A stretch of 64,000 nucleotides of DNA from Polytrichum commune. Its lineage: Eukaryota; Streptophyta; Polytrichopsida; Polytrichales; Polytrichaceae. The notes under the pieces were generated by a model. It was not told where the DNA came from and did no database searches. It saw only the letters and a program-made list of their open reading frames with translations. The first letter of the stretch is position 1; the number at the start of each line of letters is the position of its first letter. A program made the translations under genes and the position numbers. Shown in pieces: positions 1 through 64,000 of this stretch. The stretch is taken from the NCBI GenBank assembly GCA_950295325.1, contig OX485809.1:3784001-3848000 (forward strand), given 5' to 3'.

Positions 1-239
1 ATCTGGTTCAATTTCTTATTATGATGACATGTATTTGTGCCAAATTGGTTAGTGTTGTCCATGCGAATCAATATAATAAGTTACATTGAATATTTTTTTA
101 TTTTTTTCTTGTTCTTCATTTGAAAACCATGTCCCTAAGTAATCTCAAAATCATGAAAAAATCTCCAATTACCGAATATAATGAGTAATTATCAAATATT
201 AGCATAAGTTACTTTTCAAAGTGGAAAAATACATACATT

Positions 240-560
240 GTGTCGGTTAGTGTAGTGCATTGGGAAACTCAAGAATGATGGTTTTGCATTCTAGACTACA
301 AGGGGTAGGTGTGACTGAGCATACTAATGGCAAGCTCTTACTTCTTATCTTTGTTGGTTGTGTCCGTAGGACAAAGACTATGCATCAACTTCTATGTTTC
401 AAGAGCAAATTTCCTAACCACTTTGTGTTCACGCTTGGATGTTACTTGTTCCTGCTATATTTTGTCCAACTTATTCAACATGGATGATGAAAGCTTGCAT
501 ACCTTGGACAACTAACAAACTAATTCAATTATTAGTTAACTAGTTGCCTTTCGTAACTAT
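240..560 (+). repeat. Dispersed segment duplicated at 17990-18370
   Basis: From about 379 the left copy reads gcatcaacttct.tgtttc and on through gcttggatgttacttgttc, nearly identical to 18214-18300. The match resumes at 1680-1835 (ttaactaactataattgtt..., and a block around 'ggcatgagcaaagtg'), which matches 18350-18600. The left copy is thus split by about 1.1 kb of extra DNA (roughly 560-1680) bounded on both sides by GA microsatellites. No convincing protein is encoded; short reading frames here are incidental. Confidence 0.6.
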
Positions 561-637
561 AGTTGTTCATAATTTGACCTGCCAAAAAATGTAGTTAACT
601 ATAGTTGTTCTAAAATCTAATTTATATATAGACATAT

Positions 638-711
<74 letters not shown>
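638..711. repeat. Compound (AT)n(GA)n microsatellite
   Basis: An alternating AT tract runs directly into a long GA tract. A second GA tract lies at about 1655-1680 and marks the other boundary of the extra segment in this copy of the dispersed repeat. Confidence 0.9.
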
Positions 712-717
<6 letters not shown>

Positions 718-2362
718 TTGCTTGAACATATTCTATGCTTACTTTCCAGCATAGTTCCTTCTTAGTACATCCTCTTGTTTAGAGGCCATATCATTCTATT
801 ACATATCTATAAACCTTCCAAAACCCGGGAGGATGGGTGGGACCATCCCTCTTGATCACAACATTGCAAGATTACTTCTAAGTATTTTCAAAATGTCTCT
901 ACTTGGTATGTGTCCAAAGCATTACTAAAACCTTTGAGTATTCACACCTCTAAGGTTGTAAGCTTTTCTACCCATAAGTGAAATAGTACATAACATATCC
1001 GAGACATAACAAGTCACTATCAAATGAGTAGGTGCCTCTTATTCAAAAAATGCTTCAAGTTTCATTCACAAGTAAAAGAGGCTTTGTAATAAGCCTTGCA
1101 CACACAATATTTTTGCATGAAGATGAAATACAAAACCTAAGATGGCCGTCCAAAATGTGAAGGGTCTGCCTCACCTGTGCCCATGCCACCAACCAAATCC
1201 AAAGAGAGGGTCAGTAACGTACACGAGGTGAATAACAACAAAACCCAATTGTTACCTATGTCACACAAATGAATACGGTAAAATCATATGGTTTGTATAT
1301 AAGAATACTTAACAATATTAAGTACTCTACCTATTCTTTGGCCATTTGAGCTTAGTGTGTAACAATACTGAGACCGGTAGTGTACACCTTCCACAAGTCC
1401 TCACTAACTTACACTAATCCAAGAAGTTACTTAGGGTAAAATTGCCTAAGCGGTTTTAACCTTTGAAAGGAGGTCTCAATGCTTTCCCCATCCTTCATAT
1501 ATGATTAGGTAAAAGCTCTCATCCGTAGATCCTTAGTGTGAGATCTATGGTTGAAAATAGTTAGCTAAACCTCACTTAGCCCTAGAACACTAAGTTCATT
1601 AGGGTTATGCTTTTTAACCAAATATGTTCATCTACGGCATAGTAAGAACAAAGTATAGAGAGAGAGAGAGAGAGAGAGAGTTAACTAACTATAATTGTTC
1701 CCTAAAATGTATTGAAAAAAATATAACTGACTATAGTTGGTTATAGGTATAGTAAATGGCCATGAATTGGCATGAGCAAAGTGTACAACTACAATTATAG
1801 TCTTTCATAAGAAAGGACAAAGCCTCACAATTCTACTGTTTTCTTGTTCTACCCTAGATTAAAGTTTAGGTAATCACATATCCTTCATGCATTGTTCACT
1901 TTCTATATATACTTCCTCTCTGCCAAGCATTAAACATTCTTTCCTCAATTCTCACCCACGTACACATACACGTACACATGCACATTCGTACATACTAACT
2001 AACAAGTGGAATAAAATGGGTCAAGTAGTAGTAGTTTTTCTTTTTTTTCTTTTTTTTGGTTCAAGATACTTTGAGTTTTGGTTGCTATCATAACTACAAT
2101 ATCCAGGCAAGGAAATTCAAGACAAGAACATACTTGAAGCTAGTATTGTCAGAAATGTGGTAGACCAAAAAAATCAATATCACTATATTCGGTAATTGGA
2201 GATTTTTTCATGATTTTGAGATTACTTAGGGACATGGTTTTCAAATGAAGAACAAGAAAAGTACACATATATATTCAATGTAACTTATTATATTGATTCG
2301 CATGGAAAACACTAACCAATTTGGCACAAATACATGTCATCACAATAAGAAATTGGACCAAA

Positions 2363-3087
2363 TATTAAACCATTTGCATTTATTTTGAGACTTTCCAAAG
2401 TCTCTGATTAACAAATATAGTGATTCAACTCCAATTACAATTTGGTTTTTTGGGAGGGTCTATAAACTATGTAGAAAATGTGGTAATCGTTGGGTGGAGC
2501 ATAGGGATCCAATTGACTTGAAGGATCATCCATCAAACATGGAGATTGGCTCATGTTGGTATCAAAAAGAGCCAACAACAAGTAGACTTACGATCTTATT
2601 ATTTATTTGATAAAAAGCTTAACATAATCTTACTAGTCTTTTGCTACAATGATTGCATTAGCTTTTATGACATATATCATAGACTTAGATACTCATGAGT
2701 TACATCCAAGGGATTAAAACTTTATGATGAATGCTAGAGTTTTGCATTGTACATATGATAGCGGTTGATTGTAATTCAAAAGTACATTTGTATACTTATG
2801 TTAATGACTTTATATGAAAGTATTTTTTTATGTATACAGATTGTCACTTGTATTGTTACCATTAAAATTTCTTGATGTATCGTTTGATTAACAACCCCCC
2901 AAAAAATAAAATTATGTAGGAGGTTCTTGAAGTATGTTGCGAAAACACATGATTCTTGATTCTTAATGCACCCCACCGGATATACACCTACTTACCTATT
3001 GCACTTGACTTCACAGAACTTGCCGCTGCTATGGGATCAGTCGGCAAAGAAAATTAAAAGATCCAGTGGCACAGCCGATGCAAAAGT
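2363..3087. other. AT-rich intergenic DNA, nothing recognised
   Basis: No long open frame, repeat or splice-like exon was found. The short open frames have no protein-like composition. Confidence 0.6.
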
Positions 3088-3543
3088 GGGGAGAAACTGA
3101 CGACTAGTTACAGATGAATCAGTTGAGTCGGAGACATAACCTGTTGAAGTTCAAGACTTCTGGAAAATTATGCCATCTTTTAGAGGAATCTATGGAATAT
3201 CCTTCAAATCCATAAAGGAAACTAGAAAGATCACCACATGATGTAACCAGTTTGGACCTGGAGAAACTAGGATCTTCGTCGATTCTTCTCCCCCAAAAAA
3301 TCTGCCCGGACACTGGACACCATTGAACGCAGAGAACTGACAGCAAGTTACAGACAAACCGGTTGAGTTTGAGAAATAACCCGTCGAAGTTGGAGGCTTC
3401 AGGAGAAGTACAGATCATTTTAGAGGATGCATCTAGGCAAGAATACGCCTCAAATGAATACAGCAAAAACCGGAAGATGTCAACATGTAACCGGCTGGAT
3501 TCAGAATCACTCGGATCTTGACCGACGATGCCCAAAAACCAGT
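3088..3543 (+). mobile_element. Two tandem CCGGTT-family MITE copies
   Basis: Two head-to-tail, diverged copies (about 3088-3316 and 3331-3543) of a roughly 220-bp repeat. The repeat has a start like gggagaactgactgctagtt, a middle with aaccggttgag and ataaccggttgaa, then gatgtcaacatgtaacc, and an end like gcccaaaaacttcccgag. Other copies lie at 3544-3765 (inverted), 9478, 20155/21198 (split), 24844, 25812 and 50888 (inverted). The family is non-coding. Confidence 0.7.
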
Positions 3544-3765
3544 GATCGGGGAGATTTTTGGACATAACCGGTTGAGATCCTAGTGTTTGCAAGTCCAACC
3601 GGTTACATGTTGACATCCTCCGGTTTTTCTTTATTAAATTGGGGTATATTCTTCTATAAATTCCTCTAAAATGATCGGTAATCTTCCTGCAGTTCTTGAG
3701 CTTCAACCGGTTATTTCTCAAACTCAACCAGTTCATTTGTAACTGACTGCCAGTTCTCCCCGATC
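3544..3765 (-). mobile_element. CCGGTT-family MITE with perfect 11-bp TIRs
   Basis: Starts GATCGGGGAGA and ends TCTCCCCGATC, a perfect 11-bp terminal inverted repeat around 222 bp of non-coding DNA. It carries several ACCGGTT motifs. It is in reverse orientation relative to the two copies on its left and appears inserted near their 3' end, because 'agccaaaaacttcccgag' resumes right after it. The superfamily is not assigned; no clear target duplication was found. Confidence 0.75.
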
Positions 3766-3828
3766 ATAGCCAAAAACTTCCCGAGCCTACAGTCAGCAGA
3801 CTGAGGGAAAATAATGGAGTGCAAATAA

Positions 3829-4190
3829 GGGCCGGTTCACACTATGGCCAAACTTCGAGAGGAGAAGCGTTTCGACCAATGAAAATGCATAAATGTCCAA
3901 AGTTCGTCCTCTCGGCCTTCACACTAGAGGCCGAAGTCCAAAGGACGTCGCCTCCAAAAGAGCCTAGGTGGCAGCACTTTTAGGAAAATATGGCGGGAAG
4001 AGTTCGGCCTCTCGAGCCAAGTTTGGGTCGAGCAAAATGCTCGACCCAAACTTCCGTCGAGAGGCCGAGCATTTTTAGCCGTGGATTATTTTAATATACT
4101 TTTTCAACCCAAAGGCTTCTCCTCTCGACATAGTTTGGTCTAGAAAAGTGACGCTTCTCCTCTCGACTTGGGCATAGTGTGAACCGGCCC
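3829..4190. mobile_element. Tourist-like (PIF/Harbinger) MITE, TAA target duplication
   Basis: A 362-bp element begins GGGCCGGTTCACACTATG and ends with its exact reverse complement, flanked on both sides by TAA. A 3-bp TWA duplication with GGGC... termini is typical of PIF/Harbinger elements. The inner arms remain complementary (gagaggagaagcg / cgcttctcctctc). The centre is a hairpin at 4005-4067: an 11-nt stem, a 3-nt mismatch and a 16-nt perfect stem around an AAA loop. It is related to the 1.2-kb element at 18860-20088. Confidence 0.85.
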
Positions 4191-4645
4191 TAAGCTTACA
4201 TGCAGGCATGCATAATGGTCGTTTGTTTGGTTCTCTTTCTGGAATTCGACATCCGTTAGCTAGCGTACGTAGCCAGTTGGAGAATAAGAACTGACTCTGT
4301 GGGCACCGCATGTGCATGGTGTTAATAACCCAACGAGGGCGTGTAGGGAGTTAGCTGGTGAATTAAAAGCTGGGGGTGTCAGTCCACTCTCTTATCATTA
4401 CAGTCTAACCTTGATAATATCACACCATCCGTTTCACCATAAAGTGTGATATAAACAAGGTGTGACATATTTGATAATGTCACATTTTGAAGATTTGTGC
4501 ATAATGTGATATTATCAAAAAAAAAAAGGGTAGAAAATCAAAATGAAATTACAATGTAAAAAAAAAAAAAAAAAAAAAAACACAAGACTTCAATGTTTTT
4601 GAATGTAAAATATAATTCAAAATTGTGAATAACAACATGAGCACA

Positions 4646-5839
4646 TCACAATGTGTCATTGAGATCAGGTAAAGACCTCTCACTAGAGACAAAGAAGCTT
4701 CTAATGTCACATTGTTTTAGTGATGTTAAATGTCCAACACCAATTCTAATGAGTTTGTCATGGATGTTTTCCATTCCTAACAACTCATGAGTGTTGAAAA
4801 TCTGAGAACCTTGGCTAGCCATAAAATTCAAAACATCTTTAGCATATTTTTGTGCATCGCTTAGCTTCACTACTTTAGACTCATCATCATTGCTATTAAC
4901 AATCAATGGGTCTTCTTCCATGGAATCAAGTACATGTTCGCCATCTTGCACTAATTGCACAAGCTCCTCAGTAGAATATTCCACCTCAAAATCATCTTCA
5001 CCTTCCATGTTTATGTACTCTAAAGGACTAAGCTTTTCTATAGGCTTGCCTTCAACATCCAAACCCAAATTCAATGCGGCGATGAGATTGCCCAATTCCA
5101 AATCTGCTTCCTCCATTTTGGACTTCATACGTTCATCAGAATTGTTGATATCTGCATTCCACGCTGCAGGCAATATGGCAGACTTTCTCCAACAATTTCT
5201 AATGGTTTGATCATCTAATTCATGCCATGCCGCCACACACCATAGCATTGCTTGAAATAGATCAACATTCAGTTTCCCCAAATCTTCATTTGAGTTATCA
5301 ATTTGTTGCAAAGTCCAGGCAACAAGCTTGCGTTTATAGCACATTTTGAATGTTGCAATCACTCCTTGATCCAAAGGCTGAACAACTGAAGTCACATTTG
5401 GTGGAAGAAACAATATAGTGATATGGGAGAGTACAAAAGCATTAAATCCATCTATAACTTTTTTGACCTCACCATGAATATCATGGCTTCCTGCATTATC
5501 CATAATAATGCAAATTTTTCTATCTTGCAATGCCATTCTTCGGTTCTCACTCTTCACCCAATGTGTAAAAGCATCACCATTCATCCAGGCTGAATTGTTA
5601 GAATAATAGTGTACTATACTATTTGGATCAAACTTCCGAGGAAAGCATCTGGGACGTGTTGATTTGTGAATGAAAACAAGCTTCAATCGCTCCTTCCCTA
5701 AGATATTAGTGCAAAGCCCCAATGTCACACGGTCCTTCTTCTTTTTATTTCCTTTTGCCTTCCCAATATTCAAAGTCTTGCAAGGAGAGGCTTTATAATA
5801 CAAACCTGTCTCATCAAAATTGAAGATGTCTTCAGGATC
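4646..5839 (-). pseudogene. pogo/Tigger-like DDE transposase, catalytic domain without DNA-binding domain
   Basis: The open frame of 397 codons encodes the DDE_1 catalytic core of a pogo/Tigger/jerky-type transposase, which cuts and rejoins DNA at the element's ends. Visible acidic residues are in NFDETGLYY (residue 9), IIMDNAGSHD (residue 114) and VVQPLDQGVIATFK (residue 157), so all three catalytic Asp are kept; the second and third are 42 residues apart. An acidic C-terminal tail follows. The frame is closed upstream by TAA at 5840-5842, and no CENP-B/HTH DNA-binding domain is readable between 5842 and the element's right end, so the N-terminal half is missing or replaced. The core carries no internal stop, which suggests fairly recent decay or an internal deletion. 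Probably a non-autonomous copy. Confidence 0.85.
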
Positions 5840-5842
5840 TTA

Positions 5843-6400
5843 CTAGATTCTCCTATGCGACTATTGACTATAGAAACAGTGAAGACCGTGCCACATATCT
5901 TGAGATTTCTACATTGCAAACCAATTGAACTAATTTAGCTTAAGTCGACACTACTCTGTACCAGCTCAGCTAAACCGTAGAACTTAACATCCTAAATTAC
6001 TTCACACAAGCTGAAACCCTCAAAGACACATAGGTGAACACATGTGACGGAAGGTGGGGTGCATAGAGGCCAAGAAGTCTTGGCAGTGCCGTCAAAGACA
6101 ACACCTTTGAGTGCCGTGTATAGACAACACCGTTCAGGGTTGGTGCACAGAGGCGGCTCATGACCCTTTGAATAACATTGCATTTATCACAGGGGTGGCT
6201 CATGACCCTTTTGGCTACTACAATATGTCCATCCAACCATCACATACAATCCATACATCCAACCATCACATACAATCCATCCATATTTGATATTATCACA
6301 TTTACACTACGGATTTTGGAAAAAAATAGTGACATTAACAAGGGTGATAGGGATAATAACGAGGGAGTTTTACACTAAGAAAATCGGTTTCAAACTTTTA
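5843..6400. other. Non-coding interior of the pogo-like element
   Basis: Where the transposase N-terminus should lie, the sequence has no recognisable helix-turn-helix coding. It contains short internal repeats (gtgccgt / gtgccgtgtatagacaacacc, and ccaaccatcacatacaatcc twice at about 6233-6280). The latter are followed by subterminal repeats of the element. Confidence 0.5.
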
Positions 6401-6750
6401 GGTGACAGTATCAAGGTGTCCCATTAACAAGGGTGACATTATCAAGGTTAGACTGTATTTGACACCAGTAATTAAAATTACCCAGACGCTGCTCAGAGCC
6501 TCGCCTCCTCATTATGAGCTATGAAGTTACTTTTGAAGTCCCCGGACTCTCTCATAAATGGTCCCCCTCCTCCCCGCTCTCTTTGAAATGCCTCTCCACA
6601 TTTATGACGAGATAATCCATTATTTCACAAGGACACTGGACCCTTGTTCCCAAAGGCCTCGAGTCAGTCTGTGCCCCTGCGCTCTTAACTTAACACTCGT
6701 GGTACTCAATGGGGGCCGTGAAATCTATGAATGTGGCTGATTTTGAAACC

Positions 6751-6973
6751 ACACTAAAACATGGTTCTTAGTGTCGCTTACGATTTGGAACTAGTACGCA
6801 ATGCTATATCTATTTACCGTATATCTCGTATTGTACCGACACATGTTAAATTGGTTGGTTGGACATTACAGGACATCAACAACTTCACTTGGTAGAAGAT
6901 TATGTTTATAATAAAAAGGTATAGCATTGTGTAAATCCAAATAGTAAGTGATACTAAATATCATGTTTAGTGT
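6751..6973. mobile_element. Fold-back MITE, TTTAGTGTCACTTAC family
   Basis: The left end (acactaaaacatggttctta, then gtgtcgcttacgatttgg) pairs with the right end (ccaaatagtaagtgatacta, then aatatcatgtttagtgt). The body contains a 'caatgctatatctatttacc' block and a looser inverse of it (ggtatagcattg). Related copies are at 8988-9172, about 17160-17236, 22589-22895 and 55066-55307. Non-coding. Confidence 0.65.
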
Positions 6974-8096
6974 ATCATATTCATATGTCATACAACCGGG
7001 AGGTTTACGCTAAACATGTGATTTAGCATGGCCCACACTATAATTTCATCACTACAAGCATATGAGAGGTTGACAAGATGTCTTATGTCGATGGAATATT
7101 TTTTGCGGATTTATCATTTTACAGTTGTCTGATAGATTTGCAAATTCTTTCATTGCTCGCATGACACGTTAGCTACTCAATTCACATACACATGTAGTGC
7201 ATGATTGGCGGTCCACATTATTTGTTTTGCTGTCATTGTGTGGTAATTAGAGAGAGTGTCATGTTGCACTTGGTGCTACATGACTAGTCACAAAGGCCAC
7301 TCTAATTAGCATGCCACACCAATGTGAATGTCACACTGAATCATATATTTAATGTGTTTGGAAAAACCTAATGGCAAGACCACATGAACTTACAGATATG
7401 AAATAGCCTCCAATAATACACAAGCTGGAGAAATGTTAAATAACGAAATGCCTAACATACATAAACCTCTAAACATGATGTCTACAACCTACAATGTAGG
7501 CTTGCAGCTCTTCTTGCATTAGAAATAGCTTAGTACATTTACAAAATGAGGACAATAAATACCCTATAGCTATGTGTACTATTTTGTATCATGTGCCCTT
7601 TCATAAAACCCCGTTTGTGCACCCATGTGGATAGGTACGGCCAATACTGTGTGCACCCCTTGGGGTGCATCATGACCTTCGTGTTAGTTTACTGTCCAAA
7701 GCACCGGTTTTTGATTGTTTAGGGGGTGTAAAAGTGGGATAGGCATAATTCTGATGGTCAAAGTATTACGGGTCAATGATGCCTACTCATATTAATTAGT
7801 CAAGAGGGTGACAACACCATAGATTTTCAACACCATAGAGGTGGTGTATTATATGATTCTTTTATGATGTGTGTATGATTCTTAGTATGTAAGAATTTGC
7901 TTCATAGTAGCATGATTTGGCACATATCATGCACGAATTCCAATTTTCATGCATTTTTTATGCATTAATTCATACTTTTTTTATCATGTCATTTCAATAT
8001 TCTATTGTTTCTTCATCATAATTTTACCTCAAGAAATTTCTAATGAACCCTTTAATATCTTTTTGACCCTCAATTCTTGAGGTGGGAAGGGGGTTT

Positions 8097-8138
<42 letters not shown>

Positions 8139-8987
8139 ACAATAAACATTCAAAAAACATATGGGCTCCTTGGGGAATGACCATGTAGTCTTCTCCACCC
8201 AAAAAGAAACCCTAAAAAGTTAATTTTTGAGAGAATCACTTTTTAGTGACCATAGGGGTTCCTCTAGCATTAACTTCATGTATCCAACCTAACATAAAAA
8301 TTACATAAACTCGTAATATTGGCCAATATCAGTTAGCACAAATGCACATCTCAAACAAATTCATTGCATTACTAAGCCCTCAATAAGGAGTCTATGGACC
8401 CATGGAGAATGTTGGGTTCTTTTTTAAATTTCAAAAAGAGAATTTACTTGAACTCCTTTGTAACTATGTTATAATATGGGGGGGGGGGGGGGGGCACAAT
8501 GTGAGTAGGTGTGCTCAAGAATGATACAGTCAGTCCCAAGCGTAACAAGTTTTGGGAAAGGATTCCACCAAGACAACAAAATCTAACAAGTCGCACCTTA
8601 TTTATCCATAGATCCCAAAATGTTTTTGTAGGGGATAAATGATAGCTATGATTTCTCTAAGATATGTGGCCCAGGTTGTGGGTTCTTGCAACTTTGACCT
8701 TTGAGTTGATAGATCGAGAATTGTCTCATTTGGTCAACAATCGTAGATGCACGAATTATTAGTTCCAGTTTATAAATCGAAGTTGAGACCCAAAGTTATA
8801 AGGATTGAAAGTGAGGATCATTGAGTGATCACACATGCCCTCCCCAATTATGTTAATTTCCAAACCTACAATGGTGTCCTTATTTTGAACACATAGTCCA
8901 ATCTCATCAAAACATATGTCTCTTTGGTGCCCATTCTTAAATATAAGGCTAGCATATACCACTCAAATATAAGGTGTCTACATAAGA
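6974..8987. other. AT-rich intergenic DNA with microsatellites
   Basis: No gene recognised. It holds a (CT)n tract at 8099-8136, a run of about 16 G at 8479-8494, and, at about 8770-8965, an inverted copy of the dispersed repeat whose other copies lie near 10020, 10800, 38940 and 58320. Confidence 0.55.
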
Positions 8988-9172
8988 CTACACTAAATAT
9001 GATATTAGTGTCACTTACTATTTAGAGTTACATGGTGCTATATATATTTACTATTCATGTAGTTTCTTACCAAGTATAGTTATTAATGTTGATAAATTAT
9101 TAGACATGATATAGTAAATAGATCTTTGCGTGATTCCAAATACGAAGTGACACTAAATACACTAATTAGTGG
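8988..9172. mobile_element. Fold-back MITE, TTTAGTGTCACTTAC family
   Basis: Left end ctacactaaatatgatatt (then agtgtcacttac) is inversely matched by gaagtgacactaaatacact near the right end. It shares the tgctatatatatttactat block with the 6751 copy. About 185 bp, non-coding. Confidence 0.6.
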
Positions 9173-9477
9173 AGATTTTGACTAAGGCACTTGACATAAT
9201 TACTTGTTAACAGGTCCCAACTTACGTTCTTATGAGTATCTCAAATGTTTTTGTAGGGGAGAAAGTAAGAGCTATGCTTTTTTCTAGAAGGGCCGTAAAT
9301 TATGAATGTCATGAATCCTGAAAAGTGAGGCCCAAGTCCTGCTGCCTGCTTGCCAGTGTTGACAGCAAGCAATCTTTTATGATGATGTGTACTTCATAAT
9401 CTTGAAGGTCTTGAATGTGTTTTTGTCTCAAATACATACTTACCGCATCAAGTGGTAATTGAGCATGGTTCAATGAA

Positions 9478-9679
9478 CGGGGAGAACTGACTGCTAGTTA
9501 CATATGAACCGGTTGAGTTTGAGAATTAACCAGGTGGAGTTCAAGAATTTAAGAAAATGCTCAATCATTTAAGAGGAATTTATAGAATGTACCTCAAATT
9601 AATAAAGACTAACTGAAAGATGTTGACATGTAACGAGTTGAACACTAGGTTATGACCAAAAACCCCCTTGGACACTGGC
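9478..9679 (+). mobile_element. CCGGTT-family MITE copy
   Basis: Reads gggagaactgactgctagtt at the start, then accggttgag, tgaaagatgttgacatgtaa, and ends at atgaccaaaaacccccttgg. Diverged, about 200 bp. Confidence 0.65.
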
Positions 9680-11288
9680 ATGATTACCACTCAAGATTCT
9701 ACTTGCTATCGATTTTATAATAATGGCAACAACAAACAATCTAGATAAGTGGTACAAGTTTTGAATGCCATGGTTCATTTACTAGGCAAATGTGTTCCTA
9801 GAACACACAACGATTATTGTGACATGACTCTGTTTACATGTGTTGAGTCCAATCTATGAATTCGACTTGACAACGCACATGTAAATGTGGTCATGTCGCT
9901 ATGACTGCCGTGTCAAATCGGAAATGGTGTTCTAGGCCCCACAATCCTAGTGGTGATTGTTGTGAGAAGGGAACAATCTCCTACTTGAATGTTGTCACTC
10001 TTTTTAATTGGACAAACTCGTATTTGAGTGGTATAACTTATGGCAAGGCTTGTAGTAAGGATTGGACAACGAAATGATACGTGTTACGATGAGATTGAAC
10101 TTGATGCTCAACAATTATAAAATTTCATTGTAGGTCAAGAATTAACACAAATCAAGAAGAAATTGTTGTCTTCACTTTGACCTTCTATAGATTTTGCCTC
10201 TCATTTTTTATCTCGAAACTTGCAACGACAATCTGTAAGTCTCGCAATTGCTGATTTGGTGAGACAATTCCCAATTCGATCCAAAGGCCGGAAATGTTTG
10301 TGAAGTTGGAATAGGTGCCTCACTGTTAATGACAACTGTTCAGGTGGAGTCATCTTTTTGCTCATTGCAACCCCTGGCAAATTTATTGTGCACACTGACG
10401 AACAAATTAGGTTGTCCTCATTAACACCCATCTCACCCCAACCACCCTCGTAGTCCTAAATCTAGTCATTGACAGTGTTCTTGTTCACACAGACTGCAAC
10501 TTGCCAATCAAATACTGAGGTGCACTATCATTATCAACAAGAAACCCCGTTCGATTCAAAATCAAAATCAAAATCAAAATCAAATATTCTTGGGTGCTCA
10601 CTGCTCTTCGACGAGTCAAACATATATATTAGATGCGTTAAGATGTAACAGCCAAAGGATTAACCTATGAAGCTATAATGGACACAGAGGAGGTGAAAGG
10701 CGAGTCCTGTTTTAAACTTGAACACTTCAAACTCTTGAACTCAAAACCTCGTAAGTACTTCCTGATCACCATGCCTCACAACAAAAATGCTTAGATGGCA
10801 AGGCCTGTTGTTCAGAATGGGCACTAAGAACACACGTGTTACAATGAGATTCGACCATGTGCTCAAATTATAGACACCGATCTAGGTCCAATAGTTAACA
10901 CAATTGACAGGGTCTATGTGATCGTTTGAAGAGAGAGAATCCTCACTTCGACTTACCCCTTATAGCTTTTGCATCTCATTCTGAAACTTGGAATGACAAT
11001 CTGTGTGATTCATCCCACTTGCTAACCAGGTGAGAGATTTCCCGTTCCGAGTGAACGGCGAAATTTTGAGCTCAATCATGTATAAAAGATTCCGGTGGTA
11101 GAGAGATTACCGTCCAATAGTACATTAGGCTACTGGTAGAAGATTTCCAACCCTATATACATACAGCTGCGTATACATAACATTTGACGAGTCTTATTTT
11201 TCTTTTTGTTGAGGTTTCGGCCTTGGTGACACCTCGTCTAGTACCTAACAATGTGCATACATAACCAACCTCAGAATCTAGGGTTTTT
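9680..11288. other. Intergenic DNA 3' of the DUF6817 gene, with dispersed repeats
   Basis: Two direct copies of a dispersed repeat lie at about 10005-10200 and 10790-10990. Both contain a block like 'ggcaaggc.tgt.gt' followed by 'cgtgttac.atgagatt'. A short (TCAAAA)n run of five units lies at about 10553-10583. The sequence just below 11289 is expected to hold the 3' untranslated region of the minus-strand gene. I could not identify a poly(A) signal with confidence. Confidence 0.5.
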
Positions 11289-14178
11289 TCATGTAACAAG
11301 GCCAAGGTTGAGCATGCCGAACGCCGTTTTTGGCCACACCTTCTCAATCGACTTGTTACGCAAAATGCGCGCAAACGAGATATACCCCTCCCACGTCATC
11401 CGCTTGTCCCAGTTGGTACCCCAGTCCAACAAAAGGGTTAAGCCCTTGGTGGCTGCCGCCTCAGCAAGGCCATACTCACCCTCAGTCAGGTAAATTTGCG
11501 CCATGGTGAGGAACGGTTCGGCCGCAAATGGGTTGAGCTCGCATGCGGTTTTCAATAGCGGTAAAGCTGTATTTGTCAGCTGCTCCCGCTCCATACAGTG
11601 TATTGCCTCCCAATATAGGTCACGCGAGCGGACTAGATCGGCCGCAGGAAATATCACGGAGCACTTCTTGAAAATGTTTGGAAGTGGGATTTCGAGGTCG
11701 TGAAATGGGGCTTTCGTGCCACTGGTGCGTGCGGTCTCAGCCACGTCTTCCTTGAGGAGGATGTTGAGTAGGACACCCATTCGCGAGATCGCAGTTAGCC
11801 ATAGGCCAGGTTTGCAGTGGCCTGGCCAGAGCACATAAGGCTCGTTCCCGGCGTATTTGAACTCACCATCATAATTCTTGAACAAGTCATCCTGCACACA
11901 CAAAGACAGATTCACAATTATGAGTGTGTTAACATATTATGCCAATGCATTGTTAAGTAGCCTATATACAGGTTCCAAGTTTGCAAATAAATGATTCTTA
12001 GGTGATCTGGATAACCTAAAAATGATTGCATTAGTGACGCACCTCAACTTCAATTTAATCTTGGTAGACTTTTCCATTGAAGACTTCAGGTTCTCAGGTT
12101 CAGATTTCACAACTGAGAGGCTGAGACCCACAATTGTGTTCACAGGTTCAAGTGAAAATTAGTTCATCGATCTTGTGATACAATGAGATCCCAGCCAAAG
12201 TGTGGAGATAATCCTGATTCACGTCCCCTACACAGCCTACTGCAGGTCCTGCTTAATAAATTTGTAGGAATTTGCAGACAAAACTCCAATTTGGAATTCC
12301 AGTGGCAAAATTAATTCACAAAATCGTGGCAGCAACAGACATGATTTTGGAATAAACTTGACTTTCAAGAAGAAGGAAAAAAACTTCCCCAAACCAGGGC
12401 GAAATGCAGAAACCAGGGAAGCAACAGTTTGAAGTGCAATACGGTGTTGCTAGAGAAGAAAATTTCTTCTGCAAACACCCAGACAGTAACCGGACTTCAG
12501 TATGAAAGGCAATTCAGTGTTTCAGGGAATTCTTCACCAAGCAATGGAAAAATGCAAAGGCGAAGAGAGCAAGAAACCACTGCTGGAACTCGTATCTTGA
12601 TTGGTGACTGCCACTCATTGCAACCTCATGATATGAAATGCAATCAGCCTTCCAAGAGGGTGAACAAAAACCTTCCTATAAGAATGGCACAATGCAGAAA
12701 CCAAGGAAGGAAGCCAACAACCACTACGAAGCCTGATACTAGTTGATTTCTTATGGATGTAGCAACAGACACGATTCTGGAATAAACTTCACTTTCACTG
12801 ATATGAAGTGCAATCAGTCTTCCAGGAGGATTATCCTCAACCTTAACCATCCCCTAACAACGGCACCATGCAAAAACCAAGGAATCAAGCAAGCAACCAC
12901 TGCAAAGACTGATTCCCAGTTATTATTTCTCGACAGATGGCATGAGTGGCTCTAAACTAACAGGTTCCGGCCATTAATTGCAGACCAGACTGCATGCACT
13001 ACAAAATATGTACTCCACTACCAGATAGGTGCACAGACATCTTGAAGACAAAACGCATGGTCTTTGGACTGCCCGGGAAACCACTGTCATGCACAAAATT
13101 GAAATCGGAGTTGTCCTTTAGCAAGAACATGATACTATCCATAGTGCCCATGCCGTTTCACTTCTGTTGAAACGCATGGAACCAACCACAAAGTTCCTAC
13201 AGGATTCCCAATTGAAGGGTTATGAAAGAAGGAGCAAAAAATAATAATACTTGCGATGCCTAGAGTTTAAGGGCAGCGACTGTCATGCACAAACTTGAAA
13301 CCGGAGCGGTCCGTTAGCGACACGAGTCCATAGTTTCCATGCCACTTCTAATGAAGCCCTTGGAACCAGCCACAAAGTTCCTACATACAATGTGGTGGTA
13401 CAAGGTGTAAACGACGTCACATTGGTGGTAGGAACTTTGCGTCATACCACAAGGAGGTGAAATAAAACCCTACGACACCAGGGTTTCAGCACCATCAAGG
13501 AGATGAGATGAGTCTTTGTCTCGTCTCGTGACGCACCTGATATCCAAACCACTGGTCGATGAAATCCGCCATGGTGAGCAGCAGAAAGACTGCGACCAAA
13601 CGGCGATGGAGGACGATGTCCTCGCCCGTGCGGATGTGCTGCACCACCATCCCTCCCTCCGGGATGAACAATTTCATCTTGTCGTGAGCGCCTTTTGCAC
13701 CCGCCTCGGTCACCACCGACGATTTCTTTGGATTTTCATATTGCGCGAGCCCGGCGGCAAGCTCGTCGTCGGTGACCTTGAGCATGAGGTTGTCGAAGAT
13801 GACCTGCTGGCGCGGCACGACGCAAAACAAGTGCACGAGCGCCTCGGCCTCATCGCCGATGAGGCCGCGGACGACGTTGCGGTCGACGTCGGGTGCAAAG
13901 ATGGCGAGGTTGACGTATGAGTTGGAGTAGGACGAGTGGAAGAGGCCGAAGAGCGCAATTGCGTCGGAGCAGCCCCACACCTTCAAAATGCGGTACGTGT
14001 GTAGGAGGTGCTCGTAGAACGTCCCGTGTTTGTGATAACACTCGCCCGCGCCGCGTTGTTGCAGGATTTTAAGCAAGCCGGGGAGCCGCGGGTCGATCGA
14101 CTCGAAATCCTCGCGCAGGAACGGCTTGCATACCGCCAGCAACGCGGCGATGTGTTTGTCGTCGGCGGAGTCGGCCAT
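11289..14178 (-). CDS. DUF6817/HD-like domain protein with C-terminal TPR-like region (2 exons)
   Basis: Exon 1 is 14178-13537 (214 codons) and exon 2 is 11891-11289 (200 codons plus TGA). The donor is CAG|GTGCGT and the acceptor TGTGTGCAG|GAT, both phase 0, giving 414 residues. Start ATG has a strong context (CAGCCATGGCC). Residues 48-90 (YHKHGTFYEHL, GLFHSSYSNS) match the pattern of the DUF6817 family of plants and bacteria, with His/Asp residues arranged as in HD-like hydrolases (H51, H57, H81, MADFIDQW at 203-210). Whether it is a metal-dependent enzyme is inference. The C-terminal half has TPR-like helices (ALPLLKTACELNPFAAEPFL, then QIYLTEGEYGLAEAAATKGL), which suggest a partner-binding surface. 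No transit or signal peptide is evident, so it is probably soluble. Exon 1 is much more GC-rich than its surroundings. The reading frame is undamaged, so the gene is probably functional. Confidence 0.85.
11892..13536 (-). repeat. 1.6-kb intron with diverged internal repeats
   Basis: The intron of the DUF6817-like gene contains about three related units near 12330-12470, 12600-12750 and 12755-12920, sharing 'gcaacagacacgattctgga' and 'atgaagtgcaatcag' type blocks. It also has a two-copy repeat at about 13081-13201 and 13277-13383 (ctgtcatgcacaaa... to cacaaagttcctac). It is non-coding; short plus-strand frames inside it reflect repeat structure. Confidence 0.6.
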
Positions 14179-14189
14179 GGCTGAAACAA

Positions 14190-15600
14190 TTTCTGGTTCA
14201 ATGTACTCTCAAGAGTGAATCTCACGAATGCTCAATCTGCAAAACCTGCGGGTGTCTTAATTAGTGCCCTACCTCCTTCATAGAATTTTTTGAGGATAGA
14301 TAAAGGTTAGTGCTATCCAAGAAGGTGAATCATGAAGCTCCGTCTCACAAGCATGTCAATTTTCACTACAAAATGTGGGATTCTTGAGTGCGGATTTGTT
14401 AATGCACACAGATGTGGGTCACAACCTAATTAAGCCTCTTTCACAAGCTCTCAACCCAAAAAGTAAGAAGCTCCAACAGATGCCCAATGCACAGGATGTC
14501 AATCACCTAAACGATGTCCTAAATTCTCCAATTGTCCTCAAGCATCAAGCTACCATCATACCCACTGCCTTGTCAATTCTCTAAGTCTTTGAGTGCATCC
14601 AATTTCATTTGCCCTGCCCCTAAAACGTGGTACATCATTTTGAGCCCTCCAGAAAGCTTCTTCATCCCCAAGATTTGAGATGAATTCTGTTTGCGTGTAT
14701 GGTTTTGGGAGATCTCGGCTAACTATGGTTTCTTATGAGTTTGCTATCCTTGTTGAAGTGAAATTGAATGTCCAGAAGGATGGATGGGCATTTTGGCACA
14801 TCATGATTCCACTTGACTTTCGCCGCATTTCATGCACTACTCTTTAGTATGCAAGTGGCATTTTCAACATAAAGCATTCTGCAAATGAATTAAGAAGCTA
14901 TCAAGGTGGGATCTTTGAATGCACAAAATTTCTGCAAATCCTTCAACTCACCAGAATTTTGGCTCCAATCAAGTAAGTACTTAAAATCGTTCTTCAGCTC
15001 TTCAACACCTGCACACACAGCGCATTTCAGATTGTGGGTTTACCTTCGAAACATTTTAACCGTCTTCTCACAAAGTCTTTGACCAAAGCGATTCACGAAG
15101 TTTCATCTCTCAACCATAGATGCCTTTTGAATCGCCGAACTTTTAGGTAAAGCGGAATGTCCTTAAGTGAAAGTTCTAATCCAATGTCCTCTACAGAGTC
15201 TCAACAATGCTCAATCTACGAAATCCACTGCCCCTCATAAATAGTTCCTCAATTCTTTCACACAATTCCAGAACAGAATTCGAACAGAAGTCGATCAAAA
15301 TTGGGTGCAATGCATGCACTCTTCATAGATTCAACAAAATCTGAACCCATGAAGCAAGCTCCAACAGATGCCCAAAACACAGGATGTTAAATCACCTATA
15401 GGCAGTCCTAAATTCTCCAGTTCTTTTCCAGAAAGCTTCACCCACCAAATCTGGAATGCGGTCTGAATGCTCGTATGGTTGTGGAAGATCTATGCTATTT
15501 ATGGTTTCTTAGATTACGATCCTTTAGTCCAGAAGGATGGACGAGCATTTCGGCACATGATGATTCCACTTGCATTTCGCCGCACTACATCTGAAACATA
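14190..15600. repeat. Imperfect direct duplication of the gene's upstream flank
   Basis: Blocks upstream of the DUF6817-like start codon recur in the same order further out. atgctcaatct is at 14228 and 15207, aagctccaacagatgccca at 14468 and 15356, and tccagaaggatgga at 14771 and 15528. The decreasing offset (979, 888, 757) shows deletions in the outer copy or insertions in the inner one. The duplicated unit includes the probable promoter or 5' leader but not the coding exon. Confidence 0.65.
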
Positions 15601-17159
15601 ACCTTCTCCCAAATGAAACCTGACAACAACAACTCTTCACCCAAAATTCTTCACGAAAACCTCCACACACATTCGCCTAAAAACGTGGGCCCTGCCTTAT
15701 GCACCGAACCTTGAAAAAATCACCCCAATAAACGAGAGTGACAAAATAAAATTCTCCAATCAAACTCCTCCTCAGAAACCGCAATTCTCCGTCATCCTAA
15801 ACAATGACCATCACCGCTCACAAATACCACTTATTGATACGGCGCTACTTTCCAAAAAGATGCTCCACAACCCAAACACCTTCAAAATCGCCCAAAAGAA
15901 TGTGCAAAATTCTCCAACACCCGTACAAAGTTAGAAATAATGAATCCTGTCAAGTCCACTGCGGTGATGGTTGATAAGTTCCGATGCTGCCAGAAACGAC
16001 AATTATAATTTGGGCAATGTTTTACATAACATTATTCAGCCTCATGGCTGAAATCGGTGGGCGCAAGCATCTGCCCATATTATGCTTGCATAATCCAGAG
16101 TTGATTCTAACAAGCTACAATGTCAGGCTGAAAATATAGAGATGAGCAGGTTTGTGAAACCGGCTAAGTCAAAGCGACAGATGGGTCCATATACACCTCC
16201 CTCTAAAAGCTCCTATAAAATTTACATACTAAAATCAACACATTAAGTTAAGTTTCATTTTAGAATGACAATGACCCTTCCAATGGGCGGACGTTAAGTT
16301 CCCCCCCACAAACTTTTCGGGGGAGGAATATTCGGGAAGGGGCAGCCGTCCGTTAGATTTTCTGGACCCGACCGAAAACTGCTGCCCGCCCGCCCGACTT
16401 TGAAAAAACTATTGTCCTTGCATTCTTGAAGGCCTCTTATCCACAAATCCCATATTGAGTGCACTACGTTTTCAAGGTCTCAAATCCAATATATATGTTC
16501 ACTTCCATTGAGTAAATGAGCAATTGACTTGATTAATTATGATTAATTATAATTAAGCCGAATTAAATCAAAAAGCATGCTAATCAGAATAATCAAGCCT
16601 TGGCCTGTGTTGTGGATAAGTTGTGGACAAGTGGCCTTGGCCCTTGTTCAACTATGCCTAAAAGCTTGTAGGGGGAGGTTTAATTGCAAATCTATAAATT
16701 GTTGGTTGTGGGCCGTCCACAACCTGGGTGTGTGTGTCAAGCACAAGTTGGGGCCATGCTTGCCCCGTCCATGTTGCTGCCGACCTCACAAGACTTTTAA
16801 TTTAGATATTTCCATATTCAAAGCAGAGCCACCTACTCCCGATCAGGTTCCCATCAAGAATCTATAGAGGCGCCAGAATTTCAATCAAGTTGGGATTGAT
16901 TTCAGTAATTTCTTTACGCGGGTGGTTAAAATAAGGTTCCACGTTTCACAATTTCCAAGGGTTCGTTTCCATGTAGGCCACTCACCCACCCGATTCTCAT
17001 AAAGACGTAAAGTAGAAGTGCCTATAATAATAATTGATTGTAATAATAATGGAAATGTAGAGTAGAGGTGACTATAATTGATGTGATTTTTAATCAAGTA
17101 AAGTTGTTAATGTTCTATAATATCCCAGCAACCAGTTTAATGTTTCTTGGTAACAAACG
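15601..17159. other. Intergenic DNA, no gene recognised
   Basis: No protein-like reading frame. A C/G-rich patch near 16290-16390 has weak inverse matches (gggcggacgttaag / cagccgtccgttag) that could be a small fold-back element; this is too weak to name. Confidence 0.45.
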
Positions 17160-17236
17160 AAATGTATAGTAAATAGATATTATAGTATTGCGTAGTTTCC
17201 AAATAGTAAGTGGCACTAAATACAATGCTTAGTATT
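17160..17236. mobile_element. Partial TTTAGTGTCACTTAC-family MITE
   Basis: The right half of the family is recognisable: atgtatagtaaatagata, then gcgtagtttccaaatagtaa and gtggcactaaatacaatg. The left arm is poorly preserved. Confidence 0.5.
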
Positions 17237-17989
17237 GTGAATATGCGTTTTCCAAGCCCCATTATGTAGTGGGGGTAAAGTCAAAGATAAGGTAATTCTT
17301 CCATATCCACAATTTCTGAGGATCTTTCAAGGTGTCATGACACATGACGATGTTCCGTATGCTCTCACTCTTCTTAATTGGTGGACACCTAAGCTACCCA
17401 CACAAGTTGCATTTTATAAGCGCCTAGCACAAGGTCTAGAGCTTCATGATGTCTACGTGATCTCATCCCTCTTTGGAAGTTGGAAACAAATTGAACTATT
17501 CTTTAACTTAGATTATATTTTCTAGGTGTTTAGACTAGTGTTGGTTTGGTATCGTCTTTTTTTGAGAAAACATATATTTCTTGGACATGTGTAGTGAGGG
17601 TTTCACCTCTTCTTTTGATAGCAATATGTCGTGGATATTTCACAGTATTTTTGTTTTTGATATCCTTTGGGTTTATATATCATGCAAGAATCTTCCTAGT
17701 TAGGCGAAATTGTCATACACCGTTTATGGCACTTAATGTCGCGTACACTATTTGTGAAGGGCCTAAACCAAATACTTAGAGATCTCAAAGTGTCACGCCT
17801 ACTAGTTGCCAATAAGATCTCATTCATCAACATAAGTAACTTCTTCAAGTGAAACAAATAATAATAATAAAATAAAATCTTCATTGTGACATTTAGAAGA
17901 GCACAATTAGATGATAGTGTTGTGTTTTAGTATGCAAGTGGAAGATATTTTGAACTTACAAGTGGCAAGTGGCATGTGTGTACAGTTTA

Positions 17990-18600
17990 GTATGCAAGAG
18001 AAAGATAGTCTTGAGCATACTAATGGCAAGTGTCATGCGTGTACACTTTAGTGAACTTGTAGATCATTGTGGAACATAAACTTTCACCTCATTAGGCCTA
18101 TAAAAAACTGCATACCCCTACCCTCATTGGAAGTTGGCCCCAAAAGTCAGACTTGTAAGTCATGCAATAGAATAGAAGTGCGTAGCGAGAGAGAGAGAGA
18201 GAGAGAGAGAGTATGCATCAACTTCTTCGTTTCAAGAGCAAATTTTCTAACCACTTTGCGTTCACACTTGGATGTTACTTGTTCTTGTTATTTTTGGTCC
18301 ACTTTATGTAATGTGGATGTTAACTATAGTTATATATATATATATATACAATTAACTATAATTGCTCCCTAAAATGCATTGAAAGAAATCTAATTAACTA
18401 TAGTTCTTTCAGCAATTCTTGATTAATTATTTTAAAAAATTTGGGTGATAAATGAGTAGCTTTAATCCTTGACCCGCATTTGAGAAGAAGGAGCACAAAA
18501 TCCAAGAATGGTTTGGTATAGTAAATAGCCATGGATTGGCATGAGCAAAGTGGACAGCTACAATTATAGTCTTTCATAGTAAAGAACAAAGCCTCACGTT
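17990..18600 (+). repeat. Dispersed segment, uninterrupted copy of 240-560 plus 1680-1835
   Basis: Contains gcatcaacttcttcgtttca, cacttggatgttacttgttc, an (AT)n tract, ttaactataattgctccct and ggcatgagcaaagtggacag in the order found, with an insertion, at the left end of the window. A GA microsatellite lies at 18187-18211. Non-coding. Confidence 0.6.
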
Positions 18601-19044
18601 GTTCAAGGAGCTAGAGATTGTTGCACTTGCAGGAGTGACTCCTCGTTCTTCTTCTCGATTTCAAGGTTGGAATTGCATCACCTATCCATCATGGTGAGAA
18701 TGCAAGCGGTGGATGGCAATTCCACAGTAGTCACAAAATCAGGCTCTTCAGTGAGCATTAAGAATGGGGAGGGGGAGGTGGAGGTGGATCAGAGTGTTGT
18801 TCTCAACAGGAAACCGGAGGACATGGTGCAATACATACATGGTGGAAAACGGGGATTTAGGGCGGGTTTACACTACGGTGGAGAAGTCCGCCGGTCATGA
18901 AAAAAAGGGCGTTTCTCAATTGTGATTGGTCGAAAATGCAACTCTTGACCAGTGGGTGTTTACACTAGGTGAAGAAAACAATGGTGGTGAACTTTTCTCA
19001 TGGATGATAAAATGACATGGCCGCCTACATGGCGCCACTTTTTG

Positions 19045-19128
19045 GAGTTGGGCTTCTCTGGAGGAGGAGTTTCTTGTCCGGCCTCTTGAGGCCGGACAAG
19101 AAACTCCTCCTCCAGAGAAGCCCAACTC
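19045..19128. repeat. Perfect 84-nt hairpin (41-bp stem, 2-nt loop)
   Basis: The left arm 19045-19085 (gagttgggcttctct ... ggcctc) is the exact reverse complement of 19088-19128 (gaggcc ... agagaagcccaactc), with only TT between. It sits inside the Harbinger-like element. A stem this long and perfect would form a cruciform in DNA and a small-RNA precursor-like hairpin if transcribed. Confidence 0.95.
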
Positions 19129-19209
19129 AATAAAAATTTAATTTTCAAAAACAGATTTGGACCGTAGATTTCATATCTGGTTTTTTTCAAAACCTAAGGT
19201 GTTGGCAAG

Positions 19210-19211
19210 CT

Positions 19212-19270
<59 letters not shown>
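19210..19270. repeat. Compound (CT)n(GT)n microsatellite
   Basis: A CT run at about 19210-19238 passes directly into a GT run ending at about 19269. Reading frames across it on both strands are artefacts of the repeat. Confidence 0.95.
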
Positions 19271-19273
<3 letters not shown>

Positions 19274-20154
19274 AGTAGCTCCTTAGTGATTTTTTTTTGT
19301 GCAATTTTTTTTGGCAATGGCTGGTTACTCACAATTTCCATTTTTGCATTATATGATCCAAGAAGAAATTGTGACACATATCCACTTGGCCAGTCAAATT
19401 TCCACACCACCCTCTCCTTGCTCCCAAACAAAAAATATGCCATCATCATAATTGTAGCATTATGGTGATACATGATGGTTTTTTGTATCGCCATAGTTGA
19501 AACGATAAAATACTTCAAAACCATAAAGATCATAAGAGAGCACAAAATCTCTCTTCTTCGATTATCCATGATTGAAGATCAAAGATAAGAAGAGAGAAAT
19601 TGATGAGGATGATTAAGAGGAGAGCATGTCTTAAATAATACCAAAGAGTAGTGTTTTGTCCAATGTGTATGGGTTTTCCCCTCTTCATTCTTAAACACCC
19701 AAGGAGACATTTATTTCCTGCATGGGCCAAACTTGACAATTGGCAATTTGGCAATTTTCATTATCTTTTGAATAAAATTGAACATTATATTACACAATTC
19801 TTGTTGAAATCTTTTGATACAATGTGAATGTAGAGAATTATGGTTTTTTATCACAAAAAATTTTCACCATTAGGTGAACTTCTCTTCACCGGTGGACTTC
19901 TCTGGTGGACTTCTCTGCTAAACTTCTCCTCTAGGTGTTTAGACTTCAACCGGTCAAGACTCCTTAAGAAATATTTTATTGCCTTTAATTCTTCTCCGGC
20001 ACATCCACCATTTGCCTCATATAACCATGTCTTGGCCAAGCATTCTTGACCGACTGGAGGCCTTCTCCACCGTAGTGTAAACCGGCCCTTAACTCTCGTT
20101 CCATCGGATTTCATCAGACCCGCATAGCAGTGCGTTAATCATTCTTCGGTTGTG

Positions 20155-21345
20155 TTAACTGGTGGTTAGTTACAGATGAACCGGTTGAGTTCGAGAAATT
20201 ACCGGTTGAAGTTCAAGGCTTCATGAGAATTAGGGCTAAGTTCCATGTGTTGGTGTTGGTGTTAGTCCATTTTTAAGTGGGTGAGAAACATGTGACATCA
20301 TCCAAAAAACTGGGTGGTGTCACTCATTTAATGGAGGGGTACTTCTATGTGGGGTGCCGGTTTCTTTTGATTTCCTACTTTCTTATCAAATTTGGTGAAT
20401 AATAAGATGTTACACTTTGTGAAGGTGACCGGTAATGAAGGTCATCATCATTTAACTTTTGATATTTGACTTGTATTATAATTCCCGTACATTAATTGAA
20501 TTAATTTTCAATTATGTGTTCTTGGTGTCCATAGGTTGGCATGGATGTCATCTATGGAATATATATATATATAAATATAACTTTCAGTTAAATTTGTGAC
20601 AATACATTGTTTATAAGTGATTTTTTATACATTTGAATAGTCTTTACTTTTATTTATTTTATTAAACCCAACACTTACTATCACATTGCATTTTATATAT
20701 GTGTTATTTGTTATTAAGATCCAAATTCTTGAAAACATCATGAGATACATGTTCCTATGAGTTCACTTTAGTTCACGATGAGAATCCCAACAATATAACA
20801 TACAAAAATTTTCTATCTTTTCTTTCCTTTTTATCTCTTCTCACAACTAGGCTTTAAGTGTACAAAGAGTGCATGATGCAAGAGCAAGGAGCCCTAGGAG
20901 TACCCCAAAAGAAAGGACTTGAAGAACAATATGGCATGTAGTACCCAAGGGTGTACCAAGGTGGCAAGCCATTCCGGTCACTGGAGCTCTCTAACCGGCA
21001 CATGTCCTTCTCTTGACCGTTAGGACCGCGGGTCCTTTGGCGCATGTTCTTGCATGACGTATAATGCAGGGCACCCATCCATGTGGGGTACCGGTCCTTG
21101 GGTTAGGTGGATGGGCACATGGCACCACCCTTTTTTCACCCGTCCATCCATTTATTTTTCAAAAAATGGACCAGGACCGGTACATGGAACCTCGCCCTAA
21201 GGACCAATCATAATAAAGAGATTTATAGAATATATTTCAAATGAATGAAAGCAAAACTGGAAGATGTCAACATGTAACCTGTTGGATTTAGAATCACTAG
21301 GATCTCGGCAAACTATGCCCAAAAACTTCCTAGGCATTGTTGTAG
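20155..21345 (+). mobile_element. CCGGTT-family MITE split by a nested TIR element
   Basis: The left half (ggttagttacagatgaaccg to ggcttcatgagaat) at 20155-20230 and the right half (ggaccaatcataataaagag to cccaaaaacttcctaggc) at 21201-21345 together make one family member of normal order. The interruption is the element at 20233-21197. Confidence 0.7.
20233..21197. mobile_element. TIR element nested in a CCGGTT MITE
   Basis: Starts gggctaagttccatgtg and ends cacatg..., more exactly tacatggaacctcgccc. The terminal inverted repeat is roughly 17 bp with a few mismatches, followed by further inverse matches (tagtccattttt / aaaaaatggacca). It is flanked by TTA and TAA, so a diverged TWA duplication and Harbinger-type origin are possible. 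965 bp, no transposase seen. Confidence 0.6.
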
Positions 21346-21354
21346 ATACAAGAA

Positions 21355-22130
21355 CAGTCTAACCTCATTAATACGACAGTCATTTATACAACACCCTCGA
21401 TATTACAACACATTTTTGCGAGACCAAACTTTTGTGTTCCAAGCTCCCTCTTTTATACAACTACAACACTTGATATTACGACATTTAGAATCTCCGTTTT
21501 GTCATATTACAAAGGTAGTTAATGCTAAAATACCTTTCATCTATGTAATGTACATCTAAGATACATCCATTTTCACATGGGAACTACTTGGGAACTTCAC
21601 TTATCACTGGGAACCTAATGGTAATTAGGGTTACTAGTGTAGAATGAACATGGTTAGGGTAAGAGTGGCCTCCTACCTAGTATGTTGCCTTGTACATAGG
21701 TGATATAATATCAAGAAGATCTTGTTGCTAAACGTCATGCATCATTGTTGTCTAGTTTCTTATTAGGGAACTCTTTATATTTTGGTGTTGATGAAATGAT
21801 TAGTCTTCAAAAGTTATTTGGAAATTTAGATAAGACAACAATTGCTAACTTGGGTACGCAACACCAAAGATCTTTGGACTCCTATTTCAAGAGGTCTTGA
21901 GAATATATTTGTATTTGTTTGGAGTTACAACTTACTATTTCATACCATCTATATTGCTTAAACTCGTTGTATATATAATTATATAATTATTTATTTAAGC
22001 TCATATCACTTATGTTTTCGGATTCCCTCAATAAAACAACCACTTTACGCCATTTGTCAAATTAGTGAGAAGACGACACCTGGATAATACGACTTTTTGT
22101 GTGTTTCCCAAACGTGTCATACTAAATAGG
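21355..22130. mobile_element. Possible pogo/Tigger-derived remnant
   Basis: Begins cagtctaacctcattaatac, sharing the CAGTCTAACCT terminus of the complete element at 4401. It then has repeated 'tattacgaca', 'tattacaaca' motifs like pogo subterminal repeats, and related 'ataatacgac' motifs near 22085. No clean right terminal repeat or flanking TA was found, so the boundary is a guess. Confidence 0.35.
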
Positions 22131-22588
22131 GAGAACATTAACCGCATGGTCAACCCGGTCTTTGGGGATTTGGGCGAACCAACCCATACACTCGTTCCTT
22201 CATGGATGCCTCAACCCTTGCCTCCAAGGAACCAGTGTACGGGTTGGTTTGCCCCAGCCGCCATTAGGTTTCTTTGAAGTAGCAGCCATATCCAAAATCT
22301 TCTACCTTCCTTATTCTAAAGTTCCTCTTTCTGTGTCAAAAGTAGCATGAAACATCTCTTGGTCATAAGCTTATCCTTTCTTATTCTACCTAGGCATGGA
22401 GGTTCCTTGCGTGGTAGAGATATAGACCCGAATGGTATCAAGAACAAAAAATACCGTCAAATACCCATACCCTACTAGTATCAGAAAATGGGAAATCCTC
22501 ATTATAGATGCTTGAATGGTATAATAGAAGAAAGACAATAGGATATGAACACCAGTCCATACCCACACAAAACTCTAAGGTGGGAGCG

Positions 22589-22895
22589 AGCTACACCAAA
22601 TATGATATTTAGTGTTTGATTAGATTTAGTGTTTTACCACCCTACTTTGCTCAACACTAATTTTCAATTCTTTGATAATTAGTGTTAGACATAAATGCGC
22701 CGCCGCCGCCTTCCTTGTTGCCACCTCTTTCCTACTAAACACTAAATTCGTGCATGTAACTTTCACATATTACCATAGATGATATTTAGTGTTTGAGTTT
22801 ACATGTAATGTTACTTACTTTCATAGGGTTAGTGATATTTAGTGTAGTGTTCGTATTTAGTGTATCTAACACTAAATATCATATTTTGTGTAGCT
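22589..22895. mobile_element. MITE with 28-bp TIR (ATGATATTTAGTGTT ends)
   Basis: Left end agctacaccaaatatgatat(ttagtgtt) and right end (aacactaa)atatcatattttgtgtagct match inversely at 27 of 28 positions over a 307-bp element. Its terminal motif is shared with the 8988-9172 copy, so it belongs to the same broader family. Repeated 'tagtgtt' and 'aacacta' motifs fill the interior. Confidence 0.75.
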
Positions 22896-24843
22896 ACCCC
22901 ATATGCAATTTGCATAAGAATCCTGTGCAAATTCCATCATAAAAACCCTCCTAAACCCCCACATAGAACCATGACTGGTCGATGGCGCTCCAATGGAGAT
23001 ATTTGCAACACATGCAGAAGCTTTGGACATCATCATTTACTTCTCAACCCTTTCCTTTCCACTCTTCTTGCCTGCAAACAGAATCAACCAAAGTGCAAAA
23101 GAACAAACTACCCTCGTACTCTCATCGTGGAATGTAATCCAAGAAGTTGTTGCATCTTTTTGTGCAATTTTCACTCCTAAGAATCTTCGAAAACCATTGG
23201 TCCTGGGAATTGCAGTTCACCCAGTAGGCTTCCAAGCTGTGGGTATGAGGGTGGATCAACAGCCTTTAGAAAGAGGCCAGCACATATTAAGCATGGTTAA
23301 TAGGTTTTAAGCACGTACGTAGTCCAATCTCTTTTTGACATGTGTTTTTTGGCGTTCGTTTTTTGATTCACACCTAACCACACGTCATTCAATATATTTA
23401 GAGTAGAGGCGTCCATAACTGGACACTTAAGAGATTCTCTGCTAGATTTGGAGAAGTATAAGACGGTGCATTTTTTTCTAGTGGAGGAAGATAGTAATCA
23501 AGATAACTACAAAAGTGTAGGTAATTTTACTCCTTAGAATTTGAAAATATTGTGAACTCTTTTTAGCCAAAAGTTGGCCCAAACATATTACCAATGTCCA
23601 AAGACTCTTATAACCGCTCATTTTAATTGCTTATTCCTCCTCACTTTAGCACTCAAACCAAGACATGTGTCGTGGCATTATTGGTTCCGACCTAATCGAA
23701 ATTCAATCCCAACATAATCAAAATTCAATCACAACCTAATGGAAATTTAGTCCCAACCTGTTCAAAATTCCGGTACCCTATAGATTTCTAATGGGGTCCT
23801 TACTAGGTGCGTCTACTATAAGTGTCGTTGGATTGAGATAAATTATAACCAAATTAGGCCCATTTACCTCAACCAATTATGCACAAATGTGTCTCATTCT
23901 ATTCTACATGCTTAGTAACATGCTCTGCCATTTTGAAGTCTAGTTTGCCACGTGGCTAGCCACAATGATTCAGTAGGAGCCATAATGGGCCGGTCCCATC
24001 AAAGTATGAGGTGTAGGAAGAAAAGTTTAGAAAAATTAGGGTTGCCGATAGTCTAGGTCAAGAAGCTATAGCCCTAGAGCCAAAAGGTTGATCTTATAAT
24101 TATGGTTTGATGTTATATTCGTTTTAATGATGTGATGAAAACTAGGCTAATTGAGCTCTATGCTAACTAAGGATATACCCTATGCATTTGTATGTTTACC
24201 TTAGGTGTTTGCAGGGACTGCAGTCCAAGATACTATGTGTATGATGATTCGTGAATGATATAAGTTGATGAAAAGAAGATAAAATGAATTAAAAGGAAGA
24301 ATGAATCATTTAGCACAACAATTTGGTTTATGACTGATGAGTCATGACATTAAATGAATAATTTAATTAAGGAAGAAGATACTAACCCCAATAGGATGAA
24401 AATCCATTGGAAGACTATGGCCACATGAGGCAAAGACTATTACCCAAGCTAAAAGAGCATCACGATTGATGTAGAAGCATGTCATCAAGTTTTTAATGGT
24501 CATCACGTAGGATCGACCCATGCACAGCTAAAGATACACGAATGAACTTTAAGTGGGAAAGCAATAAGTGATGAACCCTATCAAACGGAAATTCGGAGAA
24601 AAAATACTCTGGATTGTTACAAAATTCCTTAAACCAATGCGATACTAATCCTTATAAATTCTAAATTAGTCTTCCTTGAAACTCTGTACCCTGAGTTGTT
24701 TGTTGTTTTTTATTTAACTTGTGGCAAAGACCTAAACTACAATTAGGTCGTCTCAAATCTTTCTTCCAATTGGATGATCAAGTTGACATTGTCAACCTCA
24801 ATCTTACTAAGGCCACTGCACTAGTTTACTCTAGGAAACTATG
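22896..24843. other. Intergenic DNA, no gene recognised
   Basis: An open frame at 22993-23310 (105 codons) has no recognised domain. A short degenerate tandem repeat of about 24-32 bp (cctaatcgaaattcaatccc and variants, three to four units) lies at about 23690-23775. Confidence 0.5.
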
Positions 24844-25068
24844 ATCGGGGACAACCAACAATTAGTTACAGATGAACCAATTGAGTTTGAGATATAGCCA
24901 ATTGAAGTTCAAGACTGCAGGATAATTACCAATCATTTGAGAGGAATCTATAGAATATACCCAATTTAATAAAGGAAAACCGGAGGATGTCAACATGTAA
25001 CCGGTTGGACTTGCAAACACTAGGATCTCAACTGCTTATGCCCAAAAATCTCCTTGGCCACTGCTAGG
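24844..25068 (+). mobile_element. CCGGTT-family MITE copy
   Basis: atcggggacaaccaacaatt at the start, gaggatgtcaacatgtaacc and ggttggacttgcaaacacta in the middle, and cccaaaaatctccttggcc at the end. About 225 bp, same orientation as the 25812 copy. Confidence 0.7.
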
Positions 25069-25811
25069 GAGTTAGGTTTTTGGCACTCTGTTGATGTACC
25101 ATGGCGGCATTCAAGCACCATGCATATATATAAGAAGATAGTTACCTTGATATCATGGAAGTGAAGGTGAAGATGAAGGTGAGGTGCTTCTTCTCCAGAA
25201 TTTTATGAGGGCCTTTCATACGGAATCGTGTGCGCTTTTGCACCAAGTGAAAAGAATCACGGGTGCTGTGGGTTGACTCATGTTTACAATCTCGGTACTT
25301 GGCTGTACCTTCTCACCTTTTTTTTTTTTAATTGGAGGGCATCTCACCTACCTAGGGTCCAACTGCACCACCTAGTTAAGAGAATTGTAGGCTGCCCACA
25401 TATATTGGTGGTGGCTAGCAGTGAACACGCGAACTCCGTTCATTACCAGAGAAGAAACGCTAATCCTGATGGGACCAGTGTGATTGAAATGCCCATTCGA
25501 CCCACCCTTGGTATTATGCCCACTGGGCATAATAACAGTGGTGCATGACTACTAACCCCTCTCGGGATGGGCACTATAATAACCAGGGTAACCAAGGTGA
25601 TCATGGAAACTTAGTGATTGGATGATTGTTGTATTGGTGGTGTTAGTGTGCTTGTGATGTTTGTAAGGGTATGTGGTGTGTGTTTCTTTGTGTGGTGGTC
25701 GCCGAGTGGGCTACTCAGTGGTTCTTTAAATGTGGGGGGTAGTGGCACCTGTTTCTGTTCACTACCACTAGTAAGTGTGGGTGAAAGTTATTTCGTTGGG
25801 TGGAAACCACT

Positions 25812-26032
25812 ACTCGGGGAGAACCAGTGGTTAGTTCCAAATGAACCGGTTGAGTTTGAGAAATAACTGGTTGAAGTTCAAGGCTTCAAGAGATTTACCA
25901 ATCATTTTAGAGAAATTTATAAAATATATATCAAATGAATAAAGCAAAACCAGAAGATGTCAACATGTAACTGGCTGGATTTAGAATCATTAGGGTCTTG
26001 ACCGACTTTGCCCAAAAACTTTCCGAGCACTG
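25812..26032 (+). mobile_element. CCGGTT-family MITE copy
   Basis: Well-preserved copy from ctcggggagaaccagtggtt to gcccaaaaactttccgagca. The ends CTCGGGGAG and CTTTCCGAG are imperfect inverted repeats. The (C)13 tract at about 26077-26089 lies just outside. Confidence 0.7.
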
Positions 26033-26089
26033 GTGCAAACTTATTTCCTACCTAAGAAAAGTTTTTGGTTGTTACCCCCCCCCCCCCCA

Positions 26090-26802
26090 CTACAGTAGTT
26101 TGTATGTGTGACAAATTTCATTTGATGTTCAACTTCAAATCCAAAGTGTTATGTGACGTTTTCAAAAAATAAAATGAATGTCAATTGACATCTACATTTT
26201 TTCTTCTAAAATGTCATCTCAATGTCACATGCATGGTAGTACATGTTATTTCAATTTCTACTGTGTCAATCAATGTGTGATTTTTCCCTTCACAAATCAC
26301 ACTCCATGTCAACTTCTAAATTGTGTGTGTCAATTGACGTGCATTTTTTTTGGGTGCAAGATTTTGAGTGTCAAACGTCAAAAACTTGCAAAAAAATTGT
26401 CCAAAATGCACCTTGCCCCCCACAGTCCACTAAACAATAAAAGGGCCTTGTTGTATTTAGGTTCATCATTTTTTATTTGTGTTGCTCAATACTAATTGTA
26501 AACCGACTGAGTAGTGTCACCAACACTAAGAACATCACATTACATGCCATTCCTTTTAAACAAATTTGGGTATTAGAGATTTACATTGTTACTATCACTT
26601 ATTAAGTGGTTTTTCGTCCAACTTTAAATCATCCACAACAATATTCATTACATAATACAAGGAAAAACTGAAGCATTTCAATTAATAGCAAATCGATAAA
26701 ATAAATAAAAAATAAGGATAGTTTCAAGTTGGCTCAAAATTCTCTAAATAATTAAACTAGTATTTAGTAGTAAATATAATCTAACTAACAATCATAGCAC
26801 AT
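26090..26802. other. AT-rich intergenic DNA, nothing recognised
   Basis: No gene or repeat boundary identified. Short self-similar phrases around 'tcaatgtcacatg' and 'tgtcaattgac' occur at 26160-26340. Confidence 0.4.
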
Positions 26803-28319
26803 TGTGAGCCCAAGGTGGTGCCCACATGTGTTCTTAATCTTAAAGGGTTCTCAAAACTTAGACTTTGATTTTTGTTCAATTATTTAAAAATATAAAAACT
26901 TGCAGTGTTCTTAGTTGTTAGTTGAATTAAACATTAGGTTGGGTTTTTAGTGCTTAGTGCTAATGGGGATTTTGATAGTTGTTTTGAAAGTGGTTCGTTA
27001 GGTTTTAGTCTTAAAGGCTTAAGCTTTGCAAGTTAGGTGTTATTGATTTAAATAGGACTAGGCAGTGTTTGTTTAAGGCCAGGGCCACTGTGCCCTAGTT
27101 AATTCCGGGGTCTGGGACTCGGAAGGAGGCGGTTGAGGCCACCCCCTGGACTCTTGTTCTCTCTCTCTCTCTGGAACCAACAAGGTTGGGCTATGGCGGC
27201 GAAGCCATTCTTCGGTGAGTGCATTCGGTGATCAAGGATTTTGAGCCGGATAGAGGATTCCAGCAAAGAAGCCTGGGTGGGGATGGCTCAACCAAGAGGT
27301 TCGGGGAGTGGGTGAATGAACAGGGGCCAAGGTGGCTGATCAGAGGCTGAAGCAAGGAGCTTCGGACTCCTCCCATCGACTGATGCTCAAGATTGTCAAC
27401 TGAATCTACTGGCTGATCTCGGGGATGGGGCAGACACGAGAGGTCGAATTCGAAAGAGCCAACCAGTGCCGAATGGTAGCTCGGAGTTGAGGGGGACTAC
27501 TGTCTCAAGCCAGGTGCGGCAGCGATTACCCACTGGCATCAATTAAATCTGGGCACTCCAGATTTGGGGGCATTCTCGCACACTCACATGCGGAGAGGAT
27601 GGTCAAATTCGTCAATGCGACCTACCTGAACAGAATTGAGCGAGGTGGCTGGTGGGCAGACTGCCGAGGGAGGAAATGTTGTGAAGAGGTTGCAATAGGC
27701 AACGATAGGGCTCAGATCTGAGAGGAACAAGGTGGGCAGGGGAGAGTGAGGCGATGGCTGGGAAAGGCGAGGGCTGCAGTCTGCTGGGAGGTGGCTGGTA
27801 TGGCAGCCATCGGATGAGGAAGTTTGTCTGAGCCTTTGAAGGCACAGGGAGCCAGTTGGGTTTGAATAGAGGGAAGACATACCATTTAGGCTGAGGAGGT
27901 CAATGGGCAATTAGCCAGTGGGTTAGTGAGTGGGAAATCAGATGACTAAGTGGGACATTAGGGGGGTAACCAGATAGGAAGTGATTAGGTTGAGTTATGA
28001 TTATAAGCAAACCAAGTGTGAAATTGGTGTTGCCTCATCATCACTAGGGAATTGGTCAGGTTAGTTAGGTAGTTAATGAACTAGGGGGAGTTGTTGATGT
28101 TTCTTAGTTGATTTTGTTTGGCGATGATTGCAAGGGGAAAGAGTATTTCTAAATACTCGTAACTTGTGTTCATTAAATAAAGAGTTGTGTGTTCAAATGG
28201 TCACATTTGTGTGGCATTGGGAGCCAGTCATAAGGACTAAGTAGAATCAAACAAGTGCATGTGAGCCACAGGCTCCCACCCGGATTACGACGCTTAAGGG
28301 TGGGGGTTTAGGGCTGACA
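26803..28319 (+). mobile_element. Solo LTR A, target duplication CACAT
   Basis: Starts TGTGAGCCCAAGGTGGTGCC and ends GGTTTAGGGCTGACA, with CACAT at 26798-26802 and again at 28320-28324. TG...CA ends and a perfect 5-bp duplication define a 1517-bp LTR with no internal region, i.e. a solo LTR left by recombination. Near the 3' end an 8-bp-stem hairpin (28141-28158) precedes AATAAA at 28176. A GC-rich middle at about 27100-27900 contains no credible gene. Related to the LTRs at 29447 and 52972. Confidence 0.9.
28141..28158 (+). promoter_or_regulatory. LTR 3'-end stem-loop before poly(A) signal (LTR A)
   Basis: GAGTATTT-CT-AAATACTC, a perfect 8-bp stem, followed 17 nt later by AATAAA. The equivalent hairpin in LTR B is AGTATT-TCTC-AATACT and in LTR C AGTGTT-TTTC-AACACT. 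One base pair is changed on both sides. Confidence 0.6.
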
Positions 28320-28634
28320 CACATTATCAAAAAGAAAATAAAAATGTAGAATTTATATATTTATATAATATCATGGAATTCTATCATAAATAGAATCATG
28401 ATGGTTGCATAGTAGATAATATAAAGAAAAATTGTATATAACAACATATGTATCTACGTATTCAAAATATGGGAAGAAAAATTGCTACATATATCTATTA
28501 ATTCAATTATAGATTATCATAATGTGTCGATTTCCTCATGTACCTATGTACCTCTACAACCTCTAGCTGAATGCAATGAGTACCAACATGAATAATAACT
28601 CCGATATGCAAAGATTCTCTCACCTGGATGATGG

Positions 28635-28661
28635 TAAACCCTAAACCCTAAACCCTAAACC
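28635..28661. repeat. Interstitial telomeric repeat (AAACCCT)n
   Basis: Nearly four perfect AAACCCT units, the plant telomere sequence. They lie exactly where the minus-strand copia integrase reading frame ends (after residues SPSIIRYM), so they mark a breakpoint in the element. Confidence 0.9.
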
Positions 28662-29446
28662 ATGTACCGGATGATGCTGGGAGAATCATATCCGAGGTAT
28701 ATATCCTCATGTCAATGAGGTCCTATGGTTTTGCGTTGTGGGTTGGGGACAGATACCCACACATTGCATCCGAACACACGTAGGTGGGATATGTTGGGTG
28801 GCTGGCTGGCAAGGAGCTCAAATGGCGTTTGGTGGTTTAAGAGGGTAGGTTTGAGTCGTAGGTGGGCTGCAGCATGCAAGATAGTATGCCCCTAGAATGA
28901 ATTGGGAAGTTTGGCATGAAGGAGAAGGGGTCGGAAAACTAACTGATTTTTTTTTATAAAAACAACCGTTTCGTGAATGTTCATAGGGTGCAAAATATAT
29001 AAGGGTTATACCTGAAGCGGTACAAAACTCCTCAAATGCATGAGACCTAAATTCTAAAACATTGTCCATGCGTAAAAATTTGACAGGATGATTTGGAATA
29101 TGGTTTTTATAATGTAGCAAAATTGCCAATATCTGGAGAAATATAAGATTTTTGGTGGTCAATAAGGCTACCTCTAGAATGCTTCCAGATGCATCTACAA
29201 ATACAAAGAAATAGTGGAATGAACATGAAGGAGGATTGATCAGCCGACAAATGTCCCCTTGAAGTCGGTGTAGAGGTGGCAACAATTCGTTGGGTAGTTG
29301 CCATTGTGATCGTCTTTTGAACATCTTCCCTTAGATGCAGGCTTCACAAGGAGCAGTTTTGTTGGCATCAGCTGTGGTGAGGTTGTGCCCAGCCAAAAAG
29401 GGAAGCACTCGCTTAAAGATCGTTGTGTCATGATGTCCAAGTCTGC
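28662..29446 (-). pseudogene. copia integrase fragment (remnant 1)
   Basis: Starts with the GAG-pre-integrase motif HSRLGHHDTTIFKRVLPF, then CxxC (ANKTAPCEAC), the integrase core (FFVFVDASGS, FLRMDNVLEFRSHAFEEF, SGITLIYFAPYEHSRNG) and a C-terminal part SHLRVFGC...YDSPSIIRYM. The core DDE residues sit in VDAS, RMDN and the YEHS/Glu region, but frameshifts and stops (near 28810-28930 and 28715) break the frame. In a live element it would insert cDNA into host DNA. Confidence 0.85.
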
Positions 29447-31141
29447 TGTGAGCCCAATATGGTGCCCATAGGTGTGTTTAGCCCTTAGGATTCATTTAAA
29501 AACCGTGTTGTGTTTTTTTTATTAATTATTCAAAAGCATAAAAAGCGTGAAGCTGTGAGTTGAAGTGTGAATTACATTAGTAGCTTGCAAGTTAGTCTTT
29601 AATCAGTTAGAGGGGGGAAAGGAAATTGGTGGGAAACTAGTTAGGAAGATGGTTGGACCTTTGGGGGTTAAGCTAGGTGGATGGGTTTTATTATTTGAAT
29701 TAAGGGTAGGGGTTGTTCGTTTTAGGGGGGTTAGGACTAAATGGATAGAGCTGGGAAATCTGAGGACAAGGGCCGAGGAGGAAACAAATCTGGGGCTCTC
29801 TGGTTTTTTTGGTTGCAGCTGCTAGGAGGAGGAGGAACGGAGGCAGATGCCAGGATGAGGGAATGCGGGGATCACAGGGGAGGGTGCAAAAGATTGCCTG
29901 CGGCTGAAGGTGTTGGCTTGGGGTCACATTGCGCAATTCGTCAATCCGGAGGCCCAGCTAACTTACAGAAGCTCTTGAGAGGAGTGAACGGTATGCTGAT
30001 CTCCGGGTAATGCACGTGGGTTCCAGCTACCTGAAGGCTGAAGATGGTGGCGGGAGATAATTACATGAGGATGCAAGATCACCCTGAGATGAAGGGCGGA
30101 GAGAATCAGAGTCCTGTGAAGGAGGAGGGCAGAAACCCACACAAGCAGCTCGAAATTCATCCAGGGAAGCTCCCTTTTTGGGCGCTGGTGGAAGCATTTC
30201 CGACCATCTGTTGACTCCTCGAAGTAGCTAGGCTGTGGGTTGAGGGAGTAGGGAGGAATCAGGCAATTCACTTGCATTGTCCTTGATGATAAAAATTTAC
30301 TTAACAATTGCATTCAGAATTTTGGGTTGGTAGGGGAGTTGGCATGCGGAAGAATTGGTGCAGGCAGGGGATCACTGGGAGACTAAGATGCTCAAAGGAG
30401 GTCGCTTGAAATTGTGTGGCTGGAAGGTTTCGTTGGCGAGTTAGAAATTCCAGGGGGGGGGGGAGGAGAAGGATCAGAAGAGGACCTCTCCGGGGAGCTG
30501 CTGGCATTCGGAGCTTTGATTCAGGGCGTCCCAGACTGAGCCACTCAGACCTCCTTGCACTGGGGAGACCGAATTGAATCTGGTCCCACTCTGCCCGGCA
30601 CTCCTCGCTGGACAGGGGGTTAGGTGTGAAATGTTAGCACTGGGCTGTTATGCTTTGAACTAGTGAGGGCCCAACCAAGAGCTGAACTACCTCTTGAATG
30701 CACAGTGGTGAGGTTGAGATCAAGGTTAGCTAAGGGGGTTTGCAGTTAGGTGAGGATCTCCTAAGGGATAGAGGTTAGAGTTGTTGGATTATGCGAGGAT
30801 GAAGGGATTAGGGAATTAAGGGGGAAGGGGAGAGCCAACCCGATTATCAACTCGGGTGGCATTAACCCTCCTTGGTGTGGATCTGTTGGGGTACTGAGGG
30901 TTTAAAAAGATAGAGTTGAGATTTGACATGTAACTATGGTTGGCAATGGCCATGAGGGAACATAGTATTTCTCAATACTTACCCTCAGTGCAAGTTGAAT
31001 AAAGGGTTGGATGTTCAAATGTTTATGTTGGTGGAGCAATTAAAATTTAGTCTAAGGGCTAAGTGGAACCAACCTAGTACATGTGAGCCGTAAGCTCTCA
31101 CCCGGATTACGACGCATAAGGATGGGGGTTTAGAGCTGACA
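29447..31141 (+). mobile_element. Solo LTR B, target duplication TCTGC, nested in copia remnant 1
   Basis: Starts TGTGAGCCCAATATGGTGCC and ends GGTTTAGAGCTGACA, flanked by TCTGC at 29442-29446 and 31142-31146. Length 1695 bp. Removing it plus one target copy rejoins the copia frame in phase (...ALSDI, stop, HSRLGHHD...). Hairpin 30964-30979 and AATAAA at 30998 lie near the 3' end. A G-rich middle (29740-30620, with a G run near 30450) differs from LTR A, so the family is old or its U3 is variable. Confidence 0.92.
30964..30979 (+). promoter_or_regulatory. LTR 3'-end stem-loop (LTR B)
   Basis: AGTATT-TCTC-AATACT, 18 nt before AATAAA (30998-31003). Same position as in LTRs A and C. Confidence 0.6.
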
Positions 31142-31146
31142 TCTGC

Positions 31147-31724
31147 TGTGTTATATATCGGAGAGGGCTGTTGCCGTAAAAAATAGGCCATGTTTTTGTT
31201 TTTGGGCTAGGTTCAGGGCTCTCGCACCAATTATTTTCTCCCGTGCAGCCTTTCCAACCTCTTTCTCCACCTGAAGGACAAGGCTAATTGCTTTGATAGC
31301 AATCTCATATAGGCCGTCGACTCCCGCAAATGCGGTGGCAAGGAATCTCCGCCCTTGCTTGAGTTTCAGCGGCTCTTCATCTTTTTTTAGCGTAGTAGAG
31401 ATGTTGATTTTATTGGCCCTTAGGTCCCAATAGCTGATTAGGCATTGGGAGACATCAGGGGCATACATGGCCCCTCTGCATATTATGGGATGGTTCCCAG
31501 GCAATAACATTGTTTTCTCACCTTCTTGGAAGGTTAAATTCTTTCGACCAACTATAATGGTTACATGACAAGTATTCCACTTTGTAGTGTTTGTTGGAAA
31601 AGAAAATAAAAATTGGACTCCTCAATATTGTATGAGTTGAGGCGTTGTCTAGGAAATCAACCTCTAAATTCTGAGTCATTGGAGTCTTTGATATCATGAA
31701 GTTCTCGATGTCTATATCAGACAA
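31147..31724 (-). pseudogene. copia protease region (remnant 1)
   Basis: FLDNASTHTILR corresponds to the retropepsin active-site segment (normally D-S-G/A-x-T-H-T), with the Asp kept but neighbours changed. Downstream MLLPGNHPIICRGAMYAP and LKQGRRFLATAFAGVDGLYE are typical of the stretch leading to pre-integrase in this copia clade. A break around 31515 separates two reading frames. Confidence 0.75.
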
Positions 31725-31739
31725 AGAAATAATAGAGAC

Positions 31740-32622
31740 AGTATCTGATTCTCTATTTTGACTAGGGAATTATAAAAATTCCGTATACATCTCAACTATA
31801 TAAGTTGAGGCTCGGTAGTCACGAGCAAAATGACCTTGTCTACTACATTTATGACATGTAGATGAAGAGGAAGATGTCTCCTTTCGTGGGTGATGTTTCC
31901 GTGGAACATACATGGTATTATGATTCTGGTGTTTAGACCTAAACTCTTAAAAGGTGGCCAACGCTTAAATCCTCTAGATAAACGACGCGGGGCCTCTGAA
32001 AAATGAAGAGTAGTGAGAATGGAGGAAATTGTGGCATAAATTTCCCAGGCGGGTCTAGACTCAACATTTTAAAGTAAAATTTGTTGGTGTTTTTTTTACG
32101 AGGAACAGATGTGACATTAGCTAACTATGCTTTTTGAACTTAATATTCCTATACTATTGTGCAAAAATTGCAATGGCAGGAGGAAAGGTGGAAAGAGTCT
32201 TATCTATCAATTAAGACTCAATGATTTATTCGCTGCACAATTGGAGTTGTACAGTAATGCAGTGCAACTCTGAGTTGAAAAATAAGAAGTCAGGGAAGTT
32301 GAACACTCATAGGTTAATCCATTCATTTATGGCTTGAGGTAGAAAGATTGTTTGTTCGTGGTGAAACATGATCGTCAACTTGAATGTATTGTTGTCAGAA
32401 AGAAGGATCTAGGTGCTTGCGGAGAATGAACAAAGTTTGTCATTTCATAACATCAAGAAGTCCCTCTGTAGTATAAGTGTATAAGTAAACAGCCAAGCCC
32501 TCAACGGTTAAAACAACTTTTGCATCATTGATCCATTCTTAGAAGTTAATACCATTTGTAGTGAGAAGACTAAATAAGAAGGGTTGCAGACAAATATCGG
32601 ATGAAGTCTTGTAAGTGGCCAT
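31740..32622 (-). pseudogene. copia gag region (remnant 1)
   Basis: Starts MATYKTSSDICLQPF with NGINFxEWINDAKVVL, the conserved gag N-terminal pattern, at ATG 32620-32622. Several stops follow. A zinc knuckle CHKCSRQGHFARDY at about 31820-31860 has its last Cys replaced by Tyr. Gag would form the particle and bind RNA in a live element. Confidence 0.75.
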
Positions 32623-33636
32623 GGATATAAGTTTGTCTATATAAGAAGGTTATGGTTTTCAGTTTAAGGCCATTATAAATGATAATGAAATAAGTTTGAT
32701 TTTCTAGAGAGTGTTATGTTGATTTAGAAAAGTGTTGGAATTAGATCATAGCAAAAAATGAAGAGTATAAGTATGAGTCTACATATAGATATTTTACAAG
32801 GAATCATCAATATTTCAGTAAGCAAGTTGACTGATATATACTAAGATGAAACTGAACAAAGGGTATAGAGATATAGCGCAGTTGCATAAATAAAACAACC
32901 TCTTAAGGTTATAAGAAAGGGGAGATAAAAGAGTATCTAGGTGAGACGATATCTACAAGTTGATGATAGTGGTTTTAGATTACATATATGTACAAAAAAT
33001 CAGTTTGAAGTTCTAAGAGAAAACTGCTGATATCAGAGAGTTAACAGTTTGTTTGAAAAGAACTCAACTTATTAGAAGACAAGGGAAGGAGTGCAGACTT
33101 GAAGTAACGAGTTGAAATGCAAACATGAATGATTGCAGAAGGAAAATGAACGTGTCAGAGGACAAGGAGCAGATGCTTAGCGAATAAGTGGTCAGATCGC
33201 TATCGGAGTATCGAATAGGAGTCGGTCAAAGACATGTTGTTGAAGATGTTGCTATTGCGGCAACTAAAGTGTTGCTGGGGTGGCAACTAGGATGCTTGCT
33301 CGAGTGGTGACGAAGTTGCGGCTGGAGCTATGGGGTTGAAGCTGCCGCAACACTCAAGGTGGAAGTTGTTGCGGCGGCTATAATAGGATAATGATGCAGC
33401 AGCAAGAAGTTGTCTACATGTGCTTGCTAAGGAAAAAAAGGAGAGCTATAAGAGTTGTTCAAACTAGAAAAACTAGAATGCCAAGGTTCGATCAAAATGT
33501 AGAAGAATGTTGTAGGCAGGTGTACGAGCAATCCTGTTGATAACGTGTTGAGAGTATCAACGTCTAACCTAAATAAGTAGTAGACCATATCAGTGGAAAA
33601 ATGAATACTCCAATGCCCAGGATCGAGCACTGGACC

Positions 33637-33667
<31 letters not shown>

Positions 33668-33739
33668 AATAAATGTAATTATGGGATACTGCCGCCAGGC
33701 TGCATAGTTTACTACTTACCAAATATAGTCCTGCCTAAT
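32623..33739. other. DNA between the two copia remnants
   Basis: No coding recognised. It probably contains the leader or LTR of copia remnant 1. A GGCAAC/TTGCGGC-rich stretch lies at 33240-33400 and an (AT)n tract at 33639-33660. Confidence 0.4.
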
Positions 33740-34234
33740 CTGTACCTAGTGGGTTTAATTATACCCTGAACCCACAGTTCCTTGGAGGTAGTGCATAGGT
33801 CATATCATCGTATTCTAGCAACATCTTTGGATCGCAGTGCTTCGCACAAATTCAAATGGCCATCCAACAATGCTACATTGGCCCGTTCTTCACCATGTTG
33901 GGTAGAATGTGAATTTTCCACCACTTCCCGGGTAGACATCGCTCCCTCTTAGGATGTCTTCCATCCTTGCCGAATCTCTCAATGTGGCCGTCTTTCTCTG
34001 TGGGAATTTTGATTGTCTTGTCATTTGTAACCAAGTGATCTCTTACTTACTCTTCGCGCTCTTCATCATCATCACAAGAAGATGATTTGGAAGATTCATT
34101 TACAACAACCATTACAGGGCCTTCATTTCTCCCACTTAGACGAATCTCCAAAGTGTTTCCAACGCTCGTGTCATCTTTCATAAACACCACGTCTTTATTT
34201 TTTAGGATCTTTCTAGTTTGTAAACACTATTAGC

Positions 34235-35251
34235 CTATAGGCCTCTGTCCCCCTCATAATAACCCAAAAACAAACATTTCGTGCTCTTTGTATCGAGCAT
34301 ATCCCTTTGTTCATTTAGCACGATTGCGTAGGCAACATATCCAAATACATGCATGTGTGTAATGCAAGGCCTCCTTCCACTCACACTTCTTTGGGCATAA
34401 TGGTATCCAACGCCCTTATTGGACAACGGTTTCGTGTGTAAACCGCATTAACCACTGCTTTGCCCAAAACAATTTGTCAAAATTTTAAGCATGTAGCATG
34501 TTGCTTACTATCTCCACGATGGTATAATTTGCATGCTCCACCACTCCATTTTGTTCAGACATATATAGGATAGACGTTCGCTTCTCGATACGATGATTCT
34601 TCAAAAAATGTTGAATGCTTTGGAAACAAATTTTCTGTCATTGTCTGACCAAAACGTTTTGATTTTGTGCTCCGATTATATCTCTACGAGTGCCTTGAAT
34701 TCTTTGATCTTCTCAAAACAATCCCCTTCGGATTTCAACACATACAACCACACATTCTTTAAAAAATAATCAATGAAAGTTACAAAATACCTTGCACCGC
34801 CCATAAATGTAGTCCTCATGGGACCACACATGTAGAAATGCACGATCTCCAAAGGCTTGGTCGTTCGCCTCCCTCCTTCATTCGGAAACGCAGCCATATG
34901 ATGTTTGTCTTCGATGCACACTTCACAAAACAAGGAGGATATAAGGCAAGAATATTTGCCAAAGTTCATACCACTTATCATATTTTGGAGGGTATGAACA
35001 CCCTTCATGTTTAAATGGCCAAGGCAGCAGTGCCAAAGATCTAACGTGTCATCTCCCGTTGGAGATTGCACCAAATTGGCCGTTTCCGCTTTGTACATCT
35101 TCACAAAATTGATCTCGTACAAGTTGCGTTCACATGGCGTAATCGCAGTGGCTAAACTATTGCAAAATTTGACAATGTATTCATTTAGGTTGAAGTGGAC
35201 CTTCAAACTATTCAACATAAGTTTGCTTACCAAGAGCAACTTGGCATTCAA
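34235..35251 (-). pseudogene. copia pre-integrase and integrase (remnant 2)
   Basis: LWHCCLGHLNMKGVHTLQNM is the pre-integrase motif, CEVCIEDKHHMAAFPNEG the CxxC stretch, and FYMCGPMRTTFMGGARYFVT (then FIDYF) the integrase core start, with the first Asp replaced (YMCGP for the usual D-x-C-G-P). The frame breaks near 34676 and resumes as THMHVFGYVAYAIVLNEQRD, then LDTKSTKCLFLGY at 34235-34426. Confidence 0.85.
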
Positions 35252-35449
35252 TTAGGATATGTAGAGTATATTTTTTATATGAATTTGGATGATTTTACCT
35301 TCCAGGATTTTTTTCACAATAATGGAACCAAATTTGATAGCTTGGATAACGCTATTATTACCCAAATGTACATTGCGTGGAGTGATTACCTTATACGTGT
35401 CAAATGCGGCCTTCTGCAAAGTCATGTGCTTAGAGGCATCCAAATTCAT
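35252..35449 (-). pseudogene. copia protease fragment with damaged active site (remnant 2)
   Basis: Reads NLDASKHMT where functional copia proteases have L-D-S-G-A-S-x-H-M, so the S-G pair after the catalytic Asp is missing. It is followed by the usual V-x-L-G-N-N (NVHLGNNSVIQAI) and KNILYIS. Confidence 0.75.
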
Positions 35450-35559
35450 GATCCATTTGCATATGCTCTAGAAATGTACTTCATTACGCATTATAAATAT
35501 GTAGTTGTCATCGTCATTCATATTCGTCACTTGTTTTCGCTCTTTGTTCTTTATTTTGT

Positions 35560-36270
35560 AGCAAAACTACGCAATGTGGCCCAGTTTGTCACAATAATAA
35601 CACGATTTTGCGCCTTGACACAGAAATGAGTTGTCCCCTTTGCCTTATCACAATACAATGGCGGCATCATAATCTTGGGGTTCTTTGTCATTGTGTTTTT
35701 GACATCTCGTACATCAAGCGCGCCGTTACGTAGTCCATTATAAGTTCCTTCATCAACATCGTTTCCATGGCGGTGATCAAGTATTTGAACGACATTGGCA
35801 AGCTCTTGAGCAAGGTAATAACAATGTCTTCATCTCTTACAATTACCTCCAAACAAGCGAGTTGATCCGCGAGCACCTTGACCTTGCTGACGTGGTCCAA
35901 CAAGTCGTCACCCCCTTGCATCTTACACGTAAAAACTTGCGGCGAATGAAAATGATGTTAGTTCTTCGTCTCGTAAATGTTGCAAAGGGTCTTCCACGCC
36001 TTCACGGATCTTTTGCAACTTTTGATGTGCGCAAGTTGGTTGTCCACCAAATTGAGGCGAATGATGGACATGGCCTTCTTGATACGTCTTTGGTATTTTT
36101 TTCAACACTTTGGGATCCATATTGCAAGGTGGAGGTTCCTCGGATCCATCCACAATATCCCAAAGATTCATGAAGGCCAACAACATTTTGATTTTAAATT
36201 TCCAAAGACTAAACTTTCCTCCATTAAACTTGTCAATGATTCTAGTGGCCTCACTTTCAAATGATGCCAT
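35560..36270 (-). pseudogene. copia gag with broken zinc knuckle (remnant 2)
   Basis: Starts MASFESEATRIIDKFNGGKF and continues to FSLWKFKIKMLLAFMNLWDI, the gag N-terminus. LACLEVIVRDEDIVITLLKS, then LPMSFKYLITAM, is the UBN2-type gag core. The knuckle CYYCDKLGHIA is followed by an in-frame TAG and then FCYK at about 35560-35600. Confidence 0.8.
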
Positions 36271-36379
36271 CGTATCCTCGGATATACACTCAAAATATTT
36301 AAACAATATATTTCTCACCCTAAATACCTTATACTTTCAAATATTTCAAGTTAGATCTTCTACATCTCGTGAAAGTTCT

Positions 36380-37090
36380 TAAGGCACTTAAATTACTAAA
36401 AGAAGATTTGTTTTTCACCTCAAATGTCTAACACTCTCAAATCATTCAAATAAAATTTTTAACGCCTCAAAAGAATTCACAAAACACTCAAATCACTCAA
36501 ATAAGGTCTCCTTCATCTCAAGTGTCTTACACTCTCAAATCATTTAAATAAGATTTTCTACACCTCAAGCGAGTTCTAAGGATACTCAAATCACTCAAAT
36601 GACATGTCTTCAACTCAAATGCGTCTTACACTCTCAAAGAATCTTCTCAAAATTCAAGCCTCTCAAGTCATGTGTTATTGGAGTCTAAACACCTTTAAAG
36701 TTCTCAAAGAAACTTTTGAACTTTCAAAACATTCAAGTCAAATATTTTAGAGTCTAAACACCTCTAAACCTTTCAAATAAGTCTCTCAACACTCCAATCT
36801 CTCAAATAATGTATTATTGGAGTCTAAAGACCTTCAAAGCTCTCAAAGAAACTCTTGAACACTAAAAACACTCAAGTCAAATGTTTGAAGTCTACACACA
36901 TCCAAACCTTCCAAATAAGTCTCTCAACACTCAAATCTCTCAAATAATGTATTATTAGAGTCTAAAGACCTTCAAAACTCTCAAAGAAACTCTTGAATGC
37001 TCAAAATACTCAAGTCAAATGCTTGAAGTCTACACACCTCCAAACCTCTCAAATAAACCTCTCAACACTCAAGAAACTCAAATCACATGC
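36380..37090. repeat. Degenerate tandem repeat, about 139-bp period
   Basis: ttattggagtctaaa (or one-base variants) recurs at 36674, 36814 and 36952, each followed by ctcaaagaaac, ctcaagtcaaat, and ctcaacactc.aatctctcaa. 36380-36640 has looser 'ctcaaatcactcaaataag' repeats. It lies upstream of the gag of copia remnant 2. Non-coding. Confidence 0.75.
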
Positions 37091-37574
37091 TCTTGCATTA
37101 AACATATATTCAAGCGAAAACAAAAACAAAGAAATACTTACAGCAACAAAATGCGTCCTCGGACACCTGCAATGCTATGAAGCGCCAACTCCTCGAGATC
37201 CGTTCCACAAACTCAAATGCAATCAAATCTCTAGGCACTTCATTTGCATGGTGGGCCCATAACCTATTGGAATGAATAGGAGATAAGATTGCACAAGAAT
37301 AAATACCTATACAAAGGCATATGAACAATGCTTGGAGTGAGATGGTTTCATGCTCTTCTTGCTTTGTCTTTTATTGTTTTTCTTCTCTTCATTGGTTCAC
37401 ACAAATAATATAGGATAACTCATTTCCCTCTTCGGACTAGCATGGTAGCCTTATTCTAAGCTTATTATTTCTCATGTTTCTTCCTTTATATTTTTATTGA
37501 CTACGAGCAATCTAATTCTCTACCTTCTAGACACTCCTACTTCATCTCCAACTGCTAATAACCTACCAGACTAG

Positions 37575-37655
37575 GCTAAGGGCAAGGGCCAAGGGAATCG
37601 AACCTTGCACCACATGGCTCCCTCTTAGAAGCCTTAACCACTAATTTACTCCACT
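37575..37655 (-). mobile_element. tRNA-derived SINE head (Pol III box A and box B)
   Basis: On the minus strand TAGTGGTTAAGGC (37643-37631) matches box A and GGTTCGATTCC (37604-37594) is a textbook box B, about 27 nt apart, as in a tRNA-like SINE head. The sequence does not fold into a normal tRNA, so it is not a tRNA gene. The body and tail of the SINE toward lower coordinates could not be delimited. Confidence 0.6.
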
Positions 37656-37689
37656 ACACATGATATATATAAGGAGTGCTCTAAAGTTT

Positions 37690-38110
37690 TCTATACAAAG
37701 GCCATTATTTATTGTCTATTATATACTATGTACTATGTATTGTCTACTATCTATTATGTACTGTTTACTATCATGTGTTTATGTATATATTGTTTGTTGT
37801 TTAATGTCTATTATTTATTGTTTGCTATCTATTGTCTACTATTTACTGTTTACTGCCTAATATTTAGTATTTACTATCTATTTTTTATTGTTTAATGTAT
37901 AATCTTTTCTATTTACATTCTATTATTTATATTTTATATTTTACTATGTAATATTACTATTTTGTGTCTATTATGCTTTATTTTATATTATATTTCTATT
38001 TACTATCTATTATTTCATTGTATATTTTAATCTTTCTATTATTTACTATTTATTGTCAATTGTCAATTGTTTATTGTTTATTATATATTATTGATTATTT
38101 TAGTGTTTTT
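37690..38110. repeat. Low-complexity TATTGTCTACTATTTACT tract
   Basis: Over 400 bp made of variants of tattgtctattatttactat with almost no G or C. It is a degraded simple or minisatellite array, not coding despite a 66-codon open frame. Confidence 0.8.
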
Positions 38111-39360
38111 ATGTTGGATGAATGAAAGACACATTTGTATGCAGTAATTGCCTCTCTCGATCTAGATCTAGAAGATTTATAAAACTAATTAAAGAGGGAT
38201 CAATCCTTCATGGAGCTTTTCCATGGTAATGAAGTGACACAACTCCCACACATGTAAGAAACGTTGTGTGGAGCTCAAAACTTGAGCACGGAGCTGAAAA
38301 CTCCAATACAAAAGTTTTTTTATGTCGTGACCGTATGTCAAAGTGACCCTCCTTCCTACTAAGGAATGAAGATGGACAACAAGGAAAACGGACTCAACAA
38401 CACCTGCATACCTCACAAGAGTGGCACTCAAAATGGCCCTCGAAATGGAAAAGTTCATTGTGTAAAGGAGACCAAATAGTAAAATGCATGTTAGTTTTGG
38501 GCATGGGAAAATAGTACATTCCCATATAACTTATGAAGGTGCCTTAAAGGAGGCAATGTGCTCAACATGCACAGCTCGGTCATCATGGGAAGCATGACTT
38601 GTCAAATTAACTTTACACTTCCGTATCGTGCTTCCTACTTTTGGCTTCCAGTAAATAACTGTTTTTGAATCATGCAGATGGCAGTCTTTCATTGCTTGAG
38701 ATCCACTCAAGACCACACATGGAAAGTGTATTTCAAAAAAGATGAGCCGGGATGCTGCACTTTTTTAGTAAGGAATGTGGCCTTTTTGTGGGCACTTTCA
38801 ACTCCACGTTTGACAGTTGGATCGAGTTGGGAATTGTTTCATCTAAGTGGCAATTGCAAATCACGCAAATTGTTGTTTTAAATTGTTGGAATTAGAGTTG
38901 AGATGCAAGAGTTACAGGAGGTCAAAGTGAAGATTTGCTTTTTCTTCAAGTAATCACATAGGCCCTCCCAATCGTGTTAACAATGCAACCTCGAATGGTT
39001 GTCTACATTTTGTGCACATAGTCCAATCTTGTCAAAGCATTCGTCTTTTTGATATAAAAACCTTGCCATATGCTACTCAAATAAAGGTGTCCAATTAAGA
39101 AGAGTGACCCACATACCCTAGTCGAAATTCTTGAGTGGTGGGTCAATACGACCCAGAACGACATTGCAAAGTATGTTGAGGCTTAGGACATTGGTGTGTA
39201 GGGAGTTGGTGTTCCATGTGATAAGCAAGGTTTGCAAGTAAGGTGGTTGGGGAGGTGGGGTATATTATAAGGGGAGTGGGGTTGTTTTCAGGGTGGTGGG
39301 GTGTGTTGTTCTGGAATGGATGGTTCATTCTACATGTTAGTATCACTACGGGGGTTATAT
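38111..39360. other. Intergenic DNA with a dispersed repeat copy
   Basis: No gene recognised. About 38935-39105 is an inverted copy of the dispersed repeat (gcacatagtccaatcttgtc, actcaaataaaggtgtccaa) found also near 8830, 10050, 10830, 57260, 58330, 58660 and 60540. Confidence 0.45.
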
Positions 39361-39510
39361 AACATTACTCGACGCCCAGCTCTCGTTCCGTGGGCCCTCA
39401 ATATATAATAGTGAGATGCTCAAAAGAGCTGCATTGGGAGATCCAGTAACAACTTAAACTCCCACCATCTCACTATTGGATTCAGAGGGCCCACGTTGCT
39501 GAGTAATGTT
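39361..39510. mobile_element. 150-bp fold-back MITE
   Basis: Ends AACATTACTC and GAGTAATGTT are perfect inverses. Inner arms also pair (gtgggccctc / gagggcccac and aatagtgagatg / catctcactatt). Flanked by AT on both sides. Confidence 0.75.
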
Positions 39511-40703
39511 ATGCACGTGATCTTCGTGCATCTTGTCATTGTTTAAGAGAGCTATAAAAACCCACTTGCATCATACAACATACCAAACAAGTGACCCTGC
39601 AAAATATCATGACTCGAGCTTTGCTGTTCAGCCTGATGCACAAAGTTACTTGTAATGCACTTTTCTGTCTGTACTGAAACGAATTGCATTCCAATAGAAA
39701 TTGAAGGGAATTTTGACACGACATGTCATCTACTTTAGTAATTACCAAGGGCAAGTCAATACAAGCTGCAGCAATGAAAGGAACTCCAGTCACACTCTAC
39801 ACTACACAGTACTCCAGTGCGGTGCAACGAAGTGGAGTATAAGGAACTACACTGAATAGTCCTAGTAGTGTGGGTGAAAAATTAGCATGGGCCACACTAA
39901 TTTTCTAATTGTGGTAGAATAAATGTGGGTCCAAGACCCTGGGTCTTGCAAGTCTTCATGAAGACTTATGACCAGCACATTGGATATGAATTATCAGACC
40001 AAAGTAGCACAATATATAGCAATCACCCACATTAATTTCTTAGAAAACAAAATTGATGTGACCCACACTAGTCTTCTACTAGAAATTTAGCATGGGTGAA
40101 AATTAACGCGGCCTACATCAGTTCTCATTATGAAAATTAGTGTGGGCTCTATAAAATTACTGCGGTCCAGTCATAGGGCTATTTAGTGTACCTATTCACT
40201 TTGTAGTTGAGCTCTAATCATTTTCAAAATATGGGCAAGAAAATGCTGTTATCGTTTTGTAAAATTTCATCTACTCTGCATCTGATTTTTATGTCAAGGC
40301 AATAGCCTTTTTTCCTCCTGACATTCACAAACACAAGACAAGTTACCAATGAGCACAGACATACCTTTCTTGAAATCCCTGAAGCACAATGGACACATAT
40401 TTCTCAGGAGATTCATATTTGCAGATTTCACAAAGGAGAAAGGATTTCACATATCAACTAGAACATTCTAATTCTAGAGGGCTGCTTTCAATCTTTGCAA
40501 TACCCACCTTCCAAACCACAAACTACGTTACATGTTTGATGCATACATTCTTCAAACTACCTACCTTCAAAACAGCTTAGCAGCTCTGTGTTCCATATTC
40601 CACATTGGCTGCACGGGATCTCTCTTCCAACGAGTATTTCCAACTTCTATTATCACATTTCTCTTCCAAAAATACATGTCAAGTCAATTGTTGTTTGCTT
40701 GTT
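39511..40703. other. 3' flank of the MFP1-like gene
   Basis: Repeated motifs of the type 'ttagtgtgggcc' and 'gcccacacta' in both orientations at 39880-40165 suggest a degraded fold-back element. The 3' untranslated region of the gene is expected immediately below 40704; its end was not determined. Confidence 0.45.
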
Positions 40704-43700
40704 TCATGAGGATTTTTTGCTCCTGGTAGGAGTATCTGCAACAGCTTCTTGAAGGGACCCTAGAACAGCTTCCATCTCTGACCGCGCTGCCTGACCATCC
40801 TCCAAGCTCTATTAAGAATGAACATTGAGAAATTCAGTCAGAACACAGAAATTTAAGATAAATTTGCATGGCAATGATGCCAAATACAACTATTCTACTC
40901 TGCAATGGCATCACCTATATATATATATATATTCAATTCACCTCTACTTCTAAATACTGGGTTCCCTTCAAGCCCTTGCTCCCTCCCTAGTTCACTCTTC
41001 TCTCTACCTTCCTATGAAGTGTTTACAAATGATACAGAGGAGTTCGTTATGAAGTCCTTGATAGAAACTCAAAAAACCAGCTGACAAGTGGACCCATGTG
41101 GGTCATACAAGAAGACAGCAAGTGCATATAACCTTCTTCACGCCAGTGAGGTTGGTGCCAGTCTTCTTCTCAAGCTTCAGGAGCTCCTCATTCTGCATCC
41201 ACAAAATTGCAAGGCAACTAACTTCGTATCAAAATATAAGGTCAATTTCCAACAACAAACTAACATTATGTAGTCCCATTCATGTGTTAAAACCCGTATA
41301 ACCCATCATTTAATCAACAGGAAGTCAGAATTAAATTGCAATAACAGGTGCAAAGCAGGATCACAGAGAACGACCTAACCAACATGATGGTCATATGAGG
41401 CATATCTAAAAAGAGATATTGATTCAAGTGCTCAAAAACAAACCTGACGCATGAGAGTTTCCTTTTGCTCTCTCTCTTGAAATGCCAGGTCCTCGTACTT
41501 CTCCACCAAAAGAGCAGCCTCAGCACGTACCTGCATGCAGATTATTCTCATTCATATGAGAGTTATCCATGAAGTCCTTATATCAAACTCCCAGTGAGTT
41601 GGCTGAAAGGTAAATTTAAGAGCTTATGCATAAAGTTACCCAAATTTTCTTGAGGCTTAAAAGAGGGGAGCCAAGCTAGAAAAAAATCAGCTTTCTAGCT
41701 TATCATACATGCTAGGATCAGGGGCCAAGCTAGCCTTGCATGGCCGCCAACCTGGGATTTGGGGTGGCAGTTCCCATGGGTAAGCCCTATTTTAAATCCT
41801 AAAGTTTTTGGGAATGAAAAAGGAGCTCCAAAAATTTCACCCAACTTTTCAACATTAGGCTCCAACACAAGTGGCGTTTTAACGAGCTCTTTAAAGAAAA
41901 GTCTCTCAAAAAGGGAGATTTCCTGATTTGGTCCATCTTTGAGAGACTTTGCGGATGACACTGATAACACATAAGAACTCACATTATGAGAGCTGAAACA
42001 AAATTGAGAAAAAAAAATTTCCCCATCATGTGACAGGATTGCATGTCATCAATGTAAATCATCACACAGAGCTTATTGCAGAAACAGGGTGATACAAACC
42101 TGAGGAAGAGTTTCAAGACGTGACTCTGCCAACTGTAACGCCCTTTTTGTTTCCACAATTTTTCCTTTATGCCGAACCAACTCTGCTTTATTTTTCAAAA
42201 GCTCACCCTCCAAGTACTTCACTTTTTTATTCGCTGCATCGTTCTCCTTCACAATCTTCGAGATTGTCAGCTCTGCTTGCTTGGCACCAGCCTGGTACCC
42301 AGCTGATAGTTCCTTCTCCTTTGCAAGCTTCTGCTGCAATGACAAGCTTTCAACCTCCAAAGATGAAATTCTCTTTTTCGCTTTCTCTAATTCTTCAGCG
42401 ATCGCGACCGAATCTCGGTTCAGTTCCTGCAACGCCTGCAGAGCCTGGTCAACGCTTCCCCGTAACGCTTTTACACTATTCTTCTCAGCTAGGAGGGATT
42501 TTTGTGACATGGCCAGCTGGTTTTTTGCAGCAGCCGTCACCTTGCGTTCTTCAGCAAGGTACGCACTCATGCTCTGATACGCAGCCCGGGCCTCGTCCAA
42601 CTGTTTTTCAAGCTTCAAACTCAAATTGACAGCATCCGTTAATTGCTTGCTGATGGTTTTGATCTCTTCAGTTGATGCCTCGAGTTCATTATGGGTCTTT
42701 CGTAGCTCCTGCACATGTACAAATTTGCAGTTAGAGAGACCAAGAAAAGAAGTATGGAGTTATCCTTGAAGTCTCAAAAACTCATGTTTTGGTAGGGAGT
42801 TTCACCCCACTTCTGACAATTTATAATGTAAAGTGGTACCAAGACATCTAATTTTGTTGAAATGAAGGAGGACAAGGGGGTTGAAATGATGGGGGGCCAA
42901 AAGACAGCTATATAAAAATGAATATCGTGTCAAACTTTTGAAGGCACCTAAAAAGTTTGACAAGGGATTCATATTTATAAAGCCACCTTTTGGCCAGAGT
43001 CAAACATCTCCCCTTCACTTCACCAGAAGTGGATGTTTCAATACCACTTGGAACACTCCTTAACCATTATAAATTGTCAAAAGTGGGACAAACTCCCTAC
43101 CAAAACATGATTTTTTAAGAGACTTTAAGGATAAGCCTAATAATTGAACCTACAATAGTGAGAAGATTTTGAACCTGCACACCACTCAAATTTAGATAGG
43201 ATAACTAGCCGGGTTAGGCCCACTCACCATAGTCCAGTTAATCCTTGTGCTCAACAACATTACCCTCCCTTCAACAAGGACTGGATTTAAGTCTGGTAGA
43301 AGTAAAATCAGAAACAAAAGCTCAAAGGCAAAGTGGAGAAGCAGGGCTAAGACAAATTGATAACTTCATTTGCCAAAGAAAGATGGAGAGCAATAATTAC
43401 CATGCTAAGAGCTTCATTTTCCCTCTTCCATGAAGCTATGTCATTATTCAAAGACTGGTTCGTTGAAACTAGATTGTCAATCTTCTCAGATTTTTCTTGA
43501 ATCTCCACAGACAATTTTTTTATTTCACCCTCCTTTTCTTTCCTGAGTGTTTCCTTAGCGGCTGACATCTCAGTTAGCTGTTTGATCTTGCCATCCAAAT
43601 CCTTCTCATGTGCATCCTTGGCTGCTGACATCTTGGTAAGTTGTTCAATCTTGCCTTCCAATTCTTTCGCAAGAGCGTCCTTGGCTGCTGACAGCTCAGT

Positions 43701-46700
43701 TATTTTGCCCTCCATCTGTTTTTCGAGACTATCCTTGGCTACTGCCATATCAGATATCTTGACCTTCATATCTTTCTCAAGTGTGACCTTGGCAGCGGAA
43801 ATCTCTGCAAGCCTGAAAGGAAAACATATATTTCAAACTCCCTCACAACTAAAAGTGAGTTTTTACTTTACTTGAAATACATACCAATACTGTAGTGAAG
43901 ACCCGACAAGAGTATTAACACCCAGTGATGTGTGTAATTTCCAAAAATATTACAGGCCCCATGCTTTCAGATTTTAATGCTTAGAGCAACTCCTATGGTC
44001 ACTGAAAAATGATTCTCTATAATAGGTTTTCAAAGTTTTTTGGACTAATGCCACATGCTCATCCCAACCATAAATGTTTTTGAGCCACCAATTATTGAGA
44101 GAGAGACCACACTCTGAAGTCCTCGGCTACTCAACTTTCAAGGGTGGGTAGAGGTTTAGAGGGTTGCCACTCTCTCAATAATTGATGGCCAATAAAGATC
44201 TGGATAAAATTTGGGTTTTGTGGGTTGGCAGATTACACAATTTTGCTCCAAAAACACATAGAAAGCTGATTATTGGATTAAAAAAAACTTCAACCGTGAT
44301 TAGTGGAGATGCTCTTAGGATTTTTCGAGAATCACAAACAAAAAAAGTATACAATTCAAGCCAAGGACCAAGAAGATGTACATGAAGAACCAAACATGTA
44401 AATTTTTGGCTTTGTTTCTTTGAGATTATTTTTTGGTTCATTTTTTGATTCCAGAATGAACCAGAATGATCATTTTGGTTCTTCATGTTGGTTCCACAGA
44501 TGTAAATAAAGAACCAGAAAATGAGGAACCAAAGATCCACCAAGAAATGTCCCAACACTGGTCCAGCACTTCACTATCATGCCTAACCCAGAATATCAAA
44601 AAATGGTAACATAACCCAATATTATGGGCAACCAACCCATAATAGCACCAAAATGGTGAACCAACAAATAACCCACAAATTGGGTTAGATATGACAGTGA
44701 GCTCAGTCCAGAAAAGCAAAGAAAAAAAAAACTATTCTGTGGTTAAAAGTCTGCTTACTGTTGCTGCAATGATTCTGCCTGTGTAGTAGCCTTCTCCAGT
44801 GCATCTGAGGTTTTTTTTAGCTCAACACCAAGTTTCTCCTTCCTCCTCTGCTCTTCTTCCAGCAAGTGACGAACATTATTTAATGCTTCGTTTGCGGTTA
44901 AAATCTCACCTTCCAGCTTTGCTTTTGCCTCGTTTGTCGACTTCAGATTTACCCCTAATTTCTCCAGAGAATCTTCCAGAACTGCTTTCGCATTTTGCAG
45001 CAACTCGTACTCCGATCTGAGACCACTAATTCGCTCTCGCTCAACTGCAAGTTCTGAATCTAAAGTTTTAATGTGTGCTTGTAATGTTGTAACAGTATCC
45101 TGCTCTTTTCTTAATTTTGCATTCTGCAAGCTGATTTCGGATTCCTTCACCTTGTTCTGTGCCTTGAGTGCCTCAATTTCCTCCTGTAAACGATTACTGT
45201 TCAATTGTTCTTCCTCTAACCGATTGTTGAGGCTCTTTTTGCTCTCCTCAAGTGTTGATTCAAGTTGTTGAATCCGCATCTGAAGCTCTTTGGCAGCATT
45301 TTTCTCGGTTTCAAGCTTGCATTGGATCTCAGTTATTGAGTTTTTTGTGTCCATAAGTTCATTTGCCAGCTTTGTGCGTTGTTGTTGGGCTATGCCTGAT
45401 GCCTTTTGTGCTTTATCCTTCTCTACACATTTACAAACCACAAAGCATCAAGTCAATAGCTTAAGTGGTTGAGACCAATGTTGGACCACTATATAGGTGA
45501 ATGCATGGTATCAATGCACAATATCAATGAACCTACCTGACTGGTAGCAAAATTGTAACACTAGTCAGATATTGATACTAGGGTAATTTTATCTAGGTAG
45601 CAGAGTTTTTTGGTAGTATATAGACACAAATGGTATCAAAAACAAATATATCCTCAAGTACCCGTACCCTTCTTGTATCCAAAAAGGTAAAATCCTCATT
45701 GTATATACCCGAGTGGTATCAAAAAAGGTGATACCAGTCCACCACTGGTTGGAACTCGTATCCGCCTTGCAAGTGATCTGGTTCCATTCTCCACCAAAGC
45801 ATGCTAGTGTTACCCACTATGGTCCAGCCAATCATTGTGGGAATCACCAGGTCAATCGTTCACCTTAAAAGTTGTGGGTAGTAAGGGACTAAGGGCCCCA
45901 GCAAGCCTAGTAGGAGAGGAACGATTGGCAATCAAGTGGTCCCATTTATGGCCATTAGGAGTCCACTTATTAATTGAGGAAATAGCATGCAGGTCAAGAG
46001 AGCTTACTTCATTATTTTGGCTAGACAATTAGTGTGGCCCACATTAATCATTTCCACATTCATCTACCACTCAAATTAGTAAGACTAATTAATGTACCTG
46101 CATTGAGGTTATCAGAAAATTATTGAACCCAACCAGGCAGCAATACCACAACAGCATTGACTGAACCTGATTAAGGGGATTAGCTGCACACCTTCACGTA
46201 ATCTGCCTTCTAATGTTGCACGAAGTGAAGCCATGGACTCTCGAGCATCCTTAAGTTTTGTATTTGACTGCACCATGACAATTAACCTCCATGAGAACAG
46301 AAAATATGTATCGATGCAAATGCAGTTGCAGTTTTGTATGGAGTATATAGTTTAAAACAGATTTCTCTAAGCCATGATGATTGATTTATAACCCTCAAAC
46401 CAATAACTTGCATTAGAATTATCCTCTGACTCAACATGACTTCTGTTTGGGAGTGGGTCATTTGCGTACAACACTTTCCATGTTCGACAATTTTTTGGTG
46501 CATGCTTGAAGGTAGTGTGGAGGTTTGAATGAAGAACATTCTACATCGGTTCATTGAGGATCAAACTCATTTTGGCATGCCAGAAGGTGCTAAAATGAAT
46601 TTGGCCCTCAATGAATTGAGGAAGGTTGATCTTCAGGCACTACCTCCAAGCATGCACCACAAGTGGAAAGAAATTATTCATATTGTATGCAAAACAGCCA

Positions 46701-49700
46701 AATGCAAAATCATAGGTAACAACTCCCAACGAAAATCCCGTTGAATTCAGGGATAACTCAATAACCTTAAGGACATCTTAGAGAGGATCCATGAAGTAAG
46801 TAGACCTTGAAGATAATCGAGACAATCCAGAAAATAAATAAATGAGTAGGTGTGATATTTCTGGCCTTACAGCTTCTAGAGCAGTTTCAGCCTGAACCTT
46901 GGCCTGCTTCTCCATGAAATAAAAGGCGCCTGCAACACCACCTCCTATAATACCCACGGAATTTAGGAGTTGAAGACCATTATTTCCTCCAGATATAACC
47001 TGCGCAGATACACATGCAAGTGGAACTTAGAACTACACCAGATACACTTGAGTTTTGTTGACTTAGTTACGAATACATGCTTAACCAATGCTGCACAGTT
47101 CACTGTCAACAAACAATTGAAGTGAAAAGCTTCCTGGAAACTTCAAGAAAAGCCATCTCTACATGGACGTGATTGTACTTGAAAGGACCTCAGTCAATGG
47201 AGATAAGTTCTTGGCGCAAAGGAACGCCACTAAATATGTTCAAGGGGCACATAGTCATAGAACTATTCACCTTCAACACCAGCTTTCACTGCTGACTCAG
47301 AGCATCTATCAATATAAACAACGTATGATAGATATACAATTCAGCTTGTGTGTGAATAAACAAATATACCTAACTTACAGAAAATATCCTTCATACCCTC
47401 AAGGTGTGTTAAACACAACCACCATTTTGATGGTTGGTGGTTATTTTCTTTGATTCTATTTTCCTGAGATATTAAATGGGATAAGATGCATGAAGAGTGG
47501 ATTTGAGGGATAGTAATAAAGCTCTATTCCTCCTAATGAAAGCAAAGTACAGATGTAGTAGTGGTCGAAGGTGTGTCCAGACCCCAATTCAACCACCATC
47601 GTGGTTGTGTGCACTCGCATCTTCAAGCCTGTGGTGCAAAAGACTTTGAGAATAAGTATGTGAAGTGTTTGTGGAATGCTCACCTCAGGAACAGACTGTG
47701 CGGACTTATCTTGAACCTCACCAGCCACCACCTCTGGGGCAACAGCTTCAACAATGGCAGCTTTACGTTCTTCAAATATACGAGGTACCTCTGTCACAGC
47801 TTTTTCTACTTTGTCTACTGCGTCTTGGATTGGAGCGGAAGGAGTAATAACCGGCTCCAGAGTCGTGGATTGGGGAGCCTCTTCCACTGCGGTTGGAGGC
47901 ACACCAGAAGGGGAAGTCTTACTTTTCCGCTGTTGAATGTTGCGTAGCATTCCAAGCCGCATTTGCTCAGAAACTGTACAAAGACAAGATTATTACAAAT
48001 GCAGGGCTGGATGGCATGACCTTCATGAAGTTGGGCATCAATATGAAGATAGTAATAGCAGAGTAAACAAGCAAGAAATTTTTCACACTCAAATCTTCAA
48101 GAGAACTGGTGAACCATGTGTTCTGCTATCCAATTCACAATATGCTCATTCTTCATTTGATTTACTTCCTTGGAAAGGAGCTTAATGTGAGCAGAGTTGT
48201 TAAAAAGAGAGCTAAAGGATTAGTGACATCAAATGCCATTGTGCATGTGACGCTTGGTAATACGTAATAAGCACAATCCTAACAATGGGTATTGGATCTT
48301 AAGAGAATGCAAAGTATGACTGGAAACACTCCCAATATTATCTGTATACTCAGAACAAAATAAGACTCTGTTCAAAACCCATAATCCTCTGTTGCCCAGT
48401 TGCAATATATACTGAACTGTATGGTAACAAAGCGCTAATCATTACTTTGAGTTAAGCCAAATAGCCCAAACAAAAATCCCACATGAATTTCATGATCACC
48501 TTGAGTAAAAGGAAAACAAAAAGCAACTATTCAGCTGCATCAGTACAAATAAGATACAAGGTCGTGTAAAGGGTTTAGAACATGATCTTGTACCTTATTT
48601 ATACATCTAAATGTACACATTACAAAAAATCAGATGATACTTGCATAAACCTCCTCAGACTACTGACTCCTCCATCATCACAATGTCTTGCTTGAAAATG
48701 ATCTCCATCCTTATTGTTTGAATACTCGTCAGTGTTGTCAGCTATTGATATACCATGTGCCTACTTTTCAGTTTCCTCCACTTTAGAGAAAGTTTCCAAG
48801 CATACTTTTGCCTGGCGGCTCATCATCAGGCATCAGAAACAAACATCAATGAAAAAAGAACCATTCCCAGGCCACATCACATTCTCAGGTCTCATAGAAA
48901 AGTCATCTCCTCTCTGCAGAAAATTTGGTCAATCATCATCAAGCGTCATCATCACAATGTCTCCCTCCAAAATGATCCATCATGTATTGTCCAAGCACTT
49001 ATCAGCATAATCAACAGTTGACATACCATATGCCTTCTTTTCAAATTCCTCACGTTTGCAGCATTTTCCCAAGTCTGTTTTCCCCTAACAGCTCATCATC
49101 AGGCATCGAAAATGTACATGAATGTCCAACAAACTTTGCCCAGTCAAGCCACAGAAAACAGTCACAGGTCCCAAAAGAAGGTCATCTCTGCCCCGCAGAA
49201 AATTTAATTAGTCATCATCACTGTCATCACCACAATGTCTTCCTTCAAAATGATCTCCAATACTCATCAGCGTTGTCAGCACTTAACATACCCTATGCTA
49301 CTTTTCAAATTCCTCCGGTTTATGGGAATTCTTCCAAGTATGTTATCCCTGCCACCTCATCATCAGGCATCGGAAATAAACATCAATAAAACAACAAACC
49401 ACTCCCATTCAGGCCACAAATAACATTCAAAGCTCACATGACAGGGTCATCTCTTCCCCACAGAAAATTTTGGTTGATCATCAGCAACTGTCATCATCAC
49501 AATGTCTTCCTCCATACCCTGACATGCCATTTTATAAACTCCTCCGGTTTAGAGAATATTTCCAAGTATGTTTTCTCATTATCAGGCATCGTAAACACAC
49601 TTAAATGAACAACAAACCACTCTCATTCCAGGCCACAGAGAACGTTCAAAGCTCACATAAGAAGGTCATCTCTTCCATGAAGAAAATTTGATTAGGTAGT

Positions 49701-50280
49701 AATCATCAAGGTCCATCATCACAATGTCTTCCTTAAAATTGGCCTCCAGTATTCATCACCACTTAGCATGCCCTGTGCTACTTTTCAAATTCCTCCGGTT
49801 TAGGGCAGTTTTCCAAGCATGTTTTCCCTTGTCACCTCATCATCAAACACCCAAACAAACATGAAAAAAAAAACGAAAAAAAATCGTCCCCATTGAGGCC
49901 ACAGACAACATTCACGTGTCCCATAAGAAGGTCATCTCCTCATCCGCTAAATTTGTCAGAATGAAAAGTATATTACCATTGTCCGCTCGGGCGGAAGCAC
50001 CAGCTCCCAGATGGACAGACAAAGCCAAGAATGCCACCAAAGCTCGCCGCGAAACAGAGCCACCAACATCTCCACCATTATCCCCATCCCCTGAATTGTT
50101 ATTTTTTTGGGAAGCACGAACACAAACTGAACAAGCAGGCCTGGACCAACCGGTTACCCCAATCCTCTTCTTCCTTGCCAAATGCAGAGGCACACTGAAC
50201 ACCATAGTCCTGCTCGAGAGGCTCCATTGATTGGTACTCATGCTTGTTGATGCCACACCCATACCCACGCTTGATGCCAT
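40704..50280 (-). CDS. MFP1: MFP1-like chloroplast-targeted long coiled-coil protein (10 exons)
   Basis: Exons: 50280-49977, 47973-47684, 46999-46871, 46267-46192, 45422-44759, 43812-43401, 42708-42100, 41530-41444, 41192-41133, 40808-40704. All introns are GT-AG and every junction keeps phase, giving 911 residues. Residues 1-75 are Ser/Arg/Val-rich like a chloroplast transit peptide. SRRALVAFLALSVHLGAG followed by ASARA resembles a twin-Arg thylakoid signal with an AxA cleavage site. Exon 2 is Pro/Val/Glu-rich. Exon 3 has a hydrophobic segment (LLNSVGIIGGGVAGAFYFM, about 207-225). The rest, about 230-890, is continuous coiled coil, ending in a Ser/Lys tail. This layout is that of MFP1 (MAR-binding filament-like protein 1), a thylakoid-associated, nucleoid-binding plant protein. 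Published members are nearer 700 residues, so this one is long, partly through repeats in exon 6. Identification is from layout rather than alignment; another plastid coiled-coil protein is possible. Confidence 0.72.
42761..43133. mobile_element. Fold-back MITE in an MFP1-like intron
   Basis: tatccttgaagtctcaaaaa at the left faces ttttttaagagactttaagg(ata) at the right. Inside, catgttttggtagggagttt faces aaactccctaccaaaacatg exactly, then caatttataatg / cattataaattg. 373 bp, between exons 7 and 6. Confidence 0.85.
43401..43812 (-). repeat. 54/63-bp coding tandem repeats in exon 6 (SAAKD units)
   Basis: Exon 6 of the MFP1-like gene encodes five consecutive units with S/V-A-A/V-K-x-x-L-x-K-x-x-x-x-K-I: EISAAKVTLEKDMKVKI, MAVAKDSLEKQMEGKI, LSAAKDALAKELEGKI, MSAAKDAHEKDLDGKI and MSAAKETLRKEKEGEI. 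Spacings are 18 and 21 residues. 21 is three heptads, and 18 is a heptad plus hendecad, so coiled coil is kept with stutters. Confidence 0.8.
43981..44317. mobile_element. MITE with AGAGCAACTCC/GGAGATGCTCT ends in an intron
   Basis: Left ttagagcaactcc and right ggagatgctctta are near-perfect inverses, and 'agagcatctcca' is a terminus seen in many plant MITEs. About 337 bp in the intron between exons 6 and 5. Confidence 0.65.
45600..45745. repeat. Dispersed repeat in an intron, second copy at 22420-22570
   Basis: Both copies contain 'atggtatcaa.aacaaa', 'aatcctcatt.tatat' and 'accagtcca'. No boundaries or coding were found. Confidence 0.45.
48665..49945. repeat. Tandem repeat of about 220-277 bp in intron 1, reaching the splice donor
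   Basis: The anchor ggtcatctct..cgcagaaaatttg recurs at about 48903, 49180, 49446, 49665 and 49929. Each unit also has catcatcacaatgtcttcct, aaattcctccggttt and cctcatcatcaggcatcg. The last partial unit ends about 30 bp from the exon 1 donor at 49976. Non-coding in all frames. Confidence 0.8.
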
Positions 50281-50887
50281 TTCAGCCCAATCTCCTCAAC
50301 CCTGAACCTCAAACCAAAAATTCTCTCTCAAGGGAGCAACAATTTTCCAAGGCTCATCGTGGCTGTAATACGTAATTCTCCAACCAATGCGCAAATTCGA
50401 TGTGATCAAACTTCCCTCCACACTCTGTAATTCGTGAAGAGGAATATCGAAGCCTAATGAGACCAAACCCCGTTGAAGCCAATAATCATCGTCATCGGCA
50501 TTGCAGATTCATGGCGAGAGAGTGAGTTCGGGAACACGTGGATAGAATGACATCCGGTTCTTCAAATCGAGACTCTTCCACCAGAGCTTGGAGATTCTGA
50601 CCCTCCGAACAGAGGTAAACCCCAGAATCCAAAGAAAAACCTCAGGATAGGTGGGGGGAAAGCGCCCTACTATGATACTACAGTAATTTGATCCAAAGAA
50701 AAATCTATCCAGGGATGAGAAATTGTTTGTGCGAAGTTACGGCACACGTAGGAGGGAAAGTTACCGCTCTGCAATCTGACGCCATGGCCATTTGGTCATA
50801 GCCACGGCCACGGCCCTAGGCCCCTGGTACATGAACCGGGGACCGCCTCAAGGGCTGGCCAAATGGCCCAGCTTTGCTACCCTTTGG
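50281..50887 (-). promoter_or_regulatory. Upstream region of the MFP1-like gene
   Basis: Holds the 5' leader and promoter of the minus-strand gene. Exon-like, moderately GC-rich sequence extends to about 50600. No convincing TATA box or transcription start was recognised, and an extra untranslated exon is possible. Confidence 0.4.
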
Positions 50888-51145
50888 GGACTGTGTCCGG
50901 CGAGATTTTGGGCATAATCGGTCGACATTCTAGTGTTTTCTAAGAGTGCCTCATGTGTTCCAAAAACATTAAAAATAAACAAATAAAAACCTCTTCGGTT
51001 TTTATTCAATAAATTGGAGAATATTTCATGTGTTCCTCTAAAATTATCTATAATTTTCTTAAAGCCTTGAACTTTAATTGGTTTTTTTTAGTAAACTCAA
51101 CCAGTTCGTCTGTAACTATTAGTCGGCTCCCCCCGTTTATTGGTT
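50888..51145 (-). mobile_element. CCGGTT-family MITE copy, inverted
   Basis: Reverse-orientation copy from ccggcgagattttgggcata to gtctgtaactattagtcggc, ending tccccccg. It sits directly upstream of the MFP1-like gene and is more diverged than the copies at 24844 and 25812. Confidence 0.6.
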
Positions 51146-52971
51146 GGGGAGACAGGGTAGCCAAGCGAGCGGCTATACAACACTATTAAAAAAAATGGCT
51201 ACAATGAAGGCAAACCACCGTGTAGACTACAAAATGTAGTGAAAACACAAAAATATGTTTTACCACAACACAATAAAATCTCTACTTGTGTTTCATTTTA
51301 CTATAAGAAAAATTAACAAATTTTTTTTACTAATGTGATTAGTATTTATTTATATTATTTCACTCCAAATCCTTCAAGGGTTGTGGAAGCCCAAGCCATG
51401 TGCCCAGCCCTACAGCTAACCAGCTCCAGCCCAACATAGACCCCACCATCCATGTTTGTCTCGTTGCCTGCCCCACCCAAATTGTAGGTGCCTTATGCGA
51501 GCAGATGTTGCTATTGCCAATGTTTGGGCGGCAGCCGAGGTAAATCCATAGCCACAAATGGAATAGGCTTTAGGAAAGTGATTACCAATTTCCTTCAAAT
51601 TTGCCCACAAAATGTGACCCCGATTTCAGCAACCGTACTTGAAGATCTAAAAAAATTGACAAATACAACCATATAGATGTTTGCAAGTTAGAGGTGACTA
51701 CTCATGGTTCAAAATTTAGACGTTAAAGTTCTATTATGTAGGAGATTATAAAGGAATGCCAATTGGTCTTGAGGGGTAGCAATTTGGAAGTAAATTAGGG
51801 TTGGAGTTTGGATCAAACCTCCACTCAAAGCATTCCCATATGACAAAATGATGTCCTCATTTAAAAGAGGGGCAATACGTCTGCTTGAAATCAATGCACA
51901 AATTGAAACCATTATTTTGTGAGTTTCTAGGAAGCTTTGCATTTGAGCCAGCGGTGCCACAGCTCTACACCTTCCACATGGATTTACACCCACTAACACA
52001 TGTGCAATAGATTTCCAACAATAGATGTTTGCATTTGAGTGTCATGCAGATTTTCAAATCAATCATGAATCATTTGCACATAGCAATCATTAAAAACACA
52101 TGATTAATCCAATACATTAGGGATTGATCAATCCCCTGTATGATCAATCCCTATACTTGATTGGTATGCGGTTCAGTGAGTATCAAAAAGCAAACATCAC
52201 AATCTTACACGTCTAATTATTAGTGGATTTAGGGATGTGGGTGTTATGTGGTTCCTTTACATGTTCTCCAACTTCTACCAATTATATTTACACAACAACA
52301 CACGTGTTACATTTAGCAAATCTATGATGATTCATATGCAAAATTGTGATTTCAAATCAGACCTCTCCTAATTTTAAGAAAAGAAAAGAAAAAACAATGC
52401 CCGTATTTGGGTACCGGCGTGAATGTGAGCCCGTTGGCCTAACTTTAATGATTATTGGCTTGTTGATTTCTTAACTAGATAGATAGGTCCTCCTAATCGT
52501 GTTCACTTTTGAGTGTAGAGTAATCATTAATATTTGAAGACGTAGTCCACTATTTGAACATGTGCCATTATGATGTTTGCTCTATGATCCTCATGAAAAG
52601 ACAAACCAATTTAATCTAGGGGTCCAATTAAGAAAATGAGCCACTTAGGACTCATCTACCACAAGATATTTGGGTGTTACTTTGTACCGATTAATTAGTC
52701 TTTAATGATCTCCAACATGTACCAATTAAAAGCAAGAACAAAACTTGTGTTGCATTACCAAATCTAGAATGAAGCATAACAAAACATGGGTTGAACATCA
52801 TACCTCCCTTGATTTAGTTATGATTCTTACAAGTGCCCAATTCTTGACTCCTTTAGTGATTACATATATAGGTTGTCCAAATTGCTATCACTCTTTAACT
52901 TAGTAAACTAATAAATCTTTCAAGACTTAGTCCAATATTTTTTCATTAAGTGTCTTTATGGTGTCTGGTGT
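51146..52971. other. Intergenic DNA, no gene recognised
   Basis: The minus-strand open frame at 51709-51999 (96 codons) has protein-like composition but no family I can name; it may be a remnant. 52490-52660 resembles the dispersed repeat with 'tagtcca' and 'gtgtcc' phrases. Confidence 0.4.
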
Positions 52972-53710
52972 TGTGAGCCCAAAATGGTGCCCACATGTGG
53001 TGATTAACTCTTCGAAACCAATTTTTGTTTGACTTTGATGTGTTATGATTATTCACAAAACATAAAAAGAGTGAAGTGTGGTGTGGATTTAAGTTTAGGC
53101 ATTAGGATGTGTTGTGTGATTATTTCAAGGTTGAATTCAATAAGAGTATGCCTTGATAATGTAAGTAGGGGGTAAGGTGAAGCAAGGTGAGCTCCGCGGG
53201 TTAAATGCCCACTTTTGGATCCACCTTGGTAGTTTAGGAAGAAGGAAGCTTGGTGGATGGGGATTAGTCCCTATTTTGGAGGAGAAGGTTAAAGGATTGT
53301 GATTGGGGGTGCTAATCCTCTCACCCTATCCTCACCTCTCTCCCTCTTTGCTACTTAAGGTGTTTTTTCTCTCATTTTCCTCTCTCTCCATCAAGCGCTC
53401 TCAAGGGAGCAAGCTCTTAGGAGCTTGAGCCACGTGTGTGGGTTATTAGTTTTTAGTGAAGTTAATTAGTTAAGCCCTCTCTCTCAAGCCTTCTCAAGGG
53501 AGATGAGTTTTTAGAGCTTGGGGCCACGTGTATGGATTAGTTAATGATGTTAGGTAATTAGTCAGCTTATTAGCCGAAGGATAAAAGAGTTAGCAATTGT
53601 CCGATTAAGCATCTTGAGGGGATTACATTTAAGAGTGTAGCTAAAAGGCTCGCATGTGGGCCTTTGAGCAAGTAAGGGATTAGGTGGTTATGGTGAATTT
53701 TAGTTCGGCT

Positions 53711-54232
53711 TGATAGAGCCTAAGCTAAGCCCTGGAGCTGCTGGACTGTGGCGAACTCGGTTGGGCTAAGCCTGGAGCTGCTGGACTGTGGTGAACTCGG
53801 TGGGCTAAGCCCTGGAGTTGTTGGACTGTGATGTACTCGTGGGCTAAGCCTGGAACTGCTGGACTGTGGCGAACTCGGTTGGGCTAAGCCTGGAGTTGTT
53901 GGACTGTTGTGAACTCGGTGGGCTAAGCCCTGGAGCTGCTGGACTGTGGTGTACTCATGGGCTAAGTCTGGAACTGCTAGACTGTGGTGAACTCAGTGGC
54001 TAAGCCCTGGAGCTGCTGGACTGTGGCGAACTCGGTGGGCTAAGCCTTGGAGCTGCTGGACTGTGGTGTACTCGTTGGGCTAAGCCTAGAGATGTTGGAC
54101 TGTGGTGAACTCGGTGGGCTAAGCCTGGAACTGCTGGACTTGGTGAACTCGGTTGGGCTAAGCCTGGAACTGCTGGACTTGGTGAACTCGGTTGGGCTAA
54201 GCCTTGAGCTGCCCGAAAGGGGATCGATATGA
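53711..54232 (+). repeat. 39-bp minisatellite inside LTR C, about 12 units
   Basis: Units of the form gggctaagcctggagctgct, then ggactgtgg.gaactcggt, vary by single bases, and the last two full units share a 'ggacttggtgaactcgg' deletion variant. Not seen in LTRs A or B. Reading frames across it are repeat artefacts. Confidence 0.95.
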
Positions 54233-54451
54233 GAAGGCATTAGAAGCCGGTTATTTGGGGAGCCTAACCACATCGGATTAACATGAGAAGCTAGTCAAGG
54301 TTGGTTCTAAATAACCATATATTAGTATTTCTAGAAACCATTACATTAGGTGGTTAGACTTTGTAGTGCAAGCCAAGTAGTTAAAGCATTAGTTTATATA
54401 GAATCACGTGTGGCCTCAAAGGCAATTGTAATTGTGATTAACCATTGAGGG

Positions 54452-54467
54452 AGTGTTTTTCAACACT
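54452..54467 (+). promoter_or_regulatory. LTR 3'-end stem-loop (LTR C)
   Basis: AGTGTT-TTTC-AACACT. Compared with LTR B the fourth stem pair is changed on both strands (A-T to G-C), keeping the fold and the 4-nt loop. Confidence 0.6.
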
Positions 54468-55065
54468 TACGTCCTTTTTGGGGAGACTCAATTACTTATA
54501 AAAATGGATAAAGGGGAAGACTCTAGCAGGGGCAATGTGAAGGAAAGGATAATCAAAGGCCAAAGGGGAATATCCTTGAAGCTTGTGTTGCCAAGGCCGC
54601 CGGTTGGACCCTAGAAAAGGCCAACGCGACCACGAGCCAAGAGGCTACTTCTAAATAAACAAAGTGATTTAAAATGACATGAATGCTTAAGGATGTGAAG
54701 AGATCAATTTTCACGCTACATACACTACATGTGACTCTCAAGACCATCACCCGGACTAGGACGCTTAAGGGTGGTGGGTTTGGCCTCACAGGTGTCTGGT
54801 GTTTGATCCTTACCAAACCACGTACGAAACAAAGTTAGGGGATTTGATCTTAAAATGCAACCAAACAACACTTGCATAAATATGCCTTCTAAGGCCTTGG
54901 CCAGGTTGCACTAAATAATGACACACAATAATGTGGACTTATTTATCTAGTTGAATTATCAACAAATATGCACTTCCGACCTTTATTATTAAAAATAGGG
55001 AGGGCTAATTTTCAATCTCGTTTAAGGTTTAGGTGGTGGTTTTCTCATACATTTGAAGTGGCAAC

Positions 55066-55307
55066 ACTATGCTCAATATTGAATTTAGTCTCACTTATTA
55101 TTTGGTGCTATATATTGCAATATGTTTTTCATAGTTTTTCATAGTTTTTACCAAGTAAAGATGTTAATCTTGATGTTAATCTTCAATACTGCCCAAACAC
55201 CAAAAATTTAGCTATTTTAGCATATAATGATATATACAATATAAATAGTTATAGCAATGTCTACTTCAAAATATAATAGTGACATTAAACACACTATCTA
55301 GGGTAGT
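55066..55307. mobile_element. Diverged TTTAGTGTCACTTAC-family MITE
   Basis: tgaatttagtctcacttatt, then atttggtgctatatatt, on the left faces agttatagcaatg and aatataatagtgacattaaa on the right. About 240 bp. Confidence 0.5.
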
Positions 55308-58300
55308 GTTTTCTTCATGTAACCCAAATTGGCGGAATTTGGAGAATGAATTAAGCGATCCAAATAATATTTGCATACATTAGGGATTAAACCCTAAGAT
55401 AAGATATTGGCAAGGTCCGTGTATTAAACTTTTTACCTAATATGTGTAGATGGGTGTCAACAATTTGTTTTTATGATGAAGATGAAAGTAAAGTTCATTT
55501 TGGGTAACAAATCCCACCTATAAATATTTGTATATTTTAGTACATTATTTAAAATTTTCAATCTTTTAGCTTCGTTATTGTCCGCATATGCAATTTGGAT
55601 ATTGCAAAATTACTATAATGGATACCACTGACATTGTTGTTAATTTCATATTTATGCGTTAGCTTCAACCACACAAACATGCTCGATCCCTAAAGAGGTG
55701 TAGGAAGGGGATGGAGAACCCCCACATAAAAAAAATTCATTTGCCCGATCATTCTTTGCCTATCATGTTCTCTATGTTGGCACATCCGGCTCGTAATCTT
55801 GGACACAACTGGTGGAAGGAGCCTTGGAGATACACTCATTATGAAAGCATTTGAGTTTTGATCCACATTAAATTTTTGCAAACCACATGTGTTATAAGAA
55901 ATATAAAGATATGGCCTTAGAAACTTTGAAAAGATTCAAAATATACCTTAAAGATAATATTACACAAACAAAAAGAATCAAGGGTATCAAAACATCGTAT
56001 ATGGGAAACTGAGCAAGAGACAAAGAGCGATAGTGCAAAGTCGTGGATTTATGAATAGCTAGAACCGCTGATAAAACCATGATCATAAATGCAACCTCTA
56101 GATTCCTAGAAATCCTTTAAAAAATTTAAAATAGGACTTGACTTGTTAGCCATAATATTGGCCAACATGGCAACTATTCTCTCTCACAAAGCAATCTCCA
56201 GCTTGGCAATCCAAAATATAATGTCGTTTGCGGATTTTTGCATCTCCTTGTTTAGCCTCGATCATTGTAGCCAACATTTCCTTAATCAAAGCAAATTTTT
56301 GTTCTTCCACATGTGCGAATCCAATCGCGACATCCAACATTGCATTCGCCTGGTACTTTGTGTCAGTCAATGAACTTCTCCAAGCATTTGGTTTGCCTGA
56401 AACCTGAGAGCTCTCACCGGCAACAGGTGGTGGGGTCACGCGCTCTAGATCGCCCACAACACTCCCTTCTTTTGCCAAAATCAACAACTTGCAACCAAGG
56501 CAATTGGTTGACTTGAGTTTCTAACACCCATGCGATACTAGCACTACCCTCTTGCCACAAAGAGCATCCCTAGTTGGTACTGCCCTTTGATCCATCACCT
56601 TTCACATATCCTTCCACTATATACATACGATCACCCACAACCAAGTTGAGCCAAAACCGCCGATTTGTTCCTTATGTAATGATTTATTCTTGCAATGTTC
56701 AGCTTTCATTCTCTCGATGTTGTCTTCTATACGAGCCTCTAGCCTCCGCAACTTATTAGGCATATGTCGAGCTGTGCTTCATGAGATTATGCATCCAATG
56801 TTTTTTGGCCAACAAACCATGGTTGCATCACTACCACTCCTCCTCATAAAGATCCAATTATTCGCCCTTATTATGTGTTTGTTTGTGTACAAAAACTTAA
56901 GTGTTGAATTCACCCTTCGTGTATGTATGGCGCAATTTAAGTGCAGTGCAATTACTTCTGCCCCGTCATCTCATCGAGTTTTTCTTCCCAAAAATTTAAA
57001 GGGGGGATGAGGATTTACCTCAAGATCTAGCGTTGCCTATGGCCATGGCGGTACCTGCTACTACCTGGCCAACAGTTGTGGGTACAACCATGGTGGCAAC
57101 TTCCAGCCATAGCGGGCCTTTATTGGGGGTTGCTTGGCCCATGTGCCATGTTCTATAGCCATAGGCAAAGGACCGGGAAGAATTTCCCAACAATTAAATG
57201 TTTCCTATAGCCTAAGATAGGCAACCCTTATTTAGTTATTTTTCTTATTATGACACCCTATATTGGAGTGGTGTGTGGTTAGGTGTGCCTCCAAGAACAT
57301 ATTTAAAAAAACATGTGTTTCAAAGAGATTGGATTGCATGCTCAAAACATGATAACCATTCTAGATTAATAATCAACATAATTGGGGGGGGGGGGGCTAC
57401 GTGGAGCACGAGACTACTCACTTTGATAATATATACGATATTCATATGAGCTCAAAAAGAATTTGAGAAAGGGGCTACAAACTCAAATTGGATTTGCTAA
57501 CCATCTTGTGCTAATTGTGTGTTCTTCATATCATATGTGAACTGGGCTAGTTGAGAAAATAGCCACTAAAGGGTTGTCTACCTTGTACTATGTTGTGTAA
57601 CAATGGTGAATACAAAAGATTAGTTAGAAAATCATTACATGTGTGTGCGCGTCATGAAGTTACTGAGGTGGATGAGGCTAATGTGGACACCTCCAGCTTG
57701 TGGAATCATCTAGCCGATGGATTTGAGCATTAGAAGCTTGAGCATATTAGCAATTACAAATCATACCAAAGAATTAGAAATTACTAAAATCAAAGTTGAC
57801 GAAGGTGTTGATCTAGGCTTTAGAATTAAAGATTCTCTACTTTCCACAATGGTGTTACAAGGGGTTCATTTCTATCGTTCAATATTGTTGTAAGTGGACA
57901 ACATCAAGAGTAGATTCTACGTGGGTCATTTGCCCAATGTAAACCAAGTTCAATGCCAATATTGGTTGTGTCATGTCTCTAAAGTGGTCACATGTATGAT
58001 TAAATGTTGTTGAATTATTTTTTCATTATAGAATACCCACAATACAAGTTACCTCACAACCACATGTTGCCTCCTAATTTGCCCACCTTGGGCACAAAAA
58101 TTAAGCATGTCATAGCTCAGTGGATAACACTCCTTATTATGTAGGATGGTGAGTGTAGTTTGATTTTTGCGAAGGTGACTAACTCAAATATCATCATTGC
58201 GGTGGCTAAATCACCATGTATTACTCATCCATTGAATTAAAGCGATTGTACCGCTGCTTAAGAGCCAAACATAGGTGTCTGGTTAAGGAAGGTAACCATA

Positions 58301-58469
58301 TTAGCCTCATCTACCTTATTGGTCATTGGACACCTACGTTTGAGTGATATATTGCACAACTTGGAGTTAAGAATAGATATGAAAAAGGTATGTGTTACTG
58401 TGAGATTGAACGATGTGTTTAAAACATAGTATCATTCTTCTATCCACTACATTTAGCATAGGCATAGTG
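55308..58469. other. Intergenic DNA with a decayed open frame
   Basis: The minus strand from about 56770 to 56146 reads as broken protein-like sequence (NKLRRLEARIEDNIERMKAE, then QKFALIKEMLATMIEAKQGD), separated by stops. It may be a dead transposon-associated or host gene; no family recognised. A run of 11 G lies near 57385. 57240-57400 and 58310-58440 are dispersed-repeat copies. 57481-57600 is a direct repeat of about 60820-60895. Confidence 0.35.
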
Positions 58470-60812
58470 TGTAATAGTCGTCCAAAAGTTCCAACACACC
58501 TAACCATTGAAGGTGATATGTGATTCAGTTGTCATTCATACGCTCATGTTGACTATGTAATAAATTGAGTGACATGTTTTATGCAACCGGGTTGAATGTT
58601 GAATACATGAGATTGGCTTAGACAATTATTAAGGTATGATAAATTGGACACCTATATTTGAGTGTACTTGGCATTGCTTGTAGTTCATAATAGATATGAA
58701 CATAACATGTACTACGATGAGATTGGACTATGTGCTCAAAATTCAAACATCAATCTAGGTTCATTTTATTATATATTTTGGAACATTAGAATGGCAAGGG
58801 TAAATGGACGTTAATGAAGTCGCCATCTCAGAGTTATGAAATGGTTAGCTGTTGATAGCAACAAGTTGTCATGGTCCACAACACCTACCAAGGAGGATGG
58901 GGAGAGTGAAAACATTGGTTGTTATTGTAAATAATGGGGGTAGTTATTTTTGGCTAAGGTAACTCCTAAATCAAGGTTAAAGACCTCATTTATTTAAACA
59001 AGCTTAAATTAAAAGAATCCAATACTCAACTTATGGGGAGTAAATTTGTTAGGAAACCAAAATGGCCGTTGACCATAGCTAGAGGAACGGGGATGTAGTT
59101 TCCAAACTTGAACTGTTCCATGTTGACTACATTGTTTACATAACATATTGAGTACATTTTTTTATAACATTACTAAGCAACTAAACGATGGTCTTTGTCC
59201 AAAGAAAGCGGGGTGCGATTAAAAAACTCTGACTTTAGAGCTCCATGTTGAAAACATCATGTTACACAAATCTGCATGACCCCAGTGTCCATGAAGACAA
59301 GGGTTTAGGGTTTAGGGTTTAGTAGTTTCTTGTGTCGGAGACAAAGTGGAAGTTAACTTAGTGTGAAAAATCCAAAGCATTGGGATATTCGATCTCGTTG
59401 AGTTGATGAAAGCTCGTAGGAGCTCAGCTTCCAAGGTGACGCTTTTGGGAGAGAAAGTGCGAGAGGGGGATATTTTAAAGGGGGTGCGTCATTGAAATGG
59501 TACTCGTAAGCTTATCACGAATGAGATATAAAGTATAAAGAAAACGGAAAACGGTGAATGACCAATAGTGGTGCACTTGACTAGGAGTAGAATGATCCTT
59601 GTGTGGACCCAAAATGACTAATTGTGAAAGTGTAAAAGAGGTGACTCAAAAACATAACATAAAATCTATCTAAGTATGGAGGGTGGGTGGGGCTGGAAAA
59701 TGTGAGATAGTATTCGGGAACTATATTATGGTTCTTAATGGAGAATCCTGAAATTAAAGGAGAATTATGCATGCCCGATATTTGGTCCCACACAACATAG
59801 CCAAGGAGTTGAGTAATGTTGCGTGTTTATATGCAAATAGAAAAGGAACACCAATTAAGACAATCATTACAATATGTGTGCATCATGTGGTAATTCTTCT
59901 TAATCATACACCTATATTTTAGTGGTAGGTAGAAAGTAGAAGGTAAGTGGAGATTTTTTGATGTGTACCCACTTCTCGTGCGACATGAAAAGATGATTAA
60001 TGTGAGACAATTAGCAAAACCATATTGTGTCCATAGTCATTAACCTCATATTTTTTAGGCTAATATGAATGTCTTGTTTATTGTCAGAGTGAAGATTCAT
60101 TTTATGGTTAAAGATTGTACATTTTTCCCATAAATGTTGATTATAGAGTTTAGAATGGTTAGCAACTTTTGAGCACGTAGTCCAAATATCACTTCTAGTT
60201 TCCTAACACCTCCCAAGGGGGTAATGGTAAAAACTAGCTCTTTGTAGGTTCATTATTGATTCCTCTCACTTTAAGCTCATTTGAATGAATGGGGTCTTTC
60301 ACCCTAATTTAGGAGTTACCTTAGCCACAAATAACTAACCCCATGCTTTACAATAGCAATCAATGTTTTCACTCTCCCCGTCCTCCTCAGTAGGTGTTGT
60401 GGACCTTGAACAACTTGTCGCCATGGATGGCTGACCATTTCATAACTTTGAAATGATGACCTCATCAATGTCTACATACCGTTGTTGTTCTAAAGTTCCA
60501 AAACATATAATTAAATGTTGAATTTTGAGCACATTGTCCAATTTCATCGTAACTTACATGTTGTTTTAATATCTATTGTAAACTACATGCATTGCCATGT
60601 ACACTCAAATATAGGTGTCCAATTTAACATACTGTAATGATTGTCTAAGCCAATCTCATGTATTCAACATTTGATCCAATTGCATAAACATGGCACTCAA
60701 TTCATTACGTAGACAACAAAGAACGTATGAATGACATGTGAATAACATGTAAATAACATATCATCGTCGACGGTTGGGTGTGTTTGGAACTTTGGAACAA
60801 CTATTGCATCAA
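58470..60812. mobile_element. 2.3-kb element with long inverted arms (about 555 bp each)
   Basis: 58470-59027 and 60252-60812 are reverse complements over their whole length with moderate divergence. For example, gttgaatacatgagattggc on the left faces gccaatctcatgtattcaac on the right, and gctaaggtaactcctaaatc faces taatttaggagttaccttag. The 1.2-kb spacer has no transposase. A MULE-like or fold-back transposon, or a palindromic duplication, are all possible. No target duplication was identified. Confidence 0.65.
59300..59322. repeat. Interstitial telomeric repeat (GGGTTTA)n
   Basis: Three perfect GGGTTTA units, in the opposite orientation to the tract at 28635, inside the spacer of the long inverted-repeat element. 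Confidence 0.85.
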
Positions 60813-62259
60813 CACACACATAAGAATTGTGTGTTTCATATCCTATGATAAGTGGGCTAGCCGGAAAAAATAACAATTTAAGACCCTTCTACATTAGGGT
60901 GCAAGCACAATCAAGTACATGACTCCATTGCCTTGCACAAGTTTAAGTAAAAGTGATTCAAAAATATATACTAACATTGAGTTTTGTGAAAGAGAAATTC
61001 ATAAACATTTGAAAATCACATTGATCTACAAAGCCAAGCAATTTATGTTGACAATTTATTTTCAAGAAAAGTCTATATATTTTAGAAGATGGTCCAAGTA
61101 GTGTGCAAGTAGATATATTGAACTTGCAATTGTCTAATTTTTTTTTAAAGCACGATCAAATTACATTAAATTGATTTTTTTTACATTTTTTAATGTAATG
61201 ATGCTCTCAAGTTTATAATGTATTCAAGGAATATGAAAAAAATCCAACATCAAAATGTTCAAGGTCATGAAATCTACGTCCAAAACCAATCTTAGTCATT
61301 ACCTTTTGAACAATATTTTCAATGACAAGGTTTGAAGATCTCAGTTGGATATTCTAAATCTAAGTACCTAACACAACAATTTATTTTGTGAGAAATATCC
61401 AGTTTAAACAACACGTTTCTACTACTTTTAGGTATTTGACCAAAAAAATTATGGTTTCAGTATACCAAAGCATTTTTTTTGTATACTTGACCCTGCTTGC
61501 TCCCATTATATAATTAAAATTGGTCACAAATCATTTTGATATATTATAATATGACATGAAATGTAATGTGTTTGAAAATTTGCAAAGCCACGAGGCTTGT
61601 GGGACTAGTACATCAAGATGGTGTCAAATATATGAATTCCCTAGAGTAATGGCGTGCAGTGGCCTTTGTGAGATGGAGGCTAATATCGACTTGGTGGTCC
61701 AATTGGGGGAGTGCTATCTTATGAGCGGTGAGCAATGAGCGGTGAGCGATGAGCGGTAACTTATGAGCAGTGAGGAAGATGAAATTTTTGGTAATAGGGC
61801 CACCAATATCCTATAACCGTGGAATTGTGGCCTTAAAAATGATGATTTTAGGGTTTAGTAATAAGAGGGTTGAGAAGGATAAACAACATGAAGTCCAAAT
61901 ATTTATTCATCACTAGTAGCACTAGACATGAAACTATCTTTTGCCTCGTCATCTATATATATTCGAGCACCTTTGCATTGCGAATTGATTTTGGAACTAT
62001 AGCAAGATTCTTCATTTGGATCCGAATCTTCGATATTCAACATTGCAATTGCAACATTCTCGGCATATGATGGGAGACGCGGGCTACGGCTTGGACTTCG
62101 TAGGAATTATCTATGTGCCCAAAACGGGAGACATGTCCTCTTTCCAATCGTATTCCTGAAATCAAATCGATGAAACATGTAAGTAATGTGAAGAAATAAA
62201 AATGAACCAATGAATTGAATGAAACGAATGAATTGAATAAAAATTTATTGTATCAAAAC
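60813..62259. other. AT-rich intergenic DNA
   Basis: No gene recognised. A short tandem of 'gatgagcggt' and 'gagcggtgagca' variants lies at about 61720-61770. The 3' end of the methyltransferase-like pseudogene lies just above 62260. Confidence 0.5.
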
Positions 62260-64000
62260 TTACTCACACTCAAATTCAAGCATATCCTCATCCGAGAGGT
62301 CATCATCTTCTTTTGTGAGATCTTGTATATTCTCCTTAGATGACCCCTCTTTCAAAACCTTTTCCAAAAGCGGTTTCAATATGTGCTCAAACATGTCATT
62401 ATCACCCTCAAATGCAAGAAGATGTCTGCCACATGCGCGTGTTGCTAGGATAGAAGCTCCAGTGGAACATGTCAAATCAACAACGCGTCCATTCGATGGG
62501 TGTAAACAATTCAATAAGATCTTGAAAAAAACGCGGCGATTTTTAATATGGCCCCCTCCAAGGTGTTCCCGATTTTTGAAGAAGCATGTTTTTTTCATCC
62601 ACAAAATTGAAAAGCAAGTTTTTGCTTTTCAATTCAGTGCCAAAAAAAGTGGAGTTTGGTTGTCTCGTGGATTTTGTGGTAGTAAAATCCCTTACCAAGA
62701 CATGAGCCATAAATGCCGGAGTCTACAAAAAAATATAAATTGTGTTAAAACTATATACAATGCAAATAACACCAAAATAATTAAATATAAACAATTGTGA
62801 TGTGTTATACTTACGGTGTAGGTTGGAGACTCTGGATCCTTGAACACCATGTACGAATTGAGGCAAATAAAAGTCCTAAGAACTTTCATGTTGCCGTTGT
62901 GTAAGGTTGAATTCAAAACCTTCTTGGTTTGCATATCGATAGCAGAAAATACTATGAGGACGCCATCATCAGACAAGATGAACTTGCATAAGGACATTGT
63001 TGCAACCATCCAGTTCTTGTCATATTTATTCCAAAGAGGAATTTCAGCAGGTCTATTGGAGAGGTTGAAGTCAAGACCGTCCGGAAATTGCAGAAAAACC
63101 AAGTCAACGGCAAATGGAGTCGGACTTCCCATGACATGAAATTCGCGATTGTCTTTGAACTGAAATACCACAACATATCACAATATAAGACACAAAATAA
63201 AATCCAAATGAAAGTAAGAACATTACAGAAAATACAAAATGAAGATTACTTACATTTTCAAGAAATGCCCGCCATTAGATCCTCTCAGGAGGGCCTACTT
63301 CAACCCCTTCATACTTGTTCTTGACAGCAGTAGATCGAGCAAAAGAGAGCGTGAGAAAATTCTTCAGTATGAATAACTCTTTTTTCAAAACATTCGTTGG
63401 CGCACGATGAATAACGTCATAAGTGCTCGAGTAATGAAATTCCAATATATCGCACCCGGATTTTGAACTTTCGCCTCCAAGTGTATTCTTATCCAAATCA
63501 TTGGAAAGAACAAGCAATTCTTCATGTTGTGAAATTTCCGATTGACCTTGTATTTTGGTTTCAGGAACATATTTTCTCTTACGACGTTTTGTCTCTTTTG
63601 ATTCTGGCTCTCTAAGTTTAAGCTGCACAATTTGTGCTTGCAAAATTGCAGTATCACGAGGATCTACGTTTTTGGCATCATTTATCTGACGGATTGTCTT
63701 CTCACTTGACGGACATGCATCCTTAGGACAATCAAGATACCAACCACAATCCTCATAGTGTGGGAGCGACCAATCCAAACAAATTTCAGTAGTGAACATG
63801 CATGAGTCTTCAGCACCAGTGTCACGCCAATTTGGAAAAAAACGAGGTTCCCCTATAACGCATTTGTGCGGAATCAAAATATATCGGAAATACATACACA
63901 CAAAAATATTATGAGCCAAATATTGAATGAAAAGTAAAATGTAATGGAAAAATATCAAGAAATAGTAAAGAGTAAGTTGTACCTGTATAGAACACGCTTC
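62260..64000 (-). pseudogene. Beta-class amino-methyltransferase-like gene, decayed, running off the right edge
   Basis: Exons read on the minus strand: 64000(+)-63983, 63852-63254, 63159-62815, 62722-62260, with GT-AG introns in compatible phases. Exon 2 has a Cys-rich stretch (EDCGWYLDCPKDACPSS) and a basic, Glu-rich middle. Exon 3 has AVDLVFLQFPDGLDF at the place of catalytic motif IV, then DDGVLIVFSAI. Exon 4 has GTPWRGPY, then VVDLTCSTGASILATRACGR, the AdoMet-binding motif I, and FEGDND. The motif IV-before-motif I order is that of beta-class N4C/N6A amino-methyltransferases (N6_N4_Mtase). The C-terminus is acidic. Damage: in-frame TAA at 63275-63277 in exon 2, and a frameshift near 62545 (stop TAA 62543-62545) just before motif I. 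The expected D/S/N-P-P-Y/W is QFPDG here, so it may never have been an active enzyme. Introns are kept, so it is not a retrocopy. Confidence 0.65.

Follow-up and report, generated by a model that had tools for sequence, protein, structure and literature searches.

A methyltransferase-like gene that may help a high-copy Mutator-type transposon of Polytrichum commune to recognise or protect its own DNA

The methyltransferase-like gene at the right-hand end of the window (the whole stretch of DNA analysed, 64,000 nucleotides of Polytrichum commune contig OX485809.1) is the second gene of a high-copy Mutator-type transposon and not a host gene. It lies in a DNA transposon of approximately 11.9 kb, C7:3845707-3857630 (copy A, locus L001), that was outlined by comparing 10-20 kb around several copies and consists of two divergently transcribed genes, gene A in the left half and gene B, to which the window gene belongs. 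The methyltransferase (MTase)-like protein predicted from gene B may help the transposon to recognise or protect its own DNA. The window includes the following parts of copy A:

61707-64000, minus strand: right-hand part of Mutator-type transposon copy A, from copy comparison, inverted ends and target duplication; extends outside the window.
61697-61706, no strand: right target site duplication, CCAATTGGAC on the minus strand; the same 10 bp lie outside the left element end.
61707-61775, minus strand: right terminal inverted repeat (TIR) of short GAGC-type repeats, an imperfect match to the left end; outer border exact, inner border approximate.
63983-64000, minus strand: 3' end of gene B exon 3, placed via the L005 splice model; extends outside the window.
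63254-63893, minus strand: gene B exon 4, W-Y-containing conserved region and linker; acceptor lost, TAA inside.
62815-63159, minus strand: gene B exon 5, with QFPDG at the motif IV position and a motif V-like strand, both belonging to the beta-class MTase domain.
62260-62722, minus strand: gene B exon 6, motif X-like (PWRGPY..) and motif I-like VVDLTCSTGASILA, with the terminal stop codon.

Target duplications of 9-11 bp and inverted ends are typical of Mutator-like elements, and both were found here. The inverted ends, GAGGGAAGCTATCTTATGAGC and GGGAGTGCTATCTTATGAGC, are imperfect and made of short GAGC-type repeats. Copies A, B and F, the three that were read at both ends, are flanked by target duplications CCAATTGGAC, CCATTGGAGAT and GGAAATTAAG, respectively; a run of C at the element end makes each length uncertain by roughly one base. 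Gene B was found, damaged or intact, in elements A, B, C, F and G, and the divergent arrangement is constant.

In the assembly (408 Mb in 64 contigs), exon 5 is present at at least 139 places including the window, on contigs C1 to C7. Among the best 150 of 741 candidates, 140 matches share 56-100% amino acid identity with the query and 10 share 37-38%; the count is 139 rather than 140 because two of the matches are pieces of one locus. Exon 6 has at least 150 matches and exon 4 at least 152, with the best 150 of 839 and of 744 candidates scored, respectively. Bacterial contamination as the source of the window locus is ruled out by the introns, the spread over seven large contigs and the target duplications. 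Two pairs of elements with equal match scores lie in opposite orientation approximately 40-46 kb apart (C7:12033129 and C7:12079052; C2:33510078 and C2:33550716), and are either recent inverted duplications or assembly artefacts. Near 45.95 Mb on C4, the MTase domain of L024 (minus strand) is close to an N-terminal gene-B domain on the plus strand (L038, 5364-5930), and the two seem to belong to separate elements that are adjacent or nested.

The gene at 62260-64000, on the minus strand, was confirmed as spliced and runs on past the right window edge. The strings VDLVFLQFPDG, GVLIVFSAI and VVDLTCSTGASILA occur in permuted order, as the earlier note had described, and the exon phases match as reported there; in gene B of locus L005 all five introns are GT-AG. 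With 138 other genomic matches to exon 5 and the profile matches to DpnA and CcrM given below, the gene is far beyond chance. The window copy is dead. The acceptor of exon 4 is AT and not AG at 63894-63895, a lesion missed in the earlier note, and Gln codons of L005 are replaced by TAA at 63275-63277 in exon 4 (L005 numbering), which is the in-frame stop already recognised, and at 62543-62545 in exon 6, directly after GTPWRGPY. Exon 6 also has a net gain of one base, aligned at approximately 62500 (463 nt versus 462 in L005). A frameshift had previously been placed near 62545, and a lesion is indeed present there, but it is the second TAA, the frameshift being separate. Likewise, the copy is disabled as was claimed, but by an acceptor loss, two stops and one frameshift rather than by two lesions. 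A length of 463 nt for exon 6 recurs in every other locus measured apart from L005, namely L056, L061 and L070.

Gene B of L005 is composed of six exons and predicts an uninterrupted protein of 993 aa, counted from a chosen ATG with an upstream exon possible. In the predicted protein, a middle region lies between a conserved N-terminal domain and a beta-class DNA amino-MTase domain at the C-terminus. Intactness was assessed in 24 copies of the window family, S1 (six loci chosen earlier, 17 taken as every fifth exon-4 match in rows 2-92 with rows already chosen passed over, and row 4). Exons 4-6 are free of stops, gaps and splits in seven of the 24, including L004, where a stretch of exon 6 is read in another frame, and L006 is an eighth copy that is clean within the extent of its locus. 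The region formerly described as Cys-rich and possibly zinc-binding has no invariant cysteine in an alignment of 7 subfamilies, where R, Y, P, H, W, Y and P are the residues conserved throughout, and a zinc-binding domain is not supported. The N-terminal string DGNHR..AW bears what we take to be a resemblance to ParB, but a ParB-like domain was rejected, as hhalign gave 0.24-0.44% against 9 ParB domains and 0.49-0.78% for reversed controls. Searches with the N-terminal domain did not bring up ParB in Pfam, where the top match to any family had E 0.13, or in the PDB, where the top match was ribosomal protein eL24 (E 0.008). Pfam matches of S1 exons to HP1_ORF34 (E 0.0037) and NTR2 (E 0.0015) are below the curated cut-offs and were not believed.

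The C-terminal domain is placed firmly, by sequence comparison, as a relative of the beta-class DNA amino-MTases because matches to Pfam PF01555, profile matches in the PDB and hhalign agree. PF01555 matches L010 and L011 at 35.3 and 32.4 bits, both over the curated cut-off of 26.7, and the S1 representative at 22.7 bits, under it. All nine subfamily representatives in alignment A2 match at E≤1, and Pfam scans of S1 exons or fragments taken singly did not detect PF01555. The A2 profile matches DpnA (5hfj) at 3.8e-10 and CcrM (6pbd) at 7.7e-9 in the PDB. The order of motifs is permuted, with IV before I, and the CcrM match spans profile positions 16-233 while DpnA aligns both parts in order. 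In hhalign, comparison with nine amino-MTases of prokaryotic type (from six phage records, two IMG/VR contigs and one probable contaminant contig) gave a probability of 98.2%, falling to 0.76% with the alignment reversed. The three best PF01555 matches in the genome are on small contigs, two on C10 and one on C12; the loci L012 and L013, read on these contigs, have bacterial- or phage-like gene content, including a ParB-MTase protein with DPPYG, and the contigs are probable contaminants.

The position of the catalytic D-P-P-Y reads [DEQ]-x-P-[DE] in all nine rows of A2 (QFPDG, EYPDG, DIPDG, DLPEG, DIPEN, DVPED, DYPDG, DIPEG and EYPDG). Within S1, 19 of the 24 copies have QFPDG, 1 has QYPDG, 2 have QFPNG and 2 have QFSDG, and the catalytic form [DNS]-P-P-[YFW] is found neither in these copies nor in the A2 rows. 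Three claims of the earlier note are thus upheld: that a spliced gene encodes a beta-class amino-MTase domain of bacterial type, that its catalytic motif is degenerate and that the family is expanded. SPPY, which the note had proposed to look for in paralogues, is present in 0 of the 24 S1 copies. The altered motif IV is not fixed, because L011 has DIPYG, L020 has DISEN and two S1 copies have QFSDG, L011 and L020 being exceptions outside A2. Of the gene-B sequences read, only L011 (1226-2956) has an aromatic residue in motif IV, and its DIPYG may be the ancestral state or have arisen by back mutation. The motif I of the predicted S-adenosylmethionine (SAM) site appears largely kept. It is CSTGASILA in 23 of the S1 copies and CSTGAFILA in one, and in A2 a D, one G and then E-x-D are invariant while other positions vary. 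The remodelled active site suggests that the protein binds DNA or senses bases and does not carry out ordinary amino-methylation, or that its chemistry is altered.

Pooled pN/pS values, from pairwise counts in which the pairs are non-independent, are 0.26 for exon 4 and 0.45 for exon 5 in the eight lesion-free copies (28 pairs each), and 0.61 for exon 6 in seven of the eight (21 pairs). With all usable copies included they are 0.35 (276 pairs), 0.40 (253) and 0.75 (78), respectively. Exons 4 and 5 are, on these values, under constraint. Exon 6, which carries motif I, looks the least constrained; constraint there appears weak, in part because L004 with its shifted frame is among the rows, and this weakness counts against a strict need for SAM binding.

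Gene A predicts a protein of more than 1100 aa, with single open frames of 1234 and 1241 aa in divergent relatives. Pfam gave a SWIM finger at E 0.068 and 13.2 bits (cut-off 19.6) and one other weak match, with no match to a MULE transposase, and in the PDB there was no match below E 0.4. A D...D pattern with MADSAQANWNAV and C-x-x-H, identified by eye, is invariant in four alignment rows, three of which are 55-89% identical to the first. Because of the element ends, gene A is taken to encode a probable Mutator-like transposase, one that Pfam misses. A second query, for which the best 150 of 1093 candidates were scored, found further members. They include more large clades, represented by L102 (C3:48384801), L100 (C2:13655201) and L101 (C3:47773301), with rows 55-56% identical to the S1 type and some single frames exceeding 1230 aa. 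Elsewhere in the window, a degenerate transposase match at 12984-13385 on the minus strand (62% over 58 aa, plus two small pieces) is identified by this similarity as a relic of a related element.

Where the transposase halves of elements are closely similar, the gene B halves and the arrays can be quite different, which shows that the MTase half was exchanged as a cassette. Elements B and F (blastn, plus strand, E 1e-5, matches of at least 80 bp) are 90-93% identical in DNA sequence over the transposase half, with weaker intergenic stretches at 72% and 82%, and their gene B halves are unmatched except for approximately 188 bp at the right end. Transposase segments of B and F are 93% identical, and the MTase domains of the representatives of S1 and of the L026 family, to which F belongs, are only 31% identical. 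Gene B of F looks frameshifted around motif IV. Element G, of family S3, exhibits the same pattern, with 83-90% identity in parts of the left half and approximately 140 bp shared at the right end; the left end of G could not be located. In G (L041, C5:16863801-16873800), a protein-kinase-like region, oriented 8909-10018, separates the transposase from gene B; the first half of this region matches PF07714 at 24.7 bits (cut-off 23.1) and the second half PF00069 at 19.0 (cut-off 31.7). It has HCD at the HRD position and DxGDWG at the DFG position.

Although A and B have the S1 gene B in common, A is closer to F than to B in transposase dS (0.086 versus 0.164). Among 32 transposase segments placed in a tree, those of A and L086 (S1) group with six Y-type (L026-family) elements with support of 98/94, and monophyly of S1 is rejected (p-AU 0.017). 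A minimum of 4 label changes suffices for the five gene-B groups, the gene-B type of 27 loci (L073-L099) having been assigned from the nearest gene-B match. These data show replacement of gene B at splits of the transposase lineage, and replacement is claimed only there because the tree needs so few changes; a claim of frequent shuffling was dropped for the same reason. A window-by-window identity plot gave no sharp breakpoint in the left half.

The intergenic regions contain arrays of palindromes. Element B has a 64-bp unit repeated 7.7 times containing CCCTGTGCGTTAACGCACAGGG and a 32-bp unit, also repeated 7.7 times, with GTTTGGGTCG..CGACCCAAAC; F has a 105-bp unit repeated 11 times containing GGCCGTTAACGGCC, and G a 104-bp unit repeated 2.6 times with TTGTGCGTTGGCGCACAA. 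Among 99 loci, the majority of which end short of the intergenic array region, TGTGCGTTAACGCACA is found in 6, all S1 elements, TTGGGTCG-NN-CGACCCAA in 4, which are S1 elements other than the window locus L001, and GGCCGTTAACGGCC in element F alone. The S1 palindrome CTGTGCGTTAACGCACAG has 502 sites genome-wide and its reversed control has 0. Of 50 sites listed, 45 are within approximately 5.4 kb of an S1 gene-B match and the remaining 5 (C1:461705-462636) are approximately 17 kb from one. On these distributions the palindromic arrays are family-specific.

VANC, encoded by the VANDAL elements of Arabidopsis, is an anti-silencing protein; it recognises and binds short motifs located within tandem repeats, and it is far less conserved than the transposase (PMC5735166; also a review, PMC13317346). 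The moss element is also Mutator-like, its accessory gene is far less conserved than its transposase, and its non-coding parts contain family-specific tandem repeats. The explanation we favour, and to which we would give an even chance, is that the gene-B protein is an element-specific DNA-recognition accessory factor that works like VANC, binding its own arrays and keeping the element expressible; its role would probably be anti-silencing. The protein would bind the palindromic arrays of its own family, binding would act on silencing and so keep the element expressible and mobile, and in the remodelled active site catalysis would have been lost or changed. The small number of lesion-free copies (7/24) and the exon 6 pN/pS of 0.61-0.75 count against the accessory factor, as do the lack of the VANC domain (DUF1985/DUF287) in Pfam scans of gene-B exons, the exceptions to the altered motif IV and the failure of Pfam to recognise the transposase. 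There are also differences from the known system. VANC has DUF1985/DUF287 regions (PMC5735166) where the moss element has an MTase-like protein, and VANDALs are described, in a survey of Mutator evolution (PMC6446971), as non-TIR elements whereas the moss element has TIRs.

We also raise, tentatively and as a somewhat unlikely extension, that a bacterial amino-MTase was made the exchangeable DNA-recognition cassette of a large Mutator superfamily. Were the cassette swapped between transposase lineages together with its matching arrays, each family would recognise and un-silence its own copies only. If true, the VANC strategy would have been invented a second time, independently, on an MTase fold.

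Gene B could instead be a co-factor of transposition, either DNA-bridging or MURB-like, and play no part in anti-silencing. Its presence in five elements in a fixed divergent arrangement with the transposase would agree with this, and the arrays could serve as sites for the transposase complex. However, transposases of S1, Y and S3 elements are among 103 scored matches at 86-100% identity, and the MTase domains of the same three families are only 29-32% identical to one another, an odd fit for a partner of the transposase, and we regard this explanation as unlikely.

That gene B is an active DNA amino-MTase, marking its own element with 4mC or 6mA and thereby blocking 5mC silencing or discriminating self from host, seems to us more doubtful still. 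The domain is genuinely of the beta class with a largely retained SAM motif, exons 4 and 5 are selected against amino acid change, and DIPYG of L011 is near D-P-P-Y. However, the aromatic residue of motif IV is replaced by D or E in 9/9 A2 rows, and in the S1 copies this position is D in 22 and N in 2, with Q at the first position in 24/24. In the rotifer N4CMT, replacement of the Ser and Tyr of SPPY by Ala abolishes activity (PMC8885841), and ordinary catalysis by gene B is doubtful for that reason.

A decaying passenger, that is a captured MTase useless to the element, is an improbable reading. It would account for the stops or frameshifts in many copies, for the recurrence of the 463-nt exon 6 in three other loci and for the weak constraint on that exon, but not for pN/pS values well below 1 in exons 4 and 5 or for the retention of the domain, with a similarly altered motif IV, in nine divergent subfamilies. 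Membership in a host DN4MT1-like or N4CMT-like lineage, here as a pseudogene, was suggested in the earlier note from the bacterial-type MTase domain within a spliced gene, but a host gene of this kind at the window locus is refuted by a copy number that is far from low (at least 139 places, seven contigs), by transposon ends and target duplications at the window copy and two others, and by the absence of SPPY from all 24 S1 copies, leaving the idea scarcely credible.

The gene-B domain can be compared with other MTases as well. It resembles DpnA and CcrM (PF01555) in profile-level homology, permuted motif order and a largely kept SAM-site motif, and differs in having [DEQ]-x-P-[DE] for D-P-P-Y, a long N-terminal extension and a six-exon gene within a transposon. 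DIRS1-type retroelements encode an MTase domain and a tyrosine recombinase, and, compared by description only, are likewise eukaryotic mobile elements with an MTase domain, but they are retroelements. The bdelloid N4CMT and the Marchantia 4mC methyltransferase are also eukaryotic genes with a bacterial-type amino-MTase domain. These are described as host enzymes, and the SPPY site of N4CMT is functional (PMC8885841), whereas gene B is a multicopy transposon gene without SPPY, a distinction drawn from their descriptions. The titles and abstract beginnings of the open-access literature, a scope largely outside subscription papers, included no MTase gene in a Mutator element, and the terms 'methyltransferase' and 'ParB' are both absent, by term search, from the survey cited above (PMC6446971). 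A search with the single query L010 found no relatives of gene B in genome contigs, viral contigs or phage records, which is weak evidence of absence because the contig searches (genome and viral) use short exact peptide patterns.

Mutator elements with accessory genes are known; what stands out here is an accessory gene of an unexpected fold, that of an MTase. Amino-MTase domains in eukaryotes are easily taken as evidence for 4mC or 6mA epigenetics. Well over 100 such domains in this genome are transposon-borne and without the classical catalytic residues, so annotating genomes automatically by PF01555 could be misleading. The genome offers a natural set of protein-palindrome pairs for the study of target recognition. 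If the gene-B protein is VANC-like, anti-silencing cassettes would have arisen more than once in Mutator elements, here from an unexpected fold.
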